The notes beneath the pieces were generated by a model. That model did not search any database. It was not told the origin of the DNA and was given only the letters and a program-made list of their open reading frames with translations. A stretch of DNA of 64,000 bases from Desulforamulus reducens MI-1 (lineage in GTDB: Bacteria; Bacillota; Desulfotomaculia; Desulfotomaculales; Desulfotomaculaceae). Of this stretch, positions 1-64,000 are shown one piece after another (positions within the stretch are counted from its first letter, which is position 1; the number at the start of each line of letters is the position of its first letter). The stretch is from NCBI RefSeq assembly GCF_000016165.1, contig NC_009253.1:558001-622000 (forward strand). The letters run 5' to 3'. The translations under genes and the position numbers were made by a program.

Positions 1-957
1 TCTTCTGAAGCCTCCCCGAGTGGTCAAGAACATATTTCAATAAACCAGTTAGTGGCCTTAATAGATCAAGCATATCAAATGGGTTTAAAAAGTTTTACCA
101 TTTCTGGTGGAGAGCCATTTTTACACCCAGACATTAAAGAGTTACTCAAATATTTAAAGAAGAAAGACATATCAACTTGTATTTATACCAGCGGAGTTAT
201 ACAAGAAGGAAATGATTTAATTCCATTTCCGGACAGATTAGTAGATTTTCTTAGAAATGGTCTAGTCCATAATCTAATTTTTAGTATTCAAGGAGCAGAT
301 TCGCTTACTCACGATAATATAACCGGTATCAGTGGTAGTCAAATAATAACACTGGAATCAATAGCTAAAGTTAAGAAAAATCTACTACCATTTGAAATTC
401 ACTTTGTACCAATGAAGTTAAACTATTTGGAGATACCACAGGTTATTAATTTGGCAGAGCAGCTAGGAGCTAACCAAGTAAGCTTGTTAAGGCTGGTTCC
501 TCAAGGAAGATGCCTGGACTCCAAAGAATATTTGTTGTTAGACCGTAAAACTGCCGAAGAATTTGAATCTTATGTGAAAGAATTAACGGCTCAACCCCAG
601 GGGATTAGTATTAGACTGGGGACACCATTCAATTGTGTCACAGAATCCGAAAAAGTCTGCAGTGCATCTTTAAACAAGCTTTTAATTTCCGCTAGTGGTG
701 AAGTATTTCCATGTGAAGCATTCAAGTTCTTAAAGGGTTTAAGAAATAACATTCATAATACAGAGTTAAGAATGATCTGGAAAAATGATATTTTATTAAA
801 TCACCTAAGAAATATATCATTAAAGGATATCAAGGTTTGTGGAGATTGTCCTTCTATTGAGAGCTGCAGAGGTGGGTGCCCTGGTCAGAGGATGCTATAT
901 AATGGAGATATAGCAGAAGGGCCAGAACCGTATTGTAAATATATTTTAGCGACCTGA
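1..957 (+). CDS. Radical SAM/SPASM protein, N-terminus outside window
   Basis: The frame is open from base 1, so the beginning, including the radical SAM CxxxCxxC cluster, lies left of the window. What is visible is the rest of a radical SAM barrel (GGEPFLHPD motif, RLVPQGR) followed by a C-terminal SPASM-type cysteine cluster (VCSAS, FPCEAF, CGDCPSIESCRGGCPG, PYCKY) that would bind extra iron-sulfur clusters. Such proteins often modify peptides or mature enzymes. The stop overlaps the next start by one base (TGATG), so the three following genes look co-transcribed. A GTG at 52 is only an internal codon. The substrate is unknown; no precursor peptide gene is seen in the window. Confidence 0.85.
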   Translation, partial: SSEASPSGQEHISINQLVALIDQAYQMGLKSFTISGGEPFLHPDIKELLKYLKKKDISTCIYTSGVIQEGNDLIPFPDRLVDFLRNGLVHNLIFSIQGADSLTHDNITGISGSQIITLESIAKVKKNLLPFEIHFVPMKLNYLEIPQVINLAEQLGANQVSLLRLVPQGRCLDSKEYLLLDRKTAEEFESYVKELTAQPQGISIRLGTPFNCVTESEKVCSASLNKLLISASGEVFPCEAFKFLKGLRNNIHNTELRMIWKNDILLNHLRNISLKDIKVCGDCPSIESCRGGCPGQRMLYNGDIAEGPEPYCKYILAT

Positions 958-2528
958 TGAGTGGTTTAAACAAACTACTCATTTTTTATAAGCGGGAGGG
1001 AAATAAAAGGGTGTTAATACATGATAAAATTTTAATAGAAAACATAATTAACAATATCGATATATTAGAATTCCTCCATAATGACACTAAAGAACGGTTA
1101 GAAACAATAAATGAAAAGTTAGCAGAACAAATAAAATCTAATCAAAAAGCGCAAGAAGAGGCTAGTTTTACCGGAAAAAATGTGGTAGATATGATTGTGC
1201 CAGTATGGGGCTATATGCTTCAAGATTCGATAAACTTTTTGAAATATAGTGATTATAGGGAGTTTTCTCATTGGCGACCACGGAATAGGTCTAACGTTAG
1301 GGATATGATTAATGAAATTGCTTTTGGTATAGAAAAACTATGTAAGTATTTTATTCAATTCACAGAGTTTGAAGCAGTTTTATATGGCATAGATGCAAAT
1401 TATCGGGATCATGTAGTACATGTGTTTAGGGTTTGGCTACTTGGTATGTTATTTTTGCTGGAAAAGAAACCAACAGACTGTGGGGCTGATGGCATTACCT
1501 TTAATATAAGGCAACTGGAGATAGATAGTCCAGTTAAGGTTAAGGGTGTTAGTGCTTACAATGACAATGAGATATTATCCATGTGGGTTATTATTGCGTT
1601 ATGTCATGATCTGGGGTACCCACTTGAGAAAACAGAAAAGATTAATGAAGCAGTAGAAAAGATGTTTAATTTACTGGGTAAGCTGAGTGTTCAAAAATTT
1701 GCTGTATCGTTTCAACAAGAACATCAGCATATTAATAAGTTTTTATTAGAGTTTATAAGCTCAAAGATTGTCCTTAGAGGAAACGCCAGTGAAGATAAAA
1801 GATATAAACAATTACTAGAAATTTTATCGAATACTGAAAAGTTTACACAAATGACAGAAGATAAATTTAAAGAGGATGAGGGACTAAATCTAAAATGCTT
1901 TGGGACAAGTATTCAGTCCAAGTATTATCTTAAGTTTTCCAAATCATTAGAAAACTATAGCCACGGAATAATTAGTTGTTCCATTATACTTAAATCGTTA
2001 TTTTACTTTCTAGAATCGGATTTTAATATCCAGGATAAAAACTATTTTTCCTTTGAAGATGCCAGACAGTTTTTAATCAGGAGAGAAATATTAAGAGCGA
2101 TAGCATCTCACACTTGCCCAGAGATTTACCATCTGCGAACTAATACCCTATCATTTTTGCTAATTTTGTGTGATGAAATGCAAGAGTGGGGTAGGCCAAG
2201 ATTCGGGGAGATGAAAACTGGTTTTGTAAACACTGGCATTGAGAAAATTGAAATTAAATCTTATTCCAGTGAGAAAATTGAATTTGCTATAAAGTATGTT
2301 GGAACTGGTAACTTTGAAAATTTTGCCATTCGGCAATTCACACGGTGGCATGAGATATTAAGAAGTGCAGTAGATGATTCCATTCGAAACTTCAAAGTGG
2401 AAATAACCTTTGACTTTAACGGAGAAAAGTATAAATTCAATCATGAAATGGGTGGCTTTGTAGTTACAAAGGGACTAGAGTTATATAATTTAGATGAAAT
2501 ATTAACTCCTAAATCTTTGAAAAAGTGA
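957..2528 (+). CDS. HD-domain protein, 523 aa
   Basis: The protein has the signatures of a metal-dependent HD phosphohydrolase: an early R-D-H-x2-H segment (residues 150-155), the HD doublet in CHDLGYP (H217, D218), and a late ILCDEMQEWGRP segment that resembles the last metal-ligand helix of HD proteins. The first 75 residues are charged and probably helical. HD enzymes of this shape hydrolyse nucleotides or phosphodiesters, but the substrate cannot be read from sequence. It overlaps the upstream radical SAM gene by one base and abuts the downstream DUF2284 gene, so all three probably act together. Confident on the HD fold, not on the activity. Confidence 0.75.
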   Translation: MSGLNKLLIFYKREGNKRVLIHDKILIENIINNIDILEFLHNDTKERLETINEKLAEQIKSNQKAQEEASFTGKNVVDMIVPVWGYMLQDSINFLKYSDYREFSHWRPRNRSNVRDMINEIAFGIEKLCKYFIQFTEFEAVLYGIDANYRDHVVHVFRVWLLGMLFLLEKKPTDCGADGITFNIRQLEIDSPVKVKGVSAYNDNEILSMWVIIALCHDLGYPLEKTEKINEAVEKMFNLLGKLSVQKFAVSFQQEHQHINKFLLEFISSKIVLRGNASEDKRYKQLLEILSNTEKFTQMTEDKFKEDEGLNLKCFGTSIQSKYYLKFSKSLENYSHGIISCSIILKSLFYFLESDFNIQDKNYFSFEDARQFLIRREILRAIASHTCPEIYHLRTNTLSFLLILCDEMQEWGRPRFGEMKTGFVNTGIEKIEIKSYSSEKIEFAIKYVGTGNFENFAIRQFTRWHEILRSAVDDSIRNFKVEITFDFNGEKYKFNHEMGGFVVTKGLELYNLDEILTPKSLKK

Positions 2529-2536
2529 GGTACTAC

Positions 2537-3250
2537 ATGGAGGATTCTACTTTTTGGTACTTATATAAGTCCGAAGCATCAGGAATTGTCTACCCACTAG
2601 AATTTGGAATTAAAAAGTTAAAGGTTTCAGATCTATGTTATGAACCTGATGTTGTATGGTCTTGGTGTGAAAAGGGATGTAAAAATTTTAATAATGCAGG
2701 GGGGTGCCCCCCTGCATCACCATTACTTAAGACGTTGTATTCTGATAGTGATACAGTATGGTTGATCTACTGTCTCTTTTGGTCTAAATATAAACATGAG
2801 AAGGTGGCAAAATCCAATAATAGTGCAATCCATTGGAAATTTCAAGATGCCATTTTGGCCAGATTATTAGTCAATGTGGGATATGCGTTAAGAACAAAAT
2901 TTGAGGGTAATTTTTTAAGCACTGGCTATTGTATGGGTTGCCCCGGCAAAAAATGTAATTATAAGCTGGGTCATAAATTTTGCCGTAATCCACAGAAAAG
3001 GACATACTCTATGGAGGCAACTGGTATCAATGTAGTTGAGACATTAAAAAAGACCACAGGAATTGAAATGTTCTGGTATAAGAAGGGTCAAACGGATATT
3101 CCATATATGTTAAAATGCATAGCCTATTTTCCAAGCATAAACTCAAACCTAACAAAGGATAAATTGGTTGGTATATTAAACAGCATGAAAAGCTGCCATT
3201 ACGAGATTGGTTCTAGTGAATATTTACATTTTTTAGATAGTTTGAAATGA
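2537..3250 (+). CDS. DUF2284-type predicted metal-binding protein
   Basis: Cysteine-rich soluble protein with the pattern of DUF2284: an early C-x3-C stretch followed by GGCPPASP, then CMGCPGKKCNYK and CRNPQKR followed by SMEATGINV. The family is annotated as metal-binding, probably an iron-sulfur protein, with no settled function. I chose the ATG at 2537 because a GTGAGGT ribosome-site-like stretch lies just before it; a GTG at 2525 overlapping the upstream stop is possible. It is the third gene of the radical SAM-HD-DUF2284 unit. After it the composition changes abruptly to a GC-rich repeat region. Nothing is seen in 3251-3479 apart from AT-rich to GC-rich transition sequence. Confidence 0.7.
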   Translation: MEDSTFWYLYKSEASGIVYPLEFGIKKLKVSDLCYEPDVVWSWCEKGCKNFNNAGGCPPASPLLKTLYSDSDTVWLIYCLFWSKYKHEKVAKSNNSAIHWKFQDAILARLLVNVGYALRTKFEGNFLSTGYCMGCPGKKCNYKLGHKFCRNPQKRTYSMEATGINVVETLKKTTGIEMFWYKKGQTDIPYMLKCIAYFPSINSNLTKDKLVGILNSMKSCHYEIGSSEYLHFLDSLK

Positions 3251-3479
3251 GACGCTGGAATACCTACATTAGAGTAAGGTTTTTTCTTTTTGGTCTGACA
3301 CACGGTAACGACATCATTTAATTAAAGACACCTATTTGCTAATCTGCTCCCGGTAATGCCAAATTTATGATTCTTATTGAATGATCTTTCTAAGGGCTCT
3401 GTGCGGTCAGACAACAGGGCTCTTTTGTTTTGGTGTATTACGGAACAAGGCTGTAGCCCTGCTAGCCGCCTTTGCTTAC

Positions 3480-4530
3480 GGGTCGGGCCTCCGCCCATTG
3501 GCTGCGTTCCGCTCCGCTATCGTTCTCTCCGCCGGGCCAGCGGGCTTTACTCTGGGGTAATCCTTTTGGGGTCCAGCCTGCTAGCCCCGCTCCGTTCACT
3601 GCCGCTCCACTCCACTACGCCAAAGTGCTCCGGCCTGCCGGGGCATTTCTTTTGGGTCCTAAGCCGCACACTGGCGGGAATTCCTTAGGGGTAAGATTCT
3701 GGGTCATGAATTCCCACCAGAGTGCTTGCCGTGCTTTGGGGTCTCGGCCTCCGCTCACGCACTCCGTTTTGCTCCGCTGCACTCCTTGCGTCAGCTTCGG
3801 CCTATCCGGGGTCATCCTGTGGGGTCATGGGCCGCACCTTGCCAGCGGCCCGCTTGGTGGTAATGTCCGGGGGCCTGTCCCGCTGGCAAAGTGCTTGCAG
3901 TGCTTACGGGTCCGGTCACCTGCGGCAGCATGCCTTCTGCTATTGGGTCAAGGCTTTGGGGTCAGGCACCCTGCCTTTCCCTGGGGTCAAGCCTTCGTGC
4001 CAGCCTCTGCTGGCAGGACTTTCGGGTCGGCACAAAGGCTTCCTGCTGCAGCATCACCTAGCCGTTGCCCTTGTGTGGAACGCTGCTCCCCCATGCTGGC
4101 CGCTGTCAGCGGTTTTACCCAGTCCAAACGCTAGTCCACCGCTGAAGCTCCCTGCATTAGGCCGGCGGCTGCCGGCCATTGAAATGTCCCTCTTTGGGTA
4201 ATCTTCTGGGGTCGGGACATGGTGCAAGTCAACCCTTTGGGGTCCTTCATCGGAAAACCCACCCCCTATCCCCCTCCCGTTGGAGGGGGCATCGGTCATC
4301 TCCCGCTTTTTCCATGATACTGCGCCTTTGCCGCTGCTTCCTGCGCCATACCTCAGTGGTCACTGTGGATTTTTCCGCTCCGATGGGTTTTGGCGGCGAG
4401 CAGGCCGCCAAAACCAGAGCTAGTGTAGTACCAGGTGCAGCGGCAATGCCGGGGCTATCAAGGGCCGCTCTGAAAATTTTTATTAACCGAATGAGAGCGG
4501 GCCTTTGGGGTCCGGTTAATAAAAATTTTC
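3480..4530 (+). repeat. GC-rich array of hairpins with GGGTC/GGGGTC loop motif
   Basis: About 1 kb without a credible gene. GGGTC or GGGGTC occurs roughly 16 times on the plus strand only (for example 3568-3573, 3654-3658, 3738-3743, 3821-3826, 3958-3963, 3983-3988, 4024-4028, 4208-4213, 4239-4244, 4507-4512). Many sit directly 5' of the right arm of a stem. Clear hairpins are 3539-3546/3575-3582, 3671-3683/3708-3720, 3798-3805/3827-3834, 3950-3956/3989-3995, 3997-4001/4029-4033, 4184-4190/4214-4220 and 4472-4489/4513-4530. Three loops share a GGGTAA..CTT.TGGGGTC core. Arms differ in sequence while the loop motif is kept, which suggests structured RNA or single-stranded DNA rather than coding. 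I do not recognise a named family. Confidence 0.6.
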
Positions 4531-4571
4531 TCCACTTTCCGGCTGCCGCCTCCACCCTTGACAGCCCCGGC
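4448..4571. repeat. Nested inverted repeat at the end of the hairpin array
   Basis: An inner pair, 4472-4489 and 4513-4530, is a perfect 18-bp inverted repeat with a 23-nt loop that ends in GGGGTC. An outer pair, 4448-4464 and 4555-4571, matches at 16 of 17 positions. The outer right arm is also the start of the repeat module that precedes the SWIM gene. Confidence 0.7.
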
Positions 4572-4873
4572 ACCGGCTCCGTCCTGTTGCAAGAAAAACG
4601 GGAGGTTATCAAGTATGTTGAGAAAAGTGCTGTCCAAAGTAGAAGAAGGTCGTTTTGCCCGCGCCCTGGTGGGCCTGCAGCAAGGCTGGCAGTTTGAAGT
4701 CAGGCACCGGGTGTTCGTCCAGCGTGGGGTTGAAGTCTCCGGCTACGTCAAATATGCAGGCAAGAAGTACGGCGTCACCCTCCAGCCCAATGGCTGCTTT
4801 TGCAGCTGCGAGGATGCCCTGGTGAGAAAGGTGCTGTGTAAGCACATCGCCTTCGTAGCGATGGCCGAGCTGG
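4533..4873 (+). repeat. Dispersed SWIM module, copy 1
   Basis: About 341 bp that recur without a length change at 45575-45915, covering roughly 80 bp of non-coding upstream DNA plus most of a SWIM zinc-finger gene. Similarity begins at CACTTTCCGGCTG and ends inside the reading frame, so the two proteins have different tails. A 25-bp piece (4551-4575) is also present inverted at 33665-33689. Confidence 0.8.
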
Positions 4874-4932
4874 CCTACTACGCCGCCGAGCGCAGCGCCC
4901 ACCGCCAGCCGGAGGAGGTACGGCCCACCTAG
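4615..4932 (+). CDS. Small SWIM zinc-finger protein, 105 aa
   Basis: The protein carries a SWIM zinc-binding motif: C63-x-C65, then C75-x-H77, with an additional C61 in front. SWIM domains bind DNA or proteins and occur in ATPases, transposases and regulators; here the domain is almost the whole protein. The start is the ATG at 4615, nine bases after GGAGG; longer upstream frames run through non-coding repeat and are ignored. It lies directly after the hairpin array, and its non-coding upstream sequence is conserved together with the gene in a second copy at 45575-45915. The role is unknown; a protein acting on the hairpin array is a guess from position. Confidence 0.7.
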   Translation: MLRKVLSKVEEGRFARALVGLQQGWQFEVRHRVFVQRGVEVSGYVKYAGKKYGVTLQPNGCFCSCEDALVRKVLCKHIAFVAMAELAYYAAERSAHRQPEEVRPT

Positions 4933-5241
4933 CAAGGTGGGCTTTGCCCCCCTGCGGGGGCTGCTCTTGCTGCTCCCGCTGCTGGGGGAGCGGCTGCGGA
5001 AGGGCAGTTTGGACGTTGCTATTCCTGGGGGGGCAGTTGCCCCCAGGGTACAGAGCGGAAGGAAGCAGTAGCTTCCTTCTGGCCTGTGATGGACCCGAGG
5101 AATTGGATTAGGACCTGTGCCAAAACATCCGTGTACGGAAATGTCCGAAAAAATTGCAAAGATACTATTGGAAAACATGGATAATATATGGTATCATAAA
5201 TCGAGTGGACGGAGATGGACGGAATTTGGAGGTGATAAAGA
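4933..5241. other. Intergenic region with GC-rich hairpins
   Basis: No gene is seen. The stretch contains GGGGGCAGTTGCCCCC (around 5025-5045) and an imperfect hairpin around 5058-5080. The sequence near 4922-4945 (CACCTAGCAAGGTGGGC) resembles 46868-46890, downstream of the second SWIM locus, so the repeat module may originally have extended further. The last 80 bases are AT-richer and should hold the promoter of the AAA gene. Confidence 0.45.
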
Positions 5242-6417
5242 GTGAAGGCTACGCTGGTGGCAAAATTGATCGAAGCACATTGTTCGGGTCAGGAGGCCAA
5301 ATTTGAACAGGCTTTGATGGAATTAGCTAACGATGAGGAAAAGAAGGGGAATGTTTCGGTTGCCCAGTCAATCAGAAATGCCTACCGGCCGAGCAAAAAC
5401 AGTCAAACTGTTGGTGGTACCCAGGATCATACCATAGCACCCTCTGGGTTAAAAAGCTCAGGGTTTACCATTCAAGGGGGGCAGTTTAATAGTGTCCCCA
5501 GGGACAGAGAAAGTTTGTTTGAACTCTATGATCTGGTGAATCCAGCTGTTCGTTTAGAGGATATCATCCTACCGGAAAAGCAAAAAGAGATTTTGACCCA
5601 AATTCTTGGCGAACAGAAAAATGCCGAGGTTTTGCTAAGGAAGGGACTCACCCCGGTTAATAGAGTTCTTTTATGCGGCCCACCGGGTTGTGGAAAAACC
5701 ATGACAGCAATGGCGATGGCACAGGCGTTAGGGATTTCAATGGCCTATGTCCGTTTGGATGGTCTTGTATCTTCCTATCTGGGCCAGACCAGCACCAATC
5801 TTAGGAAGGTTTTTGATTCGGTAAAAAACCAACGTGTGGTGTTGTTCTTGGATGAATTTGATGCCATTGCTAAAAAGCGTGACGACGCCCATGAGTTAGG
5901 CGAACTAAAAAGGGTGGTGACCACCCTGCTGCAAAACTTTGATAATATGCCCAACAATGTTTTTCTAATAGCGGCTACCAACCATCATCATTTGCTGGAC
6001 CCAGCCATCTGGAGGCGTTTCAATGTGGTGATTATGTTGGAACTGCCGGACTTGCTTCAACGTAAACGGTTGTTTACCAAATGGTTGTCCGATTATCCTG
6101 TGGCAAAGCAGTTTGATTATGCTTTGGTTAGTAAGGTTGCCGAAGGACTAAACGGGTCGCAAATTCAAGAAATTGTCAGGGCAACTGCTAAATATGTGTT
6201 GGTGAACTATCCAGGCGAAGTGATTGAAACGGAGCATTTACTAGATACTTTGATAAGACAGGTCACCCTCTATTCAAAGGAAAACAACGAGGAATTTTGG
6301 AGCTATATCCGGCAGTTGAATAAAAAGGGAGTTTCACTTAGAGTCCTGGAACGGGCTTTGGGTGTTCCAAAATCCACTATAAGAGATCGAATAAAGGAAG
6401 GTGATTTAGATGGATGA
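5242..6417 (+). CDS. ietA: AAA+ ATPase of an IetAS-type pair
   Basis: A 391-residue AAA+ ATPase of the FtsH/CDC48 type: Walker A GPPGCGKT at 146-153, Walker B LFLDEFDAIA around 201-210, sensor region ATNHHHLLDPAIWRRF with an arginine-finger pair near 258-259, then a helical lid. The first 95 residues are helical and look like an adaptor region. The start is GTG with GGAGGTGAT in front. It overlaps the next gene by 8 bases, and that gene encodes a subtilisin-like protease. This pairing is the layout of IetA/IetS, known as a plasmid stability/incompatibility pair and reported as an anti-phage system. The family call comes from domain pairing, not from an alignment. Confidence 0.75.
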   Translation: MKATLVAKLIEAHCSGQEAKFEQALMELANDEEKKGNVSVAQSIRNAYRPSKNSQTVGGTQDHTIAPSGLKSSGFTIQGGQFNSVPRDRESLFELYDLVNPAVRLEDIILPEKQKEILTQILGEQKNAEVLLRKGLTPVNRVLLCGPPGCGKTMTAMAMAQALGISMAYVRLDGLVSSYLGQTSTNLRKVFDSVKNQRVVLFLDEFDAIAKKRDDAHELGELKRVVTTLLQNFDNMPNNVFLIAATNHHHLLDPAIWRRFNVVIMLELPDLLQRKRLFTKWLSDYPVAKQFDYALVSKVAEGLNGSQIQEIVRATAKYVLVNYPGEVIETEHLLDTLIRQVTLYSKENNEEFWSYIRQLNKKGVSLRVLERALGVPKSTIRDRIKEGDLDG

Positions 6418-8641
6418 TGACAAACAACGTCCACACCTCTGGATACCCGAGGAAGAAGTAGATCGACTGAATAATGAACCACAAGGGCGGAATAAACCAC
6501 GGGATGTTACCCACGGAGAGCACGGGAAGAAGTTGTCCAGAGCCTTAGAAGCCATTGTTGCTTACTACAAGGAAATGCCTCAGGGGGCACTGCCTGAGGA
6601 TTTAGTCGTTTTTAAAGTGTTGCTGCCTGAATCAGAAAAACTTGACAACAAGCAGCGCAGGAAATTCTTGGAGGATAATGGATTAACGGTTAACGCTGTA
6701 AAGGATCGGCGTAATGCAGTGGTGTCCACCACCCCTCATTTGTTTCAACGCTTACGCAACCGGATTGAAAACTACAGAGAAAGAGGCAAATTCACCGATT
6801 TTCAGTACATTGATGGTTTCGAACCCTTTACCGTTAGTGATAAGCAAGCCAGTGGTATTCGCAGGTTGTTTTTACAAGGAGATAAGCCCCCAGAGAAGGT
6901 AGATATACAACTGATGCTTATGCCCAATCTGACGTCTGGCAAATATGAAAGTGCTATGTCCAAAATGAGGGGTTCCATTGAACAAGTGTGTGGGGAATAT
7001 GTTGAGGACTTTATTTTATCTGATGGAACTCCTGTAGTGCGAACCATTATACCTTCAATGGCCATTGAGTGGATTTCCCAGGATGATTCAGTGTACCGGG
7101 TAGAGGAGACTAAGTTTTTCACGGCTGTTGAGGGCGAAGAAACAGACACGTTTCTTCCAATGTCTCTGGAACTTAATCCGGAGATTGCCCTCGACGCATT
7201 ACCAGTGGTTGTGATTTTGGATACGGGGATTCAGCTTCCTGAACCACTGAATCAATTGGTGTTTACCCGCTGGGTTGCTGATGGCGTAACACCAGGGGAT
7301 AACCCGCATGGAACAGCGGTGGCGAGTCGGGCCATCTTTGGTACCGATTTAGCTAATCAACTAATCGAAAATGATGTGCTAACCCCCAGGGTTCGGGTGC
7401 TGGATGCAGTTGTATTGGATGGTGAGGTATCTGATATTGCGTATATGAAAAGGGTACGCAAGGCCGTAGAACAGTTATCGGGTATCTCCAAGATTTTCAA
7501 TATCTCAGCCAATATTAAGGAGTCTCCCATTGAAGGGGATGAAATAAGTATTACTGGGTATGAGCTGGACAACCTTATGCGGTTGCACGATGTGCAATTC
7601 CTTATTTCCAGTGGTAACCATAAGGTTTGGCCAACAGCGGATAGTCTTGAAGAAGTGCTAGATGATGACGACACCAGAATTTCTGCTCCAGCTGATTCTA
7701 TGTTAGGCATTACAGTGGGCGCCATTGCTGGTCGGGAACATCCCTTAAGTTTATCGAAGGTGAATGAGATAGCCCCCTTTAGTCGCAGAGGACCTGGCTT
7801 TGCTGGATTTACAAAGCCTGATCTGGTTTCCTACGGCGGAAATGCTTATTATGATGCTGAAGGTAAAAAATTCGTTAATGATCGCCGGGCTTTGGTGTTA
7901 ATACCTAACGGTGAGACTCGGTTTGTAGGTGGTACAAGTTTCGCTGCACCTGTGGTTGCGGGTGACCTTGCGGTCATTGCGTCACAAATTCCCGGTGGGG
8001 ATATCTTGATGGCGAAGGCACTGCTTTATCACGGAGCAGCTCCCCTATGGGATGATGATGGGTTGCAAATAGAAGACCTCGAATTTATTGCCAATCTCTA
8101 TGGCAGAGGCCTATCAGACCCAGATAGAAGTTTGTTTTCTTCTCCTTCCCGTGTGACCTTTGTTCGTGCAGGTGAATTGGACCGCTTGACCAAAGAGCAT
8201 GTACGTTTCCATATGCCCTCGGTTTTAGCAGCTAAACCAGGTAGAAACACCGCTAGAGTCACCGTAACTTGTGTATCAAAGCCACCTATCTACAGGGATA
8301 AGGGTCAAGAATATCTTGGGGCCTTTATTTCAGCCTCCTTGCATAAGGTTGGTAATGGTGAGAAACTTCCTTCTGTAAATCCCAAAGGTGGCTTTGGCAG
8401 GCGCAATTGGGATGTTTGCCACCATTTTTGGAACAACTTCTCCAAGTTCAATGCGGGTGATTGGCAGGTTTGGTTAGAGCTGAGGACCCGCTGGGATGTA
8501 ACAAACGATGTGAAGATACCCTATGCAATGGCCATAACCATTGAGGATCTGTCCGGGGATATCGACATTTATAACGAGATTTTAAATGAAACCCGTGGAA
8601 GATTCATGCCGATGACTTCTATTCATATTCCAGTTCGGTAG
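6410..8641 (+). CDS. ietS: Subtilisin-like S8 protease of an IetAS-type pair
   Basis: A 743-residue protein with a complete S8 catalytic set: D271 in VVVILDTGIQ, H300 in DNPHGTAVAS, oxyanion N403 in SSGNH, and S510 in GGTSFAAPVVAG. There is no signal peptide, so it acts in the cytoplasm, unlike secreted subtilases. The N-terminal 260 residues are the extension expected to receive signals from the partner ATPase; about 200 residues follow the protease domain. It overlaps ietA by 8 bases. Known family logic is a toxic protease restrained or activated by the AAA partner; target proteins cannot be read from the sequence. Confidence 0.75.
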   Translation: MDDDKQRPHLWIPEEEVDRLNNEPQGRNKPRDVTHGEHGKKLSRALEAIVAYYKEMPQGALPEDLVVFKVLLPESEKLDNKQRRKFLEDNGLTVNAVKDRRNAVVSTTPHLFQRLRNRIENYRERGKFTDFQYIDGFEPFTVSDKQASGIRRLFLQGDKPPEKVDIQLMLMPNLTSGKYESAMSKMRGSIEQVCGEYVEDFILSDGTPVVRTIIPSMAIEWISQDDSVYRVEETKFFTAVEGEETDTFLPMSLELNPEIALDALPVVVILDTGIQLPEPLNQLVFTRWVADGVTPGDNPHGTAVASRAIFGTDLANQLIENDVLTPRVRVLDAVVLDGEVSDIAYMKRVRKAVEQLSGISKIFNISANIKESPIEGDEISITGYELDNLMRLHDVQFLISSGNHKVWPTADSLEEVLDDDDTRISAPADSMLGITVGAIAGREHPLSLSKVNEIAPFSRRGPGFAGFTKPDLVSYGGNAYYDAEGKKFVNDRRALVLIPNGETRFVGGTSFAAPVVAGDLAVIASQIPGGDILMAKALLYHGAAPLWDDDGLQIEDLEFIANLYGRGLSDPDRSLFSSPSRVTFVRAGELDRLTKEHVRFHMPSVLAAKPGRNTARVTVTCVSKPPIYRDKGQEYLGAFISASLHKVGNGEKLPSVNPKGGFGRRNWDVCHHFWNNFSKFNAGDWQVWLELRTRWDVTNDVKIPYAMAITIEDLSGDIDIYNEILNETRGRFMPMTSIHIPVR

Positions 8642-8700
8642 ATACTGGCTAATCATTCAGTTAGTATGCACGCAGATACTTTAAGAGAGGGGTTTTTTAC

Positions 8701-8820
8701 TTGAACGGCTGTAAAAAGAAAAAATGCCGTGTGCTAGACGGCATTCTTGAGATTTGCAGCGAACAACTAAACTGTGGTGCTTGTGTTAGCAACACCCCAG
8801 TTCGTAAGAGAAACTCTTAG
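8701..8820 (+). CDS. Possible 39-aa cysteine-containing small protein
   Basis: A short frame starting with TTG at 8701, behind AGAGAGGGG, encodes 39 residues with CKKKKC, a central C, and CGAC followed by a basic tail. It lies 60 bases after the protease gene. A perfect 8-bp hairpin (AATGCCGT / ACGGCATT, 8722-8744) falls within it, so the stretch could instead be only a transcription end signal. Beyond it, to 9043, I see no gene other than the terminator at 8912. Low confidence. Confidence 0.3.
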   Translation: MNGCKKKKCRVLDGILEICSEQLNCGACVSNTPVRKRNS

Positions 8821-8911
8821 AGTGTTCACCTTTAAAACTTCAGAGATAGTATTCAACAAAGAATTATGAAATCCTGCCCTCGACTATAAAGCCAGTTTTT
8901 TCATTATTATT

Positions 8912-8946
8912 TGAAGCTTCGGTTTATTCCGGGGCTTTTTTGTTTT
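8912..8946 (+). terminator. Rho-independent terminator
   Basis: AAGCTTCGG pairs with CCGGGGCTT through two G-U pairs, followed by a T-rich run. It ends the protease transcript before the MNT/HEPN pair. Confidence 0.6.
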
Positions 8947-9043
8947 TCGCCAGTATAAAGTGTGGTGGATGTCTAAAGTGAGGAAGGGTCTGCTAGACTT
9001 TTAGAGTCCTAAAAGAATATAATATTTTTGAGGGGGTGTTGGT

Positions 9044-9385
9044 ATGGATAAAAATATTACTATGCCAGCTCAGGTGGCTGAGGCGATACAGGAATTTTCT
9101 GACAGGGTAAAGTCTCAACTGCAGGACAATCTTATTGAAATTCGCCTATATGGCTCAACAGCCCGGGGAATGTATACCCCCGATTCGGATATCGATATTT
9201 TAGTTGTAGTGAAAGATAAATCGAATAAAGTCTGGCATGCTATCCATGATATTGCCTTCGATGTTGGCTTTGAGCGGGATCTATTGCTTTCGGTGATTGT
9301 TGATTCTGAAGAAGAGCAACGCTATCCCCTTTTCCAAGAAACCCTTTTCTATAAAAATCTCCAAAAGGAAGGAATTGTCCTATGA
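9044..9385 (+). CDS. Minimal nucleotidyltransferase (MNT) of a HEPN/MNT pair
   Basis: A 113-residue nucleotidyltransferase-fold protein with GSTARGMYTPDSDIDILVVV, the GSxxRG...DxD active-site pattern of minimal nucleotidyltransferases. In toxin-antitoxin pairs such proteins act as antitoxins that modify the HEPN partner. The ATG follows GAGGGGGTG. It overlaps the HEPN gene by 4 bases (ATGA), the usual arrangement. A TATAAT box lies about 25 bases upstream, around 9017. Confidence 0.8.
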   Translation: MDKNITMPAQVAEAIQEFSDRVKSQLQDNLIEIRLYGSTARGMYTPDSDIDILVVVKDKSNKVWHAIHDIAFDVGFERDLLLSVIVDSEEEQRYPLFQETLFYKNLQKEGIVL

Positions 9386-9795
9386 GTTTTGAACTGGCTT
9401 TATGGAGAATTGAAAAGGCTGATACCACCTTTGAAGAGGGAGAAATATCCTTCGAAAATCACTTTTACGAAGGTGCTATAAACAGATTTTATTATGCTTC
9501 ATTTCATGCAGTGAGGTCTTTGTTAGCTACAAAAGGCCTAGACTCACCAAAGCATAAAGGTGTCATATCCTTATTTAACCGGGAATTTGTCAAACCTGGG
9601 TTGATGAGTATACAATCCAGTAAAACAATTAGAAGGTTATTTGACATGAGAGCGGTTGCTGATTACAGAGACTTTGCAACTTTTACCGAAGAACAGGTTC
9701 GTGAGGCAAGGGACGATGTTAGGGCTTTAATTGACGAGGCAATTAGCTTTTTACAAAAGGAAATGCAAAAAGGCAAAATGGAAGGCACCGAATAG
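9382..9795 (+). CDS. HEPN-domain protein, probable toxin partner of MNT
   Basis: A 137-residue all-helical HEPN protein: AINRFYYASFHAVRSLL near residue 35 and RRLFDMRAVADYRDF near residue 90, the arginine and acid positions shared by HEPN proteins encoded next to MNT. HEPN proteins are commonly RNases, but the strict R-x4-6-H motif of catalytic HEPN RNases is not obvious here, so catalytic activity is uncertain. It is translationally coupled to the MNT gene and sits in a defence-like neighbourhood between IetAS and the dynamin operon. Confidence 0.75.
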   Translation: MSFELALWRIEKADTTFEEGEISFENHFYEGAINRFYYASFHAVRSLLATKGLDSPKHKGVISLFNREFVKPGLMSIQSSKTIRRLFDMRAVADYRDFATFTEEQVREARDDVRALIDEAISFLQKEMQKGKMEGTE

Positions 9796-9838
9796 CTGCT
9801 AAAGTTTTTTATGTAATAGAGTTTTACCGAGGTGTGAT

Positions 9839-10249
9839 ATGCCCAGAGTTAAATGTAAGTGTTACTTGCTGGCCGATGGTAAGGTTATTAGAGTTGGTGT
9901 TAGATTGGAAAAAAAGTTTCCGAAGATGGCCAATTCGAAAGCTATTTTAATCTCTGCCTTTGGACTTGATGATGGGTTATCAAGACTTGACTTTGATTGG
10001 GCCTACTTTGATCAGAGCGGGGCCTATGATTTTACCTATCACCATCAGGAAGCGTCGCAAAGAATTGATGAAGTTATGTTTGGTAAACGTAAGGCAACCG
10101 GTAAAGTTATACAGTTGCCCGTTAGGGTAAAAAAGCCGAACTTATCACCAGAGGAAAAAGCCTTGCTGTTAGAGAGGTTAGTGAAGGACTATGGGAACGA
10201 GCAACTGGATACGATCAAGATACTGCTGAACCAACGGCCTACTAAATAA
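9839..10249 (+). CDS. Hypothetical protein, 136 aa
   Basis: I do not recognise this protein. It starts with MPRVKCKCYLL, has a compact alternating hydrophobic first half, and a basic linker followed by a charged helical tail (SPEEKALLLERLVKDYGNE). There is no signal peptide or membrane segment. The ATG follows GAGGTGTGAT closely. It lies 43 bases after the HEPN gene and may be its third operon member, and it is followed by a strong bidirectional hairpin. The tail could be a small helical protein-binding module, but that is speculation. Confidence 0.55.
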   Translation: MPRVKCKCYLLADGKVIRVGVRLEKKFPKMANSKAILISAFGLDDGLSRLDFDWAYFDQSGAYDFTYHHQEASQRIDEVMFGKRKATGKVIQLPVRVKKPNLSPEEKALLLERLVKDYGNEQLDTIKILLNQRPTK

Positions 10250-10263
10250 TATGGAGAATCCTC

Positions 10264-10310
10264 CCGGTGCCCTTCCACTTTTGCGGCTTGCAAAAGTGGA
10301 AGAACACCGG
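10264..10310. terminator. Bidirectional terminator-like hairpin
   Basis: A perfect 13-bp stem (10272-10284 / 10290-10302) with a 5-nt loop sits inside a second 6-bp stem (CCGGTG 10264-10269 / CACCGG 10305-10310). It separates convergent genes. Confidence 0.75.
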
Positions 10311-10330
10311 CTGTATTTAATAAATAGCTC

Positions 10331-11428
10331 TTAATTATCCCTTCCCCATCCATAATAGTCTCTCTGTGCTGCCGTTATATCGTCATGCATTTCTTCTGTG
10401 ACTAATACCATGTTATCTGGACTATCCGCACCGCCTTCAGATAACGGGATTATGTGATGAACCTCGTAACCTTCTGGTGTTTGTTCATACCCATACTTAT
10501 TAAGGAAAGACCTTACAGCTGCGTCACTTCTTGGGGGATCTTCTATATGAGTCGTATCTTCAACGCAACCGATATCAATTAACTGATCAAATGCTTCATC
10601 ACTGGCCATACCATTCTCTACACCTTCGATTTCATCTACAGATACCTCGGGCAATAAACCCTCTCCAGGTTCATAATCTAGTTCTACAGTTAAACCATCA
10701 GGGTCAGCTGGCATTGCGATAAGATTATCAATACTAATGGGCTCCTGAGCAAAATCTGCAGCCTCAGCATCCTGTACAGAAAATAAATGTGGTGTATTGA
10801 TGGGGTTTGACCAATCAGATACTATGTGTGTAATGTGTGGGACGTCCTTGCTATCCGCCATCTGCTCTATGCCTATATCAGAGGCATCACCCCCTGGCAG
10901 TTCTGCCTCTTCTTGAAAACCATCGATATCATCTGTAGGAAGATCAAGAACATCAAGAGCACCTAGAGCAAGTCCCCCAACAGCTAAAGTCTTTGTTATC
11001 TGAGTAGCACCATCAATCGCTTTATCAAGTCCAACCTGTACGTCACCACCATTTAAGGCCGCACTGCCAGATTCGACTAGTCCTTTTATGGTTTTTCCGC
11101 CAGCTTCGAACGTTAGCATTATACCGGACCCAATTTTTTCTGTAGTTTCTGTTACTGCGTCCTTGATTTTACAAAATCCGTCATCTCTCGTGAAATCATC
11201 ACCTTGAACTACTCCTTTTACCACATCCATTGAACCATCGGCGACTTCAACGACTTTATGAAGAGTATTATTTGTTACGTCTATTACTGAAGTTCCCACT
11301 TCTCTAACAGCCCCGGTTAGTTTGTTTTCTCTAGTGGCTTCTTCAATAAAGTCCACGGCCTCATTTACTACTTTTTTAGTTGTATCTGATATCCCGCTTA
11401 GAATATTCTTCGCTGTAGACTCAAACAT
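10331..11428 (-). CDS. HNH-domain protein with long helical N-terminus, 365 aa
   Basis: The C-terminal 55 residues form an HNH nuclease-like module: YEVHHIIPLSEGGADSPDN, then an H within TEEMHDDIT. The first 150 residues are amphipathic and rich in V, T and G, with a short hydrophobic patch (TLAVGGLALGALDVL), followed by a very acidic linker. This is the look of an effector with a membrane- or partner-binding front and a nuclease end. It lies 24 bases downstream of the dynamin-like gene on the same strand, so the two are an operon. HNH can also serve structural roles, so nuclease activity is inferred. Confidence 0.6.
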   Translation of the reverse strand: MFESTAKNILSGISDTTKKVVNEAVDFIEEATRENKLTGAVREVGTSVIDVTNNTLHKVVEVADGSMDVVKGVVQGDDFTRDDGFCKIKDAVTETTEKIGSGIMLTFEAGGKTIKGLVESGSAALNGGDVQVGLDKAIDGATQITKTLAVGGLALGALDVLDLPTDDIDGFQEEAELPGGDASDIGIEQMADSKDVPHITHIVSDWSNPINTPHLFSVQDAEAADFAQEPISIDNLIAMPADPDGLTVELDYEPGEGLLPEVSVDEIEGVENGMASDEAFDQLIDIGCVEDTTHIEDPPRSDAAVRSFLNKYGYEQTPEGYEVHHIIPLSEGGADSPDNMVLVTEEMHDDITAAQRDYYGWGRDN

Positions 11429-11452
11429 TTATTGCCCCCCCTTCCTCAGAAG

Positions 11453-13669
11453 CTAACTCTGATCCCAGGGAATTTCTTCGAAAAAATGCTTCATCTCCCA
11501 AGATTTCCGTACTTTATCGCGAAGCTCAACCTCATTATATGTTTCAATAATAACTTTAAGATCCAAAAGATGTTCTTCATATTTATTAATGATTGTATCT
11601 ACGAGAGAAAGGAAGGCTGTCTTTGTTTCATCCCAGAACTTTACCACTTCATTACTGTAATTCTCCAGAACCTTTTCTTTTGTTAACGCTTCTTTTACCT
11701 GCTTAGCAAGCCTTGTCTTCCAGCTCTCACCAAAGAATGCCTGAATTAGTACATAAGCTGTAGCTGCAAGGGCTAAGCCAATGGTAATAGGGCCACCAAG
11801 TGCTGCTACTGCTGATGCTGCGGCGGCAGTACCCCCTACTGAAACGCCCATTGCAGACAGTACACTGACGCCTTTTGCAACAAGAATATATCCTCCAAGA
11901 TTGCCCATTGAGGCCGCCATAACCGAAAGGCCTCCCAACACTGTTGCACCTGCCAAGCCTCCAGCCATTGCTCCCTTAAAGTCAAAAGGAATATCTACTT
12001 GACCCATAGGAAGTTTATTAAACTCATTGCTAGTTTTTTCTATATCTGCAAAGAGCTTTTTAGATTCTCTTGCAAAAACTTCGGAACTCCTACTTACAAT
12101 GTTTTGCAATTCAACAAAGTAGAGATCAGTAATATTAGATGCCAGATACTGCTGTGCCTGCTTTTTGGTGTATTTCTTATCTTCTATGATTTTTTCGATG
12201 GTTTTTACAGTTATATTTTTTTCTTCCCACGTTTTTAGTTTTTGACAATCTTCCTTTTTTAGATATTCTATGAGATCTATGATTTTCTCCCTGCCGTCCT
12301 GAATTTGTGCATACAGCCTGGGCTTTCCCTGTAGCTTCTTTTCATATATTTTTTTTGTAGTCTCCCTTTCATTTAAAGCCAATTGGAATTTTTTTGTTTC
12401 ATCTGCAAAAAGTTCACCGGTATTGTTAATAAATTCCTGAATTGCATTATTAAGAAGTTTGTTTCTTAAGACGGGTAATACTTCTTCTAACAAACGTTTT
12501 AATTCAGCTACAAAATCTTTTCTAAGATTAGTACTTTCTATAGAGTAGGAGAAAAATCTGTTTTTTAGTTGACTAAGGAATTCTGGTTTTGAAATTTTAA
12601 ATACCGAACGAATAACACCTTCGTTTAGTTGGTTATCAAGGGCAGTATACCCTCTTCTAAATAAATTCTCTACTTGACTTTCACCTACTATATGGGCTTG
12701 TGAAGCGACAATCATAAGATTTGAGAGTACTGGTAGGTTAGTTGATAAATTCACTGGAGGTAAGCACTGGATAACGTTCTTAAGGAAAATAAGGTCGTTT
12801 TCGTGATTTAAGAAACCGTTACTCTGACAAAGGAATACCACAACATCAGCCTTTTCCCTTGCTCTTTGGGCCTGGGCGGTATCTCTGTGATTATCTGTTC
12901 CAAAGCCCGGAAGATCGACAATGTCACAGGCCTTAAGAATTTCGGATTCGAGATAAACGACTGCAGAATCTACCTGTTTATACAGGTTTTCGGTGTGACG
13001 GTTACAGTATTTGGTTAGTATCTCTAAGCCACCGCTGAAAACCTTGTACTGATTACAGTAATCTGGATCGTAGTATCTCCGGAAATCCCATCCTTTTTCT
13101 TCACTTTCTGCTTTAAACACCCATACATCATCTGACCCCATCCACTTGGGCTTGTCCTCGATATGCTTAAGATAAACCGTAGCTGCCGTTGTTGGAGTCC
13201 ACTGGGCAAGCAGGACGTCTAGGCCGGTTAATATATTAATTAAACGGCTTTTGCCAGCGTCAGAGGGGCCTAGAAAAGCCACTAGGGGCTTTGAGCCATA
13301 TATATTAATAATGTCATAGAGTTCGTCTATTTTAGTTAAAGCAGTACCATAATTGTTTTCATCATAATTAAATTTTTCTATCCGGGGCTGTACATGTAGG
13401 TCTAACATTTTCTTTTTAAGTTTAATTTCTTTATAAACATCACCAATTTCAAGTGGGCCTGGGTTATTTAGCTTGAAGTTTAATACTCCATCGGGCGTGT
13501 CCCCAACTGCATTACAAAACTTAAGTAGGAAGTCTAGTCCAACAGAAATATTTCCGTTTTCAATTTTTGAGATGTAGTCCTGCGTTACACCAAGCCAACT
13601 GGCCAGTTCTGCCTGAGTAATTTTCAATTTATTTTCGCGGTAACCCTTCAAATCAAAGTCATCAGACAT
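11453..13669 (-). CDS. XRE-type HTH fused to dynamin-like GTPase, 738 aa
   Basis: Residues 8-65 are a Cro/C1-type helix-turn-helix (KITQAELASWLGVTQDYISKIE). Residues 125-300 form a large dynamin-family GTPase domain with P-loop GPSDAGKS (134-141), a switch-1 threonine in TPTTAAT near 160, and DLPGFG (252-257); a canonical NKxD base-recognition motif is not clear. Long helices follow, and about residues 560-645 are glycine/alanine-rich and hydrophobic, a membrane-insertion paddle. A DNA-binding domain fused to a dynamin is unusual. A perfect 19-bp palindrome lies 50 bases upstream of the start, suggesting autoregulation. The HNH gene follows in the operon. A role in phage defence is inference. 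Confidence 0.75.
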   Translation of the reverse strand: MSDDFDLKGYRENKLKITQAELASWLGVTQDYISKIENGNISVGLDFLLKFCNAVGDTPDGVLNFKLNNPGPLEIGDVYKEIKLKKKMLDLHVQPRIEKFNYDENNYGTALTKIDELYDIINIYGSKPLVAFLGPSDAGKSRLINILTGLDVLLAQWTPTTAATVYLKHIEDKPKWMGSDDVWVFKAESEEKGWDFRRYYDPDYCNQYKVFSGGLEILTKYCNRHTENLYKQVDSAVVYLESEILKACDIVDLPGFGTDNHRDTAQAQRAREKADVVVFLCQSNGFLNHENDLIFLKNVIQCLPPVNLSTNLPVLSNLMIVASQAHIVGESQVENLFRRGYTALDNQLNEGVIRSVFKISKPEFLSQLKNRFFSYSIESTNLRKDFVAELKRLLEEVLPVLRNKLLNNAIQEFINNTGELFADETKKFQLALNERETTKKIYEKKLQGKPRLYAQIQDGREKIIDLIEYLKKEDCQKLKTWEEKNITVKTIEKIIEDKKYTKKQAQQYLASNITDLYFVELQNIVSRSSEVFARESKKLFADIEKTSNEFNKLPMGQVDIPFDFKGAMAGGLAGATVLGGLSVMAASMGNLGGYILVAKGVSVLSAMGVSVGGTAAAASAVAALGGPITIGLALAATAYVLIQAFFGESWKTRLAKQVKEALTKEKVLENYSNEVVKFWDETKTAFLSLVDTIINKYEEHLLDLKVIIETYNEVELRDKVRKSWEMKHFFEEIPWDQS

Positions 13670-13718
13670 ATACTTTCCCCTCCTTGATATGCTGTTTTAT
13701 CCTTACTAATTAAACATT

Positions 13719-13737
13719 ATATGCCATATTGGCATAT
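13719..13737. promoter_or_regulatory. 19-bp palindromic operator candidate
   Basis: ATATGCCATATTGGCATAT is perfectly self-complementary apart from the 3-base centre and lies 50 bases before the start of the XRE-dynamin gene, in its AT-rich promoter. It fits a C1-type dimer site bound by that gene's own HTH domain. Confidence 0.6.
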
Positions 13738-13884
13738 TTGCAATAAAATTTGTGCGACAATTTATGATTAGATGTGACATAAAGTACTAGACGGTTTGAC
13801 AGAATTAATATATTTTAAAGAATAATTAACGTAATAATTAAATTAACAGATGACTTTGCAATATGATAATTAACGTAAAAAAAT

Positions 13885-13927
13885 TCAGTGTCCTTTTAAC
13901 TTCGCAACTGCAAAGAAAGGACACTGA
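13885..13927. other. Perfect 12-bp hairpin in gene-free region
   Basis: TCAGTGTCCTTT (13885-13896) pairs with AAAGGACACTGA (13916-13927) around a 19-nt loop. The rest of 13670-14102 has no gene; it is AT-rich apart from the operator above. Confidence 0.55.
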
Positions 13928-14102
13928 TAAATTATAAAAAAGTATTAATGATAGTATCGAGAAACAAAAGGCAAACAAAAAGGTGCCTAATCGTAGCCAT
14001 AACCTGCGGACACCGATATAAAGCTGTAAACCTTTGTGGACGGAAACCTTGATTTTGCTGGATTTCTAAGACAACCATGTGATTGGAAAACACTCTTTTC
14101 AA

Positions 14103-14159
14103 GACTTAAAATCCTGCGGTTTCACGACCGTGCCGGTTCGACCCCGGCTCCGGGCACCA
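14103..14159 (+). other. tRNA-Leu(UAA) 3' fragment, attachment-site scar 1
   Basis: The stretch begins at GACTTAAAATCCTGCGG (anticodon loop with UAA) and runs through a variable arm, a perfect T arm (GCCGG / CCGGC around TTCGACC) and the acceptor 3' strand ending CACCA. The 5' half of a tRNA is absent upstream. A matching fragment is at 48738-48794. This is the duplicated end left when an element integrates into a tRNA-Leu gene. Confidence 0.8.
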
Positions 14160-14306
14160 TATTAGTATTTGCAAGGGTTCCAGACGTTTAAGGACGTTCT
14201 GGAATTTTTGTTTTTTAGCATAAATCCTGTGTGTCTTAAAATAGCTCTTCAACACACAGGACTTGTTCCCTCCGTGGTGTTGTAAACACTAAGGAGGTTT
14301 TTTATT

Positions 14307-14566
14307 ATGGCAAGAAAACAGACAAAAGTTAAAGAAGTTGTTGAGATGTCCACGACATGGGAAGAAGCACTACAGGGCTTTCTGTTTTGGAAACAGGCAC
14401 AGGGGAAAAGCACAACAACAATTAATGATTATCGGTAGCATATACAAAGATTTTTTAATCGTTACCCTGGAAGTTGGCAATCTCCACAATTAAAGCAATG
14501 TCTAATGGAATATTTATCGGATAACATTAAGCCAGTAACCTATAACCTGAGATTAATTTACCTTAG
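14307..14566 (+). pseudogene. Tyrosine recombinase N-terminal remnant
   Basis: Starting at ATG 14307 behind AAGGAGG, the frame encodes a core-binding SAM-like domain typical of phage integrases (WEEALQGFLFWKQAQGKST..., then the region around YLSDNIKPVTYNLR). An in-frame TAG at 14436-14438 falls right after TTTINDYR, where homologous proteins normally continue, and the frame is cut off by the IS1380-type element at about 14567. The catalytic domain is missing. It sits 150 bases from the tRNA-Leu scar, as expected for an element integrase. Confidence 0.7.
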
Positions 14567-14634
14567 CCTGAATCCGTAAAGTAATTTTCTGTCTAACCCC
14601 ATAATTTATAGGGAAATGAAGGACCTACATTGGC

Positions 14635-15620
14635 TTGTTATGCCAAGGCAAGAGTGATTTTGACCACATTGAACCCTTTCGAGAAGATAATTTCTTTGCA
14701 ATCTCGTTAAACATCAAAGAGACACCGTCAAGCCCAACCCTTCGCCAACGATTAGATATGGTTGCTAAAGATAAGCAATGGAATAATATCCTGTTGGAAG
14801 AATCTGCGGGGCTAATCAAAAAAACAAATGCACCTCTAACCCCAGTGTACCTGGGTCAAGAAAATAGAGCTTATCTTCCACTAGATATTGATGTGTCTCC
14901 CTTTGATAACTCCAACACCAAAAAAGAAGGGGTCTCCCGCACCTACAAAGGCACCGATGGTTACGCTCCCATCTTTGCATATCTAGCAAAGGAAGGTTAT
15001 TGCGTAAATACTGAGCTACGCCAAGGGAGTGAACATTGCCAAAAGAACACCTCAGAATTCGTTGCTGAAAGCATTCGCTATGCCCGAAAAATTACCCAGT
15101 TGCCTTTGCTTTTAAGGATGGACTCAGGCAATGACAGCGCTAGTAATATTGAAATTTGCTTAAATGATGATACTAAGGCTGATTTCATTATTAAGCGAAA
15201 CCTTCGCAAAGAAACCCCTGAAGGGTGGCTACTATTGGCAAAGAACAATAAAGATATTTACTGCCAGGAACGTGAAGGTAAAAAAGTCTACTATGGTTCC
15301 ATGATGAAATACAAAAAGGAGCTGAAAAGAGAAATCAGGGTAGTTTACAAAATTACCGAAAGAACCTTTGGTAAAGATGGCCAGATATTTCTCGTACCCC
15401 AGGTGGAGGCAGAAACCTATTGGACCTCATTGCCAGACCCTCCACATGTAATCGAAAGACTATACCACGAACATGGCACCAGTGAGCAGTTTCACAGCGA
15501 ACTTAAGACAGACCTGGATTTAGAAAGACTGCCCTCTGGCAAATTTGACACTAACAACCTAATACTACATTTTGGAGTAGTGGCCTACAATCTGTTGCGC
15601 ATGATAGGACAATCAACAAC
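14635..15620 (+). pseudogene. IS1380-family transposase, first part
   Basis: DDE transposase with IS1380-family landmarks: SSPTLRQRLD, TYKGTDGYAPIFAYLAKEGYCVNTELRQGSEH, and LLRMDSGNDS, followed by FHSELKTDLDLERLPSGKF with the late catalytic glutamate. The conserved N-terminal region (roughly 70 residues) is absent or frameshifted; an ATG frame at about 14616 (MKDLHWLVMPRQE) breaks into this one. The protein is cut at GQSTT by the inserted transposon and continues at 18899. Confidence 0.75.
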
Positions 15621-15772
15621 TGTAGATTAGCAATTTAATCTAGCTATATAGGCTCAATAATTATCAGATTAACTAATCTGCGAATAGCTTAAGCACTAAA
15701 TTAATTTGAGTATTTTTTCTCATATAATTTTAGTCCTAATTGGGTATTTTGAGTTGCGAGGTGATTATCATC

Positions 15773-16354
15773 ATGCAACTTATTTTTGATTCTAAGACCA
15801 CACCAAAACAATACTATCAATGTGGTTATGAATATTCCTTTCCGAAGCCATATACTTGCTTACATCCAGATTGCAAAATCCCTGTACCTCCCAGGCCTCA
15901 CGGATACTACATTCGCAATGTAATAACCCTTGGTTTTAATGGTCGCATCTTAATTCGTCGATATTATTGTAAGTATTGTGGCCATACTTTTTCCTATCTG
16001 CCGTCATTTTGCTTACCATACTTTCAGTATTCCTTGGTAACGATCTTCTTGGCTCTACTGTGGCATTATTTAAACCTAATTCCTCTTTTAAAAGTATTAA
16101 CATCAAGGTTACAGTGGCAAAGACAACATCTGCAATTTTACCGCCGTAGATTTAAAGCTAACCTTAAATTTATCAAAGCAGTACTACGTCAAATGATGCC
16201 TCAGGTAATTCTTCCAAAGGAAGATGACATAAAAAAAGAAGCCCGAAAGGTGTTAATTATTGTGAAAACTGGATTCGGTCAAATCCAGGCCTTCTCCACA
16301 AGGTTTTTCACACAATCCAATAACACTTTTATGGCTTCTCGCAAATTAGCTTAA
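15773..16354 (+). CDS. DUF6431-type zinc-ribbon protein of the transposon
   Basis: 193 residues with a zinc ribbon: CLHPDCKIPVPP, then YYCKYCGHTFSYLPSF, a pattern shared by transposon-encoded helper proteins (DUF6431-like) that probably bind DNA ends. The ATG at 15773 follows GCGAGGTGATT. The frame meets TAA at 16352, yet the same frame continues for 39 more plausible codons (FWWRRQKHNFCVGKAIARWYY) to a TAG at 16472-16474, so the protein may be prematurely truncated. A diverged relative is encoded at 46195-46686 on the minus strand. The identification of the DUF is from memory of the motif. Confidence 0.6.
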   Translation: MQLIFDSKTTPKQYYQCGYEYSFPKPYTCLHPDCKIPVPPRPHGYYIRNVITLGFNGRILIRRYYCKYCGHTFSYLPSFCLPYFQYSLVTIFLALLWHYLNLIPLLKVLTSRLQWQRQHLQFYRRRFKANLKFIKAVLRQMMPQVILPKEDDIKKEARKVLIIVKTGFGQIQAFSTRFFTQSNNTFMASRKLA

Positions 16355-16517
16355 CCTACTGAAAGTAGTTTTAAACTTAAATTTTGGTGGAGAAGGCAAA
16401 AACACAACTTTTGCGTAGGAAAGGCTATTGCTCGGTGGTATTATGCAGTTTGTGGGAGAAATTTAACCGGTTAGACCTCCTCTGACAGTTAACACACAGG
16501 TGGAGGTGTATTTTGTT

Positions 16518-17897
16518 ATGCTCACAGCCAAAGATAGGGAAAGTATTGCTCTTAAGAAATTTTCTTTGATTAGTCCAGTACTAAATGGCCAGGTTAAAAA
16601 CCAAAAGGATTATTTCGAAACTATATGTGTTAAGCCCATTGATATGCCCTATTATGGATTCAGGATGTATTCCCCAAAAACTCTTATGTGTTGGTTAAGT
16701 GATTATCGTCGTGGGGGATTAGACTCATTAAAGCCAGGTTACCGATCGGATAAGGGTAAAAGCCGAAAGGTAAGCCTAGAGATTGCTGATGAAATTCGTA
16801 AGAAAAGAAGCCAAATGCCACGGATTACTAGCGCACTGCTCTATGAAGAGTTAGTTAAAGATAAAGTTATTCTTCCGGAAAAGTTGTCACGAGCGACTTT
16901 TTACCGTTTTCTGGTCGCTAATCCTGAACTGGCTGCAGGTAAAGATCCAGAAAACCCTGGTGAGAAGGAACTTAAACGTTTTTCTCACCAAAGAATTAAT
17001 GAATTATGGCAAACTGATATTATGTTTGGTCCATATATTAGTATAGGTAAATCAAAGAAACAAGCCTACCTAATCGCATTTATCGATGATGCCTCCAGGT
17101 TGATAACACATGCACAATTCTTCTTTTTTCAAAACTTCGTAGCTCTTCGAGTAGCTTTGAAAGAGGCTGTTCTAAAACGAGGAATTCCCAAAATGATCTA
17201 TACAGATAACGGAAAAGTTTATCGTAGTGATCAACTAAATATGCTTTGTGCTGGATTAGGTTGCTCGTTAATTCATACAGAACCTTTCACCCCTACGTCT
17301 AAGGGTAAAATTGAAAGGTTTTTTCATACTGTGAGGCAACGCTTTTTATCTAGATTAGACCCCACTAAATTAAAAAGTTTAGACCAACTAAATTTATATT
17401 TTTGGCAATGGCTGGAGGAAGATTATCAGCGCAAGACCCATAGTGCTTTAAATATGAGTCCATTAGATTTTTTTATGGCTCAAGTCCATAATATTAATTT
17501 TTTAGCCAACCCCCAATTATTAGAGGAGCATTTTTTATTGCGCGTTACCAGAAAAGTTAATCATGATGCGACCCTGTCTGTTGAATCTATTCTTTATGAA
17601 ACGGAGCAAAGCTTAGCCAATTCACGACTAGAGGTACGGTACGACCCAGATTGGTTAGCTAATTCAAACCAACCAATTTTATTATACCGGGATGGTATGA
17701 AAGTTGGTGAGGCCAGACAAGTAAATTTTTTTGACAATGCTAGGGCTAAAAGAAAGGGTCGAGGTCGGCAATCTCAGTCATCACAGGAGTTACTGGAATC
17801 GGTTGAAACGTCGGAACAGAAAGCAACTCCTAGTATTTCTTATGCTCAAATTGATGACCAACTTAAACAATCGTCAAGAGAAGTAGGTGATCGCTAA
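16518..17897 (+). CDS. DDE integrase/transposase (rve fold)
   Basis: An integrase-core transposase of about 459 residues with catalytic residues in NELWQTDIMFG, MIYTDNGKVY and KGKIERFFHTVRQRF. Upstream are helix-turn-helix segments (MYSPKTLMCWLSDYRRGGLDSLKPGYRSDKG), and downstream a Mu-type beta-barrel region. I chose the ATG at 16518, placed after GGTGGAGGTG, over the GTG at 16500 that lies within the ribosome site. It overlaps the ATPase gene by one base (TAATG). Together they form the transposition core of the 15621-18892 element. Confidence 0.85.
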   Translation: MLTAKDRESIALKKFSLISPVLNGQVKNQKDYFETICVKPIDMPYYGFRMYSPKTLMCWLSDYRRGGLDSLKPGYRSDKGKSRKVSLEIADEIRKKRSQMPRITSALLYEELVKDKVILPEKLSRATFYRFLVANPELAAGKDPENPGEKELKRFSHQRINELWQTDIMFGPYISIGKSKKQAYLIAFIDDASRLITHAQFFFFQNFVALRVALKEAVLKRGIPKMIYTDNGKVYRSDQLNMLCAGLGCSLIHTEPFTPTSKGKIERFFHTVRQRFLSRLDPTKLKSLDQLNLYFWQWLEEDYQRKTHSALNMSPLDFFMAQVHNINFLANPQLLEEHFLLRVTRKVNHDATLSVESILYETEQSLANSRLEVRYDPDWLANSNQPILLYRDGMKVGEARQVNFFDNARAKRKGRGRQSQSSQELLESVETSEQKATPSISYAQIDDQLKQSSREVGDR

Positions 17898-18697
17898 TGT
17901 TTACACAATTCTTTGGACTTAAATTTAACCCTTTTTCTAAAGAAGTACCGGCGGACAAATTATTTATTAGCCAAGACTTATTGGAACTAGAATCGAGGTT
18001 AAAATATTTGCAAAGTACCCGTGGAATCGGGTTAGTTGCAGGTGAACCAGGTGCTGGCAAATCAACAGCTTTGAGAAAATTTGTTAATGAGTTAAACCCA
18101 GCTCTCTACAAGCATTGTTATTTTTCTTTGGCGACTGTTACTGTGTTGGAATTTTATCAGGGACTTGCCTTAGAACTTGGTGAGCAACCTAAACACAAAA
18201 AGGTAGCTATTTTCCGTCAAATTCAGGGCGCTATCAATTCTATGTACTATGAACGCCGGATTACGCCGGTAATTATCTTAGATGAAATACATTTAGCTTC
18301 AAACAAGTTGTTAGAGGATTTAAGGCTCATTTTTAACTTTAAAATGGACTCGCAAAATCCCTTTATTCTTGTCTTAGCAGGACAACCTTTAATTCGATCT
18401 AAGTTATCACTCAACATCAATAACCCACTAAGGCAACGTTTGGTAGTGAAACATATTATGCAGGGGTTAAAACCTGAAGAAATTAGAGATTATTGCACCA
18501 GCCGATTAAAGCAAGCAGGGTTAATCGAAGAGATTTTCACCGATTCAGCAATTGACGCTATCTATGCCACAACAAAAGGCTTACCACGGTTAATTAACAA
18601 TTTAGTTACTAATTGTCTGCTTTACGCTTATTACAAAAAGTTAAGGCAAATTGATGAAGAGGTAGTTTACCAGGCCCAAAATGAACTTAATATTTGA
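17897..18697 (+). CDS. ExeA/TniB-like AAA ATPase of the transposon
   Basis: 266 residues: Walker A GEPGAGKS near residue 50, Walker B VIILDEIHLA near 125, sensor-type LAGQPLIRSKL, and the FNPFSKE opening typical of ExeA-like ATPases. In Tn7-, Tn5053- and Mu-like systems the ATPase binds target DNA and activates the DDE partner. It is translationally coupled to the integrase. It is followed by a short hairpin (GGAGACGC.. around 18713-18745) and then the right end of the element. Confidence 0.8.
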   Translation: MFTQFFGLKFNPFSKEVPADKLFISQDLLELESRLKYLQSTRGIGLVAGEPGAGKSTALRKFVNELNPALYKHCYFSLATVTVLEFYQGLALELGEQPKHKKVAIFRQIQGAINSMYYERRITPVIILDEIHLASNKLLEDLRLIFNFKMDSQNPFILVLAGQPLIRSKLSLNINNPLRQRLVVKHIMQGLKPEEIRDYCTSRLKQAGLIEEIFTDSAIDAIYATTKGLPRLINNLVTNCLLYAYYKKLRQIDEEVVYQAQNELNI

Positions 18698-18898
18698 ACA
18701 GACTCAATCTTTGGAGACGCTGTGGTGGTTTTATCATCCCGGCGTTTTTTATATTCCTAGAGGAACGAATCTATTTTAATTTGATAAACAGACTAATTAT
18801 TGCCATTACAATTTAATAATTTTTGATAGGACTATATAAAACAGAGAGTTTTTAATTTAAGAATCCTGGATGATTTAATTTGAGAATTGACAAACAAC

Positions 18899-19085
18899 TA
18901 GAATGCAGCATGTGCCCTTGCGAAAGCAGGCAGAACGCCGTAGGATTAGGACGGTGATTCAGAACTTAATCACGTTGGCATCACTGTTAGTTTCACATGC
19001 AAGAAAGAAGAAATTACGATTTGGAAAGCACAGTCCCTGGTTTGAAACATTTAAACAAGCTTACTCTGTGTGTTTAGCAAGATAG
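18899..19085 (+). pseudogene. IS1380-family transposase, C-terminal part
   Basis: Joining this part to 15620 gives ...GQSTT-RMQHVPLRKQAERRRIRT... in the same frame, ending with the HARKKKLRFGKHSPWFETF tail typical of IS1380 transposases. It is separated from its first part only by the inserted 3.27 kb element. Confidence 0.75.
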
Positions 19086-19263
19086 AAATATCCACAGAAC
19101 GATAAAACTTTGCACTAAAAGGAGTGCTTAGATTTTTATTGCCAAATTTAAGCTCAATACTATTGAGAGATTCATTAAATGCTAGTGGCAATCCTTAAAA
19201 TACAAATTTTTATATATTTTGCTGAAAGATAAGGTTACAGAATAGGTAACTTACGGATTCAGG

Positions 19264-19858
19264 GATACACGATAAATATATGTTGAAATAGCTGAATAAT
19301 AAATATCCCGTAATGGTATTTATCATTTCGATAGGGTTCTTATCACAATTCGACAAAGTATGTCAAAGGAAATTATATCTATCGGTTGAACTCTTATGTG
19401 TACATTAGACTGATTATAATTAAAAAAATCAATTTGTGTTCGCAAAAGAAAGAATGTTTTAGAGGTCTATGATAACTATCCTAACACAGGGGGAAGATGT
19501 GAGGGGTTATAGCGCGACCGCTGGGCAAAAAGAAAATAAATTTTTTATCAACCTGTGACATAAAGCTGTCGGGGTTATGGTTTACGATGTAATTACAAAA
19601 TTAAATGGATGTTTTTATACGATGGCAAACGATAACAGCACAAAGTTTTGTCGGTTCCAGCCACCTTTACCACGGTGGCATAAACCCATTATCTATGCTT
19701 GCCGAAAACAAATACTAAATTAAAGTATAAATTGAGTAAATTGCATATTTCTGAGTCCAATATTTTAGCGGTTTCTGAAGGGTAAAAAAAGGACTTCACC
19801 CCTGTTCTGGTAAAAGATATAAGTACCAACAAATAACCAACCAGAGAGATGAAGTTAC
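19264..19858. other. Gene-free stretch between two insertion elements
   Basis: No gene or RNA is recognised in this AT-rich stretch. It includes a few short inverted repeats, and the last 100 bases should hold the left end of the next insertion sequence, whose terminal repeats I could not define. Confidence 0.4.
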
Positions 19859-21094
19859 TTGTATCTTCTACAACCAAACCTATTTTCCTTCGAAGAACTA
19901 CTAAAATTTGAACCAGAGACAAAATTGCAAAAGGTTCTTTCAGTTTTGGATCTATCTCCTGCCCTTAATGTGGTTAAAAGGGCGGTTCTCGGTCCAAAGG
20001 GTCACTGTGTCGGTAACATGATTCGTGCATTAGTGGCAAAACAATTAGAACAAATACCTACAGTCGCTGCATTAGTAAAAAGACTATCTAATGATATAAG
20101 GTTTCGGTTCCAATGTGGTTTTTCGCTTAGTAAACCAATTCCAAGTGAATCCACCTTTAGTCGTCTGATACAAAAACTCGCAGCAACTGATGAGACAAAC
20201 AAAACAGAAAGTGTCATGAAGCAGATTTTTGATAACCTAGTTAAAAGTGCTAAAGATATGGGATTAATAGATTCGAATTGTGTTGCAATTGACTCTAGCA
20301 AAATAGATGCGTATGAAAAATCCAAGCCTAAAAAGGATTTGCAGGGTGACAAAACTGCAAACTGGGGTGCTAAAAGGGATACTCATGGTAACCAAATATC
20401 CTGGTTTGGATATAAAGCTCACGTTGCAGTTGATTGCCATAGTGAACTACCAATTGCTATTATGGTTACACCTGCTAATACCCATGATGCTAAGATGGCA
20501 ATACCTTTAATCGAATTAGTAAACAAGGCCTTGGAAGACTCAAAAAAACCTAAATACTATACCATGGATATGGGCTATGACAGTAAAGACATCTACTCTG
20601 TAGTAATGAACGACTTCAATGCTCAAGCAATTATCCCCATTAACTCCCGAGGCTCTAAGGACCATCCTGAAGGCTGTGACTTTGATGGAACCCCTATATG
20701 CTCAATGGGGCAAAGAATGGTGTTCTGGGGAAGTGATGCAAAGGCTGGAACCAATAAATATAGGTGCCCGCATGTAATGGGCAAATGTGATTGCCCCTAC
20801 GGGTCTGCCTGGTGCTCACCATCTTCCTACGGTTTAGTTGTAAAGACTAAAGTTAAAGACGATCCAAGAATGAACTGTATACCAGCCCGTGGTACTAAGA
20901 ACTGGCAAAGCCTTTATAACAAAAGAACTTCCGTAGAAAGATGTTTTGGTCGATTAAAACAACACTTGGGTGCTAACAGTATTCGTACCAGAGGATTGGA
21001 AAAAGTTACTCTCCACATAACATTGAGTTGTATTGCACTACTGGCTGGTAGTATTGCAGTAGCAAAGACCAAAAGAATTGAGCAGGCAGCTTAA
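19859..21094 (+). CDS. IS transposase, DDE_Tnp_1 type (IS4/IS5/IS1182 superfamily)
   Basis: A 411-residue DDE transposase: VAIDSSKIDAYE (first D), YYTMDMGYDSKDIYS (second D), and SVERCFGRLKQHLGANSIRTRG (E). The N-terminal part (IPTVAALVKRLSNDIRFRFQCGF, PSESTFSRLIQKL) is the usual DUF772-like region. The start appears to be TTG. The reading frame is intact, so the element may be active. It sits between the split IS1380 and cas6, about 210 bases before the cas6 start, so it may have displaced or supplied the cas promoter. The stretch 21095-21303 has no gene. Confidence 0.8.
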   Translation: MYLLQPNLFSFEELLKFEPETKLQKVLSVLDLSPALNVVKRAVLGPKGHCVGNMIRALVAKQLEQIPTVAALVKRLSNDIRFRFQCGFSLSKPIPSESTFSRLIQKLAATDETNKTESVMKQIFDNLVKSAKDMGLIDSNCVAIDSSKIDAYEKSKPKKDLQGDKTANWGAKRDTHGNQISWFGYKAHVAVDCHSELPIAIMVTPANTHDAKMAIPLIELVNKALEDSKKPKYYTMDMGYDSKDIYSVVMNDFNAQAIIPINSRGSKDHPEGCDFDGTPICSMGQRMVFWGSDAKAGTNKYRCPHVMGKCDCPYGSAWCSPSSYGLVVKTKVKDDPRMNCIPARGTKNWQSLYNKRTSVERCFGRLKQHLGANSIRTRGLEKVTLHITLSCIALLAGSIAVAKTKRIEQAA

Positions 21095-21303
21095 TAAATA
21101 TTTTAATTTAAAGCGATTTACTATAGTATAGGATACTTATCACTACTCATTAGGTAAATTTTGTAAATTAATGCTGAGATCCTAAATTTTCAAAATTTAT
21201 TTTAAAAAATTAAGCTATTTTGTACTCTTGGATTCACGTTTTTCTGGATTAACAATTATGCAATTCATTCAATTAAAAAAATACTAAACAGGGATGAATA
21301 AAT

Positions 21304-22062
21304 ATGAGGCTACAACTACTATTGGACTCAGAAAACCCAGTATTGTTGGCTACTAATTATCAACAACAAATTCAGGGGTTAATTTATAATTTATTAACCG
21401 ACCCACTTATGCAGGCATTTCTACATGATCATGGTTTTGATTATAACCAACGACGCTTTAAGCTATTTACTTTTTCCAGGCTGATGGGGAAAAGTTACTT
21501 TAACCAGCAGGATAAAACCCTAAGGATCACTCCGCCGGTATTACTCTACATCTCCAGTCCTTGGACAGAGTTTCTGGAAAATCTGGCCAACAGCCTATTA
21601 GCTCGGGGGTTCATTCAAATTGGTAAAAATCAATTGCAAGTGAAAGAAATTAAATTGGCAGTGACACCACCTTTTAATCAAGACCAAAGCTATCCCGTTA
21701 AAATGCTCTCCCCGGTAACGATGTATAGCACCCTTGAAACGAGGGAAGGCAGCAAAAAAACCTACTACTATTCCCCGACTGAGAGGGAGTTTACTAGGCT
21801 AATCGCTCAAAATTTAGTCAAAAAGGCCAGTGCCTTTTACGGTGAGGATTGGTCTAAACTATTCTTCTGCATTGAAGTAGCAAATTCATTTCGAGCAAGC
21901 CAGCAGAAAATCATCATCTATAAAGGAACTGTGATTAAAGGTTGGTTAGGGAATTATCATATTTCGGGCCACCCCAAAATGTTAAAATTGGCCTACGAAT
22001 CTGGCATTGGCAGCAAGAACAGCCAGGGGTTTGGGTTGTTTGAACTGTGTAACAACGGATAG
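21304..22062 (+). CDS. cas6: CRISPR endoribonuclease Cas6
   Basis: A 252-residue RAMP protein that cuts the repeat RNA to give crRNAs. The C-terminal glycine-rich loop GIGSKNSQGFGLFEL is the Cas6 signature, and the N-terminal half (RLQLLLDSENPVLLATNYQQQIQGLIYNLL) is the first ferredoxin fold. It is the first gene of the interference operon, and cas8b starts 15 bases later. Length is normal. Its substrate is the adjacent array whose repeats end GAATTGAAAC. Confidence 0.85.
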   Translation: MRLQLLLDSENPVLLATNYQQQIQGLIYNLLTDPLMQAFLHDHGFDYNQRRFKLFTFSRLMGKSYFNQQDKTLRITPPVLLYISSPWTEFLENLANSLLARGFIQIGKNQLQVKEIKLAVTPPFNQDQSYPVKMLSPVTMYSTLETREGSKKTYYYSPTEREFTRLIAQNLVKKASAFYGEDWSKLFFCIEVANSFRASQQKIIIYKGTVIKGWLGNYHISGHPKMLKLAYESGIGSKNSQGFGLFELCNNG

Positions 22063-22077
22063 AAAGGGAGCGATAAA

Positions 22078-24114
22078 TTGATTGAGGCCATGCGAACACT
22101 GGCCCTGGATTACCTAGTTCAGGAATTGGCTGGTTACCCGGTGCCCCAGGATCCGGAGCAGTGGTATCAGGAATTTAGAAAAAACTCCCCGGGCAGGATG
22201 TTTCCCTACTTGGTGGAGGACAGCGGCAGAATCGAAAAGGTTTATCTACTAGAGGAAAAAGCAACGGGGGTTGTGGAACTGACGGTACAGGACATGATCC
22301 ATGAGCCGGGCGGGAGTCGGGTTGGTTGTACCCAGGATAAATTACCTTTTATTAAACCCCCTGGTTCCCAAAGCCCCCAGATGGGGCCTGTGATTAAACG
22401 TAGTTATCAAAGCGGCAAGAGTGGCCCAAGCGCCAAAATTCTTAATACCACCATGAAAAGCTTTGCAGAAATAGCTTCAGATAATAAACCCTGGTCATCC
22501 TATTTTAAACAGATAGTGGAAATCCTCAGTGCCCCTCGGTTAAAACTGGTGGATCATTCCACTGTGGATTGGCAACAAGAGGGTTACGCTAATTTGTTAG
22601 ACTGTGTGGTGCAAAGGATCGGCCCAGAGAAGAATACCGTTTTCCTAGCGGTGAAAGACAGAAACGGACGGTTACCTGGTGAAGTATCGGAATATATTGA
22701 CTACTTACTCGGGGAAAAGCTGGCGGGTGAACGGTATGTAACTAGCGAAGCCCGGGCACAGGAAGACGGAGAATGTCCCCTGTGTAATGCAACTAAGGTA
22801 ACTGTTTTTCCCAATGCCCTAAAAGGTGCGGGTATCAACTTTAAAAACACCGATCGGATTGGTGTCTTTCCGGGTGTTAACCCGGCCCAGGCCTGGAAGG
22901 GCTATGCCCTCTGTGGGGCCTGTGCGGATCTGTTATACGTGTACAAACATCATGTCATTAAAAAAGGGGGTCCGAACAAGGATCGGCAATTTTTTGGCAG
23001 CAAAATTGCCGGTGATTCCGCACTGGTGATACCGGTATTTTTTCCCGGTTTAGCGGCGGAGGTAAGGCAAGAACTTCTGTCCGACGTAACCGATTATATT
23101 AACAACATGAACAGTAATGTAACCCAGGACGAAGAAAGCCTGCTGGATATTTTGAAAGATGAAAAAAGCATTCTTAGCTTAATCTTTTTATGGGCTGATG
23201 TAGGACAAAACCTAGAAAATGTTACAGGTATGATTCACAGTGTGTTGCCCAGCCGGTTAAGAGAATTATCCCTGTTGAATGAGGCTTCCCGCAATTGGCA
23301 CCATCCTCTATTTCCCAATGTTCCCTTGGCAATAGAAACGGCAGACTTTAGGCCGGATTTATCACTAAGAGCACTAAAAGTACTATTCTACCGGCCCGGG
23401 GGCAAAAAAGCGAAGGATATAAATGCCAGTAAGCAATTGTTTCAAGTAAAAAAACAACTAGCTGCCTGCGTATACCACCGGACGCCGGTGTTACTAGAAC
23501 GGTTTTGGCAAGAAACAATAACTACCGCCCGCTGGCATTGGCTAGAAGCATCCCAAAAGAAGGATGGATATACAGGACTTCTTTACGAAGGAACAGGGAA
23601 AAACGGATCCTACTTAACACCCGCAGGGTGGATTAAGCATGTTAACTGGTGGTTGTACTATTTTAAACAGGTGGGGGTTATGGAAATGGAAAAGCAGTTT
23701 TACAAGCCTGCAATGGCTGAACTCCAGCCGTACTTTGGTTCTCAAAGCGGCATCGATACACCTGAAAAAGCCTATGCCTTTTTGCTGGGTGTGTTATATG
23801 GCAGATTACTAATGATTCAAGGGGGCAAAGGGGTAAACGTAGGGGCCAATGCTTTAACTTGGCTGAAACGCCTTACCCTAAAGGGTAAAGATTTACCAGA
23901 ACTTTATACCAAGATCAGAAGCAAAATACTAGCCTACGAAGCCGAAAAATCCCAGGCGGTAAGGGAATTGATTACAGAAATTAGTACTCTGGGCATTGCC
24001 TTGGGGGACAATATTAAGCTAAGCGAAGTACAAACAAACTATTACCTGTTGCTGGGACAGGCCATGACAACTGTTATTCTTTCGAAAAAAACTGAGAAGG
24101 AGAATGAGGCCTAA
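22078..24114 (+). CDS. cas8b: Type I-B Cascade large subunit Cas8b
   Basis: A 678-residue protein with a zinc-finger pair CPLC...CGAC (near residues 225 and 275), typical of the Csh1/TM1802 kind of Cas8b. It is the large Cascade subunit that recognises the PAM and helps recruit Cas3. The TTG start at 22078 is preceded by AAGGGAG at correct spacing. Its stop overlaps the cas7 start by one base. Assignment rests on position, size and the cysteine motif, since Cas8 proteins diverge strongly. Confidence 0.8.
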   Translation: MIEAMRTLALDYLVQELAGYPVPQDPEQWYQEFRKNSPGRMFPYLVEDSGRIEKVYLLEEKATGVVELTVQDMIHEPGGSRVGCTQDKLPFIKPPGSQSPQMGPVIKRSYQSGKSGPSAKILNTTMKSFAEIASDNKPWSSYFKQIVEILSAPRLKLVDHSTVDWQQEGYANLLDCVVQRIGPEKNTVFLAVKDRNGRLPGEVSEYIDYLLGEKLAGERYVTSEARAQEDGECPLCNATKVTVFPNALKGAGINFKNTDRIGVFPGVNPAQAWKGYALCGACADLLYVYKHHVIKKGGPNKDRQFFGSKIAGDSALVIPVFFPGLAAEVRQELLSDVTDYINNMNSNVTQDEESLLDILKDEKSILSLIFLWADVGQNLENVTGMIHSVLPSRLRELSLLNEASRNWHHPLFPNVPLAIETADFRPDLSLRALKVLFYRPGGKKAKDINASKQLFQVKKQLAACVYHRTPVLLERFWQETITTARWHWLEASQKKDGYTGLLYEGTGKNGSYLTPAGWIKHVNWWLYYFKQVGVMEMEKQFYKPAMAELQPYFGSQSGIDTPEKAYAFLLGVLYGRLLMIQGGKGVNVGANALTWLKRLTLKGKDLPELYTKIRSKILAYEAEKSQAVRELITEISTLGIALGDNIKLSEVQTNYYLLLGQAMTTVILSKKTEKENEA

Positions 24115-25103
24115 TGGAAAAGCAAGTCAATACTTTATCGGGTCGAAAAGAGTTCTTATTCCTGTACGATATTAAAATGGGTAACCCCAATGGTGATCCG
24201 GATGAAAACCGCCCCCGTGTACTGCCGGACGGCACCTATTATGTGACAGATGTACGGCTGAAACGCTACAGTAGAGACTTTTTAAAGCAACTTGGCCATG
24301 CTATTTTAGTGGATAACATCGAAGGGAGAACCACCAACCTTACCGGCCGGGTGGCTTACTATCTAAACAAAACCGGCCAGGAAAAGGCCGAAGGTAGCCA
24401 ACTGGTTGATATCCTACTGGATTCCTTCATTGATGCCCGTATTTTTGGCAGTTCACTTGCCTTTAAGGCTGAAAAGGTTAAAGATGCCAAGGGGAAGGAA
24501 ACTACCTGGGAGCCAAAACCCGAGCCCAAAACACTCACCGGTGCCACCCAGATAAACATGGGTGAGGTGCTGCACCAGGCAGAAAGTGTAGATATACACG
24601 GAACTTCCTTCTTTGGCAGTGATGATTCCAAAACCCAGGGAACCTTTACCACCTTTTATGGGTTGCGTTATGCACTGATTGGCTTCTCGGGGATAGCAAA
24701 CCAACATTCGGCTAAAACTTCCCATATGAGCGATAACGACTACGACCTGTTGCTGAAATCCATGTGGCACGGTGTTCGGTCTGCCGCCAATACCCGGACG
24801 AAGGTGGGCCAAATACCCCACCTGTTAATCAGTATTGAATACAATGAGGGAGAAGAATTTCAGTTTGGCCGCCTGCACGACTATGTAAAACTTCTTGCAG
24901 GGGACGATAAGGAAGAAAAAAGCTGGGCCTCCCCCGAAGATTACAAGGTAGATTTAGCCAAACTAATAGAGAGAATTGAAGGACAAAGCCAGCGAATTAA
25001 GAACGTGCGCTATGCTGTTTCACCGGATCTGCAATTACTGCAGGAGATACCGGTAAAATGGCAACTAATGGATATAGAAAATGTAACAAAGGCAGTGGAA
25101 TAA
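24114..25103 (+). CDS. cas7: Cascade backbone protein Cas7 (Csh2 type)
   Basis: 329 residues opening with FLYDIKMGNPNGDPDENRPR, the standard start of I-B Cas7/Csh2, and containing GATQINMGEVLH and SAANTRTKVGQIPHLL. It polymerises along the crRNA spacer. One-base overlap with cas8b and a 1-base gap to cas5 indicate a single operon. Confidence 0.9.
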   Translation: MEKQVNTLSGRKEFLFLYDIKMGNPNGDPDENRPRVLPDGTYYVTDVRLKRYSRDFLKQLGHAILVDNIEGRTTNLTGRVAYYLNKTGQEKAEGSQLVDILLDSFIDARIFGSSLAFKAEKVKDAKGKETTWEPKPEPKTLTGATQINMGEVLHQAESVDIHGTSFFGSDDSKTQGTFTTFYGLRYALIGFSGIANQHSAKTSHMSDNDYDLLLKSMWHGVRSAANTRTKVGQIPHLLISIEYNEGEEFQFGRLHDYVKLLAGDDKEEKSWASPEDYKVDLAKLIERIEGQSQRIKNVRYAVSPDLQLLQEIPVKWQLMDIENVTKAVE

Positions 25104-25104
25104 C

Positions 25105-25833
25105 ATGATGAAACTAATTGCTTTCCGCCTTAGTGGCCGGTTTGGTCATTTTCTCCGGGCGGAGGCGGGGACCAGTGCCCTAAGCTACCCGGTGCCGCCC
25201 CGGACAGTTTTACTGGGCATCCTGGGGGCGGTACTGGGCCTGGAAAAGGATCTCCCCCAGGAACTGTTGGAGCCGCTACACATTGCCCTGGCTGGGCCGG
25301 TACCCCAAAGCCACTGGCATAAGGCTAAACTGCGTAAGGACCCGCCCGAAGCACTGCCCCAGGTGGTGAAAAATAACCAAAAACAGGAAAAGACTACAAA
25401 GCCAGAAATGGCTACGTTAATCACCCAGGAATGGCTGTTTAACCCTGCTTACACTATTTGGGTTGCCTTGCCAGAACCCTACCATCAACAATTGGAACAG
25501 CGACTAAAGGAGCGGTGCTGGCATTTTCAACCCTGCCTAGGCCTTTCAGAGATGATGGCAGATATCGAATACTTGGGGACCTTAATGGCAGAAAAATTGC
25601 CCAGGGGCAGTTACCCCGTAACATCCATTATTCCGCAGGAACAGGCCAAACTAGATTTAACCCAGGTATACGACCAGGAGCTGGCACTTCAACCCCTCCG
25701 TATGCCCAGAACCGTTACTTCTAGCCGGGTATTTGGCCACTCTAGCTACTTCATTGAAACTAAGGGCCACCCGGTGATGGTAGAGACAGAGCAAGCCTAC
25801 CAAGTTGGGGACCGGGTTTTGATGTTTATATGA
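25105..25833 (+). CDS. cas5: Cascade subunit Cas5 (type I-B)
   Basis: 242 residues with the Cas5 N-terminal pattern AFRLSGRFGHFLRAEAGTSALSYPVPPRTVLLGILGAVLG; the P-P-R-T and G-rich helix are typical. It caps the 5' handle of the crRNA. It overlaps cas3 by 4 bases. Confidence 0.85.
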   Translation: MMKLIAFRLSGRFGHFLRAEAGTSALSYPVPPRTVLLGILGAVLGLEKDLPQELLEPLHIALAGPVPQSHWHKAKLRKDPPEALPQVVKNNQKQEKTTKPEMATLITQEWLFNPAYTIWVALPEPYHQQLEQRLKERCWHFQPCLGLSEMMADIEYLGTLMAEKLPRGSYPVTSIIPQEQAKLDLTQVYDQELALQPLRMPRTVTSSRVFGHSSYFIETKGHPVMVETEQAYQVGDRVLMFI

Positions 25834-28181
25834 CAGAACAACTAAAATCACACCCACACCTTTTTTTACACCAGCACATTGAGCAGGTTAACCAGGCCAC
25901 AAAGGCAATAAGAGATTGGCATACTACTGACACAATAACCAATGATATAAAGTTATTGCTGGGCCATCTGGCCAAATACCATGATTTGGGCAAGGGTACC
26001 CCTGCCTTTCAGGAATATATCGAAAATCCAGAGGGTTATCAGGGTGATCCCCAGGAGAAGGCCCATTCAACTCTTTCTTTACTGCTGACACTGGCCATTG
26101 CAAGGCAGCAATCCTGGGAGGAGTTACACACCCTGGTCATTGCCGCCGCTGTTGCCGGGCATCACAGCAGACTGCCAACCATCCCGGAGAAGAAAATAGG
26201 GGGCGTATGTTGCCCCCAATGGGATATCGACGGCTTTGCGGGGGGAGAAAAGGCGTCACTCTTGAAACGGCAATTAGCCAGCATCGATTTCCCTGCACTA
26301 GAGCAGGAAACAAAGGTAGAATTTGGGTCTTATGGTTTGGCCCAGGCATTGCAAAGCGACCCAGCCAAATCTTTGAGGGAAATGAAGAGATTTTTAATCA
26401 CAAGAATATATGGCATATTTGCCTCCCTAAGTTTGGAAGAAGCCCTAAGATTAAGAATGAAGGCGCAACTGCTCTATTCGGTTTTACTGGAAGCGGATAA
26501 GGCTTTGCTGGCAGTATCCAGCCCAGAGGTGTATTTAAACAGAGAGGTTCGGCATTGGCAGTCCCGGTGGGTTGAGGATAAAATTGGCAAGCCCCCGGAG
26601 ACCTCAATTAATCAATTGAGACAAAGGGCAAGGCAAGGGGTAATTGCCGCACTGGAGGCCAAAAACACCAACCTTTACAGTCTCACCGCTCCAACAGGCT
26701 GTGGCAAAACCATGCTGGCAGCCACTTGGGCCCTTAAATTAAGAGAACGGGTGACCGAAGGACAGGCTCCGCCCAAGATTATCATTGTACTACCATTTTT
26801 ATCAGTCATCGACCAAACGGCCAGGGAATATGCCAGGCTATTATCCCACAGTGGGCAAGAAACAGATGGTCGCTGGCTTATCCAGAGCCATTCCCTGGCC
26901 GATCGCCACTACGCCAGGGGGTTAGAGGATGAGGACGGTCGTTTTTTTATTGATACCTGGCGCAGTGAAATAATCATTACAACCTATGACCAGTTTTTAA
27001 TGAGTTTGTTAGATCCCCGGGCTAAGTACCAAATGAGGTTTCATAATCTGTGTGATGCCATGATAATCATGGATGAAGTACAAGCATTGCCTTGTAAATT
27101 ATGGCAGACACTGGAAAAGGTATTTCAGGCCCTAGCCAGTGAGGGCAATAGCAGGTTGCTACTGATGTCAGCCACGCTACCGCCCTTTATGAAAGAGGCA
27201 CTTCCTTTATTGCCGGACTACCAAGGATATTTTACCCTGTTTAATCGTTACACCCTGCAACTACGGCTACAGGAATCACAGACGTTGGATAATTTCTGCG
27301 AAGAAATGTCAGACAGATTGATTGGTTGGCTGGAATGTAGCAATCGCATTCTGATCACCCTAAATACCCGCCACAGTGCTCGCAGGGTGCGGGATTTTCT
27401 TAGCCAAAGTTGGCCTGCTGAGTATGGAGATGTGCCGCTGTTCTTTATCAGTGCCGATGTGACACCAAAGGACAGGCTGGAAATAGTAAAACAAATCAAA
27501 CAGGGCAAACCCTGTGTTGTTGTATCAACCCAGTGTATTGAGGCCGGTGTGGATATTGATATGGATCGAGTTATCCGGGATTTTGGCCCCCTGGACAGCA
27601 TTATTCAAATTGCCGGAAGATGCAACCGTGAAGGGCTAAGGGCCCAGGGTGTCGTTGAGGTGGTGGATTTAATCAATGAACAGGACAAAAGATATTCAGA
27701 AATGATATATGATACTACCCACCTGCAAATTACCAGAAAAATTTTAGCAGATAAGCAGGAAATTCAGGAGAAGGAAATAATAACTTTATCCACTCAGTAT
27801 TTTAAAGATTTAACCGAGCAAAAGGATACTGGGTACAATCATTTGATACGCTTTGCCAAATGGCAGGAGGATACGCCGGTAAAGGAGCTGCTTAGGGGTA
27901 AAGAACGATTGCAGATAGATTTTTTGGTGTTGGAACAAGATGCAGAGTTGAGGGATGAAATGCAGATAGTGGGCCGTATAAAGGACAGGTGGGAAAGAAG
28001 GGAAGCGTGGAGAAAACTGTCCGGCAGAATTGCCCTTGTTTCAGTTAGTATTTTTGCCCAACCAGGTTTCCACCCAGAACAAATAGCAGATGAATTCATG
28101 GGGAGTTGGTGGGTGGTTCGGGAGGGTTATTATAACAGTAAACAGGGATTATTGATTGAGGGAGAAACAATGATTTTATAG
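25830..28181 (+). CDS. cas3: Cas3 nuclease-helicase
   Basis: 783 residues. The N-terminal HD nuclease has KYHDLGKG (H51, D52), AHSTLSLLL and AGHHSRL. The SF2 helicase has TAPTGCGKT near 290, MDEVQALP near 415, LLMSATLPP, and STQCIEAGVDIDMD with QIAGRCNREG as motif VI. All key residues are present, so interference looks intact. It is the last gene before the CRISPR leader and array. Confidence 0.9.
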   Translation: MTEQLKSHPHLFLHQHIEQVNQATKAIRDWHTTDTITNDIKLLLGHLAKYHDLGKGTPAFQEYIENPEGYQGDPQEKAHSTLSLLLTLAIARQQSWEELHTLVIAAAVAGHHSRLPTIPEKKIGGVCCPQWDIDGFAGGEKASLLKRQLASIDFPALEQETKVEFGSYGLAQALQSDPAKSLREMKRFLITRIYGIFASLSLEEALRLRMKAQLLYSVLLEADKALLAVSSPEVYLNREVRHWQSRWVEDKIGKPPETSINQLRQRARQGVIAALEAKNTNLYSLTAPTGCGKTMLAATWALKLRERVTEGQAPPKIIIVLPFLSVIDQTAREYARLLSHSGQETDGRWLIQSHSLADRHYARGLEDEDGRFFIDTWRSEIIITTYDQFLMSLLDPRAKYQMRFHNLCDAMIIMDEVQALPCKLWQTLEKVFQALASEGNSRLLLMSATLPPFMKEALPLLPDYQGYFTLFNRYTLQLRLQESQTLDNFCEEMSDRLIGWLECSNRILITLNTRHSARRVRDFLSQSWPAEYGDVPLFFISADVTPKDRLEIVKQIKQGKPCVVVSTQCIEAGVDIDMDRVIRDFGPLDSIIQIAGRCNREGLRAQGVVEVVDLINEQDKRYSEMIYDTTHLQITRKILADKQEIQEKEIITLSTQYFKDLTEQKDTGYNHLIRFAKWQEDTPVKELLRGKERLQIDFLVLEQDAELRDEMQIVGRIKDRWERREAWRKLSGRIALVSVSIFAQPGFHPEQIADEFMGSWWVVREGYYNSKQGLLIEGETMIL

Positions 28182-28378
28182 AGTTTCCGGTGTTAGTAAT
28201 GAAGGCTAAAAAAGTCGTCGATCTCCGGTGGCGTAATAACTCCGGGGGATCGACGACAATGGCAAAACACATAGATGCTTATAACATGCGGGGTGCGGGG
28301 TTTTACCCTTACTCCCCGGTGGTGGTTAAATAAAAGGTCTGTCAAACGGCAGGCCGCATATTTACTGAATTTTGACGG
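28182..28378 (+). promoter_or_regulatory. CRISPR leader
   Basis: This is the non-coding DNA between cas3 and the first repeat. Repeats are oriented with GAAAC at their right end, so the leader is on this side. It contains a perfect 10-bp inverted repeat GTCGTCGATC / GATCGACGAC (28214-28223 / 28248-28257) that could end the cas3 transcript or bind an integration factor. Confidence 0.65.
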
Positions 28379-29743
28379 GTTATCAGCCTACCTATAAGGA
28401 ATTGAAACCCGTATTTTTAGGAAGCAGGGATCAAAGCACAAAAGAGTTATCAGCCTACCTATAAGGAATTGAAACTCCCTATCCTTGGCAGTATCGTTTT
28501 CTGGAGGTACTGTGTTATCAGCCTACCTATAAGGAATTGAAACATTGTTTCAAGGCTTGGTTGCAATTTTCCGGTTTCGTTATCAGCCTACCTATAAGGA
28601 ATTGAAACACAATTACGAAAACGTATTAGTTACCGAGGAAAATATTGGTTATCAGCCTACCTATAAGGAATTGAAACAATATCAAGATGCTTTAAAACTA
28701 GGCGTTAAATTTGGTTATCAGCCTACCTATAAGGAATTGAAACGTTTTTTGTTCCAATTGTGCCCCAAAACTTGGGGCACGTTATCAGCCTACCTATAAG
28801 GAATTGAAACCACCATGCCGGGGCTAGGTTTACAAAGATTAGCATACGTTATCAGCCTACCTATAAGGAATTGAAACATTTACCAATAAATGTATATTAT
28901 ATAATTTGAATATAGGTTATCAGCCTACCTATAAGGAATTGAAACATTTGAGTCTGCTGCACTCAATTTTCGGAGGGTATAGTTATCAGCCTACCTATAA
29001 GGAATTGAAACCTACATAATATATAAATTATGTAGCGAGTTATCAGCCGTTATCAGCCTACCTATAAGGAATTGAAACGTTTTTTGTTCCAATTGTGCCC
29101 CAAAACTTGGGGCAGTTATCAGCCTACCTATAAGGAATTGAAACCAAAAGATAAAAATAATAGTATCATTTAATCAGGGGTTATCAGCCTACCTATAAGG
29201 AATTGAAACATGCCCGTCCGGTAGAAGAACCAGCAGGCAAACATCCGTTATCAGCCTACCTATAAGGAATTGAAACATACTTTTATGCAGTCGATGTTTT
29301 CTTCGGTGACACGGGTTATCAGCCTACCTATAAGGAATTGAAACATAATATTAGGGATTGCAATATACAAGTTTGGTCTTCTCCGTTATCAGCCTACCTA
29401 TAAGGAATTGAAACTTGTGCCTACCCTGTTATGTAGAGTAAGCACTAAAAAGTTATCAGCCTACCTATAAGGAATTGAAACCTATTTTTTGGTTGGTGTT
29501 TGTCATTGTTATGCACGTTATCAGCCTACCTATAAGGAATTGAAACGTAATATTGCATACGAATTTCTTCATGGTATCATCCGTTATCAGCCTACCTATA
29601 AGGAATTGAAACGAAATATCCAAAAAGCTTTAGAAAAACGGCTAGAGAGTTATCAGCCTACCTATAAGGAATTGAAACTTGGCAAGTACGCTTTAAATTC
29701 CGGTGAGAAGATCGTTATCAGCCTACCTATAAGGAATTGAAAC
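28379..29743 (+). CRISPR. CRISPR array, 21 repeats and 20 spacers
   Basis: The 30-base repeat starts GTTATCAGCC, continues TACCTATAAG and ends GAATTGAAAC. I count 21 full, essentially identical copies, first at 28379-28408 and last at 29714-29743, with spacers of about 35-38 bases. An extra 10-base piece of repeat (GTTATCAGCC, 29039-29048) abuts the full repeat at 29049. The spacers at 28744-28780 and 29079-29114 are the same except for one base at the end. The sharp repeats suggest an active array. It lies between cas3 and cas4. Confidence 0.97.
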
Positions 29744-29824
29744 ATTGCTAACTTAGGGACCCTAGAGACAATAAAACGATAGAATACCCACAAAAATCTT
29801 TATTAAATCCCGGAGGTGAAAAGT

Positions 29825-30331
29825 TTGGAATATGTGATGGTTCCTGTTACCGGAACGCTTATTTGGTACTATTACATTTGCCAGCGGGAGGTTTGGTTAA
29901 TTGGCCATCAAATTACACCGGACCAAAGTGATTCTAATATATCCCTGGGAAGGTATATTCACGAAAACTCATACGACAGAGAAAGAAAAGAACTTGTCAT
30001 TGGCCATAGTAAAATGGATGTATTCCGAGTTAGTAACGGGGAACTAGTTGTAGGAGAGGTTAAAAAAAGCTCAAAGTATAGTCAGAGTGCCCGTATGCAA
30101 CTTGCTTTTTATCTAATGGAATTACAAGACCGTGGGATTAAGGCCAGGGGGGAACTTCGCTTTCCCCAGGAGAAAAAGCTAGAAGAAGTTGTTTTGGATG
30201 AAAATATCCTGGAAGAACTGGGGAGGGCTTCCCAAGCGATTACCCAAATACTAAGCTTGCAAAGACCTCCGGAACCTAAAAAAATAAATTTTTGTAAAAA
30301 CTGTGCCTATGCTGAATTTTGCTGGGCTTGA
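29825..30331 (+). CDS. cas4: Cas4 adaptation exonuclease
   Basis: About 168 residues: RecB-like nuclease core with GELVVGEVKKSS and QLAFYLMEL, an N-terminal cysteine (YYICQREVW) and a C-terminal cluster CKNCAYAEFC that together would hold an iron-sulfur cluster. I prefer the TTG at 29825, eight bases after GGAGG; the GTG at 29816 overlaps that ribosome site. Cas4 trims prespacers and selects PAMs for Cas1-Cas2. It is the first gene after the array. Confidence 0.85.
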   Translation: MEYVMVPVTGTLIWYYYICQREVWLIGHQITPDQSDSNISLGRYIHENSYDRERKELVIGHSKMDVFRVSNGELVVGEVKKSSKYSQSARMQLAFYLMELQDRGIKARGELRFPQEKKLEEVVLDENILEELGRASQAITQILSLQRPPEPKKINFCKNCAYAEFCWA

Positions 30332-30349
30332 CGGAGGGGGGGTGTATTA

Positions 30350-31342
30350 ATGAAGAAAACGATCTACATTTTTTCAGATGGAGAGCTTCACCGAAAAGAT
30401 AATACCCTTTGTTTTGAAAAAGAAAAAGAAAAACGCTATATACCGATTGAGGACACCGGTGAAATAATGGCCTTTGGGGAAATAAACATTAACAAGCGTT
30501 TGTTAGAGTTTTTATCACAAAAGGAAATCTTACTACACTATTTTAACCATTACGGTTACTACATGGGGACATTTTACCCCCGGGAACATTTGAATTCTGG
30601 ATTTATGATCTTAAAGCAAGCGGAGCATTACATGGATCAAACCTTACGACTGAAGATTGCCATTGAGTATATTAGAGGGGGAGGCAAAAATATCCGCCAG
30701 GTGCTCAAGTACTACCAGGGCAGGGGAAGGTATGTGGGAGACAAACTAGAGGCAATAGAGAAACTTTTGCTAGATATAGATCAGCAGCAAGATATACCGT
30801 CCCTTATGGCGGTGGAGGGAAATATTCGAAGCTGGTATTACAAAGGCTTTGATGATATTATTTGTGATACTAATTTTGTTTTCGAGGAACGAAGCAGGCG
30901 GCCTCCCAAAAACTTTCTCAATACCTTGATTAGTTTTGGTAATTCCATAATGTATTCAATTTGCCTAAGTGAGATATATAAAACCCACTTAGACCCGCGG
31001 ATTGGCTACCTGCATGCCACTAATTTTCGGCGATTTTCTTTAAATTTGGATGTCTCCGAGATATTTAAGCCAATTTTAATAGATAGAACCATTTTCTCTT
31101 TATTGGCGCGTAAAATGATCACCGCCAAGGATTTTGATCGGGATGCAAACGGGGTTTTGCTAAAGGAAAAAGGAAAAAAGTGTTTTATTCATGCTTTGGA
31201 AGAAAAGTTAAAAACAACTATTAACCACCGGGATTTAGGCCGTCCTGTTTCCTACCGAAGATTAATTCGCCTTGAACTTTATAAATTAGAAAAACACCTG
31301 ATGGGGGAAAAAACTTATACACCATTTATTGCCAGGTGGTAA
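30350..31342 (+). CDS. cas1: Cas1 integrase
   Basis: 330 residues, full length for a I-B Cas1, with NSIMYSICLSEIYKTHLDPRIGYLHATNFRRFSLNLDVSEIFKPI, which includes the conserved H, and the acidic metal-binding positions. It integrates spacers together with Cas2. SD-like GGAGGGGGG precedes the ATG; cas4 ends 18 bases upstream. Confidence 0.9.
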   Translation: MKKTIYIFSDGELHRKDNTLCFEKEKEKRYIPIEDTGEIMAFGEININKRLLEFLSQKEILLHYFNHYGYYMGTFYPREHLNSGFMILKQAEHYMDQTLRLKIAIEYIRGGGKNIRQVLKYYQGRGRYVGDKLEAIEKLLLDIDQQQDIPSLMAVEGNIRSWYYKGFDDIICDTNFVFEERSRRPPKNFLNTLISFGNSIMYSICLSEIYKTHLDPRIGYLHATNFRRFSLNLDVSEIFKPILIDRTIFSLLARKMITAKDFDRDANGVLLKEKGKKCFIHALEEKLKTTINHRDLGRPVSYRRLIRLELYKLEKHLMGEKTYTPFIARW

Positions 31343-31366
31343 TGATTAACGAAGGACGTGGAATTC

Positions 31367-31630
31367 ATGTTTGTTATCCTGGTCTATGATGTAAATCAAA
31401 AGCGGGTTGCAAAGGTATTAAAAAGGTGTCGACAATATTTAACCTGGGTACAAAACTCGGTATTGGAGGGTGAAATATCTGACGTAAATCTTAAAAAGCT
31501 TAAAATGGAGTTGCAAAAGATCATTAATAAAGAAGAGGACTCGGTGATTTTTTATACCATGAGAACAACCAATTATTCTTCCAGGGAGTTAATTGGATTA
31601 CAGAAAAACGAGGAAGGGAATATCATTTAA
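31367..31630 (+). CDS. cas2: Cas2
   Basis: 87 residues starting MFVILVYDVNQKRVAKVLKRCRQYLTWVQNSVLEGE, the standard Cas2 beginning. I placed the start at ATG 31367 rather than the GTG nine bases earlier because homologues start at this methionine. Structural partner of Cas1. The cas locus ends here. Confidence 0.9.
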   Translation: MFVILVYDVNQKRVAKVLKRCRQYLTWVQNSVLEGEISDVNLKKLKMELQKIINKEEDSVIFYTMRTTNYSSRELIGLQKNEEGNII

Positions 31631-31739
31631 ATCCCTCAACATAAAAAACGTAGGACATCAGGGTCATTGGGCGTTCAGTTCATGTTAATAAGGTATTGTA
31701 CTCACAGAACGTTAACAACTTAACGAACGAAGGCGAAAT

Positions 31740-31778
31740 ACTGCATTTGGATCGGTGAGCATGAAAGTGCAGTTTTTA
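31740..31778 (+). terminator. Terminator downstream of cas2
   Basis: ACTGCATTT (31740-31748) pairs with AAAGTGCAGT (31764-31773, one bulged G), followed by TTTTT. The rest of 31631-31924 has no gene. Confidence 0.6.
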
Positions 31779-31924
31779 AGTAGATAGCCTACTTGGTTAT
31801 CATATACAGTTGCTGTAGCTACATCCCAAGTTAAGGGAATGCGATCTTTAGAAATCTATTTAGCCCCCTCCATATTTGAGTCATCCACTCTTATTGAGAT
31901 AAAATAATAAACTAATTTCGGGAT

Positions 31925-32150
31925 ATGGAGAAAGAGAATGACCAATTAAAGAAACTCCATGGGGAAAAAGACTTGAAGATTGCCATTTTAACTGACTTAC
32001 TAAAAAAGTCCAACCCGGGCTTCAAGACAAACTTTAAATAGCCGACGATTGGATTGCCCGGGGATATGCAAAATCCTTTGTACTGGAAACATTGGAGAAT
32101 ACCACAGGAAGAAAAAAGGTCAGGATCGCCAAAATCCAAGTACAAATCAA
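31925..32150 (+). pseudogene. IS3-family transposase remnant
   Basis: From ATG 31925 the frame reads MEKENDQLKKLHGEKDLKIA and continues ILTDLLKKS, the leucine-zipper end of an IS3 orfA. It stops at a TAG, and a neighbouring frame continues ADDWIARGYAKSFVLETL, the beginning of orfB. Both are short, so this is a decayed fragment. Confidence 0.55.
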
Positions 32151-32300
32151 GGCGGTCGGCCAATTCCGGGATACTCTGCGGCGTCCCCCGTTAAATAGAC
32201 ACATAAAACACAAGTATTGCTTCCTGTTTCATAGAATTGCTTAATATTTCATTAAGATATTGATTATGTGCAGTGGTCTGGTAGTAACCTGGCCACCGTT

Positions 32301-32400
32301 CTTGACTCCATGTGCTAATTTAAAATTACCCGACCGACGGATATACGCCAAAATCTGGTTACCTCGGTCGGGTCTATTCAGTCTAGCACATGAAGTCAAG
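32301..32400. repeat. 100-bp nested inverted repeat
   Basis: The outer arms 32301-32317 and 32384-32400 match at 16 of 17 bases (CTTGACTCCATGTGCTA). The inner arms ACCCGACCGA and TCGGTCGGGT (32328-32337 / 32364-32373) are perfect. There is no coding sequence. It could be a small transposable element or a structured RNA. No gene is seen between 32151 and the promoter at 32714. Confidence 0.55.
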
Positions 32401-32713
32401 AATCTTCGCTTCGCTCGACCGCAGGCGGCGGTTACCTGTTGTGGATAGTGGGAATTTTTCCCCTCCCTCTGGAGACCGCCTGTTTATAATCTTTGTGAAG
32501 TGTCCGATTACAATTATTCATTAATTCTGGTGCCTTAAGCTACCATCGCTGCAGAGTAATATTCCTCCGGTGTCGGCGTTTGTCAAGAAAGTTGTCGCAT
32601 AAGTGATAAAAAAGTTAAGTCAGTTTAGAAACTTGTCTTGAACCAGTAATTTATTATTGTAAAACACAAAGTTCTCATTCTTAGAAAACCTTGATAGGAA
32701 CGGGCTTTTCTTA

Positions 32714-32743
32714 TTGACACATAAAGGGACAAGTCTTTATAAT
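32714..32743 (+). promoter_or_regulatory. Strong sigma-A promoter
   Basis: TTGACA (32714-32719) and TATAAT (32738-32743), both perfect, are separated by 18 bases. Transcription would start near 32750, exactly at the first leader hairpin. Confidence 0.8.
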
Positions 32744-32750
32744 GAATTTA

Positions 32751-32895
32751 AGCTTAAGGTTCGGACTTAAGCTCGCAGAGAGCTACAGGAACATCAGTGG
32801 GAGATGTTCCTCAAAAGAGAAAATCGCCAATTGGATAATGGAAGTTCAATTGGCAAGAGACAAGCGGACGGGCGCTGGCATTAGAAGCTAGTGCC
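32751..32895 (+). promoter_or_regulatory. Four-hairpin structured leader before the NYN gene
   Basis: Four successive stems: AGCTTAAG/CTTAAGCT (32751-32773), GGAACATC/GATGTTCC (32788-32810), GCCAATTG/CAATTGGC (32826-32854), and GGCGCTGGC/GCTAGTGCC with G-U pairs (32871-32895). They fill the space between the promoter and the ribosome site at 32909. It may be an attenuating leader, a riboswitch-like element, or a small RNA. I do not recognise a known class. Confidence 0.55.
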
Positions 32896-32920
32896 TTTAG
32901 TCTTTCTTGGAGGAATTTTT

Positions 32921-33463
32921 TTGAAAAGAGTTATGGTCTTCATAGACGGGAATAACTTTGAGAAAGCTGTAACCAACTTATATAGTGGGAGTCAGCAGAG
33001 AATTGATTATTCCAAACTAGCCAACTATTTAGCTGGAAAGCGAAATGGTAATTTACAAAGATTATATTATTACACCGCGGCAAGTAACAACGATAAACAA
33101 AAGGCAGCTTCTACTAAGAATTTTGTGGATACTTTAAACAAACAGGTTCCTAATTGCATTGCCAAAATTGGTTATTTACAGGTTGTTGGAAAGGATGCTA
33201 GTGGTCAAGATATTTACACCGAGAAAGGCACTGATGTTAACATCGCTGTAGATTTAGTGTCTTTAGCGTTTTTCAATGCCTACGATGAAGCAATCCTGTT
33301 AAGTGCCGATACTGATTACGAACCGGCCGTCAATATGGTTAGGCAGTTTGGAAAAACGGTAGTATTAGGCATTGTAGACAGGCAAAAGGCTGGATATTTG
33401 AAGGGGTTGTGTGATGACCATATTTCCCTGCAGATTGCGGATCTAGACCAGGTAAAGAGATAA
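32921..33463 (+). CDS. NYN-domain (PIN-like) ribonuclease, LabA/DUF88 type
   Basis: About 180 residues: MVFIDGNNFEKAV gives the first acidic active-site residue, GTDVNIAVDLVSLAF the second, and LLSADTDYEPAVNMVRQFGKTV the third pair, the NYN-fold metal site. Such proteins are single-strand or RNA nucleases. The TTG at 32921 lies seven bases after GGAGG; a GTG at 32891 would overlap the last leader hairpin and is less likely. Driven by a perfect sigma-A promoter and a structured leader. Role in RNA processing, toxin activity or defence is undetermined. Confidence 0.75.
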   Translation: MKRVMVFIDGNNFEKAVTNLYSGSQQRIDYSKLANYLAGKRNGNLQRLYYYTAASNNDKQKAASTKNFVDTLNKQVPNCIAKIGYLQVVGKDASGQDIYTEKGTDVNIAVDLVSLAFFNAYDEAILLSADTDYEPAVNMVRQFGKTVVLGIVDRQKAGYLKGLCDDHISLQIADLDQVKR

Positions 33464-33469
33464 ATGAAA

Positions 33470-33539
33470 GGGCTGCCGAGGTTCCAATCCTCAGCAGCCC
33501 ATTGGAATCTATGGCTGTATAGTCCGAACCTATACAGCC
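33470..33539 (+). terminator. Two hairpins after the NYN gene
   Basis: GGGCTGC/GCAGCCC (33470-33500) and a perfect 10-bp stem GGCTGTATAG/CTATACAGCC (33513-33522 / 33530-33539). Neither has a long T run, so termination is probable rather than certain. Confidence 0.5.
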
Positions 33540-33633
33540 TTCACTATATAGTATGCACGAATGTAAATAGTAACACACCTATATACTGACATACCTTCAT
33601 CCACTTTACTTAGTAACTTTCTCAGCATAACCA

Positions 33634-33831
33634 ATGCCTCCCATTTTCTTCTGCAACCACGGAGACGGTGCCGGGGCTGTCAAGGGTGGAGTGCAGTGCA
33701 GCGTGAGGGAGTGGAGCAGGCCTGCTACCGATCAAGACCTTTATGATGTGGCAACTGCCATCAATAGTCTGCAGAATAACGCCCTGGTTGGTGTTTTTCG
33801 GGCCGATGACAGTGAGCTAATCAACGAATAG
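33634..33831 (+). pseudogene. Chimeric DUF1659 gene remnant
   Basis: The last 37 residues (RPATDQDLYDVATAINSLQ and following) are the C-terminal half of DUF1659, a small protein found next to DUF2922 and YvrJ in Clostridia. The first 28 residues are read through the inverted fragment of the dispersed SWIM-module repeat (33665-33689) and are not DUF1659. So the original start has been lost by an insertion or rearrangement. Confidence 0.55.
33665..33689 (-). repeat. Inverted 25-bp fragment of the SWIM-module repeat
   Basis: The complement of this stretch matches 4551-4575 at all 25 positions and the equivalent part of the second module copy with one difference. It is the only part of the module here. 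Confidence 0.7.
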
Positions 33832-33880
33832 TCTGGACATACCAGGCTGAAGGATTAAGAAGAATAGGAGGTTATGAACC

Positions 33881-34099
33881 ATGACCAAGACATTGGAGCT
33901 GATTTTCGTCAACGTGGCCGGTGACAAGGTAACCTTGCGGGTTACCGATCCCCGAGATGATTTGCAAGAAGCCGAGGTTAGAACCGTCATGGATACGGTG
34001 GTAGCCAAGAACGTCTTCACCAGTTCCGGCGGTAGCTTAACCGGCGTGGCTGGTGCTCGCCTGGTCACCCGAGATGTATCCGAATTGAACATTCTTTAG
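33881..34099 (+). CDS. DUF2922 family protein
   Basis: 72 residues, MTKTLELIFVNVAGDKVTLR, matching the DUF2922 small-protein pattern (LxFxxxxGkxxxlxvxdPk, then a late threonine/valine-rich strand). Function unknown; the family travels with DUF1659 and YvrJ. It has a good ribosome site (AGGAGG) and looks intact, unlike its neighbours. A hairpin with GGGAGGC / GCCTCCC and a TTTT run follows at about 34108-34135. Confidence 0.75.
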   Translation: MTKTLELIFVNVAGDKVTLRVTDPRDDLQEAEVRTVMDTVVAKNVFTSSGGSLTGVAGARLVTRDVSELNIL

Positions 34100-34160
34100 T
34101 AGTAACCAGGGAGGGAGGCAGCGGCCTCCCTTTTGGGTCTTATAAGAGGGAGGAAAAGCA

Positions 34161-34277
34161 ATGGAGGAACTTTTTAAACTAGCCTCGAACTACGGTTTCC
34201 CAATGGTGGTGGCGGGTTACCTGCTGCTCCGCTCACAACAGGGCAGTGGGTGGGGTGGCAGATTCCTATCATATTAA
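34161..34277 (+). pseudogene. YvrJ-type small membrane protein, truncated
   Basis: The ATG at 34161 opens MEELFKLASNYGFPMVVAGY and then LLLR, the YvrJ membrane segment. After this the normal tail is missing and the frame runs into a peptidase fragment and stops after 38 residues. A deletion fused two genes. Confidence 0.6.
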
Positions 34278-34446
34278 GGGCATGGCTGCAGATATTCGGG
34301 TTCCGGGGCTGGTAGTGGCAGAATTAGGCCGCCTGGCGGAACAGGCAGGGTTTGAGGGTATTGGTACATATCCAACCCAGGTATTTGTCCATGTGGATAT
34401 AAGGTACAATTCTGCACGGTGGGAGGCACAGCCAGTGAAACGATAG
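34246..34446 (+). pseudogene. M15-type D-Ala-D-Ala peptidase C-terminal fragment
   Basis: 66 residues containing DSYHIKGMAADI (metal-ligand H and D) and VFVHVDIR (third ligand), as in Hedgehog/DD-type M15 peptidases used by phages as endolysins. The N-terminal part is gone at the junction with YvrJ. Phage origin is plausible. Confidence 0.6.
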
Positions 34447-34463
34447 GCTACGTTTCACTGGCT
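34430..34463 (+). terminator. Terminator hairpin
   Basis: AGCCAGTGAAACG (34430-34442) pairs perfectly with CGTTTCACTGGCT (34451-34463), followed by a T-rich stretch. It spans the stop codon of the peptidase fragment. Confidence 0.75.
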
Positions 34464-34708
34464 GTCTACTTTTCTAGTTACTCCCTGCTAGCACTTTTCC
34501 ACTTCCACCGCGGCAATGACACCATTGGCTACCTTCAATAATCACAGGTTCTTTCTCCTGCAAGGTTATTACCTCCGTTTGGTTATTTAAATTTGGGAAA
34601 GGAAAGAATAATCGTTGCTAAATTAATTAATACAATGTTATTATATTAGCAAATGATTATATAATCAATTAGTATTAAGATAACTTAACTTAAAGGGGGC
34701 TTTAGATC

Positions 34709-34948
34709 ATGGAAATTAAAGTATTGGGAACTGGCTGCCAGAAGTGCAAAGAAGTGGAGAAGTTGGTGCGGGAGGTATTGGCAGAAATAAATGTACCCGC
34801 CAATGTAGAAAAGGTGGAGGACATTGCCCAGATCGTACAGTATGGTGTCATGCTGACACCGGGTTTGGTGATTAACGGGAAAGTTAAGGTATCTGGTCGG
34901 GTGCCCAACAAGGCCGATATCAAAAAGCTGATTGAGGAGGAAAAGTAG
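34709..34948 (+). CDS. Small thioredoxin/glutaredoxin-like protein
   Basis: 79 residues with a redox motif in GTGCQKCKEVEKL and a cis-proline region MLTPGLVINGKV, like the archaeal/clostridial thioredoxin-fold proteins often called redox-active disulfide protein 2. Cytoplasmic. It opens the arsenic/redox cluster behind an AT-rich operator-like region and is 23 bases before the AhpD-like gene. It probably passes electrons to arsenic- or selenium-related enzymes; partner unproven. Confidence 0.8.
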   Translation: MEIKVLGTGCQKCKEVEKLVREVLAEINVPANVEKVEDIAQIVQYGVMLTPGLVINGKVKVSGRVPNKADIKKLIEEEK

Positions 34949-34971
34949 TTTGTAGAGGGGGAGAGGAGAAC

Positions 34972-35232
34972 ATGGGAGCAAATTTAGATGCCAAAACCCT
35001 TGCCCTAATCGGTGTGGGGGCCAGTGTAGGGGCAAACTGCTTTCCTTGCCTGGAGCAAAAGGTTACCGAAGCCTTAAAGGCGGGAGCTTCTGTGGAGGAA
35101 ATTGCTCAAGCGGTGCAACTGGGAGAAGAAGCGAAAATGCAGCCCAATCAGGGGATCAAGGCCCTGGCGGAGATGCTTTTACAAAACGCCCAGTCTTTGT
35201 TGGACAGAGGTTCCGCCGGAGGTTGCGGCTGA
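34972..35232 (+). CDS. AhpD-like carboxymuconolactone decarboxylase family protein
   Basis: 86 residues with GVGASVGANCFPCLEQK, the CxxC of AhpD-type peroxidase partners, then the helical hairpin of the family. Probably a disulfide redox protein, not a decarboxylase. Downstream of the thioredoxin-like gene with ribosome site GGGAGAGGAG. The end reads GGCG then TGA; a 7-bp hairpin follows 11 bases later, so I considered a selenocysteine read-through but do not favour it. Confidence 0.75.
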   Translation: MGANLDAKTLALIGVGASVGANCFPCLEQKVTEALKAGASVEEIAQAVQLGEEAKMQPNQGIKALAEMLLQNAQSLLDRGSAGGCG

Positions 35233-35268
35233 AAAGCATAGGACAAACGGCGTGACCGTTTGATTAAG

Positions 35269-35302
35269 AAGTCACTTCCTTTATTAAGGGAGTGGCTTTA
35301 TT
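35269..35302 (+). terminator. Rho-independent terminator
   Basis: AAGTCACTTCCTT pairs with AAGGGAGTGGCTT (35269-35281 / 35286-35298) with two G-U pairs, followed by a T-rich end. Confidence 0.7.
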
Positions 35303-35384
35303 CATTCGGTGGCAAATTAAAGGTGCTACCGTGTTGGGAACTTCAGAAGATTTTTCTTGACTAATCAAAACTACAGATATAATA

Positions 35385-35415
35385 TTAGAATGTAATTATA
35401 TAATTATATAATATG
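35385..35415 (+). promoter_or_regulatory. AT-rich palindromic ArsR-type operator candidate
   Basis: ATTAGAATGTAATTATATAA followed by TTATATAAT is a self-complementary AT block shortly before the permease start. Similar blocks lie near 34640-34665, 36470-36500, 37930-37950, 41865-41905, 44190-44250 and 45170-45190, always before genes of the arsenic cluster. Confidence 0.45.
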
Positions 35416-35434
35416 TCAGCGAGGAGGAATTACT

Positions 35435-36391
35435 ATGTTTGACTGGCTGGATTATTTAATGCAGCTATTGGTAACCAATGTTTTTGGCCTATCCATGCAA
35501 TCCCGGACTGGGGCCAGTGTGCACTTTTTCTTTTACGACACCATTAAAATTATTATTTTGCTAGGGGTCATGATTTTTGCCATCTCCTATATTCGCAGTT
35601 ACTTCCCACCGGAACGGACCAAGCGAATTCTGACACGGTTTAGTGGCATAACCGGTAATATCATGGCCTCCTTACTGGGCTCTGTAACACCTTTCTGCTC
35701 CTGTTCCTCAGTACCCTTGTTTATTGGCTTTGTGGAAGCGGGTATTCCGCTGGGTGTGACCTTCTCCTTTTTGATCACTTCACCTATCGTCAATGAAGCA
35801 GCCTTTGCTATCTTAATCGGTAGCTTTGGGGTTAAAATTGCCGCCATTTATATCGTAGCCGGTACCATACTGGGCGTGCTGGGTGGTCTGGTCATTGGCA
35901 AGATGAAGATGGAAGATCAGATTGAGGAATATGTGAAGCAAATTAAAATGGGTGAAACTGAAATACAGGAACTGACTACCCAGGATCGCATTGCCTTTGC
36001 AAAGGGGCAAGTGGTGGATATCGTGAAAAGGGTTTGGTTATATATTCTCATTGGTGTGGGCATTGGAGCTTTTATCCATGGTTATGCACCGGCGGAACTG
36101 CTGGCTAAATATGCCGGACCACAAAATCCCTTTGCGGTTATTGTGGCAGTTATTCTGGGGGTACCTCTGTACTCCAACGCCCTGGGCACCATTCCCATTG
36201 CCGAGGCTCTCATCAACAAAGGGGTGGGCTTTGGTACAGCAATGGCCTTTATGATGGCTACAACTGCCCTGTCTTTGCCAGAAATGATTATCCTGCGTAA
36301 GGTTATCAAACCCCGCTTAATTGCCAGCTTTGTGGTGGTCACCAGTATTGGGATCATTATCATTGGTTATCTGTTTAATTTCCTAGTATAA
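35435..36391 (+). CDS. ArsP/DUF318-type permease
   Basis: 318 residues with about 8 membrane segments and the family motif TPFCSCSSVPLFIGFVEAGIPLG, then SPIVNEAAF, and in the second half GVPLYSNALGTIPIAEALI. ArsP proteins export trivalent organoarsenicals; others of the family move metals. Preceded by an ArsR-like operator and GCGAGGAGG. A second, diverged member is on the minus strand at 40632-41804. A terminator-like stem (GCCGTTGA / TCAGCGGT, around 36401-36432) follows. Confidence 0.8.
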   Translation: MFDWLDYLMQLLVTNVFGLSMQSRTGASVHFFFYDTIKIIILLGVMIFAISYIRSYFPPERTKRILTRFSGITGNIMASLLGSVTPFCSCSSVPLFIGFVEAGIPLGVTFSFLITSPIVNEAAFAILIGSFGVKIAAIYIVAGTILGVLGGLVIGKMKMEDQIEEYVKQIKMGETEIQELTTQDRIAFAKGQVVDIVKRVWLYILIGVGIGAFIHGYAPAELLAKYAGPQNPFAVIVAVILGVPLYSNALGTIPIAEALINKGVGFGTAMAFMMATTALSLPEMIILRKVIKPRLIASFVVVTSIGIIIIGYLFNFLV

Positions 36392-36533
36392 CCTGTAAGG
36401 CCGTTGATTTATTCAGCGGTCTCTTTTGTTTGTAAAATTTTTACAAATTACTTGTTTACCGGGAATATTGGTGCTAATATATAATAAATTTATAATATAA
36501 GCAAAAGGTAGGGTAAATGGAGGAGGCGGGTTT

Positions 36534-37133
36534 ATGAAGAAGCGTGGCAAATTTGTGGCGCTGGGTGTGATTTTACTGGCCTTTGTGGCGGTGGGTAGCA
36601 AACCCCTTTGGTCCGGGGGTGGAGAGAAAGCGAAAACACCCCAGGTGGTTACCACTCAGACCGAAGCTGGTCAAACAGACACCAGTAAAAGTGAGCCAAG
36701 TCAAGCAAAGGTCAGTTCTACAGATACTAGCCAGAACTCGGCAGTTCAGCAGCAAACAATTGCTGTTAACACAAAGGCCCCTAAGCTGGCTAAACTTTTA
36801 GAAGATAGCTTTGCCAAAGGCAAGCCCGTGGCGGTGGTCTATACCTACAACGCCGATTGCTGACCCACCACGAAGGAATTCTTTTCCCACCACCGGTCGG
36901 TGGTACAGCAAATTGAAAAGAAATATGGCGATCAGCTAACTTTTACTTGGATTGATATTGCTGTTTATCAGGAGTCTGAAGGGGCAGAGTTAAACAAAAC
37001 CGCTGCAGCAATGAAGGTTCAAACCGCTCCAGCCCTGGTGCTTTTTGATGGTAAGCAGAAGTTGGTGCAGACTTGGATGGGAGAATTGAACCAGGCTGAG
37101 GTCAGCAAAGCCATCGAACAGGTGGTGAAGTAG
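36534..37133 (+). CDS. Exported thioredoxin-family protein with in-frame UGA, candidate selenoprotein
   Basis: One frame runs 36534-37133 with a single internal TGA at 36861-36863. It opens with a signal/anchor MKKRGKFVALGVILLAFVAV, then a low-complexity linker, then a thioredoxin fold: VVYTYNADC-(UGA)-PTTKEFF, WIDIAVY, and APALVLFDGKQKLVQTWMG. The UGA sits where relatives have the second cysteine of a CC pair. A hairpin CCACC/GGTGG (36887-36891 / 36899-36903) lies 23-40 bases downstream, a possible bacterial SECIS. It abuts ccdA, which would supply electrons across the membrane. A nonsense mutation is the alternative. Confidence 0.65.
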
Positions 37134-37805
37134 ATGCCAGCTCTGGAAACGCTTTTGGCAGGCTCGTTACTGTTTTCCCTGCTGGCAGCCCTAACAGCAG
37201 GACTGTTCAGCGGGATTAGCCCCTGCACCTTACCCACCGCTGTTATGGTAGTGGCCTATGTGGGGGGCTATGACAATCGCTCACGACTAAAGGGCTTTAT
37301 CCTGTCCCTGTCCTTTGTGCTTGGCTTATCTCTCACCCTGGCCATTGCCGGGGCGGTGGTATCCGCTGTGGGAGGGCTGTTTATGGGGAGCAAGGTGGTC
37401 TGGTATCTGGCTGCCCTGGTGGCAGTGCTGATGGGAGCCAATCTGCTAGGGCTCTTTAAACTGCCTGGTTTTGGCGTCAACCCCACTGGGGTTAAGCAGG
37501 GCAGTGGGGTGCTGGGGGCCTTTTTGTTGGGCATTCCCTTTGCCATCATCGCCTCTCCCTGTACCGCTCCCATTACCGCCACGGTGCTGGCCTACGCCGC
37601 AACCAAAGGCAGTGTGTGGTACGGCTTTACCCTGCTCTTTGCCTACGCAATAGGTCGCAGCATCCCGCTGCTGGCTGCGGGAACATTTACTTCAGTTTTG
37701 AAAAATGCCTCGAAGTTTGAGAATTTTAGCTTAGTGGTGCAAAGGATTAGCGGTATGGCTTTGATTGGGTTAGGCTTTTATTTGCTGTATGGGATTGTTG
37801 ACTAG
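37134..37805 (+). CDS. ccdA: CcdA-family membrane electron carrier
   Basis: 223 residues, six membrane helices, with the paired redox cysteines in GISPCTLPTAV and ASPCTAPITAT. CcdA/DsbD-type proteins move electrons from cytoplasmic thioredoxin to extracytoplasmic thioredoxin-like partners. The ATG immediately follows the stop of the exported thioredoxin gene, so the two are a functional pair. Confidence 0.85.
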   Translation: MPALETLLAGSLLFSLLAALTAGLFSGISPCTLPTAVMVVAYVGGYDNRSRLKGFILSLSFVLGLSLTLAIAGAVVSAVGGLFMGSKVVWYLAALVAVLMGANLLGLFKLPGFGVNPTGVKQGSGVLGAFLLGIPFAIIASPCTAPITATVLAYAATKGSVWYGFTLLFAYAIGRSIPLLAAGTFTSVLKNASKFENFSLVVQRISGMALIGLGFYLLYGIVD

Positions 37806-37979
37806 TTGAGAAGTAATATCGGTATAACCATAATTGAATTTACAACTATACAATAAAGATGGTTCGCGCCAACTCTATTTTTGTGAAAAAATCTAATAAA
37901 TATTGAGAAACTGACTAGGCTATATTTCTATATAAGAGTATAATTATATACATATTAAGATAAACGGGAGGGGTTCACA

Positions 37980-38174
37980 ATGTGGAGCAACCTGGTGGCT
38001 TTCTGCTTCATGGGTGGCGGTGGCATCGGGACCGCCATTGGTGGCAAAATCATTGCTGCGGTGGGCTTTACCTCCTTCTATGGTTATGCTGCAGGGGCTT
38101 TGGTAGGTCTGTTACTGGTGGCCTTTGTGTTGGTGGAAGTGGCTAAACCGGCAGTTGTAGAGTGTGCCAAGTAA
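37980..38174 (+). pseudogene. MFS transporter C-terminal fragment
   Basis: 64 residues resembling the last two helices of an MFS transporter (NLVAFCFMGGGGIGTAIGGKI, then an AAGALVGLLLVAFVLVEVA helix). It has its own GGGAGGGG site and AT-rich operator-like upstream DNA, but most of the protein is missing, so probably a deletion remnant whose promoter remains. It could be translated as a small membrane protein. Confidence 0.55.
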
Positions 38175-38258
38175 TACACGCTGTGATTCTTTGGCCTTAT
38201 TTTAAAGACTGATGCAAAGCAATATAGATCATTTTTAAATTGAGGAGGAACAAGGACA

Positions 38259-38756
38259 ATGGAGAAAAAAGTAAGCTGTGGATGCGGCAATGCTGAACCT
38301 GTGCAACAAGAAGCACCGAAAGAAAACTGGTACCTGCCCTATATGGACCAAAAGACAAAGGGCCTTGAAGTGGAGGAAAAGAAAAGCCCGGTGGCGGTAT
38401 TCTATTGTGCCGGGGCCTCAAATGTAGGTCAGTCCACGATGTTGGCCAGTGTGAAGGCAGCGAACCAGGTTGGCTACGATAAGGCCGCACTGTTGTGCCT
38501 GGCCAGTATTTCCGCAGGTCTCAAAAATATTCATAACGGGGCTAAAAATGCCAAAGGCATTGTAGCAGTGGATGGCTGCCCCATGCAGTGTGCCTTAAAA
38601 ACCTTGCAAAAGGCCGAATTTACGCCCGAGAAAAGTTTTGTGCTAACCAAAGATTTTGAGATAAAAAAGAATTTTGACTTAAATTCTCAGGAGGATATTG
38701 AGAAAATTGCCTCCGGTGTGGCCCGTGGTATATTGGAAGTCTATCAAGGCTCATAA
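38259..38756 (+). CDS. DGC-domain putative zinc-binding protein
   Basis: 165 residues. The N-terminus is cysteine-rich (VSCGCGNAE), then VAVFYCAGASNVGQSTM and VAVDGCPMQCALKTL, the DGC motif of PF08859-type proteins. The DGC family is thought to bind metal through these cysteines. The function in arsenic clusters is unknown; sequestration or transfer of As/Se/metal is an inference. Preceded by GAGGAGG. A second, shorter DGC gene is at 40214-40600 on the other strand. Confidence 0.8.
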   Translation: MEKKVSCGCGNAEPVQQEAPKENWYLPYMDQKTKGLEVEEKKSPVAVFYCAGASNVGQSTMLASVKAANQVGYDKAALLCLASISAGLKNIHNGAKNAKGIVAVDGCPMQCALKTLQKAEFTPEKSFVLTKDFEIKKNFDLNSQEDIEKIASGVARGILEVYQGS

Positions 38757-38841
38757 TAGTAGAGAGATTCATTAAGTCATTTAGGTGGTGAGGGCTATGC
38801 CTTTACCGCCTTTTATGAAATGCTTGCAAGGAGATGATTTC

Positions 38842-39849
38842 GTGGGTGTCTTTAAAGCAATCAATAAACATATGATTAAGTTTTTGATGCTGGCTGTGGT
38901 GTTGGGGCTCATTGTGGGAGCAATGGTTCCGGGTTTGGGGCAGCGACTTCAGGTGCTTTATCCCTTTTCTCTGTTTGTCATGCTATACCCGATGATGGTT
39001 GGCATTAAGCTGGGGGAAGTCAGCGGAGCAGCTAAGCGGCTGGGTTTTATGACGGTGGTTATACTCTTTAATTACCTAGCATCCCCCTTGCTGGCTGCCT
39101 TTTTAGCTAAAACCTTCCTGGGCAGCTATCCAGACTTTGCGGTGGGGCTCATTCTCACCGGGGTGGTACCCTGTGCGGGCATGATAGTGGCATGGACCGG
39201 ACTGGCCAAAGGCAATGCACCCATGACCCTGGTGATTACGGTGGTCAGTTTATTGGCAGGTATTTTTCTCATCCCCACTTGGATGCTGGCCCTGGCCGGG
39301 CAATATGTGCCAGTGAATGCTCTACAAATGCTAAAAACCATTCTAATTACCATTGTGGGACCGCTCATTCTGGGTAACCTGACCCGGATATGGTTGGTTA
39401 AACGACTGGGTCCCCAGAAGTTTATGGAGCTAAAGCCCATTTTTCCAGGCATTTCGGCTCTTGGGATGTACTCGGTCTTTTTCATCTCCATGTGTGCCGA
39501 AGCGGTTAATTTGATCCAACATCCCCAGTACCTACTGACCATCAGTGTGCCACTGGTTATCTTTTATCTGCTTCTCTTTAGTGGCTCAGTGCTCTATGCA
39601 AGGCTTGCCAAAATCAATTATGGCGACATGGTGGCATTAACCTATGGCGTCAGTGGCAAAAACATTTCCATCGCCCTGGCCCTGGCGGTGATGTTCTTTT
39701 CGCCTCTCACGGTGATGATTATTGCGGTGAAACCCTTGATTCAAGTTTGCTTTATGGCTGGCTTTTTCAAGCTGACTCCCAAACTGAAAGAGTATTGGGA
39801 GCGGGTGTTGCCCGCTGGAGAAGGTCTGCCTGGGAAAAGTATGGGTTAA
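38842..39849 (+). CDS. Arsenite efflux-type carrier (ACR3/bile acid symporter family)
   Basis: About 335 residues, ten membrane helices, with YPMMVGIKLGEV, GLILTGVVPCAGMIVAW (the membrane cysteine region of ACR3), and YGVSGKNISIALALA. I prefer the GTG at 38842, eight bases after AAGGAG, because the homology begins there; GTG 38785 or ATG 38797 would add a non-conserved leader. A second, more typical ACR3 is encoded at 42743-43795. This one is a diverged paralogue and its substrate may differ. Confidence 0.75.
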   Translation: MGVFKAINKHMIKFLMLAVVLGLIVGAMVPGLGQRLQVLYPFSLFVMLYPMMVGIKLGEVSGAAKRLGFMTVVILFNYLASPLLAAFLAKTFLGSYPDFAVGLILTGVVPCAGMIVAWTGLAKGNAPMTLVITVVSLLAGIFLIPTWMLALAGQYVPVNALQMLKTILITIVGPLILGNLTRIWLVKRLGPQKFMELKPIFPGISALGMYSVFFISMCAEAVNLIQHPQYLLTISVPLVIFYLLLFSGSVLYARLAKINYGDMVALTYGVSGKNISIALALAVMFFSPLTVMIIAVKPLIQVCFMAGFFKLTPKLKEYWERVLPAGEGLPGKSMG

Positions 39850-40110
39850 TCATCTTAGAGTTTTGGTAGTTTATGAAAGTTTTTCTTCATAGCTACGAAC
39901 TCAACGCCCAGCTCAGGTAGTTTGCTCTTGGCCGCCTCTTTGGCAGCGTTTAAGGCTTTGATGTTGCTCACCACCGGTACAATATCTGTCTGACGAATGA
40001 GATTACATCGTTCCATTTCGTTACAACTGTTTGTTCTAATATGGCTTATTGTGCCGGTTAACACAAATGAGTATTCGTACCGATGTGAGAAAATGTTTTT
40101 TGGACAGGGA

Positions 40111-40140
40111 AAGGGCAACCACCTTCGGGTGGCTGCCCTT
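40111..40140. terminator. Bidirectional terminator
   Basis: AAGGGCAACCACC and GGTGGCTGCCCTT pair around TTCG. It lies between the plus-strand carrier and the minus-strand DGC gene. Between 39850 and 40213 I see no convincing gene. Confidence 0.7.
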
Positions 40141-40213
40141 CTTGCTCAGCATGGGTAATCTACCCCAATCTTTTTCATTGTACACGTAGGTACAGATAAC
40201 CGATGCCCTTTAA

Positions 40214-40600
40214 TTATTTGTTGTTCTCCATAATAATTTGTAATATCTTTACTTTGTTTTCATGAATTACTGTTTGTTCATTAATAAGATTATTGTTTTT
40301 AGCCACACCTAGATCAGTAAGGACAATATGAGTATTAATAGGTATATCGGCATTCTCCAGAATTTTTCTGGCACAATGTAAATTACACCCGTCAATTACG
40401 ATAACTTTTGAGCCATCCTTAGCTTTTTCCACGAAAGAGCCAATCTTGCCACCAACGCCAGCTAGGCAAAAAAGTTTGCCTTGACCATCCATCGTTAATT
40501 GGCGACAAACATCATTGGCAATTTGACCCACGTTAGACCCTCCAGAACAAGAGAAAAAAAGTACGGGGGCAGAGGAACAACCACAATCACAATTACTCAT
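40214..40600 (-). CDS. DGC-domain putative zinc-binding protein, short form
   Basis: 128 residues: NCDCGCSSAPVLFFSCSGGSNVGQIAND and VIVIDGCNLHCARKILE, the same cysteine layout as the product of 38259-38756 but without its N-terminal extension. Downstream of the ArsP-like permease in a minus-strand operon (gap about 31 bases). Confidence 0.8.
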   Translation of the reverse strand: MSNCDCGCSSAPVLFFSCSGGSNVGQIANDVCRQLTMDGQGKLFCLAGVGGKIGSFVEKAKDGSKVIVIDGCNLHCARKILENADIPINTHIVLTDLGVAKNNNLINEQTVIHENKVKILQIIMENNK

Positions 40601-40631
40601 AGAAAATTCTCCTTTCTTAATTTACTAATTG

Positions 40632-41804
40632 TTAGCCCCAGAAGGTACCAAAAATCATACCTGCCAGAGTAGACATGATGACCACCAGTGTTACATAAAC
40701 CGCTGTCTTTTTAGTGCCCATAATTTTGTGAATGACAATCATGCTGGGTAGGCTTAAGGCAGGACCAGCCAGGAGTAGGGAGAGGGCGGGGCCTTTGCCC
40801 ATGCCGCTGCCCAAAAGGCCCTGGAGGATGGGAACTTCCGTCAGGGTGGCAAAGTACATAAAAGCACCAAAGACCGAAGCCAAGAGATTGGCGCCCAGGG
40901 AGTTGCCACCCACCAATTGAGCCACATACTGCTCGGGGATAATTCCGGCATCCAGACCAGGGCGACCCATTAAAAAGCCAGCCACCAGTACACCACCCAG
41001 CAGCAAGGGGAAGATTTTCTTAGCAAAGTCCCAGGTGGAATCCAGCCAACCGGTAATTTCACTGCGATCGAACCAAAGTTTTAACAAAATAGCTAGTAGG
41101 ATGAGGAAAAAGATAGCTAAATACCAGTGTATTTCATAAACAGCATTGAAAAAGCCCACTGACTCCGGTGGTTTACCCCAGGCGGCAAAAATTAGAATGA
41201 AGACCATTGTAGCAAAGTAAAGGGCATATTGCCCCAGGGATCGCTGATCCTCCGGCGGGGGTGGCAAGGTAAGGGCAGCGGCCACCTTTTCCCGTTCTTC
41301 CTTAAGAAAAATGAGGTGCATCAGTAAGCCAATGATGATGGAAAATATCACTGCGCCCACTGCCCGGGCGATGCCGATATCGGCACCTAGAATCCTGGCG
41401 CTTAGAATAATGGCTAAGATGTTTATGGCTGGGCCAGAGTAAAGAAAGGCTGTGGCCGGACCAATACCAGCACCACGGGTGTAAATGCCTGCAAAGAGCG
41501 GCAGCACGGTGCAAGAGCAAACGGCTAACACCGTACCAGAAACCGAGGCTACGCCATAGGACAGAATTTTATTGGCTCCGGCCCCAAAATACTTGAGGAC
41601 CGATGCCTGGGAGACAAAGACAGAGATGGCACCGGCAATAAAGAAGGCTGGCACCAGGCAGGTAAGCACATGCTTCTGGGCGTAGTCCTGCAGCATGTAA
41701 AAGGCTTCCAGAATGGCCCCGGTAACACGGGGGTTCTCCAGGGGAATGTAGTAAGCCGCCAAAAACACACCGGCCATGAGCAAAAAGATATTCCGTTCCT
41801 TCAT
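40632..41804 (-). CDS. ArsP/DUF318-type permease, second copy
   Basis: 390 residues, about 10 membrane helices: AVCSCTVLPLFAGIYTRGAGIGPATAF, then SGPAINILAI, and near the end LLLAGPALSLPSMIVIHKIMG. It belongs to the predicted-permease family of ArsP but is clearly diverged from the 35435 copy, with a longer central loop. It is the first gene of a minus-strand pair with a DGC protein and is divergent from the 41975 gene across an AT-rich operator region. Confidence 0.8.
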   Translation of the reverse strand: MKERNIFLLMAGVFLAAYYIPLENPRVTGAILEAFYMLQDYAQKHVLTCLVPAFFIAGAISVFVSQASVLKYFGAGANKILSYGVASVSGTVLAVCSCTVLPLFAGIYTRGAGIGPATAFLYSGPAINILAIILSARILGADIGIARAVGAVIFSIIIGLLMHLIFLKEEREKVAAALTLPPPPEDQRSLGQYALYFATMVFILIFAAWGKPPESVGFFNAVYEIHWYLAIFFLILLAILLKLWFDRSEITGWLDSTWDFAKKIFPLLLGGVLVAGFLMGRPGLDAGIIPEQYVAQLVGGNSLGANLLASVFGAFMYFATLTEVPILQGLLGSGMGKGPALSLLLAGPALSLPSMIVIHKIMGTKKTAVYVTLVVIMSTLAGMIFGTFWG

Positions 41805-41974
41805 TGTATAAGACCTCCTTGTTATTTAGTTAACTGGGTTGATATGCTTCACCTCCTATACTATACAATAGTAATATATTCTATTATTATAATATTATAT
41901 CTAGTGAAAAAGCATAGCAAGTGTTATTATAAAAATATTAGGATAATTTTATATACTAGGAGGTGTAACAGCTT
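41805..41974. promoter_or_regulatory. Divergent promoter region with AT-rich palindromes
   Basis: Contains ACTATACAATAGTAATATAT and TTATTATAATATTATAT blocks that are nearly self-complementary, between divergent genes. It fits ArsR/SmtB-type sites; TATACT-like boxes face both ways. Confidence 0.45.
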
Positions 41975-42211
41975 ATGGGCTGTTGTGATCCGAAAGCCCC
42001 GAGATTGATTAGCATCCGAGTAGGAGATGGCCAGGTGGGTTTGCGGGGTCTTGACATCATCGTGGAGGCTGTGCGGGGGCTGGACCTACAGAAGGAGGAA
42101 GAGATTAAACAAGAATTGTTGAGTAGGGTAAAGCTGTTCAACTATATTCCAGACTCTGTCAACGGGAAATATGCTGAGGCTTTGTGGGAATATTATAATG
42201 GGCAAGGATAA
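41975..42211 (+). CDS. Small conserved arsenic-cluster protein, 78 aa
   Basis: MGCCDPKAPRLISIRVGDGQ, followed by VGLRGLDIIVEA and a charged helical tail. The N-terminal CC pair and the globular rest occur in small proteins of arsenic/metal clusters whose function I cannot name. The ATG follows AGGAGGTG. It lies 30 bases before the metallochaperone-like gene, so both probably work together. Metal delivery is a guess from the cysteine pair. Confidence 0.6.
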   Translation: MGCCDPKAPRLISIRVGDGQVGLRGLDIIVEAVRGLDLQKEEEIKQELLSRVKLFNYIPDSVNGKYAEALWEYYNGQG

Positions 42212-42241
42212 ATATTCGATGATTGTAGGGGGGGCTAAGGT

Positions 42242-42706
42242 ATGATTTGTGGGTCAAAAACCTTGTTGTCAAAAGCTGCTCTTTGTCCTAAATGCGGTGG
42301 TCGGGGCAAGGGGATGCGCTCGGATACATTACGACACATGATTCAGAATCATCGCATTCCTAAAGTATTGGAAGGGTATCAGCTTTGTCTGAACCCGGAT
42401 TGTTCGGTGGTGTACTTTGGGTCGGAAGTATTTACAAAGGAAGATCTGATGACAAGGGTTTGGTTTAAAGAGACAGACCCGGATGTACCAGTATGCTACT
42501 GCAAGGAAGTTACCACTGGGGATATCCTGGAGCACATTGTGCAAAGGGGTTGTTGTCAGAATCTGCAAGATATCCAGAATCATACTGGGGCCAATACCGG
42601 TAAGGAGTGTCTGACCAAAAATCCTGCTGGAACCTGATGCAAGCCTGCAGTGCAATCGGTGATTGCCAGGGCGATTGAAATGAAAACCCGGAAGAGAACA
42701 GAGTAA
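42242..42706 (+). CDS. CopZ/BFD-like iron-sulfur metallochaperone with in-frame UGA, candidate selenoprotein
   Basis: An N-terminal zinc-type CPKCGG segment and CLNPDCSVVYFG, then a BFD-like [2Fe-2S] part (VCYCKEVTTGDILEHIVQRGCCQN). The frame meets TGA at 42635-42637 and continues 22 codons (CKPAVQSVIARAIEMKTRKR) to TAA at 42704. The family ends in a CC pair followed by PxVQxVI, so UGA stands for the first cysteine of the pair. A hairpin GCAATC-GGT-GATTGC (42652-42666), with an outer GCCTG/CAGG stem, begins 14 bases after UGA, like a bacterial SECIS with a GGU loop. The alternative is simple termination. Confidence 0.7.
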
Positions 42707-42742
42707 AGTTCTTTTCCGGGTTTGCTATTTATAAGGAGACTG

Positions 42743-43795
42743 TTATTTTACCGCACCACTGGCAGTAAAGTATTTCTTCTTAAAGCCCAAAGCAACATTC
42801 ACCAGTGCAATCATCACAGGTACCTCAATCAGAGGGCCAATTACTGCTGCAAAGGCTGCACCGGACTCGATACCGAAGATCGCTACAGCCACCGCAATGG
42901 CTAGCTCAAAGTTATTGCTGGCAGCGGTAAAGGCCAGGGTGGTGCTTTGGCCGTAGTTGACGCAGTTTCGCTTGCTCATGAAGAAGGATAAGAAGAACAT
43001 GATGCTAAAGTAAATCAAGAGCGGGATGGCAATGCGAACAACATCCATAGGCAGTTCCACAATATATTTGCCCTTCAGGGAGAACATAATCACGATGGTG
43101 AATAGTAGGGAAATAAGGGCCAACGGGCTGATGCGAGGTACAAATTCCTTTTCATACCACTCCTTACCCTTGCGGGGTACCAGTAAAGCTCTGGTTAGCA
43201 TACCACCGGCAAAGGGAATGCCCAGGTAAATGAGGACACTCTTGGCTACCTCCGCCATCGAGACGTGCACTTCAATGGCTTCCATACCCAGCCAGCCTGG
43301 TACCAGGGTAATAAAGAAGTAAGCATAAATAGAGTAAAAGACCATTTGAAAAATGGAATTAACCGCCACCAATGCGGCGGCGTACTCATTGTCCCCTTTG
43401 GCCAAATCGTTCCAAACAATCACCATTGCGATGCAGCGGGCAAGACCAATTAAAATAAGTCCAATCATATAATCAGGATAATCCCGCAGGAAGGCAATGG
43501 CTAGCACAAACATCAGGGTGGGGCCGATAATCCAGTTTTGTACCAGGGAAAGCCCCATGACTTTACCGTTTTTGAAGGCTTTGCCCATTTCTTCATATTT
43601 CACCTTTGCCAGGGGTGGGTACATCATAACAATCAGACCCACAGCAATGGGAATGGAAGTGGTGCCAATGGACATACTGTTTAACCAATCGGCAATGCCG
43701 GGAAATACATAACCCAGACCTACCCCAATGGCCATTGCTAGGAAAATCCACAGGGTTAGAAAACGGTCCAGGGTAGACAGTCTTTTTTCTGCCAT
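42743..43795 (-). CDS. acr3: Arsenite efflux transporter ACR3
   Basis: 350 residues, ten helices, with the ACR3 signatures [14 protein letters not shown] and [19 protein letters not shown] (conserved membrane cysteine) and [16 protein letters not shown]. It exports As(III). It follows the ArsR gene by 15 bases on the minus strand, the classic repressor-pump unit. Confidence 0.9.
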
Positions 43796-43810
43796 ATACA
43801 GAATTCCTCC

Positions 43811-44182
43811 TTATTCATCTTTTTCACAGACAGATTTTTTTAAGCCCATCAGTTCACAATAATTAGGGGTCTCTCGTAGGGCTGAGGGTTTGACATCAGT
43901 GGTGGTAGCTTGCAGCAATTTTCCCAGATGTTGATCTACCAGTGGATAAATCTTTTGTAAGCCACAGGCTTTCAGGGTGTACAGCACTAGCTTGCCGTGC
44001 TTGATGTTTTCGATTAAATCCGCCTGACGTAAGATTTTTAAATGGTGTGACACCGCTGGCTGGGAGATGTTTAGACCTTGCATAATTTCGCAGACGCTCA
44101 GTTCCTGCCCGGACAGCATTTGCAGGATGTTTAACCGATGGGCATCCCCCAGAGCCTTATAAAGATTCACTAACCTTTCCAT
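43811..44182 (-). CDS. arsR: ArsR-family repressor
   Basis: 123 residues with a winged helix (SVCEIMQGLNISQPAVSHHLKILRQADL). The C in ELSVCEIM and cysteines in the C-terminal tail (NYCELMGLKKSVCEKDE) are candidate As(III) ligands. It precedes acr3. AT-rich palindromes upstream (44190-44250) should be its operator. Confidence 0.85.
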   Translation of the reverse strand: MERLVNLYKALGDAHRLNILQMLSGQELSVCEIMQGLNISQPAVSHHLKILRQADLIENIKHGKLVLYTLKACGLQKIYPLVDQHLGKLLQATTTDVKPSALRETPNYCELMGLKKSVCEKDE

Positions 44183-44385
44183 ATCTCACCACCTTATATA
44201 TTTAAATTTTTAAATATGATTATTTATTATATTACTATTTGATGATATAATCAACTTGTTATCCGTTAACTTTTTTTAACGGTAACTTCATGTAACCTGC
44301 ATTGCTTTTTGAAATTGGTTCCACTATAAATATTGAATAGTAAGTACCACTGTTGATACTGAACAAAGGAGAGAAGGTAAAAGAC

Positions 44386-45105
44386 ATGAAAATTGCCATT
44401 TTTGCAGATGTACACGGTAATTTATTGGGTTTACAGGCAGTATTGACGGATATGCGGCAGCGGGGTGTAGACGCCACCTATTGTGTGGGGGATTTGGTGG
44501 GTTATGGTCCCCGGCCCAATGAAGTAATCGATTTGCTGCGGCAGGAGAACATTCCAACCATCATGGGTAACTACGATGACGCCATTGGCAACATGCGCTT
44601 TATCTGCGGCTGTGACTATAAGAATGAACAGGCCATGAAACTGGGGGAAAGCTCCATCCTTTGGACCAAAGAGCATACCTCTGAAGAAAATAAAGCATGG
44701 CTTAGGCAATTGCCCGAGCGTTTGGAGTTTGTAGCCGGTGGATTGAAATTCCTGTTGGTACACGGCAGCCCCCGCCAGCTAAATGAATATCTTTTTGAAA
44801 ACACCCCCGAAGAAACCCTAAAGCAGTTCTTAACGGAAAATCATTGTGATGTGCTGGTTTGCGGCCACACCCACTTGCCCTATCATAAGCAGGTGGACGG
44901 TGGGCATGTCATCAATGTCGGCAGCGCCGGCAAGCCCAAACACGGCAATGCCAACGTGGGCTATGCTCTAGTGGATGTGACCGAAGGAAGCTTGCAGGTG
45001 GAGTTTATTCAGGTCCCCTATGATTTTGAGCAAACAGCCAGGGAAATCGAGGACGTGGGCCTGCCGAAGGAATTTGCTGAGATTATTCGCACTGGGAGGG
45101 CCTAA
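44386..45105 (+). CDS. YfcE/MJ0936-type metallophosphoesterase
   Basis: About 240 residues with the calcineurin-like set: ADVHGN near the start, GDLVGYGPRPNEV, GNYDD, VHGSPRQ, and VCGHTHLPYHK. The enzyme binds two metals and cleaves phosphoesters; the substrate is unknown. I took ATG 44386, which has AAAGGAGAG in front. It diverges from arsR and may share its AT-rich control region. Confidence 0.8.
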   Translation: MKIAIFADVHGNLLGLQAVLTDMRQRGVDATYCVGDLVGYGPRPNEVIDLLRQENIPTIMGNYDDAIGNMRFICGCDYKNEQAMKLGESSILWTKEHTSEENKAWLRQLPERLEFVAGGLKFLLVHGSPRQLNEYLFENTPEETLKQFLTENHCDVLVCGHTHLPYHKQVDGGHVINVGSAGKPKHGNANVGYALVDVTEGSLQVEFIQVPYDFEQTAREIEDVGLPKEFAEIIRTGRA

Positions 45106-45209
45106 GAATTTACGTAATGGGGCTTTTTATATTCATTCTAACCGCATCAACTGGTTTTATCGCAGAAAGTGTTATATAATAATATTAGAATGAAGTAGGC
45201 GGTGACGTG

Positions 45210-45536
45210 ATGCAAGAAAAAATAGCCCAACGAAAAGCAGATATATTCAAAGCCATTTCTCATCCCACCCGTATCCGCATTTTAGATTTGCTCAGTGATG
45301 GGGAGCATTGTGTGTGCGATATCTTTGAAGGTCTCAACGTGGAACAGGCCAATACTTCCCAGCACCTGTCGGTAATGAAAAAACAGGGCATTTTGCAGAG
45401 CAGAAAAGAGGGGCTACGGGTGATCTACAGCATCAAAAACCCGGAAGTCATTGAGATGCTGGAATTGGCCAATCAAATCCTAAAAAAACAAGCGAAAGAA
45501 GCCATGAGCGCCTTTGCAGGCGTAGCAGAAAAATAG
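45210..45536 (+). CDS. arsR: ArsR-family repressor, ELCVCDL type
   Basis: 108 residues: AISHPTRIRILDLLSDGEHCVCDIFEGL, with the CVC metal-binding pair of classic ArsR at the start of the alpha-3 helix, and NTSQHLSVMKKQGILQ as recognition helix. Binding of As(III) to the CxC releases DNA. The palindromic AT block at 45170-45190 is a likely operator. It differs from the 43811 repressor, which lacks CxC. A terminator hairpin (CTCCACAGATTTGTGGGG then T run) lies at 45546-45574, immediately before the SWIM repeat module. Confidence 0.85.
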   Translation: MQEKIAQRKADIFKAISHPTRIRILDLLSDGEHCVCDIFEGLNVEQANTSQHLSVMKKQGILQSRKEGLRVIYSIKNPEVIEMLELANQILKKQAKEAMSAFAGVAEK

Positions 45537-45574
45537 TGTGACAGCACTCCACAGATTTGTGGGGTGTTTTTTTG

Positions 45575-45915
45575 CACTTTCCGGCTGCTGCCTTCACCCT
45601 TGACAGCCCCGGCACCGGCTCCGTCCTGTGGCAAGAAAAACGGGAGGTTGTCAAGTATGCTAAGAAAAGTGCTGTCCAAAGTAGAAGAAGGTCGCTTCGC
45701 CCGCGCCCTGGTGGGCCTGCAGCAAGGCTGGCAGTTTGAAGTCAGGCACCGGGTGTTCGTCCAGCGTGGAGTTGAAGTCTCCGGCTACGTCAAATATGCA
45801 GGCAAGAAGTTCGGCGTCACCATCCAGCCCACCGGCTGCTTCTGCAGCTGCGAGGATGCCCTGGTGCGTAAGGTCCTGTGCAAGCACATCGCCTTCGTGG
45901 CGATGGCCGAGCTGG
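45575..45915 (+). repeat. Dispersed SWIM module, copy 2
   Basis: Matches 4533-4873 over about 341 bp without gaps, with scattered base changes, most of them third-position in the gene. It starts directly after a terminator T run. Confidence 0.8.
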
Positions 45916-45932
45916 ACCTTGATTATCTGTAA
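45657..45932 (+). CDS. Small SWIM zinc-finger protein, second copy
   Basis: 91 residues, nearly identical to the 4615-4932 product up to AMAEL, then a short different tail. The SWIM motif (C61, C63-x-C65, C75-x-H77) is complete. Changes between the copies are mostly synonymous, which suggests selection on the protein. The GGAGG site and the upstream 80 bp are conserved, but the hairpin array of the first locus is absent here. 45933-46194 holds no recognised gene. Confidence 0.65.
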   Translation: MLRKVLSKVEEGRFARALVGLQQGWQFEVRHRVFVQRGVEVSGYVKYAGKKFGVTIQPTGCFCSCEDALVRKVLCKHIAFVAMAELDLDYL

Positions 45933-46194
45933 TACAACCCCTGTAGGTTGCGGTTGGTTGTTGCTACGGTTATATCTTACTCTAATGTGAATGAATAATT
46001 TTATTTCCCTGGGTAACATTAACAAAAAATAAACTCTTATAAAAGGAAATAAAATGGTAGACCACTTAGAGATAATAAATCAAGTCAAAAATATAGAGGT
46101 ACTTACAAAAAAAGGATATATTACAAACCTTAGAAAGTACCACTCATAAAGAGGCTTTGCAAAAGCTACTGTAGCTAATCACCTAATTTGACGG

Positions 46195-46686
46195 CTAATT
46201 TCTCACTAGTTCTTTACCCCCTTGAGCCGTCCGGGCCATCAAAGCCTCATCAAATAATCGCTTGGCTTTTGTAATGGAGAATGGGGTCTCTTCACCTAAG
46301 TGGCGCAGCAGTTCCCCTGACAATTGAACCAACGTCTTACCTTTTGCTTGCTGGCGTATCACCTTCTCCTGAATATCAAAAGATATTGGGTGATGTTCTT
46401 TTAAAAAAGCCGGAAGTAGGGCAGTGGTTTTTCTACAATTGGGATTGGGGCAGATAAATCGATAGATAGGAATATGAGACTGATCCTCCGGAGTATAGGC
46501 ATGTCTGTTGTATTTACCATGCCGATGTAACATTACTTGAATTAAGCAGTGGGGACAGACTTGGGGACGGAGGTGTTCCGGGCAACCATTAGCAAATAAC
46601 TGAAGATAGGTCTCGACAGTCAAGTGTTCTTCTATTAAAATCATTATGTGTTGATTTTGGGAAGAGGGAACTGGCTGGTGGGCCAT
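46195..46686 (-). CDS. DUF6431-like zinc-ribbon protein
   Basis: About 163 residues with CPHCLIQVMLHRHGKY and FICPNPNCRKTTALLPAFL, the same layout as the zinc-ribbon protein of the 15621-18892 transposon. I start at ATG 46686 behind AGAGGGA on the minus strand; longer versions run into repeat DNA. No integrase or ATPase accompanies it, so it is probably an orphan left by a related transposon. It lies between the two halves of what looks like the extended SWIM module. Confidence 0.55.
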   Translation of the reverse strand: MAHQPVPSSQNQHIMILIEEHLTVETYLQLFANGCPEHLRPQVCPHCLIQVMLHRHGKYNRHAYTPEDQSHIPIYRFICPNPNCRKTTALLPAFLKEHHPISFDIQEKVIRQQAKGKTLVQLSGELLRHLGEETPFSITKAKRLFDEALMARTAQGGKELVRN

Positions 46687-46867
46687 ATGGTTCCCTCTTC
46701 TTATTTTCTTTCCTCCTGATTGATTGGCATGTGCCATTAGTTCGCACACACTAATCATTATCCAGGGTAACCGCCACTCTTGGCAAGAAAAAAGCGCCAC
46801 TTTACCGACATGTAAAGTTAGCGCCGACAATATAAACGGATAGCCCTCGCTCCTAAAAGGCAAAGCC

Positions 46868-46992
46868 CCCCTAGCTAAGGTGGGCTTTGCCATCCTAGGG
46901 CAACCGTTGACGCTTCCGTTGCTATGGGAGCGGTTGAAGGAGGTGGGCAATTGCAATGGATGATTGTTTGGGGCAGTGGCCCGCCCTGGCAA
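46868..46992 (+). repeat. GC-rich segment resembling downstream flank of SWIM copy 1
   Basis: CCTAGCTAAGGTGGGCTTTG and the following GGAGCGGTTG and GGGGCAGTGGCCCGCCC parts parallel 4927-5045 in order, with gaps. This suggests the second module once extended this far and was opened by insertion of the DUF6431 gene region. Confidence 0.4.
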
Positions 46993-47126
46993 GGGTGGAA
47001 GATGCCACCTAAAGATTAGTAGTATGAAATGCTGTCTATCTTCCTAACATTCTTGATGTTTGATATAATTTTTCTAAATAAATGTATAACAGTTATCAAA
47101 CCAGTTAGTAAGGGGAATATAGTAAT

Positions 47127-48035
47127 ATGACTGTACCCACAGACCACGACAGGCTGTTCAAAGAACTACTGGAAAATTACTTTGTTAAATTTATGGAGCT
47201 ATTTTTTAAAGAGGCCAGTTATTTCATCGACTTTTCTCACCTAAAATTTCTTTCTCAAGAAGTTTTCACTGATGTAACCGTAGGAGAAAAACGGGCCATA
47301 GATATTTTAGTAGAAACTAAGCTGAAGGATGAAAAACAGGTTATCCTGGTGCACGTTGAATCACAGTCCTATGTGCAAAAGGAATTTGCCGAAAGAATGT
47401 TTATTTATTTCAGTCGCTTGTACGAGAAATATCGCTGCAAGGTATTGCCCATCACCGTTTTTAGTTACGATAAAATGAACGATGAACCGGATACTTTTGA
47501 ACTGGGATTTTCATTCCTGGATGTGCTCAAATTTAACTTCTACAAGCTGGAATTAAGAAAGCTCAACTGGCGGGAATTTATCAAAAGTAACAACCCAGTG
47601 GCAGCGGCTCTACTAAGTAAAATGGGCTACCGAAAAGAAGAAAAGGTTCAGGTGAAGTTAGAATTTCTGCGCATGTTAACAAGGCTCAAATTAGACCCAG
47701 CAAGAGCTGAACTTATCGGGGGATTTTTCCACAGCTACTTGAAGCTGAACCAACAAGAAGAGGAACAATTTGAGCAAGAAGTAAGACGTTTGGGTAAAAA
47801 GGAGGCGGAGATCATTATGCAAATAACCACTCCCTGGCATGAAAAGGGCCGAATGGAAGGAAAATTGGAAGGTCAATTAGCTCTTGTTTTAAGACAATTG
47901 AAAAAGCGTTTTGGAGAAGTACCTGAGGATATAGAGAAGTTAATTAAATCTCTAAACACTGATAAGCTTGAAGAAGTTGGAGAGGCATTGTTTGATATTA
48001 ATAATATAGATGAATTGAGAAAAATGCTTCATTAG
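47127..48035 (+). CDS. Rpn-family (PD-(D/E)XK) putative nuclease with DUF4351 tail
   Basis: 302 residues: DHDRLFKELLENYFVKFMELF opening, then the nuclease core AIDILVETKL...VILVHVESQS (D, E-x-Q) typical of Rpn/PD-(D/E)XK proteins, and a C-terminal DUF4351 helical tail (LRQLKKRFGEVPEDIEKLIKSLN). Rpn proteins are DNA nucleases linked to recombination and recently to phage defence; here the role is open. A duplicated tail fragment follows at 48086-48301. Confidence 0.75.
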   Translation: MTVPTDHDRLFKELLENYFVKFMELFFKEASYFIDFSHLKFLSQEVFTDVTVGEKRAIDILVETKLKDEKQVILVHVESQSYVQKEFAERMFIYFSRLYEKYRCKVLPITVFSYDKMNDEPDTFELGFSFLDVLKFNFYKLELRKLNWREFIKSNNPVAAALLSKMGYRKEEKVQVKLEFLRMLTRLKLDPARAELIGGFFHSYLKLNQQEEEQFEQEVRRLGKKEAEIIMQITTPWHEKGRMEGKLEGQLALVLRQLKKRFGEVPEDIEKLIKSLNTDKLEEVGEALFDINNIDELRKMLH

Positions 48036-48071
48036 GCACGTTAAAACAAAAGCTTTGGAAAGTAAAAAGGT

Positions 48072-48103
48072 GGGGGTGGTAAATTATGCAATTTACCACC
48101 CCC
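48072..48103. repeat. Perfect 14-bp inverted repeat around a start codon
   Basis: GGGGGTGGTAAATT and AATTTACCACCCCC flank the four bases ATGC at 48086-48089, the ATG of the Rpn tail fragment. Confidence 0.8.
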
Positions 48104-48301
48104 TGGCATGAAAAAGGATAAAGAGAAGGTCAATCTCAACTTATATTAAGGCTATTAAGGAAAAAATTTGGCGAGGTCCCAACAGCTTTGGAACAAACAA
48201 TCATGACACTTAATGTTGAAAGGCTAGGCGAAGTGGGCAAAGCCATATTTGAAGTGAACAGCATCGATGAGATTTTTTCAGAAAAACTTCGGAATACTTA
48301 G
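48086..48301 (+). pseudogene. Duplicate DUF4351 tail of the Rpn gene
   Basis: Reads MQFTTPWHEKG, then a TAA, then REGQSQLILRLLRKKFGEVP and a tail parallel to the last 75 residues of the gene upstream. An in-frame stop and lack of the nuclease core mark it as a remnant of a tandem gene or partial duplication. Downstream, 48302-48677 has no gene. Confidence 0.65.
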
Positions 48302-48677
48302 GAAGTGCTTTCCGAAGTTTAATTTTATAGATATTGTCTGATTCATCAACAGTGGTGAAAGCTGCAAGTATGATTAATATAAAACCGTTGGTAAGAGAAG
48401 ATGGACGAAGCATTTTTTGTAAAATTCTATATTTCTATTTGCGCTATTCGTGGTTCTATTTGTGGTGTTTGAATTGTAACTGAGAACTTCGATAAAATTT
48501 CTATGAAAGATTTTCCGAGGCGAGGCTATAGGTTGTTTCTATCTTAATAACATGAGAATAGCATCTATCCCACCCCTGATGGGGCGGGTGTAAATATAAA
48601 ATCATCGTAGAGCGAAATATTAGTAATACGAAGGGAAGCAAAATTTGCATTGAAACCCCTCAAAATAGGGCAAAAAA

Positions 48678-48700
48678 GAAGCCTTGATTTATAAGGCTTC
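48678..48700. terminator. Hairpin before the second tRNA-Leu scar
   Basis: GAAGCCTT pairs with AAGGCTTC around a 7-nt loop; an A-rich run precedes it, so it would terminate minus-strand transcription such as that of the integrase remnant. Confidence 0.5.
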
Positions 48701-48737
48701 ACAGGCTCCCACTAAATCCCGGAATATACGTTCGTAC

Positions 48738-48794
48738 GACTTAAAATCCTGCGGTGGCAACACCGTGCCGGTTCGACCCCGGCTCCGGGCACCA
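48738..48794 (+). other. tRNA-Leu(UAA) 3' fragment, attachment-site scar 2
   Basis: Same start (GACTTAAAATCCTGCGG) and same T arm and acceptor end as 14103-14159, differing only in the variable arm (GGTGGCAACACC here, with a proper stem). No tRNA 5' half precedes it. It marks a second integration boundary, 34.6 kb from the first and in the same orientation. Confidence 0.8.
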
Positions 48795-48816
48795 ATAAAA
48801 TCAAGGGATCAGGAAC

Positions 48817-49212
48817 TTACCTGATTTCTTTTAATTTTAGCGCATTGTCAATTGACGGCTTAAAAATACAATTTAGTTTATCAGCACTCTCCTTGTCCAT
48901 ATCCTCAAGGACGTGCTGATATTTTTTTGTCATGAGTAAATTGCTGTGGCCCAGCCTAGCGGAGGCCTCTCTTTCTGTTATGCCATACCTAAGCATCATT
49001 GTCCCATTAAAATGTCGTAAGTCGTGCAGCCTAATATGGGGAAGCTTATTTCTTTCTAAAAATTTCTTAAAGGACCGGCTAACACTACCAGGGTTGTAAT
49101 CAGTAACGTCTGGTTTTGTAAGAATTTTTCCTATCCCTCTCAGTCTTTTGAGGGCCAGTATTATACCGCTTGGAACATTTTTTCGAATAAGTAAGTCCAA
49201 ATAGGTGGACAT
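48817..49212 (-). pseudogene. Tyrosine recombinase C-terminal fragment
   Basis: 131 residues with HDLRHFNGTMMLRYGI, LGHSNLLMTKKYQHV, that is the H-x-x-R, second H and catalytic Y of the integrase family. The core-binding domain and the first catalytic arginine are missing, so it is a fragment. It ends 22 bases from the tRNA-Leu scar, as for an element integrase next to its att site. 49213-49482 shows no gene. Confidence 0.75.
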
Positions 49213-49482
49213 TAATAGTATGTAACACAGTAAAACTAAGAAGAATGAGCCTATTTTTATAATTTTGTTTATAATATTAACTATTATACTAGGTTGTTTT
49301 TATCGTGTTTTATTATATTCGTAAATAGAATATCCTAAGAGGACAACAGAAATCCTTAAATTCAAATGACACTGATCTATAGTAGCCTGGGTAGACGACC
49401 TCCACAGAGCTGTGGAAGATCTGTCATGATTATAAGTAACATGGATTATTACATTTTGACCAAAGAATAAGTGGTGATTAAA

Positions 49483-50196
49483 ATGGCGTTTGAGCCCTGG
49501 TTGATTTTAATCAGAACTGGTTTTGCTTTTATAACCCTGCTAATTGCAGCTAGAATCTTAGGTAAACAAACAATCGCTCAGATGACGTTCTTTGATTTTA
49601 TTGCTGCCATCACCATTGGAGCAATTGGGGCGGGATTTGCCTATCATATTGAAAAAAACCCTTTTAATGTTCTACTTTCCCTTCTTTCATTTACCACCAT
49701 TGTTTATATAACATCTTACTTATCTTTAAAAAACAAACTTGCAAGAAAAATTTTTGCTGGTGAACCAACTATGGTTATTCAAAATGGTAAAATTTTAGAA
49801 CATAACATGTTTAAAATGCGCTACGACCTGGATCATTTAAATCATCAATTACGACAAAAAGGTATTTTTGATATTGGTCAGGTGGAATTTGCTATAGTTG
49901 AACCTAACGGGGAGTTAAGTGTCTTTAAAAAGTCACAATATAGACCGTTAATTCCGGCAGATTTGAAAATACCCACTAAATATGAAGGACTAGCAATTGA
50001 ACTTATTATGGACGGGCAGGTCATTGAAAAAAACCTACGAGAAAACAATCTTTCAATGGAATGGTTAACCACAGCCCTATCTCAACACAGAATCACCGAT
50101 CTTAAAGATGTAGCCTACGCTTGCCTAAGTACCAACGGCACTTTATATTTTGACTTATACAAAGATAAAATTACCAATCCAGTGGACAAGGGGTAA
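49483..50196 (+). CDS. DUF421 (YetF-like) membrane protein
   Basis: About 237 residues: three N-terminal helices with LIRTGFAFITLLIAARILGKQTIAQMTFFDFI and a cytoplasmic domain with RYDLDHLNHQLRQKGIFDIGQVEFAIVEPNGELSV, the standard DUF421 layout. In spore formers, relatives affect spore membrane proteins; general function unknown. A GTG at 49471 is an alternative start. It stands alone between integrase debris and a decayed transposase. Confidence 0.8.
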   Translation: MAFEPWLILIRTGFAFITLLIAARILGKQTIAQMTFFDFIAAITIGAIGAGFAYHIEKNPFNVLLSLLSFTTIVYITSYLSLKNKLARKIFAGEPTMVIQNGKILEHNMFKMRYDLDHLNHQLRQKGIFDIGQVEFAIVEPNGELSVFKKSQYRPLIPADLKIPTKYEGLAIELIMDGQVIEKNLRENNLSMEWLTTALSQHRITDLKDVAYACLSTNGTLYFDLYKDKITNPVDKG

Positions 50197-50330
50197 ATTT
50201 TAGTGTTAATTTATCTGAAGCAATAATTAGGGCTTACTGAACGGATCGCAACTCTAATATAAATCAAGGATTTAGAAGCACAATTGCCGAAATAAGGTGC
50301 AGGGAAAATGCGGCATAGGCTGCAAAAATT

Positions 50331-51189
50331 GTGCACTTGGAGGAAAAAATGTTCCGTAAACTGGAAAAACAGCTGTATCTTGAGGAGTTCGTACTTCCCT
50401 TTGAAGGTAAACTTAGAGCCGACAATCGTTGGGTTAAATTAGCTAAAATTATTCCCTGGGATACCATCGAAGGCCGCTACGCTAAACTTTTTAAGGGTAA
50501 CCGTGGACAGGTAGCCAAACCCGTTCGGATGGCCCTCGGTGCTCTCCTTATCTAAGATAAGTGTAGGTATAGTGACCGTCCCTCATGGTGCATTTCCGTA
50601 AGCGTTTTGATGCAGAAACGCTAAAAGCTATCAATGAAGAGATTTGCAATGCTGCCAGGGTAGCTGAAGATAAAAAGGGTGACGATGATAATAGGCCCGA
50701 ACCGCCCTCCGGCGGCAATAAAGCTGGAGTGGGAGAATTCACCAACCCAGAAAGAAAGGCTTCTTCCTTCGAGACGTATCATAAAAGCCAAGGTAAGCTC
50801 ATCCTGGACGCTACCTGTGCCCCGGCAGATATACGCATCCTACTGACATCTCCTTGCTTAACGAAGCCAGGGAGAAGTTGGATGACATTATAGACTAGAA
50901 GACCACGCACTTATCTCCAAATCGCTCGTAAAGCCTATCTTAGCTTTGTCCGCAACCGAAAACCCGGGAAAAGTCTATCAGAAAAGCTATCGTCCAACAG
51001 TTACGCTATGTTGGTCGCAACCTGCGTGCTGTAGACCGACTGCTTACTATGGCTGGCGATGGGCATGGTCTGGGCAGCATAATCTGGCTTTTGTCGGGTC
51101 ACCATTTTGGTGTTTTTGTTAAAAAACGGATTGGTTCAAAAGCCCTAATTAAGGCTATTCTGGATTACAGCAAAAACCTTAAGGAATGA
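50331..51189 (+). pseudogene. Decayed IS5/IS1182-type transposase
   Basis: The first piece (FEGKLRADNRWVKLAKIIPW, VAKPVRMALGALLI) is the DUF772 N-terminus. After a frameshift near 50555 come MVHFRKRFDAETLKAINEEI, then GKLILDATCAPADIRI with the first catalytic D. Further pieces (LLNEAREKLD, ARKAYLSFVRNRKPG, QQLRYVGRNLRAVDRLL) are scattered in other frames. Several frameshifts and deletions make it inactive. No terminal repeats were found. Confidence 0.65.
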
Positions 51190-51673
51190 TATTTGAACTT
51201 AGACTGGAGGTAAATGACCTTACCCCGTCAGGCAAACAGAAGCCATATGAGGATATCCACAGCGACATTTACGAGTCGTTTGACGATTACGACCTATTTG
51301 AGTGTGAATAACCTTATAGAGGTCAGGTAGCCTGTGGAGCAAAATCATACAATCCAATCAAATGCTCCACAGGCATTTCTTTAATCTAAAGTGGCTCAGT
51401 TTTTTCTTGATAATTGCAAACTCTCGGGCTACCGTAGGTTTGACGGCTTTTACTCTAGAGCCTCGGATGTTTTAGGGCTTAATTTGAATAAGTGTTTTAT
51501 GTTCCCTCAGACGGATGGTTTGGGGGAATTTTCTATTTGATGGGGGTGCGGTGTCAGGTACCGGGGTTTTTAGTGGCACTTGATCGTTGGCAAAATTTTG
51601 TTACTTATATTCGGGTTCCAAAAGAGCTAAAATTTTATCTTGTTTCTCTATGTGTAAAAGAAGAATCTACTTT

Positions 51674-51766
51674 CTGTCAAAAAATTTTTACAAACCATAT
51701 AAACCTCTCGATGACAGCCTATAATAGCCCGACAAAAATATTTTACTTGTAAAAATTTTTTTACAA
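51674..51766 (+). promoter_or_regulatory. Two palindromic upstream activator sites
   Basis: TTGTAAAAATTTTTTTACAA (51747-51766) is an inverted repeat with 9-base arms. CTGTCAAAAAATTTTTACAA (51674-51693) matches it at 17 of 20 bases. They lie about 110 and 185 bases before the -24 element, the usual place for enhancer-binding-protein sites. Confidence 0.6.
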
Positions 51767-51876
51767 AAAACATAACTAAGTTTATTTTGCTTTACTAATT
51801 TTATAATCAAAACACATATATAAGGCATAATTTCGTGAAAAAATTGCTCTTTTTTGCACGAAGAGTGTCGAAAATA

Positions 51877-51892
51877 TGGCACGGGTTTTGCA
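51877..51892 (+). promoter_or_regulatory. Sigma-54 (-24/-12) promoter
   Basis: TGGCACGGGTTTTGCA matches the TGGCAC-N5-TTGCA consensus exactly. The start would be near 51904, pointing at caiT. Confidence 0.75.
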
Positions 51893-52189
51893 CTGTGATG
51901 TTTTTGACGAAGAGAAACCATGGTTTTGTTTTTTGTATTTTGTATTACAAGGATTTATTCATCTGAAGGGGGTGGAAATCAGGCAATAGTCATGTGAAAT
52001 GATCAACAATATGATGGATGTTGTATTTGCGTAAGGCGTGAATTGAATTATTCATGGAATTCAAAAATGGCTGAAACGTGAGGGGTGTTCAAGTAAGTAT
52101 AAGTCAAAGGCGCAAAACTGGTAGTGGGAAAAACGATTATTTAAAAAGATGAGGACTCGTAATAAGGATAAGGGGAAGGAAGTCGAACT

Positions 52190-53713
52190 ATGTCGGAACA
52201 GAAGAAACTGAAGATCGATCATATAATATTTTGGCCGCCATTATTATTAATATCCATTGTTTGCGCATTAATTATTAAGGATCCCGTGAGAGCAAATGAG
52301 ATATCGAATAAAGCTCTGACCTGGACCACAGACAAACTTGGTTGGGCCTTTGAATGGTACGTAGTTATTCTTTTCGTTATTTCTATGTATCTAATCTTTG
52401 GTAAGTATAAAGATAAAAAGTTTGGCGAGGGTGAGCCAGATTTTAAAACCAGTACATGGTTAGGAATGATTTTCACTTCAACCTCAAGTGCTGCGCTTAT
52501 TTATTGGGCAACCATTGAATGGTACTACTACATGCAAACCCCTCCCTTTGGGGCTGAACCATTTTCGGTTGAAGCGGCACAGTGGGGGTCAGCTTATGGT
52601 ATGTACCACTGGGGGCTTATCCCGTCCGCTATGTATGTTGTAGTTGGAACAGCAATCGGTTATAACTTCTTTGTTAAAAAAAGGAATGTTGTTAAGCCCA
52701 GTAGTGTGTGTGGAATTTTAGGCAAACATAAAGACGGATTGACGGGTAAAGTTATCGACATCCTTTATATTATCGGAATGGTTGCAGGAGTAGGTACATC
52801 GTTAGGTTTAGGAACTCCCCTTGTTGCTGAACTACTCTCCAAGATTTTCGGAATAGAGCATACGTTATCCTTGGATGGTTGGATTCTCGTTGCTTGGATT
52901 GCTTTATTCTCCACAAGTGTTTATTTGGGATTACAGAAAGGGATTAAAGTACTTAGCGATATAAGAGTGTATTTAGCTTTTGGAGTTATTATTTTTGTCG
53001 CTGTATTTGGTCCTACGTCATATATTCTAAACGGTTTTACTGATGCCCTTGGAACGATGCTACAGAATATTGTAAGAATGTCCCTCTATACAGATCCCTA
53101 TGGGAAGTCTGGGTTCCCACAAGGTTGGACTATATTTTACTGGGCTTGGTTCCTAAACTGTGTTCTCACGTATTCAATTTATCTTGTACGAATTTCCAAA
53201 GGGAGAACGGTTCGTGAATTCGCAGCTGCAGTATTAGGGGCTATTGTTCTGGGAGAAATGGTTTTCTTCGCGGTGTTTACTAACTATGCTATGTTTGCAC
53301 ATTATGAAGGACTAGTGGACCTGGCTAAGATAATGGAACAATCTGGTGCAGCTCGGGCCATTGTTGAAATTTGGGCTACCCTGCCTTTAAGTATAGTGCT
53401 TTTACCTGTACTACTCATTTACTCTTTCGTCTCTACAGCGACGTTCATTAACGGTGTTGCTTATACTTTGGCAATGGTTACGACTAAAGAAATCACAGAG
53501 AATGATGAACCCTCAAGGTTAAATCGGGTGGTATGGGCATTGCTTCTCGGTTCATTAGCAATTTCTCTTCTGATGTTAGGCGGACTAAAGCCTTTACAAA
53601 CGGCCTCAGTTTTAGGCGGCTTACCTATGATGATTGTTTGTATTATTATCCCAATTTCGTTTTTCAAAGAAGTTAAAAATGGCTGGGTATTCGCAAATAA
53701 AGATAAAAATTAA
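52190..53713 (+). CDS. caiT: CaiT-like carnitine/gamma-butyrobetaine antiporter (BCCT family)
   Basis: 507 residues, twelve helices. It follows E. coli CaiT nearly end to end by eye: WGWAFEWY-like start (LGWAFEWYVV), MHWG-type substrate region, GTSLGLGTPLVAEL, GFPQGWTIFYWAWFLNC with the tryptophans that hold the betaine group, and SDIRVYLAF, whose R corresponds to the CaiT arginine that replaces sodium. So it is probably a sodium-independent exchanger that brings in carnitine (or crotonobetaine) and exports the reduced product. First gene of the operon. Confidence 0.88.
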   Translation: MSEQKKLKIDHIIFWPPLLLISIVCALIIKDPVRANEISNKALTWTTDKLGWAFEWYVVILFVISMYLIFGKYKDKKFGEGEPDFKTSTWLGMIFTSTSSAALIYWATIEWYYYMQTPPFGAEPFSVEAAQWGSAYGMYHWGLIPSAMYVVVGTAIGYNFFVKKRNVVKPSSVCGILGKHKDGLTGKVIDILYIIGMVAGVGTSLGLGTPLVAELLSKIFGIEHTLSLDGWILVAWIALFSTSVYLGLQKGIKVLSDIRVYLAFGVIIFVAVFGPTSYILNGFTDALGTMLQNIVRMSLYTDPYGKSGFPQGWTIFYWAWFLNCVLTYSIYLVRISKGRTVREFAAAVLGAIVLGEMVFFAVFTNYAMFAHYEGLVDLAKIMEQSGAARAIVEIWATLPLSIVLLPVLLIYSFVSTATFINGVAYTLAMVTTKEITENDEPSRLNRVVWALLLGSLAISLLMLGGLKPLQTASVLGGLPMMIVCIIIPISFFKEVKNGWVFANKDKN

Positions 53714-53717
53714 GATC

Positions 53718-53741
53718 AGAAAGCAGCTTAAGGTGCTTTCT
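53718..53741 (+). terminator. Hairpin after caiT
   Basis: AGAAAGCA pairs perfectly with TGCTTTCT. No T run follows, so it may only slow transcription or protect the caiT part of the message. Confidence 0.45.
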
Positions 53742-53896
53742 ATGCATTAGTAAAGTCTATGTCATGGTTGGAAGAATATGGCAGATATGTTCTGAAACAA
53801 GTCCTTAAAATAAGATACGGCATAACTGCATATCAGAATTACAGTGTTCCTCTGCTAAGTGACAGGTGGAAATCAAAAAAATTGGAGGGTTAAATA

Positions 53897-55030
53897 ATGG
53901 ATTTTAGACTTACAGACGAGCAAGAATTAATAGTTGCGGGAATTCGAGAGTTGATGGCCAGAGAAAACTGGGACAGTTACTTTGCGGAATGTGATGCCAA
54001 CAGCCAGTATCCGGAAAGATTTGTCAAGGAACTGGCCGATATGGGTATTGACAGCCTTTTATTACCTGAAGAACATGGTGGTTTTGATGCGGGTTTGGTA
54101 ACTGTAACAGCTGTTTGGGAAGAACTTGGAAGATTGGGTGCACCTACCTATGTATTATATCAGTTGCCTGGATTTAATACGGTATTGCGAGAGGGAACCC
54201 AAGAACAAATTGACAAGATTATGGCTTTACGCGGTACCGGCAAGCAAATGTGGAATTCGGCCATTACTGAACCAGGAGCCGGATCAGATGTTGGCAGTCT
54301 TCAGACCACGTACACTCGAAAGGACGGGAAAGTATATTTAAACGGACATAAATGCTTTATCACAAGTGGAGCAGGGGTTCCCTATCTAGTGGTTATGGCT
54401 AAGGACTCCGAAAACTCTAAGATTTTCACAGAGTGGTTTGTGGACATGACTAAACCCGGTATTAAAATAGAGAAGCTTCCAAAGTTGGGTTTAAGAATGG
54501 ATAGCTGCTGCGAAATTTATTTTGACAATGTTGAACTTGAAGAAAAAGATATGTTTGGTAAAGAAGGCAACGGTTTTCAACGGGTTAAAGAGGAATTTGA
54601 TTTTGAACGCTTCCTGGTTGGATGCACCAATTATGGTACTGCCCTGTGCGCTTTTGAAGATGCGGCCAAATATGCCAACCAGAGAGAGCAATTTGGAGAA
54701 AAGATCGGAAGGTATCAATTAATTCAAGAGAAGTTTGCACATATGGCAATTAAGCTCACCAATATGCGGAATATGTTATATGAAGCTGCATGGAAGTATG
54801 ATAATGGAATAATGGGATCGGGTGAAGCAGCAATGTGTAAATATTATTGTGCCAATGCAGCTTTTGAAGTGGTTGACCAAGCGATGCAGGTTTTAGGCGG
54901 CTATGGTATCGCTGGTGATCATCGTATTAGTAGATTTTGGCGGGATCTTCGTGTGGATAGAGTTTCTGGAGGAACCGATGAAATGCAGATTCTTACCGCC
55001 GGCAGACAGGTACTCAAAAAGTATAGATAA
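53897..55030 (+). CDS. caiA: Crotonobetainyl-CoA reductase CaiA
   Basis: 377-residue acyl-CoA dehydrogenase fold: [38 protein letters not shown] (FAD region), [18 protein letters not shown], and [22 protein letters not shown]. Its opening ([20 protein letters not shown]) and most of its length align by eye with E. coli CaiA. It works in reverse of a dehydrogenase, reducing crotonobetainyl-CoA to gamma-butyrobetainyl-CoA with electrons from FixAB. At the canonical catalytic Glu position (usually YEGT) it reads SGGT, as I recall for CaiA itself. The ribosome site is GGAGGGT. Confidence 0.92.
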
Positions 55031-55106
55031 TCATTAAGGGACTTTTTATAGCAGCAAGCGTATAGTATAAGTTTTTCAAGCGAACGAGAGGAGGTAACAG
55101 CAATTT

Positions 55107-56318
55107 ATGTCAAAAGGAACCAGTATGCCTGTTTTTGGTAATTTACATGGATTGAAAGTAGTATACTCTGCAGTTGAAATTGCTGGACCCTTTGCGGCAC
55201 AGTTAATGGCAGAATGGGGAGCAGATGTTACCTGGATTGAAAATACATTTAACGGTGATTCAATGAGGGATACGACGTATGTAAAAGAAGTAGATCGTCG
55301 GAATCAGCGCAGTATATCACTAAATGTCTTCTCAGAAGAAGGAAGAGAAGTATTCTTAAAAATGATTGAAGAAGCCGATATCTTTATTGAATCAAGTAAA
55401 GGACCAGCTTTTGCAAAGCGTGGCATTACAGATGAATTGTTGTGGAAACACAATAAATCCCTAGTAATTGTTCATGTTTCCGGGTTTGGCCATTATGGGG
55501 TAGAGGACAGAGTGAACAGGGCAGCTTACGACCAAACAGCCCAGGCATTTAGTGGGTACTTAAGTCAAAATGGAACGCAGGAACAACCCATGATTGCTTC
55601 CCCTTATAGTGGTGATTATTTCACTTCACTTATGATAGTGGGATCATCCCTGGCGGCCCTTTATAAGGCTCAGAAGACTGGCATCGGAGAGAGCATAGAT
55701 ATGGCCATGTATGAAGTTCTGCTTCGCGTGGGGTCATATTATATGACGGATTACCTCAATGCCGGAATAACCTATCCGCGTGCAGGGGCCAGACATCAGA
55801 ACTTATGCGGTATCGGCGTATATAAATGTAAAGATGGCTTCCTTAGTTTATGTCTTTATGGGGCGCCACAGAACAAGGCTATTCTAGAAAGGATCGGACT
55901 GGGTCATCTTTGGGGGACTGATGAGTATCCCGAAGGCACTACTGCACTTTGGCTTGATAGTCCAAAAGCAGATCTGATACAACAAAAAATAGAAGAATAC
56001 CTTTTGTCCCAGCCAGTAGATGAAGTAGAAAAAGACTTTTCTGACTTAAAAATTGCGGCTAATAAGGTTATGACTATTGAGGAAATGGTAAATCATCCCC
56101 ATTATTTAGCCCGTGAAAATTTCATAGAATGGGAAAATGTTGAAGGCAAAAAGATCAAAGGTCCCAACATATTCCCTAAATTCAAAAAGAATCCGGGCCA
56201 AGTTTGGCGGCCTATGCCAACGCTGGGGATGGATACTGAAGACATCTTAACTGATTTAGGTTATTCAGCCGAGCGTATACAGGAACTTTGTGACAAAGGA
56301 ATTATTAAAAAGAGCTAA
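55107..56318 (+). CDS. caiB: L-carnitine CoA-transferase CaiB
   Basis: 403-residue family III CoA-transferase: VEIAGPFAAQLMAEWGADVTWIEN, FIESSKGPAFAKRGI, HVSGFGHYG, and the catalytic aspartate in SPYSGDYFTSLM. It moves CoA from gamma-butyrobetainyl-CoA or crotonobetainyl-CoA to incoming carnitine. Order and similarity to E. coli CaiB are clear. Start ATG at 55107 behind GAGGAGGTAAC. A strong hairpin follows before fixA. Confidence 0.92.
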   Translation: MSKGTSMPVFGNLHGLKVVYSAVEIAGPFAAQLMAEWGADVTWIENTFNGDSMRDTTYVKEVDRRNQRSISLNVFSEEGREVFLKMIEEADIFIESSKGPAFAKRGITDELLWKHNKSLVIVHVSGFGHYGVEDRVNRAAYDQTAQAFSGYLSQNGTQEQPMIASPYSGDYFTSLMIVGSSLAALYKAQKTGIGESIDMAMYEVLLRVGSYYMTDYLNAGITYPRAGARHQNLCGIGVYKCKDGFLSLCLYGAPQNKAILERIGLGHLWGTDEYPEGTTALWLDSPKADLIQQKIEEYLLSQPVDEVEKDFSDLKIAANKVMTIEEMVNHPHYLARENFIEWENVEGKKIKGPNIFPKFKKNPGQVWRPMPTLGMDTEDILTDLGYSAERIQELCDKGIIKKS

Positions 56319-56339
56319 TAACAGACGGGCTATACAGAG

Positions 56340-56380
56340 GGACGAGGTGCATTGGCTTAGTGATTAAGTGCACCTCGTCC
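56340..56380 (+). terminator. Perfect 12-bp hairpin between caiB and fixA
   Basis: GGACGAGGTGCA (56340-56351) pairs with TGCACCTCGTCC (56369-56380) around a 17-nt loop. It is followed by As rather than Ts, so it looks more like an mRNA processing or stabilising element than a plus-strand terminator. Confidence 0.5.
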
Positions 56381-56437
56381 AAAAAAAGATCTACTATATT
56401 GTGTTACAAATTACTAAATGATTAAGAAGGTGGAAAT

Positions 56438-57208
56438 ATGAGAGTTATTACATGTTGTAAGGCGGTACCTGAAGAACAGGATATTGTCGTTGCAAAAGAT
56501 AGACAAATATCATTCGAAAAAGCAGAATGGAAGTTTGGTCCATATGATCTGAATGCCGTAGAAGCAGGCAAACAAATTGTTGAGGCTGTAGGGGGCCAAT
56601 TATCCGGTTTGTGTGCCGGGGGGAAAATTCTAGATAATTCAAAACTGAAAAAAGATATTCTTTCCAGAGGTCTGGATGACCTATATGTGGTGATGGATGA
56701 AACCATGGAACAGGCTGACACCTATCAGTCAGCTAGAGTATTGGAAGCTGCAATTAAAAAAATGGGTGACTTTGATCTGGTTTTGTGCGGAGTAGGTTCG
56801 TCTGATTTGTATGCACAGCAGGTTGGTAATCAATTAGGTGAATTATTAGGCCTACCTGTTGTCAATGCTGTCAATAAAATTACGGCTCAGGGAGACAAGG
56901 TCATTGTTGAACGGGCGCTGGAAGATGCCATTGAAGTTCTAGAGATATCCTTACCGGCAGTCCTGTCTGTTACATCTGAAATAAATGTCCCACGGATCGC
57001 AGGGATGAAAGATATTATTGCGGCCAATAAGAAACCAGTGAAAAAATTTAATCTGTCTGAGATCGAAGTTGCAGATATTCAACCGTCCAGTATGGTATTG
57101 AGTACGCTGGCACCTGAACAGGTGGACCGCCGGTTAAATATCCTGGAAGGCGAATCCGACGAAGTTGTGGATGCTTTTGTGAAGCTGCTTAGTGCTGAAT
57201 TAAAGTAA
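56438..57208 (+). CDS. fixA: Electron transfer flavoprotein beta subunit FixA
   Basis: 256 residues with CCKAVPEEQD at the start, FGPYDLNAVEAG, LCGVGSSDLYAQQVGNQLGELLG and VLSVTSEINVPR(I/L)AG, the ETF-beta pattern, closest in layout to the FixA of cai operons. With FixB it forms an FAD-containing carrier feeding CaiA. FixB follows at 57233. Confidence 0.92.
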   Translation: MRVITCCKAVPEEQDIVVAKDRQISFEKAEWKFGPYDLNAVEAGKQIVEAVGGQLSGLCAGGKILDNSKLKKDILSRGLDDLYVVMDETMEQADTYQSARVLEAAIKKMGDFDLVLCGVGSSDLYAQQVGNQLGELLGLPVVNAVNKITAQGDKVIVERALEDAIEVLEISLPAVLSVTSEINVPRIAGMKDIIAANKKPVKKFNLSEIEVADIQPSSMVLSTLAPEQVDRRLNILEGESDEVVDAFVKLLSAELK

Positions 57209-57232
57209 TTGGAAAAAAGAGGTGAATATTTC

Positions 57233-58171
57233 ATGACTGTAAATAATGTTTTTGTAATAACCGATAATCAAAATGCCGTAGCTGAGCTCTGCAGTGGAGC
57301 ACGCCAACTTGGTGATCAGGTATCTGTTGTTTTATTTGGTGATAAAAATCAAGCGGCAGAAGCCATCGCATTAGGGGCTGACCAGGTATACTTGTTTGGA
57401 CAGTCTGGGGACTCAGTAATGATTGAAGCATATTCCAAATCCATTGCCGAATTGCTTCATGCAGAAAAGGCAGACTTAGTGATGGTCTATTCTTCCGTAC
57501 GCGGCAAGCTAATTGCCGGACGGATTGCATCTCAATTGGGAACCAGTGCTTTGTCTAATATATCGGAGTTTACCGTAGAGGATGGCAGCATTATCGTGAA
57601 ACACATGGTATACGGTGGTGCAGCCATCAGAACAGAAAAAGCGTTATCAGATACAGTTGTTGTAACGGTAGGAACAGGTGTATTTGAGGCAATGTCTAAG
57701 GATGCAACAAGACAGGGTAAGGTGATCGAGGTCAACCCAGATGTTGACAATGCTGGAATTCGTGTTCTGGAAACTCGACCCAAACAGGGTGAATTAGTAA
57801 ATCTAAGTGCTGCCAAACGGGTTGTTGGCGTCGGCAGAGGCTTTGCAAGCAAAGATGATCTGAAAATGGCGGAAGAACTTGCCGCTTTAGCTGGAGCTGA
57901 GATGGCGTGCAGCCGACCAATCGCTGAAGGCGAAAAGTGGATGAGCAAGGAGCGCTATGTTGGGGTAACCGGCGTTGTCCTGAAGACAGATATTTATATT
58001 GCCATTGGCATATCAGGTCAAATTCAGCACATGGTAGGTGTGAATCAAGCAAAAACATTGGTGGCCATTAACAAGGATAAAAATGCACCGATTTTCAAAC
58101 ATGTTGATATTGGCCTGGTTGGGGATATATATAAGGTTCTGCCGCAAATCATTGAGAAAATCAAAGCGTAG
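57233..58171 (+). CDS. fixB: Electron transfer flavoprotein alpha subunit FixB
   Basis: 312 residues. The C-terminal FAD domain has RVVGVGRGFASKDDLKMAEELAALAGAEMACSRPIAEGEKWM and GVTGVVLKTDIYIAIGISGQIQHMVG, and ends with HVDIGLVGDIYKVLPQIIEKI. I chose ATG 57233 behind AAAGAGGTGAAT; an earlier TTG at 57209 is less likely. The partner of FixA. A hairpin (GTTGCTGAGA.../...TCTCAGTAAC, about 58191-58224) lies in the gap before fixC. Confidence 0.92.
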   Translation: MTVNNVFVITDNQNAVAELCSGARQLGDQVSVVLFGDKNQAAEAIALGADQVYLFGQSGDSVMIEAYSKSIAELLHAEKADLVMVYSSVRGKLIAGRIASQLGTSALSNISEFTVEDGSIIVKHMVYGGAAIRTEKALSDTVVVTVGTGVFEAMSKDATRQGKVIEVNPDVDNAGIRVLETRPKQGELVNLSAAKRVVGVGRGFASKDDLKMAEELAALAGAEMACSRPIAEGEKWMSKERYVGVTGVVLKTDIYIAIGISGQIQHMVGVNQAKTLVAINKDKNAPIFKHVDIGLVGDIYKVLPQIIEKIKA

Positions 58172-58325
58172 AATTAAAGGGTTTATTTGTGTTGCTGAGA
58201 GGCTGATACCGGCTTCTCAGTAACATCTTAAAATAGATTCGGCCGGAAAGAAGACAAGCTCTAAGGCTACCGCATCAGGATATCTATAATAAATCAAGCA
58301 CGACTATTTGTAGGGGTGATAAGCA

Positions 58326-59615
58326 TTGAGCGAGAACGGATTTGACGCCATTATTGTGGGAGGAGGCCTTGCCGGCTCTACTGCGGCTTATGTTTTGGCA
58401 CAGGAGGGTTTGGAGGTTCTACTCATTGAAAAAGGTAATTACGGTGGTTCCAAAAATATGACTGGAGGTCGCCTCTACGCTCACAGTTTAGAAAAAATAA
58501 TTCCCAACTTTGCAGAGGAAGCACCGGTCGAGAGAAGAGTTGTCAGAGAGCGTATCAGCATGATGACTGAAAAAGATGCGGTAACTATGGATTATCATTC
58601 TCCCCGCTTGGCTGAAACAGGCAGTGATTCTTATGTGGTTATGCGTGGTAAATTTGACCGCTGGCTCTTTGACAAGGCAGAAGAGGCAGGAGCAATGGTT
58701 GCAGCGGGAATTAAGGTAGACCAATTAATTGTGGAAAATAATCAGGTCACAGGTGTTATCTGTGGCGGTGAGGAAATGAGGGCCAATGTAGTAATTTTGG
58801 CAGATGGTGTAAATTCTATATTAGCTGAAAAAGCAGGCTTAAGAAAAAGGGTTAAGCCTTCTCAGGTTGCTGTGGGAGTCAAGGAAATCTATGAGCTGCC
58901 GGCAAAGGTTATTGAGGATCGCTTTGGCTTAACAGGTGATGAAGGTGCCGCATGGTTATTTGCTGGCTCTCCCAGCAATGGGCTGGTTGGTGGAGGCTTC
59001 CTGTATACAAACAAGGAAAGTATTTCTATTGGCTTAGTTATGGGTCTTGAGCATATAGGAGAAAGCAACAAAACAATAGATGAGATGCTTGTAGCCTTTT
59101 CCAATCATCCCGAAGTAGCTCCTTTAATTAAGGATGGCAAACTTCTTGAAAGAAGTGGCCATGTTGTACCTGAAGCAGGCTTGTCTATGGTATCAACCTT
59201 GTATGGTGACGGCTTCCTGATTTGTGGCGATGCAGCAGGCTTTTGTTTAAACATTGGTTATATGGTAAGAGGAATGGATTTGGCTATTACCTCAGGGGAG
59301 TTGGCAGCAAAGGCTGTTCTTGTAGCAAAAGAAAAGGGCGATTTTAGTTCAGCCTCCCTCAAAAGTTACAAGGAAATGCTGGATAAAAGCTTCATAATGA
59401 ATGACCTATCTGTTTATAAGAATTTTCCTGCGTTTATGGAAAATCCTCGTATTTTTAACCAATATCCTACTATGGTATCAAATATTATGGCAGAGATGTT
59501 TGTGGTTGACGGAAAGCCTGCCGTTCCATTACGGAAGAAAGTTATGAAGCATTTAAAGACTGTTGGCCTTATTAATCTGGCCAAGGACGGACTGAAGGGA
59601 GTGAAATCTGTATGA
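58326..59615 (+). CDS. fixC: FixC flavoprotein (ETF:quinone oxidoreductase-like)
   Basis: 429 residues with a Rossmann start DAIIVGGGLAGSTAAYVLA, GNYGGSKNMTGGRLYAHSL and GDGFLICGDAAGF. It carries FAD and takes part in the FixABCX complex that supplies low-potential electrons, in several organisms by flavin-based bifurcation. TTG start at 58326, preceded by GGGGTGAT. It overlaps fixX by 4 bases. Confidence 0.92.
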   Translation: MSENGFDAIIVGGGLAGSTAAYVLAQEGLEVLLIEKGNYGGSKNMTGGRLYAHSLEKIIPNFAEEAPVERRVVRERISMMTEKDAVTMDYHSPRLAETGSDSYVVMRGKFDRWLFDKAEEAGAMVAAGIKVDQLIVENNQVTGVICGGEEMRANVVILADGVNSILAEKAGLRKRVKPSQVAVGVKEIYELPAKVIEDRFGLTGDEGAAWLFAGSPSNGLVGGGFLYTNKESISIGLVMGLEHIGESNKTIDEMLVAFSNHPEVAPLIKDGKLLERSGHVVPEAGLSMVSTLYGDGFLICGDAAGFCLNIGYMVRGMDLAITSGELAAKAVLVAKEKGDFSSASLKSYKEMLDKSFIMNDLSVYKNFPAFMENPRIFNQYPTMVSNIMAEMFVVDGKPAVPLRKKVMKHLKTVGLINLAKDGLKGVKSV

Positions 59616-59896
59616 GTATAACCGTTGAGGAAAAACTGGGAGTCAATAAATATTTTGTTGATGAAGGGAATGCCCATATAGAGATAGACCCTGCCTATCC
59701 TGATATGAAGGAGAAAATGAAGCTTGTAAATGCCTGTCCGGCAGGCTTGTACAAGCTCAATGAAAATGAAACCTTATCCTTTGATTATGCCGGCTGTCTA
59801 GAATGTGGTACTTGCAGAATCTTGTGTTTAGGCACAGTTGTAAAGAAATGGGAGTTTCCTGAGGGCACAATGGGTGTAGAATTCCGATACGGATAA
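59612..59896 (+). CDS. fixX: FixX ferredoxin-like protein
   Basis: 94 residues; NACPAGLYKL and YAGCLECGTCRILC give the cysteines for one [4Fe-4S] cluster. It docks to FixC and passes electrons within the FixABCX complex. Overlap with fixC ensures coupled translation. Confidence 0.92.
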   Translation: MSITVEEKLGVNKYFVDEGNAHIEIDPAYPDMKEKMKLVNACPAGLYKLNENETLSFDYAGCLECGTCRILCLGTVVKKWEFPEGTMGVEFRYG

Positions 59897-60018
59897 TCAA
59901 TAAGCAATCATATTTAAATGATAATGATGATTTATACGGGTTAGTGGAGAAGAGATCAGAAATTTATTCAGCATCTGTTCATTACTATAGATATGATTAT
60001 GTTAAGAGGCGACAGAAA

Positions 60019-61569
60019 ATGGATATAGTAGGAAACAAGACTTTGCGAGATATGTGGGATGAGCTGGCCCGGATTTATAGCGAAAAAACTGTCTTGATCT
60101 TTGAGGACCGCAACGGCAGTATTAGTGAATATACCTATTCACAGCTTAATGAAGAAATTAATAAGACGGCTAATCTTTTTCTCGATTTAGGAATACAAAA
60201 GGATGAAAAGGTTGCTATTCAGCTCCATAACTGCCCTGAATTTTTGATGTGTTGGTTTGGGCTTGCAAAAATCGGAGCTGTTTTGGTTCCTTTAAACACA
60301 CACTACACACAAGAAGAATGTGGATATATTCTTAAAAAGTGTGATGTTGCTACCGTAGTTATTGAAGAAGAGTTTTTACCTATTTATGATCGAAGTAGAC
60401 CAAACAAAGATATTAGTATTAAAAATATATTGTTGGCAAGAAGCGAAAAACAAATTCCCGGTACCATAAACTTTAAGGAAAATAAGGGAAAACAGCCCGG
60501 GGAATTGAAGGAGTTAAGACCTTTAAGCAGTGACGATGTTGCGGAAATCTTGTTTACATCGGGTACAACATCAAAGCCAAAGGGCGTTGTTCTTACCCAT
60601 TGTAATTTGTTATATGCAGGTATTTTTACTTCTTGGCAGGGTGCGTTCAGGTATGATGACCGTTATTTAAGTATTGAACCTGCTTTTCATGTTGATTTTC
60701 AGCTTACTGCCTTAATGCCCGTCCTTACTGTTGGTGCCACTATGATTGCAGTGGAAAAATACAGCGCCAGTAGGTTTTGGAAGCAAATCTGCAAATATAA
60801 GGCAACCATCACACAGGCTATGCCAATGATGCTTCGAACAATGATGCTACAGCCTCAACAGGAATGGGAAAAAGACCATTGTATTCGGCAATTTTTCTTT
60901 TTTCTTGCTCTTACTAATCAGGAAAAGGATGCTTTTGAAGAGCGCTTTAATGTGCGATTGTTTAATTCCTACGGCTTAACCGAGTCTCTCGTTGGAGTAA
61001 TCGGCGATTTTCCATTCGGAGAAAGAAAATGGCCTTCTATAGGCAGACCGGGATTATCTTATGAGGCAAAAATTGTTGATGAGGAAGGCAATGAGGTTCC
61101 TCCTAATACTATCGGGGAGATCTGTATAAAAGGCGTACCCGGCAGAACTATTATGAAGGAATATTATAAAGATGCGGAAGCAACAGCAAAGACCTTGAAG
61201 CCCGGGGGATGGATGCATACAGGGGATAAGGGCTATGTTGATGAGTCAGGCTGGTTTTATTTTGTTGATCGTAAAGTAAATATGATTAAAAGATCGGGAG
61301 AAAATGTTTCTGCTACTGAAATTGAAAATATCCTCATGTGTCATCCCAAAATTGCTGAAGCAGCGGTAATAGGGGTGCCTGATCCTATTCGTGACCAGGC
61401 AGTAAAGGCCTTTATTGTGTTTAAAGAGGGTGAAGAGCTTAGTACTGAGGAGATCTTGGAATATTGCAGAGGTCGTATGGCTAAATTCAAAGTGCCGTCC
61501 TTTATAGAAATAAGGACCTCTTTTCCCAGAACCTGCACATGTAAGGTACAAAAAAAAATGCTGTCATAA
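60019..61569 (+). CDS. caiC: Crotonobetaine/carnitine-CoA ligase CaiC
   Basis: 516 residues, an AMP-forming acyl-CoA synthetase: EILFTSGTTSKPKGV (P-loop), NSYGLTESLVG, GGWMHTGDKGYVDESGWFYFVDR and a C-terminal MAKFKVPSFIEIRTSFPRTC end. The usual SGK before the catalytic lysine reads TCK here, so the lysine is kept but the glycine is lost. Start at ATG 60019 (MDIVGNKTLRDMWDEL), which matches the start of E. coli CaiC; the frame is open 25 codons further upstream. It primes the cycle by making the first CoA ester. Confidence 0.88.
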   Translation: MDIVGNKTLRDMWDELARIYSEKTVLIFEDRNGSISEYTYSQLNEEINKTANLFLDLGIQKDEKVAIQLHNCPEFLMCWFGLAKIGAVLVPLNTHYTQEECGYILKKCDVATVVIEEEFLPIYDRSRPNKDISIKNILLARSEKQIPGTINFKENKGKQPGELKELRPLSSDDVAEILFTSGTTSKPKGVVLTHCNLLYAGIFTSWQGAFRYDDRYLSIEPAFHVDFQLTALMPVLTVGATMIAVEKYSASRFWKQICKYKATITQAMPMMLRTMMLQPQQEWEKDHCIRQFFFFLALTNQEKDAFEERFNVRLFNSYGLTESLVGVIGDFPFGERKWPSIGRPGLSYEAKIVDEEGNEVPPNTIGEICIKGVPGRTIMKEYYKDAEATAKTLKPGGWMHTGDKGYVDESGWFYFVDRKVNMIKRSGENVSATEIENILMCHPKIAEAAVIGVPDPIRDQAVKAFIVFKEGEELSTEEILEYCRGRMAKFKVPSFIEIRTSFPRTCTCKVQKKMLS

Positions 61570-61589
61570 AAAACAAACAGAAAAGGAGG

Positions 61590-61608
61590 GTTAACACAGA
61601 CTGTTAAC
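61590..61608. promoter_or_regulatory. 7-bp inverted repeat before the hydratase gene
   Basis: GTTAACA and TGTTAAC are separated by CAGAC. It could be a regulator site in the caiC-hydratase gap. Confidence 0.4.
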
Positions 61609-61669
61609 ACAATCGTAATGATGACTCCCTTTGCAAGGATTATGTATTAAATAGAAAGGATGATTAAAA

Positions 61670-62521
61670 GTGGCAATTAAAATGGAAATGGTTGGGCAAA
61701 CATTTGGACCTTTTGAACGTGACTACGATTTCAGAGATTTAATTCTTTTTGCGCTTGGCTGCGGTGCTGGCGTCGATGGCAAAACTGATTTGGAATATGT
61801 TTACGAAAAGGATTTAAAAATTCTTCCCATGTTTGCAGCAATGCCCATCGTGGACAGTGAAGTCACTAAAACCATCGATTATGGCTATAATTATGCAGGG
61901 TCACTCCATTGGGGATTCGATTTACAATTTCATAAGCCGATGACAAAATTGTCAGGCAAATTAAGTACACATGTACTGCTTAAGGGGTTATATGATCGTG
62001 GAGCCGATAAAGGTTTGTTAGCACAGCATATAGGAGAAACCTATGATGAAACAGGTGAAAAAATATTTACCAACGAAAGCTGGGATTGTTTAATCTATGA
62101 TGGCGGTTTTGGAGGTCCGAAACCACCGAAGGATATAGTGGAAATTCCAGAAAGAGAACCCGATTATGAGATTGAGGAGCGGATTCCTGAGAATCAGGCA
62201 CTTATTTACAGATTGTCAGGGGATTATCACCCTCAACATATTGATTGGGAATATGCCAAAGCAAATGGTCAAATGAAGCCAATTCTTCACGCCGTGAGTT
62301 TTGCTGGAGTTGCTTGCCGTCATTTCATTAAAACATTTATTCCTGGAGAACCTGAGAGGTTAACCCGTTTTAAAACTCGTATTACAGCTTCACTCCTTCC
62401 TGGGGCAACCCTTAAGACTCAAATGTGGAAAATGGGTGAAAATAAGGTTCACTTTAGAGTCATAGATGCGTATACACAAGCGAAGCCCTATCTAAACTTT
62501 GGCATTATTGAATGGAAATAA
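61670..62521 (+). CDS. MaoC-type (hot-dog) enoyl-CoA hydratase
   Basis: 283 residues resembling the two-hot-dog hydratase-2 of eukaryotic MFE-2. The N-terminal half has FALGCGAGVDGKTDLEYVYEKDLKILPMFA and the C-terminal half the active-site strip YRLSGDYHPQHIDWEYAKANGQMKPILHAVSFAG. The usual catalytic pattern is GD-x-N-P-x-H; here N is replaced by H. Position after caiC, and the absence of a CaiD crotonase in the window, suggest it performs carnitinyl-CoA dehydration. The different active site may reflect the trimethylammonium substrate. GTG start behind AGAAAGGA. Confidence 0.8.
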   Translation: MAIKMEMVGQTFGPFERDYDFRDLILFALGCGAGVDGKTDLEYVYEKDLKILPMFAAMPIVDSEVTKTIDYGYNYAGSLHWGFDLQFHKPMTKLSGKLSTHVLLKGLYDRGADKGLLAQHIGETYDETGEKIFTNESWDCLIYDGGFGGPKPPKDIVEIPEREPDYEIEERIPENQALIYRLSGDYHPQHIDWEYAKANGQMKPILHAVSFAGVACRHFIKTFIPGEPERLTRFKTRITASLLPGATLKTQMWKMGENKVHFRVIDAYTQAKPYLNFGIIEWK

Positions 62522-62825
62522 CTTAATCATCAATCCTGGGTTAGACGAACTGAATCAGAAGAATCGTCTGTTGCAATTCAAGTACTAAAGAACAGTTTGA
62601 TAAACCTATAGAATATTAAAAGGAAGCAGAAGCGAAGCCCTGATAAACGTAATGAAAATAGAGCAAAATCTTCAGAAATACGGAAACAGGTGCTTCGCTT
62701 GACTTCCATTTTTACAACAACATATCGGACTTTACAGGAAACAAATATGTTGTAAATAGGTGATGCATTTGAAGTTGTACGCAATAGAGAATAACGATGG
62801 TTTGCCAAAAAGAGAGAAAAAGAGT
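62522..62825. other. Intergenic region between hydratase and MFS genes
   Basis: No gene is recognised. AGCGAAG (about 62630) and CTTCGCT (about 62693) can pair at a distance, and the last 60 bases are AT-rich and could hold a promoter. Confidence 0.4.
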
Positions 62826-64000
62826 ATGCAATCAAAAAAAACGCTTGATGATTTTGAATTAACGCCTTTTCTTAAGAAGATGATACTTTTTGCCAGTGGT
62901 GGTCCTTTCTTGGATGGCTATGTCCTGGTTATTATTGGTGTCGCCCTTGCCCAATTGGGGCCTCAACTGAATTTAGATGCACACTGGAGTGCGTTGGTGG
63001 GCGCTGCCGCATTGGCAGGAATTTTTATAGGCACTGCCCTATTTGGATATGTAACTGATCTAGTGGGGCGGCAGTTGATGTTTACTATCGATATCATTGC
63101 AATTGCGATTATTTCCATTGGGACTATGTTTATTTCTTCTCCAATGGAGCTTGTTGTCATGAGATTTTTAATAGGAGTTGTTATTGGGGCGGACTATCCA
63201 ATTGCAACTTCTCTAGTGACGGAATTCACACCACGAAAGTACAGGGCTCTTTCTATAGGATTTATTGCAGCAGTTTGGTATGTAGGTGCAACCGCAGCAG
63301 ATATTGTGGGATATTTTTTGTGCGATGTAGAAGGCGGCTGGCGATGTATGCTGGGCAGCGCGGTTATTCCTTGTATGATACTTCTAATAGGACGGTGGGG
63401 TACTCCGGAATCACCCCGGTGGTTGGCACGTAAAGGGCGTGTTGATGAGGCCCGGGCAATTGTACAGCAGTTATTTGGTGCTGATGTGGAATTAGAACCT
63501 GAAGAAGTTAAGGAAACACGATATAGCAAGATATTTGAAAAAGGATATTTTAGTAGAATGATATTTGTTGGTACCATATGGGCATGTCAGGTTGTGCCTA
63601 TGTTTGGTTTATATACATTTGGTCCACAGATAATGAGTGCATTCGGCTTTGGGGCAGGAAAGCAAGCTATTTTAGGTGATATAATCATTAGTATGTTTTT
63701 CTTAATCGGCTGTGTTCCTGCAATGTTTTGGTTGAATTCTATAGGTCGTCGTCCCTTGATTATTGGGAGCTTTGCAATGATGACTATTGCATTAGCTGTT
63801 TTGGGAGTTTTTCCAAACGCCAATATATGGGTTGTTGTTGCTTCCTTTGGAATATATGCATTCTTTTCTGGTGGTCCTGGCATTTTGCAATGGCTTTATC
63901 CCAATGAACTTTTTCCAACTGAGATTCGGGCTTCGGCAGTGGGTGCAGCTATGGCTTTCAGCCGAATTGGGACAGTTTTATCTACTTATGCATTACCAAT
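62826..64000 (+). CDS. MFS transporter (sugar/metabolite porter type), runs off window
   Basis: Open from ATG 62826 to the last base, at least 391 residues. The start has FLDGYVLVIIGVALAQLGPQL, then DLVGRQLMF (motif A), a MRFLIGVVIGADYPIATSLVTEF region, TPESPRWLARKGR, SIGRRPLII and PNELFPTEIRASAVG, all typical of the SP family. Its substrate is unknown; placement after the cai genes suggests betaines, choline-like or organic acid import, but it may belong to another unit because 304 bases separate them. It could also be a pathway product exporter. Confidence 0.8.
   Translation, partial: MQSKKTLDDFELTPFLKKMILFASGGPFLDGYVLVIIGVALAQLGPQLNLDAHWSALVGAAALAGIFIGTALFGYVTDLVGRQLMFTIDIIAIAIISIGTMFISSPMELVVMRFLIGVVIGADYPIATSLVTEFTPRKYRALSIGFIAAVWYVGATAADIVGYFLCDVEGGWRCMLGSAVIPCMILLIGRWGTPESPRWLARKGRVDEARAIVQQLFGADVELEPEEVKETRYSKIFEKGYFSRMIFVGTIWACQVVPMFGLYTFGPQIMSAFGFGAGKQAILGDIIISMFFLIGCVPAMFWLNSIGRRPLIIGSFAMMTIALAVLGVFPNANIWVVVASFGIYAFFSGGPGILQWLYPNELFPTEIRASAVGAAMAFSRIGTVLSTYALP

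Follow-up and report, generated by a model that had tools for sequence, protein, structure and literature searches.

Introduction

A "(2Fe-2S)-binding protein (copper chaperone CopZ family)" is listed in two forms, form 1 and form 2, in the portions available of two reviews (PMC13188914, 2026, and PMC9312934, 2022), and an available table of the former gives the motif of form 1 as GxUC. A 2008 publication cited by both reviews (PMC2398784) does not use the name CopZ in its main text, and a copZ-type protein is not among the eight selenoproteins given for Desulforamulus reducens in the part available of a 2006 survey (PMC1794560). Here we describe a copZ-type gene with an in-frame UGA codon in a 64,000-nucleotide stretch of the D. 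reducens MI-1 genome (NC_009253.1, positions 558,001 to 622,000; hereafter the window, to which coordinates refer). Its product belongs to the already listed selenoprotein family and is not a new one. A search of the literature on selenoproteins with CopZ or arsenic did not reveal, among the matches listed, the family in ars operons or a form with two selenocysteine (Sec) residues, and Haft and colleagues may cover part of this ground. The linkage to ACR3 and to ars operons, and the placement of Sec at either end of the protein or, in one relative, at both, were not seen in the literature searched and are new relative to it.

Results

Gene and predicted protein

The copZ-type gene (42242–42706, plus strand) opens with an ATG at 42242, preceded by a run of G (42228–42234, plus strand) that is a putative, likely ribosome-binding site, and ends with a TAA stop codon at 42704–42706. 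With UGA read as Sec it encodes 154 amino acids. The UGA (42635–42637, plus strand) is codon 132, is directly followed by TGC and takes the place of the leading Cys in a C-terminal Cys-Cys pair, giving the translated sequence ...NPAGTUCKPAVQSVIARAIEM...; a gene caller that treats UGA as a stop would predict a shortened gene without Cys133. A terminator-like hairpin (42684–42723, plus strand; one found, 0.5 expected) overlaps the TAA stop codon and lies between converging genes.

The N-terminal part of the protein matches the zinc-ribbon domain zf_CopZ (PF18423, residues 13–69, 42278–42448, plus strand) with 61 bits (Pfam cut-off 28.4), and its four cysteines (Cys 15, 18, 49 and 54) are invariant in our alignment of relatives. 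A BFD-like [2Fe-2S] domain is predicted for residues 84–142 (PF04324, 42491–42667, plus strand), with a Fer2_BFD score of 24.9 bits that is slightly below the Pfam cut-off of 26; Cys 85, 87, 123 and 133 of this domain are conserved and aligned with Cys 75, 77, 109 and 119 of CopZ from A. fulgidus (2HU9), which we take to be the cluster ligands of that protein. A preliminary description had called the product a CopZ/BFD-like metallochaperone. No HMA domain was found at E 0.1 in the protein or in any of 20 members of the family scanned, so "CopZ-like" describes the fold of the Sec protein and not a copper role.

The AlphaFold model has a mean pLDDT of 91.5, with values below 50 for residues 1–10, and the tail that follows the UGA is a confidently modelled helix (residues 134–153). 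A Foldseek search matched the model to 2HU9, the N-terminal domain of A. fulgidus CopZ, with TM scores of 0.73/0.86 and 32% identity. In this match U132 aligns with Cys118 and Cys133 with the ligand position Cys119 (chain positions counted by hand), and Sec132 would, if the ligands assumed above are right, be the neighbour of a cluster ligand and not itself a ligand.

Conservation of the UGA codon

Relatives were found in 35 of 100 related genomes with the copZ-type protein (threshold 0.001, fragments included) and, with an alignment as the query, in 32 of 113 genomes of the class (1e-8) and in 61 of 398 genomes drawn from the phylum (1e-15). A scan of named genomes with a single protein query confirmed no relative; the alignment-based scan of these genomes yielded 38 loci, of which 17 encode UC (UGA followed by a Cys codon), 20 encode CC and one is a fragment (L121). 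The same gene is carried by a contig of Desulforamulus putei, and the 25 loci read from the phylum search comprised 18 UC and 7 CC loci. Altogether 42 genes have the UGA at the same codon, namely 41 UC loci including the window gene and a second copy in genome G411. This set was selected for having UC, repeats were removed, the counts exclude interrupted or fragmentary loci (L041, L048–L050, L121) and matches in G002, G006, G017, G057 and G065, and matches of the class and phylum searches without an assigned locus are mostly outside the UC and CC counts.

The preliminary description had proposed a UGA-for-Cys selenoprotein whose frame continues beyond the UGA with the C-terminal pattern of the family, and the relatives bear this out. 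All 42 UGA genes go on as UC and a tail near PAVQSVI; the reading frame, the tail and the codons past the UGA are conserved across many genera; and in a C-terminal alignment of homologues the UGA falls on the first residue of the CC pair. Homologues ending before this point would have spoken for a true stop, and both the Cys-Cys relatives and A. fulgidus CopZ extend past it. The UGA-for-Cys proposal holds as to frame, codon and hairpin (see below), with the UGA conserved in a clade.

A tree was built from 37 UC and 26 CC rows after removal of some near-copies among the UC rows and of six copies among the CC rows (L105, L106, L111, L114, L122 and L123). In it the UGA genes form one side of a branch with support of 99/97, so that no Cys row falls among the UC rows; a search for a Cys version inside the UGA clade found none in this set, and the nearest Cys row, L165, lies just outside the clade. 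A smaller tree with fewer rows gave the same split (support 100/99). One locus, recorded as both L032 and L093, has, in addition to the usual UGA, another in frame at the position of Cys105 in relatives, which could be a second Sec, a mutation or a sequencing error. Interrupted or fragmentary copZ-type matches were seen at L041, L049, L050, G002:C9:28045-28269 and G006:C33:164696-164953, two of them in the same genus, and would fit repeated loss of the copZ-type gene.

A constrained hairpin downstream of the UGA codon

Twenty nucleotides 3' of the UGA lies the hairpin GCAATC-GGT-GATTGC (42652–42666, plus strand; loop at 42658–42660), with a stem of 6 bp. It is identified as a SECIS core by its conservation and codon constraint, and both its GGU loop and its position agree with the bacterial SECIS element that had been proposed. 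An outer stem that had also been proposed (GCCT 42643–42646 with GGGC 42669–42672; 42643–42672, plus strand) is present in the centroid fold of the window sequence, but showed no conservation at the three flanking column pairs checked in 41 loci.

The hairpin is conserved nearly to the letter, much more strongly than the remainder of the gene. Codon usage was compared among 23 UGA genes with a mean protein identity of 0.54 (23 of the 26 UC loci then known, L026, L032 and L038 being left out as near-copies). Codons 137–140 (V137, Q138, S139 and V140) were identical in all same-residue pairs, codon 141 (I141) in 91% and codon 142 (A142) in 56%; mean codon identity over the remaining 64 testable columns was 0.41, with one of these, Cys18, at 0.91, and the best six-column window outside the element reached 0.51. 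As Cys-Cys relatives vary at those residues, the peptide VQSVI itself may be a by-product of constraint on the RNA.

Across 41 UGA loci (L158, L162 and L169, the same loci as L098, L101 and L102, being left out), the six stem pairs were maintained in 245 of 246 cells, the sole exception being a C-A pair in L164, and the apical loop was GGT in 40 and GGC in one. Three A-T stem pairs had changed to G-T, and compensatory changes occurred in L039 (A-T to G-C) and in the second copy of G411, in which the outermost pair changed from G-C to T-A, altering the residue and keeping the pairing. By a mechanical test, a 6-bp stem with a loop starting with GG was present in 40 of 41 UGA loci versus none of 32 Cys-Cys loci, which include some copies of one locus. 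A constrained SECIS-type hairpin with G in its apical loop, as in bacterial selenoprotein genes, is therefore present close after the UGA. Of 41 UGA loci, 30 had the 6-bp hairpin in their lowest-energy 45-nt fold, and the other 11 had a competing fold. The folding energy of the window sequence was unexceptional relative to shuffled sequences (z of 0.16 for 45 nt and −0.77 for 32 nt), and energy was dropped as support for Sec, the difference being insignificant.

Selenocysteine machinery

The whole genome (one contig of 3,608,104 bases) was searched for the machinery, whose absence would have counted against Sec. SelA (531.9 bits), SelB (387.8 bits), SelD (399 bits) and a tRNA-Sec with anticodon tca were all found, and the SelD gene itself has one in-frame UGA. 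Co-occurrence with SelB was also considered as support for Sec and was rejected as uninformative, since SelB is present in 109 of 113 genomes of the class.

Selenocysteine at either end of the protein

Many of the CC relatives have a UGA near the N-terminus, read as CU or US (11 of 20 CC loci, four of which are nearly identical). The predicted fold after this UGA is a hairpin with a 3-letter loop in 10 of the 11 and with a 5-letter loop in L107. Of the 41 UC sequences whose N-termini were read, 32 have a Cys close to the start, one (L167) has a UGA there and eight have neither Cys nor Sec, which indicates that the N-terminal arm is not essential. L167, recorded also as L179 (G409:C1:2139698-2140117), carries two UGAs, in an N-terminal LUG and a C-terminal KUC. 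The first is followed by CTTTCC-GGT-GGAAAG (6-bp stem, GGT loop) and the second by GCAATC-GGT-GATTGC, the lowest-energy 45-nt fold at the latter being a different one. The idea that Sec at one terminus strictly excludes Sec at the other was rejected, as L167 has a UGA at both. Judged by the genes, Sec stands at opposite ends in form 2 relatives and in the window protein, and at both ends in L167. We tentatively suggest, as a possibility that we consider rather less than even, that the two ends of the fold come together next to the [2Fe-2S] cluster as a single site, to which a flexible N-terminal arm with Cys or Sec and the residue just before the fourth ligand contribute, with Sec placed C-terminally (form 1), N-terminally (form 2) or in both positions (L167), and that this site is a dedicated Fe-S selenolate clamp that might carry or reduce arsenite for ACR3 in anaerobes.

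Arsenic genes in the neighbourhood

In the window, the copZ-type gene is convergent with a gene for an ACR3 arsenite exporter (42743–43795, minus strand; TIGR00832, 469.6 bits, cut-off 282.8), which begins 36 bases past the copZ-type stop codon, and an ArsR/SmtB regulator gene lies beyond it (43811–44182, minus strand; NF033788, 85.6 bits, cut-off 55). On the other side are genes for an ArsP_1-type permease (40632–41804, minus strand; PF03773, 253 bits) and a DGC-domain protein (40214–40600, minus strand; PF08859, 116.9 bits). A gene coding for a 78-residue protein starting with MGCC (41975–42211, plus strand) ends 30 nt 5' of the copZ-type gene and is probably in the same operon; its product had no Pfam or NCBIfam match, and relatives of it were found in 39 of 113 genomes of the class and near the copZ-type gene in 3 of 26 other loci.

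ACR3 was matched at 1e-30 in 36 of the 39 genomes with UC genes, with no such match in the other three, and lay within 10 kb of the UC gene on the same contig in a quarter of them (10 of 39: G000, G001, G004, G020, G024, G059, G099, G234, G344 and G411). About 0.27 genomes would be expected under random placement of one ACR3 per genome, with kinship ignored; the ten genomes are related and hence not independent, G001 contributes a partial ACR3 match, and G411 counts through its second copy, the first having no ACR3 nearby. The remaining 29 genomes had no ACR3 at this distance on the contig of the UC gene; some contigs are short. In two loci the copZ-type gene lies inside an ars operon: L180 has, on one strand, genes for an ArsP-type permease, a thioredoxin, a thioredoxin-like protein, a CcdA-like protein, the copZ-type protein, ACR3 and an arsenate-reductase-like protein (143.7 bits, below the cut-off of 174.3), and in L181 the order is thioredoxin-like, CcdA-like, copZ-type gene, small ORF, ArsR, ACR3, ArsD and ArsA. 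Thioredoxin-like and CcdA-like genes are also located 5' of the copZ-type gene in L188 (BLAST and inspection by eye).

Within 6.5 kb, BLAST detected ACR3-like genes in 5, ArsR (one of two types) in 9, YnfA-like genes in 7 and ArsP-like genes in 3 of 26 UC loci other than the window, a set that includes the interrupted copy L072 and some near-copies; in 15 CC or form 2 loci the counts were 0 for ACR3, 3 for ArsR and 1 for ArsP. These are lower bounds because some contigs are short. L183, L184 and L190 had no match to the ars genes of the window within 3 kb. An initial clustering of neighbours had given ArsR in 10 of 27 loci and was rejected in favour of the BLAST counts, as the cluster had mixed in an unrelated-looking protein. 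The proposed use of selenocysteine in arsenic handling gains support from the ten linked genomes and the operons of L180 and L181, beyond what the preliminary description could draw on, but the link is partial in view of the 29 unlinked genomes.

Elsewhere in the window, a thioredoxin-like frame (36534–37133, plus strand; Thioredoxin_2, 25.3 bits, below the cut-off of 27) contains a UGA at 36861–36863 in ...NADCUPTT..., followed by ACCACC-GGTC-GGTGGT, adjoins a CcdA-like gene (37134–37805) and may possibly be a second selenoprotein gene. A row of ORFs at 21304–31630 resembles, by eye, a type I CRISPR-Cas operon.

Discussion

Codon 132 very probably encodes Sec. If the UGA were instead a real stop, the product would have 131 residues and the similarity downstream would be a relic or chance. 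UGA normally serves as a stop codon, a hairpin resembling a terminator begins 46 nt past it and the energy of the SECIS-type hairpin is unexceptional, but we consider this reading very improbable given that frame, tail and codons after the UGA are conserved in 42 genes and that truncation would remove Cys133, aligned with what we take to be a cluster-ligand position. Taken together, the data are in our opinion best explained, with somewhat better than even likelihood, by a true Sec protein of the Fe-S type that serves arsenite export, either as a metallochaperone or as a redox adaptor; for the window locus itself, an arsenic-handling role is reasonably probable. We infer the substrate, the partner and the direction of transfer as follows. 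SelB and Sec-tRNA would read the UGA (42635–42637) as Sec by means of the GGU-loop hairpin 20 nt downstream. The product would be soluble and combine a zinc ribbon with a BFD-like [2Fe-2S] domain, and its Sec132 would directly precede Cys133, at the presumed fourth ligand position. The selenolate beside the cluster, probably together with the flexible N-terminal Cys3, would bind or reduce a soft, thiophilic substrate, As(III) being the most likely one. The protein would then hand As(III) or electrons over to ACR3 and be kept reduced by the thioredoxin-CcdA pair of some operons.

Two other roles would leave the Sec assignment untouched. The protein could transfer electrons, through selenylsulphide chemistry at the [2Fe-2S] cluster, for thioredoxin, CcdA or arsenate reductase and not carry arsenite at all. 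The BFD-like ferredoxin domain, the thioredoxin-like and CcdA-like genes directly 5' in L180 and L181 (and those in L188) and the ability of a CopZ-family metallochaperone to reduce Cu(II), described in the part available of PMC7830388, point in this direction, but the conserved zinc ribbon and the exporter neighbours would suit a carrier too, and we regard a purely redox role as possible though doubtful. Alternatively, a classical CopZ-type chaperone for copper (or zinc/cadmium) might stand near ars genes by happenstance, as the best solved relative is the N-terminal domain of A. fulgidus CopZ and a putative cation-efflux-like neighbour was seen by BLAST in 3 of 26 loci; this is quite improbable in view of the lack of an HMA match in all 20 members scanned and of the occurrence of ACR3 nearby above chance. 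The arsenite-export reading gives a listed family of unknown function a testable hypothesis, namely a Se-dependent step in the handling of arsenite by anaerobes. The family also offers a natural test of the role of Sec beside an Fe-S cluster, since its relatives differ in having Sec at one end, at the other, at both or, with Cys only, at neither.

Comparison with known systems

The window protein shares with form 1 (WP_245779778.1) the CopZ-like BFD class and the motif GxUC, here G-T-U-C, the two being matched by name and motif; the available parts of PMC13188914 and PMC9312934 say nothing on ars operons for form 1. Form 2, represented by NF045877 (CopZ_Nterm_CU, the Csac_0668 family), has the same two domains, but the window protein scores 106.6 bits against its cut-off of 190 and starts with MICG, without an N-terminal CU, whereas form 2, judged by its name and the relatives read, has Sec in the N-terminal CU and keeps CC at the C-terminus. 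The putative Fe-S metallochaperone NF047645 (CopZ_Nterm_CC) has the same fold, but the score of 78.4 bits does not reach the cut-off of 100 and the window protein has Sec in place of Cys. ArsD, the arsenite metallochaperone, would share the possible job of delivering arsenite to an exporter, and both genes occur in L181; it belongs to an unrelated family by Pfam match (PF06953) and is not known to have an Fe-S cluster. A. fulgidus CopZ also has a C-terminal HMA domain, the mark of copper chaperone CopZ proper that the window protein does not show, and its N-terminal domain (2HU9) has the same fold as the window protein, with CC there in the place of UC here.
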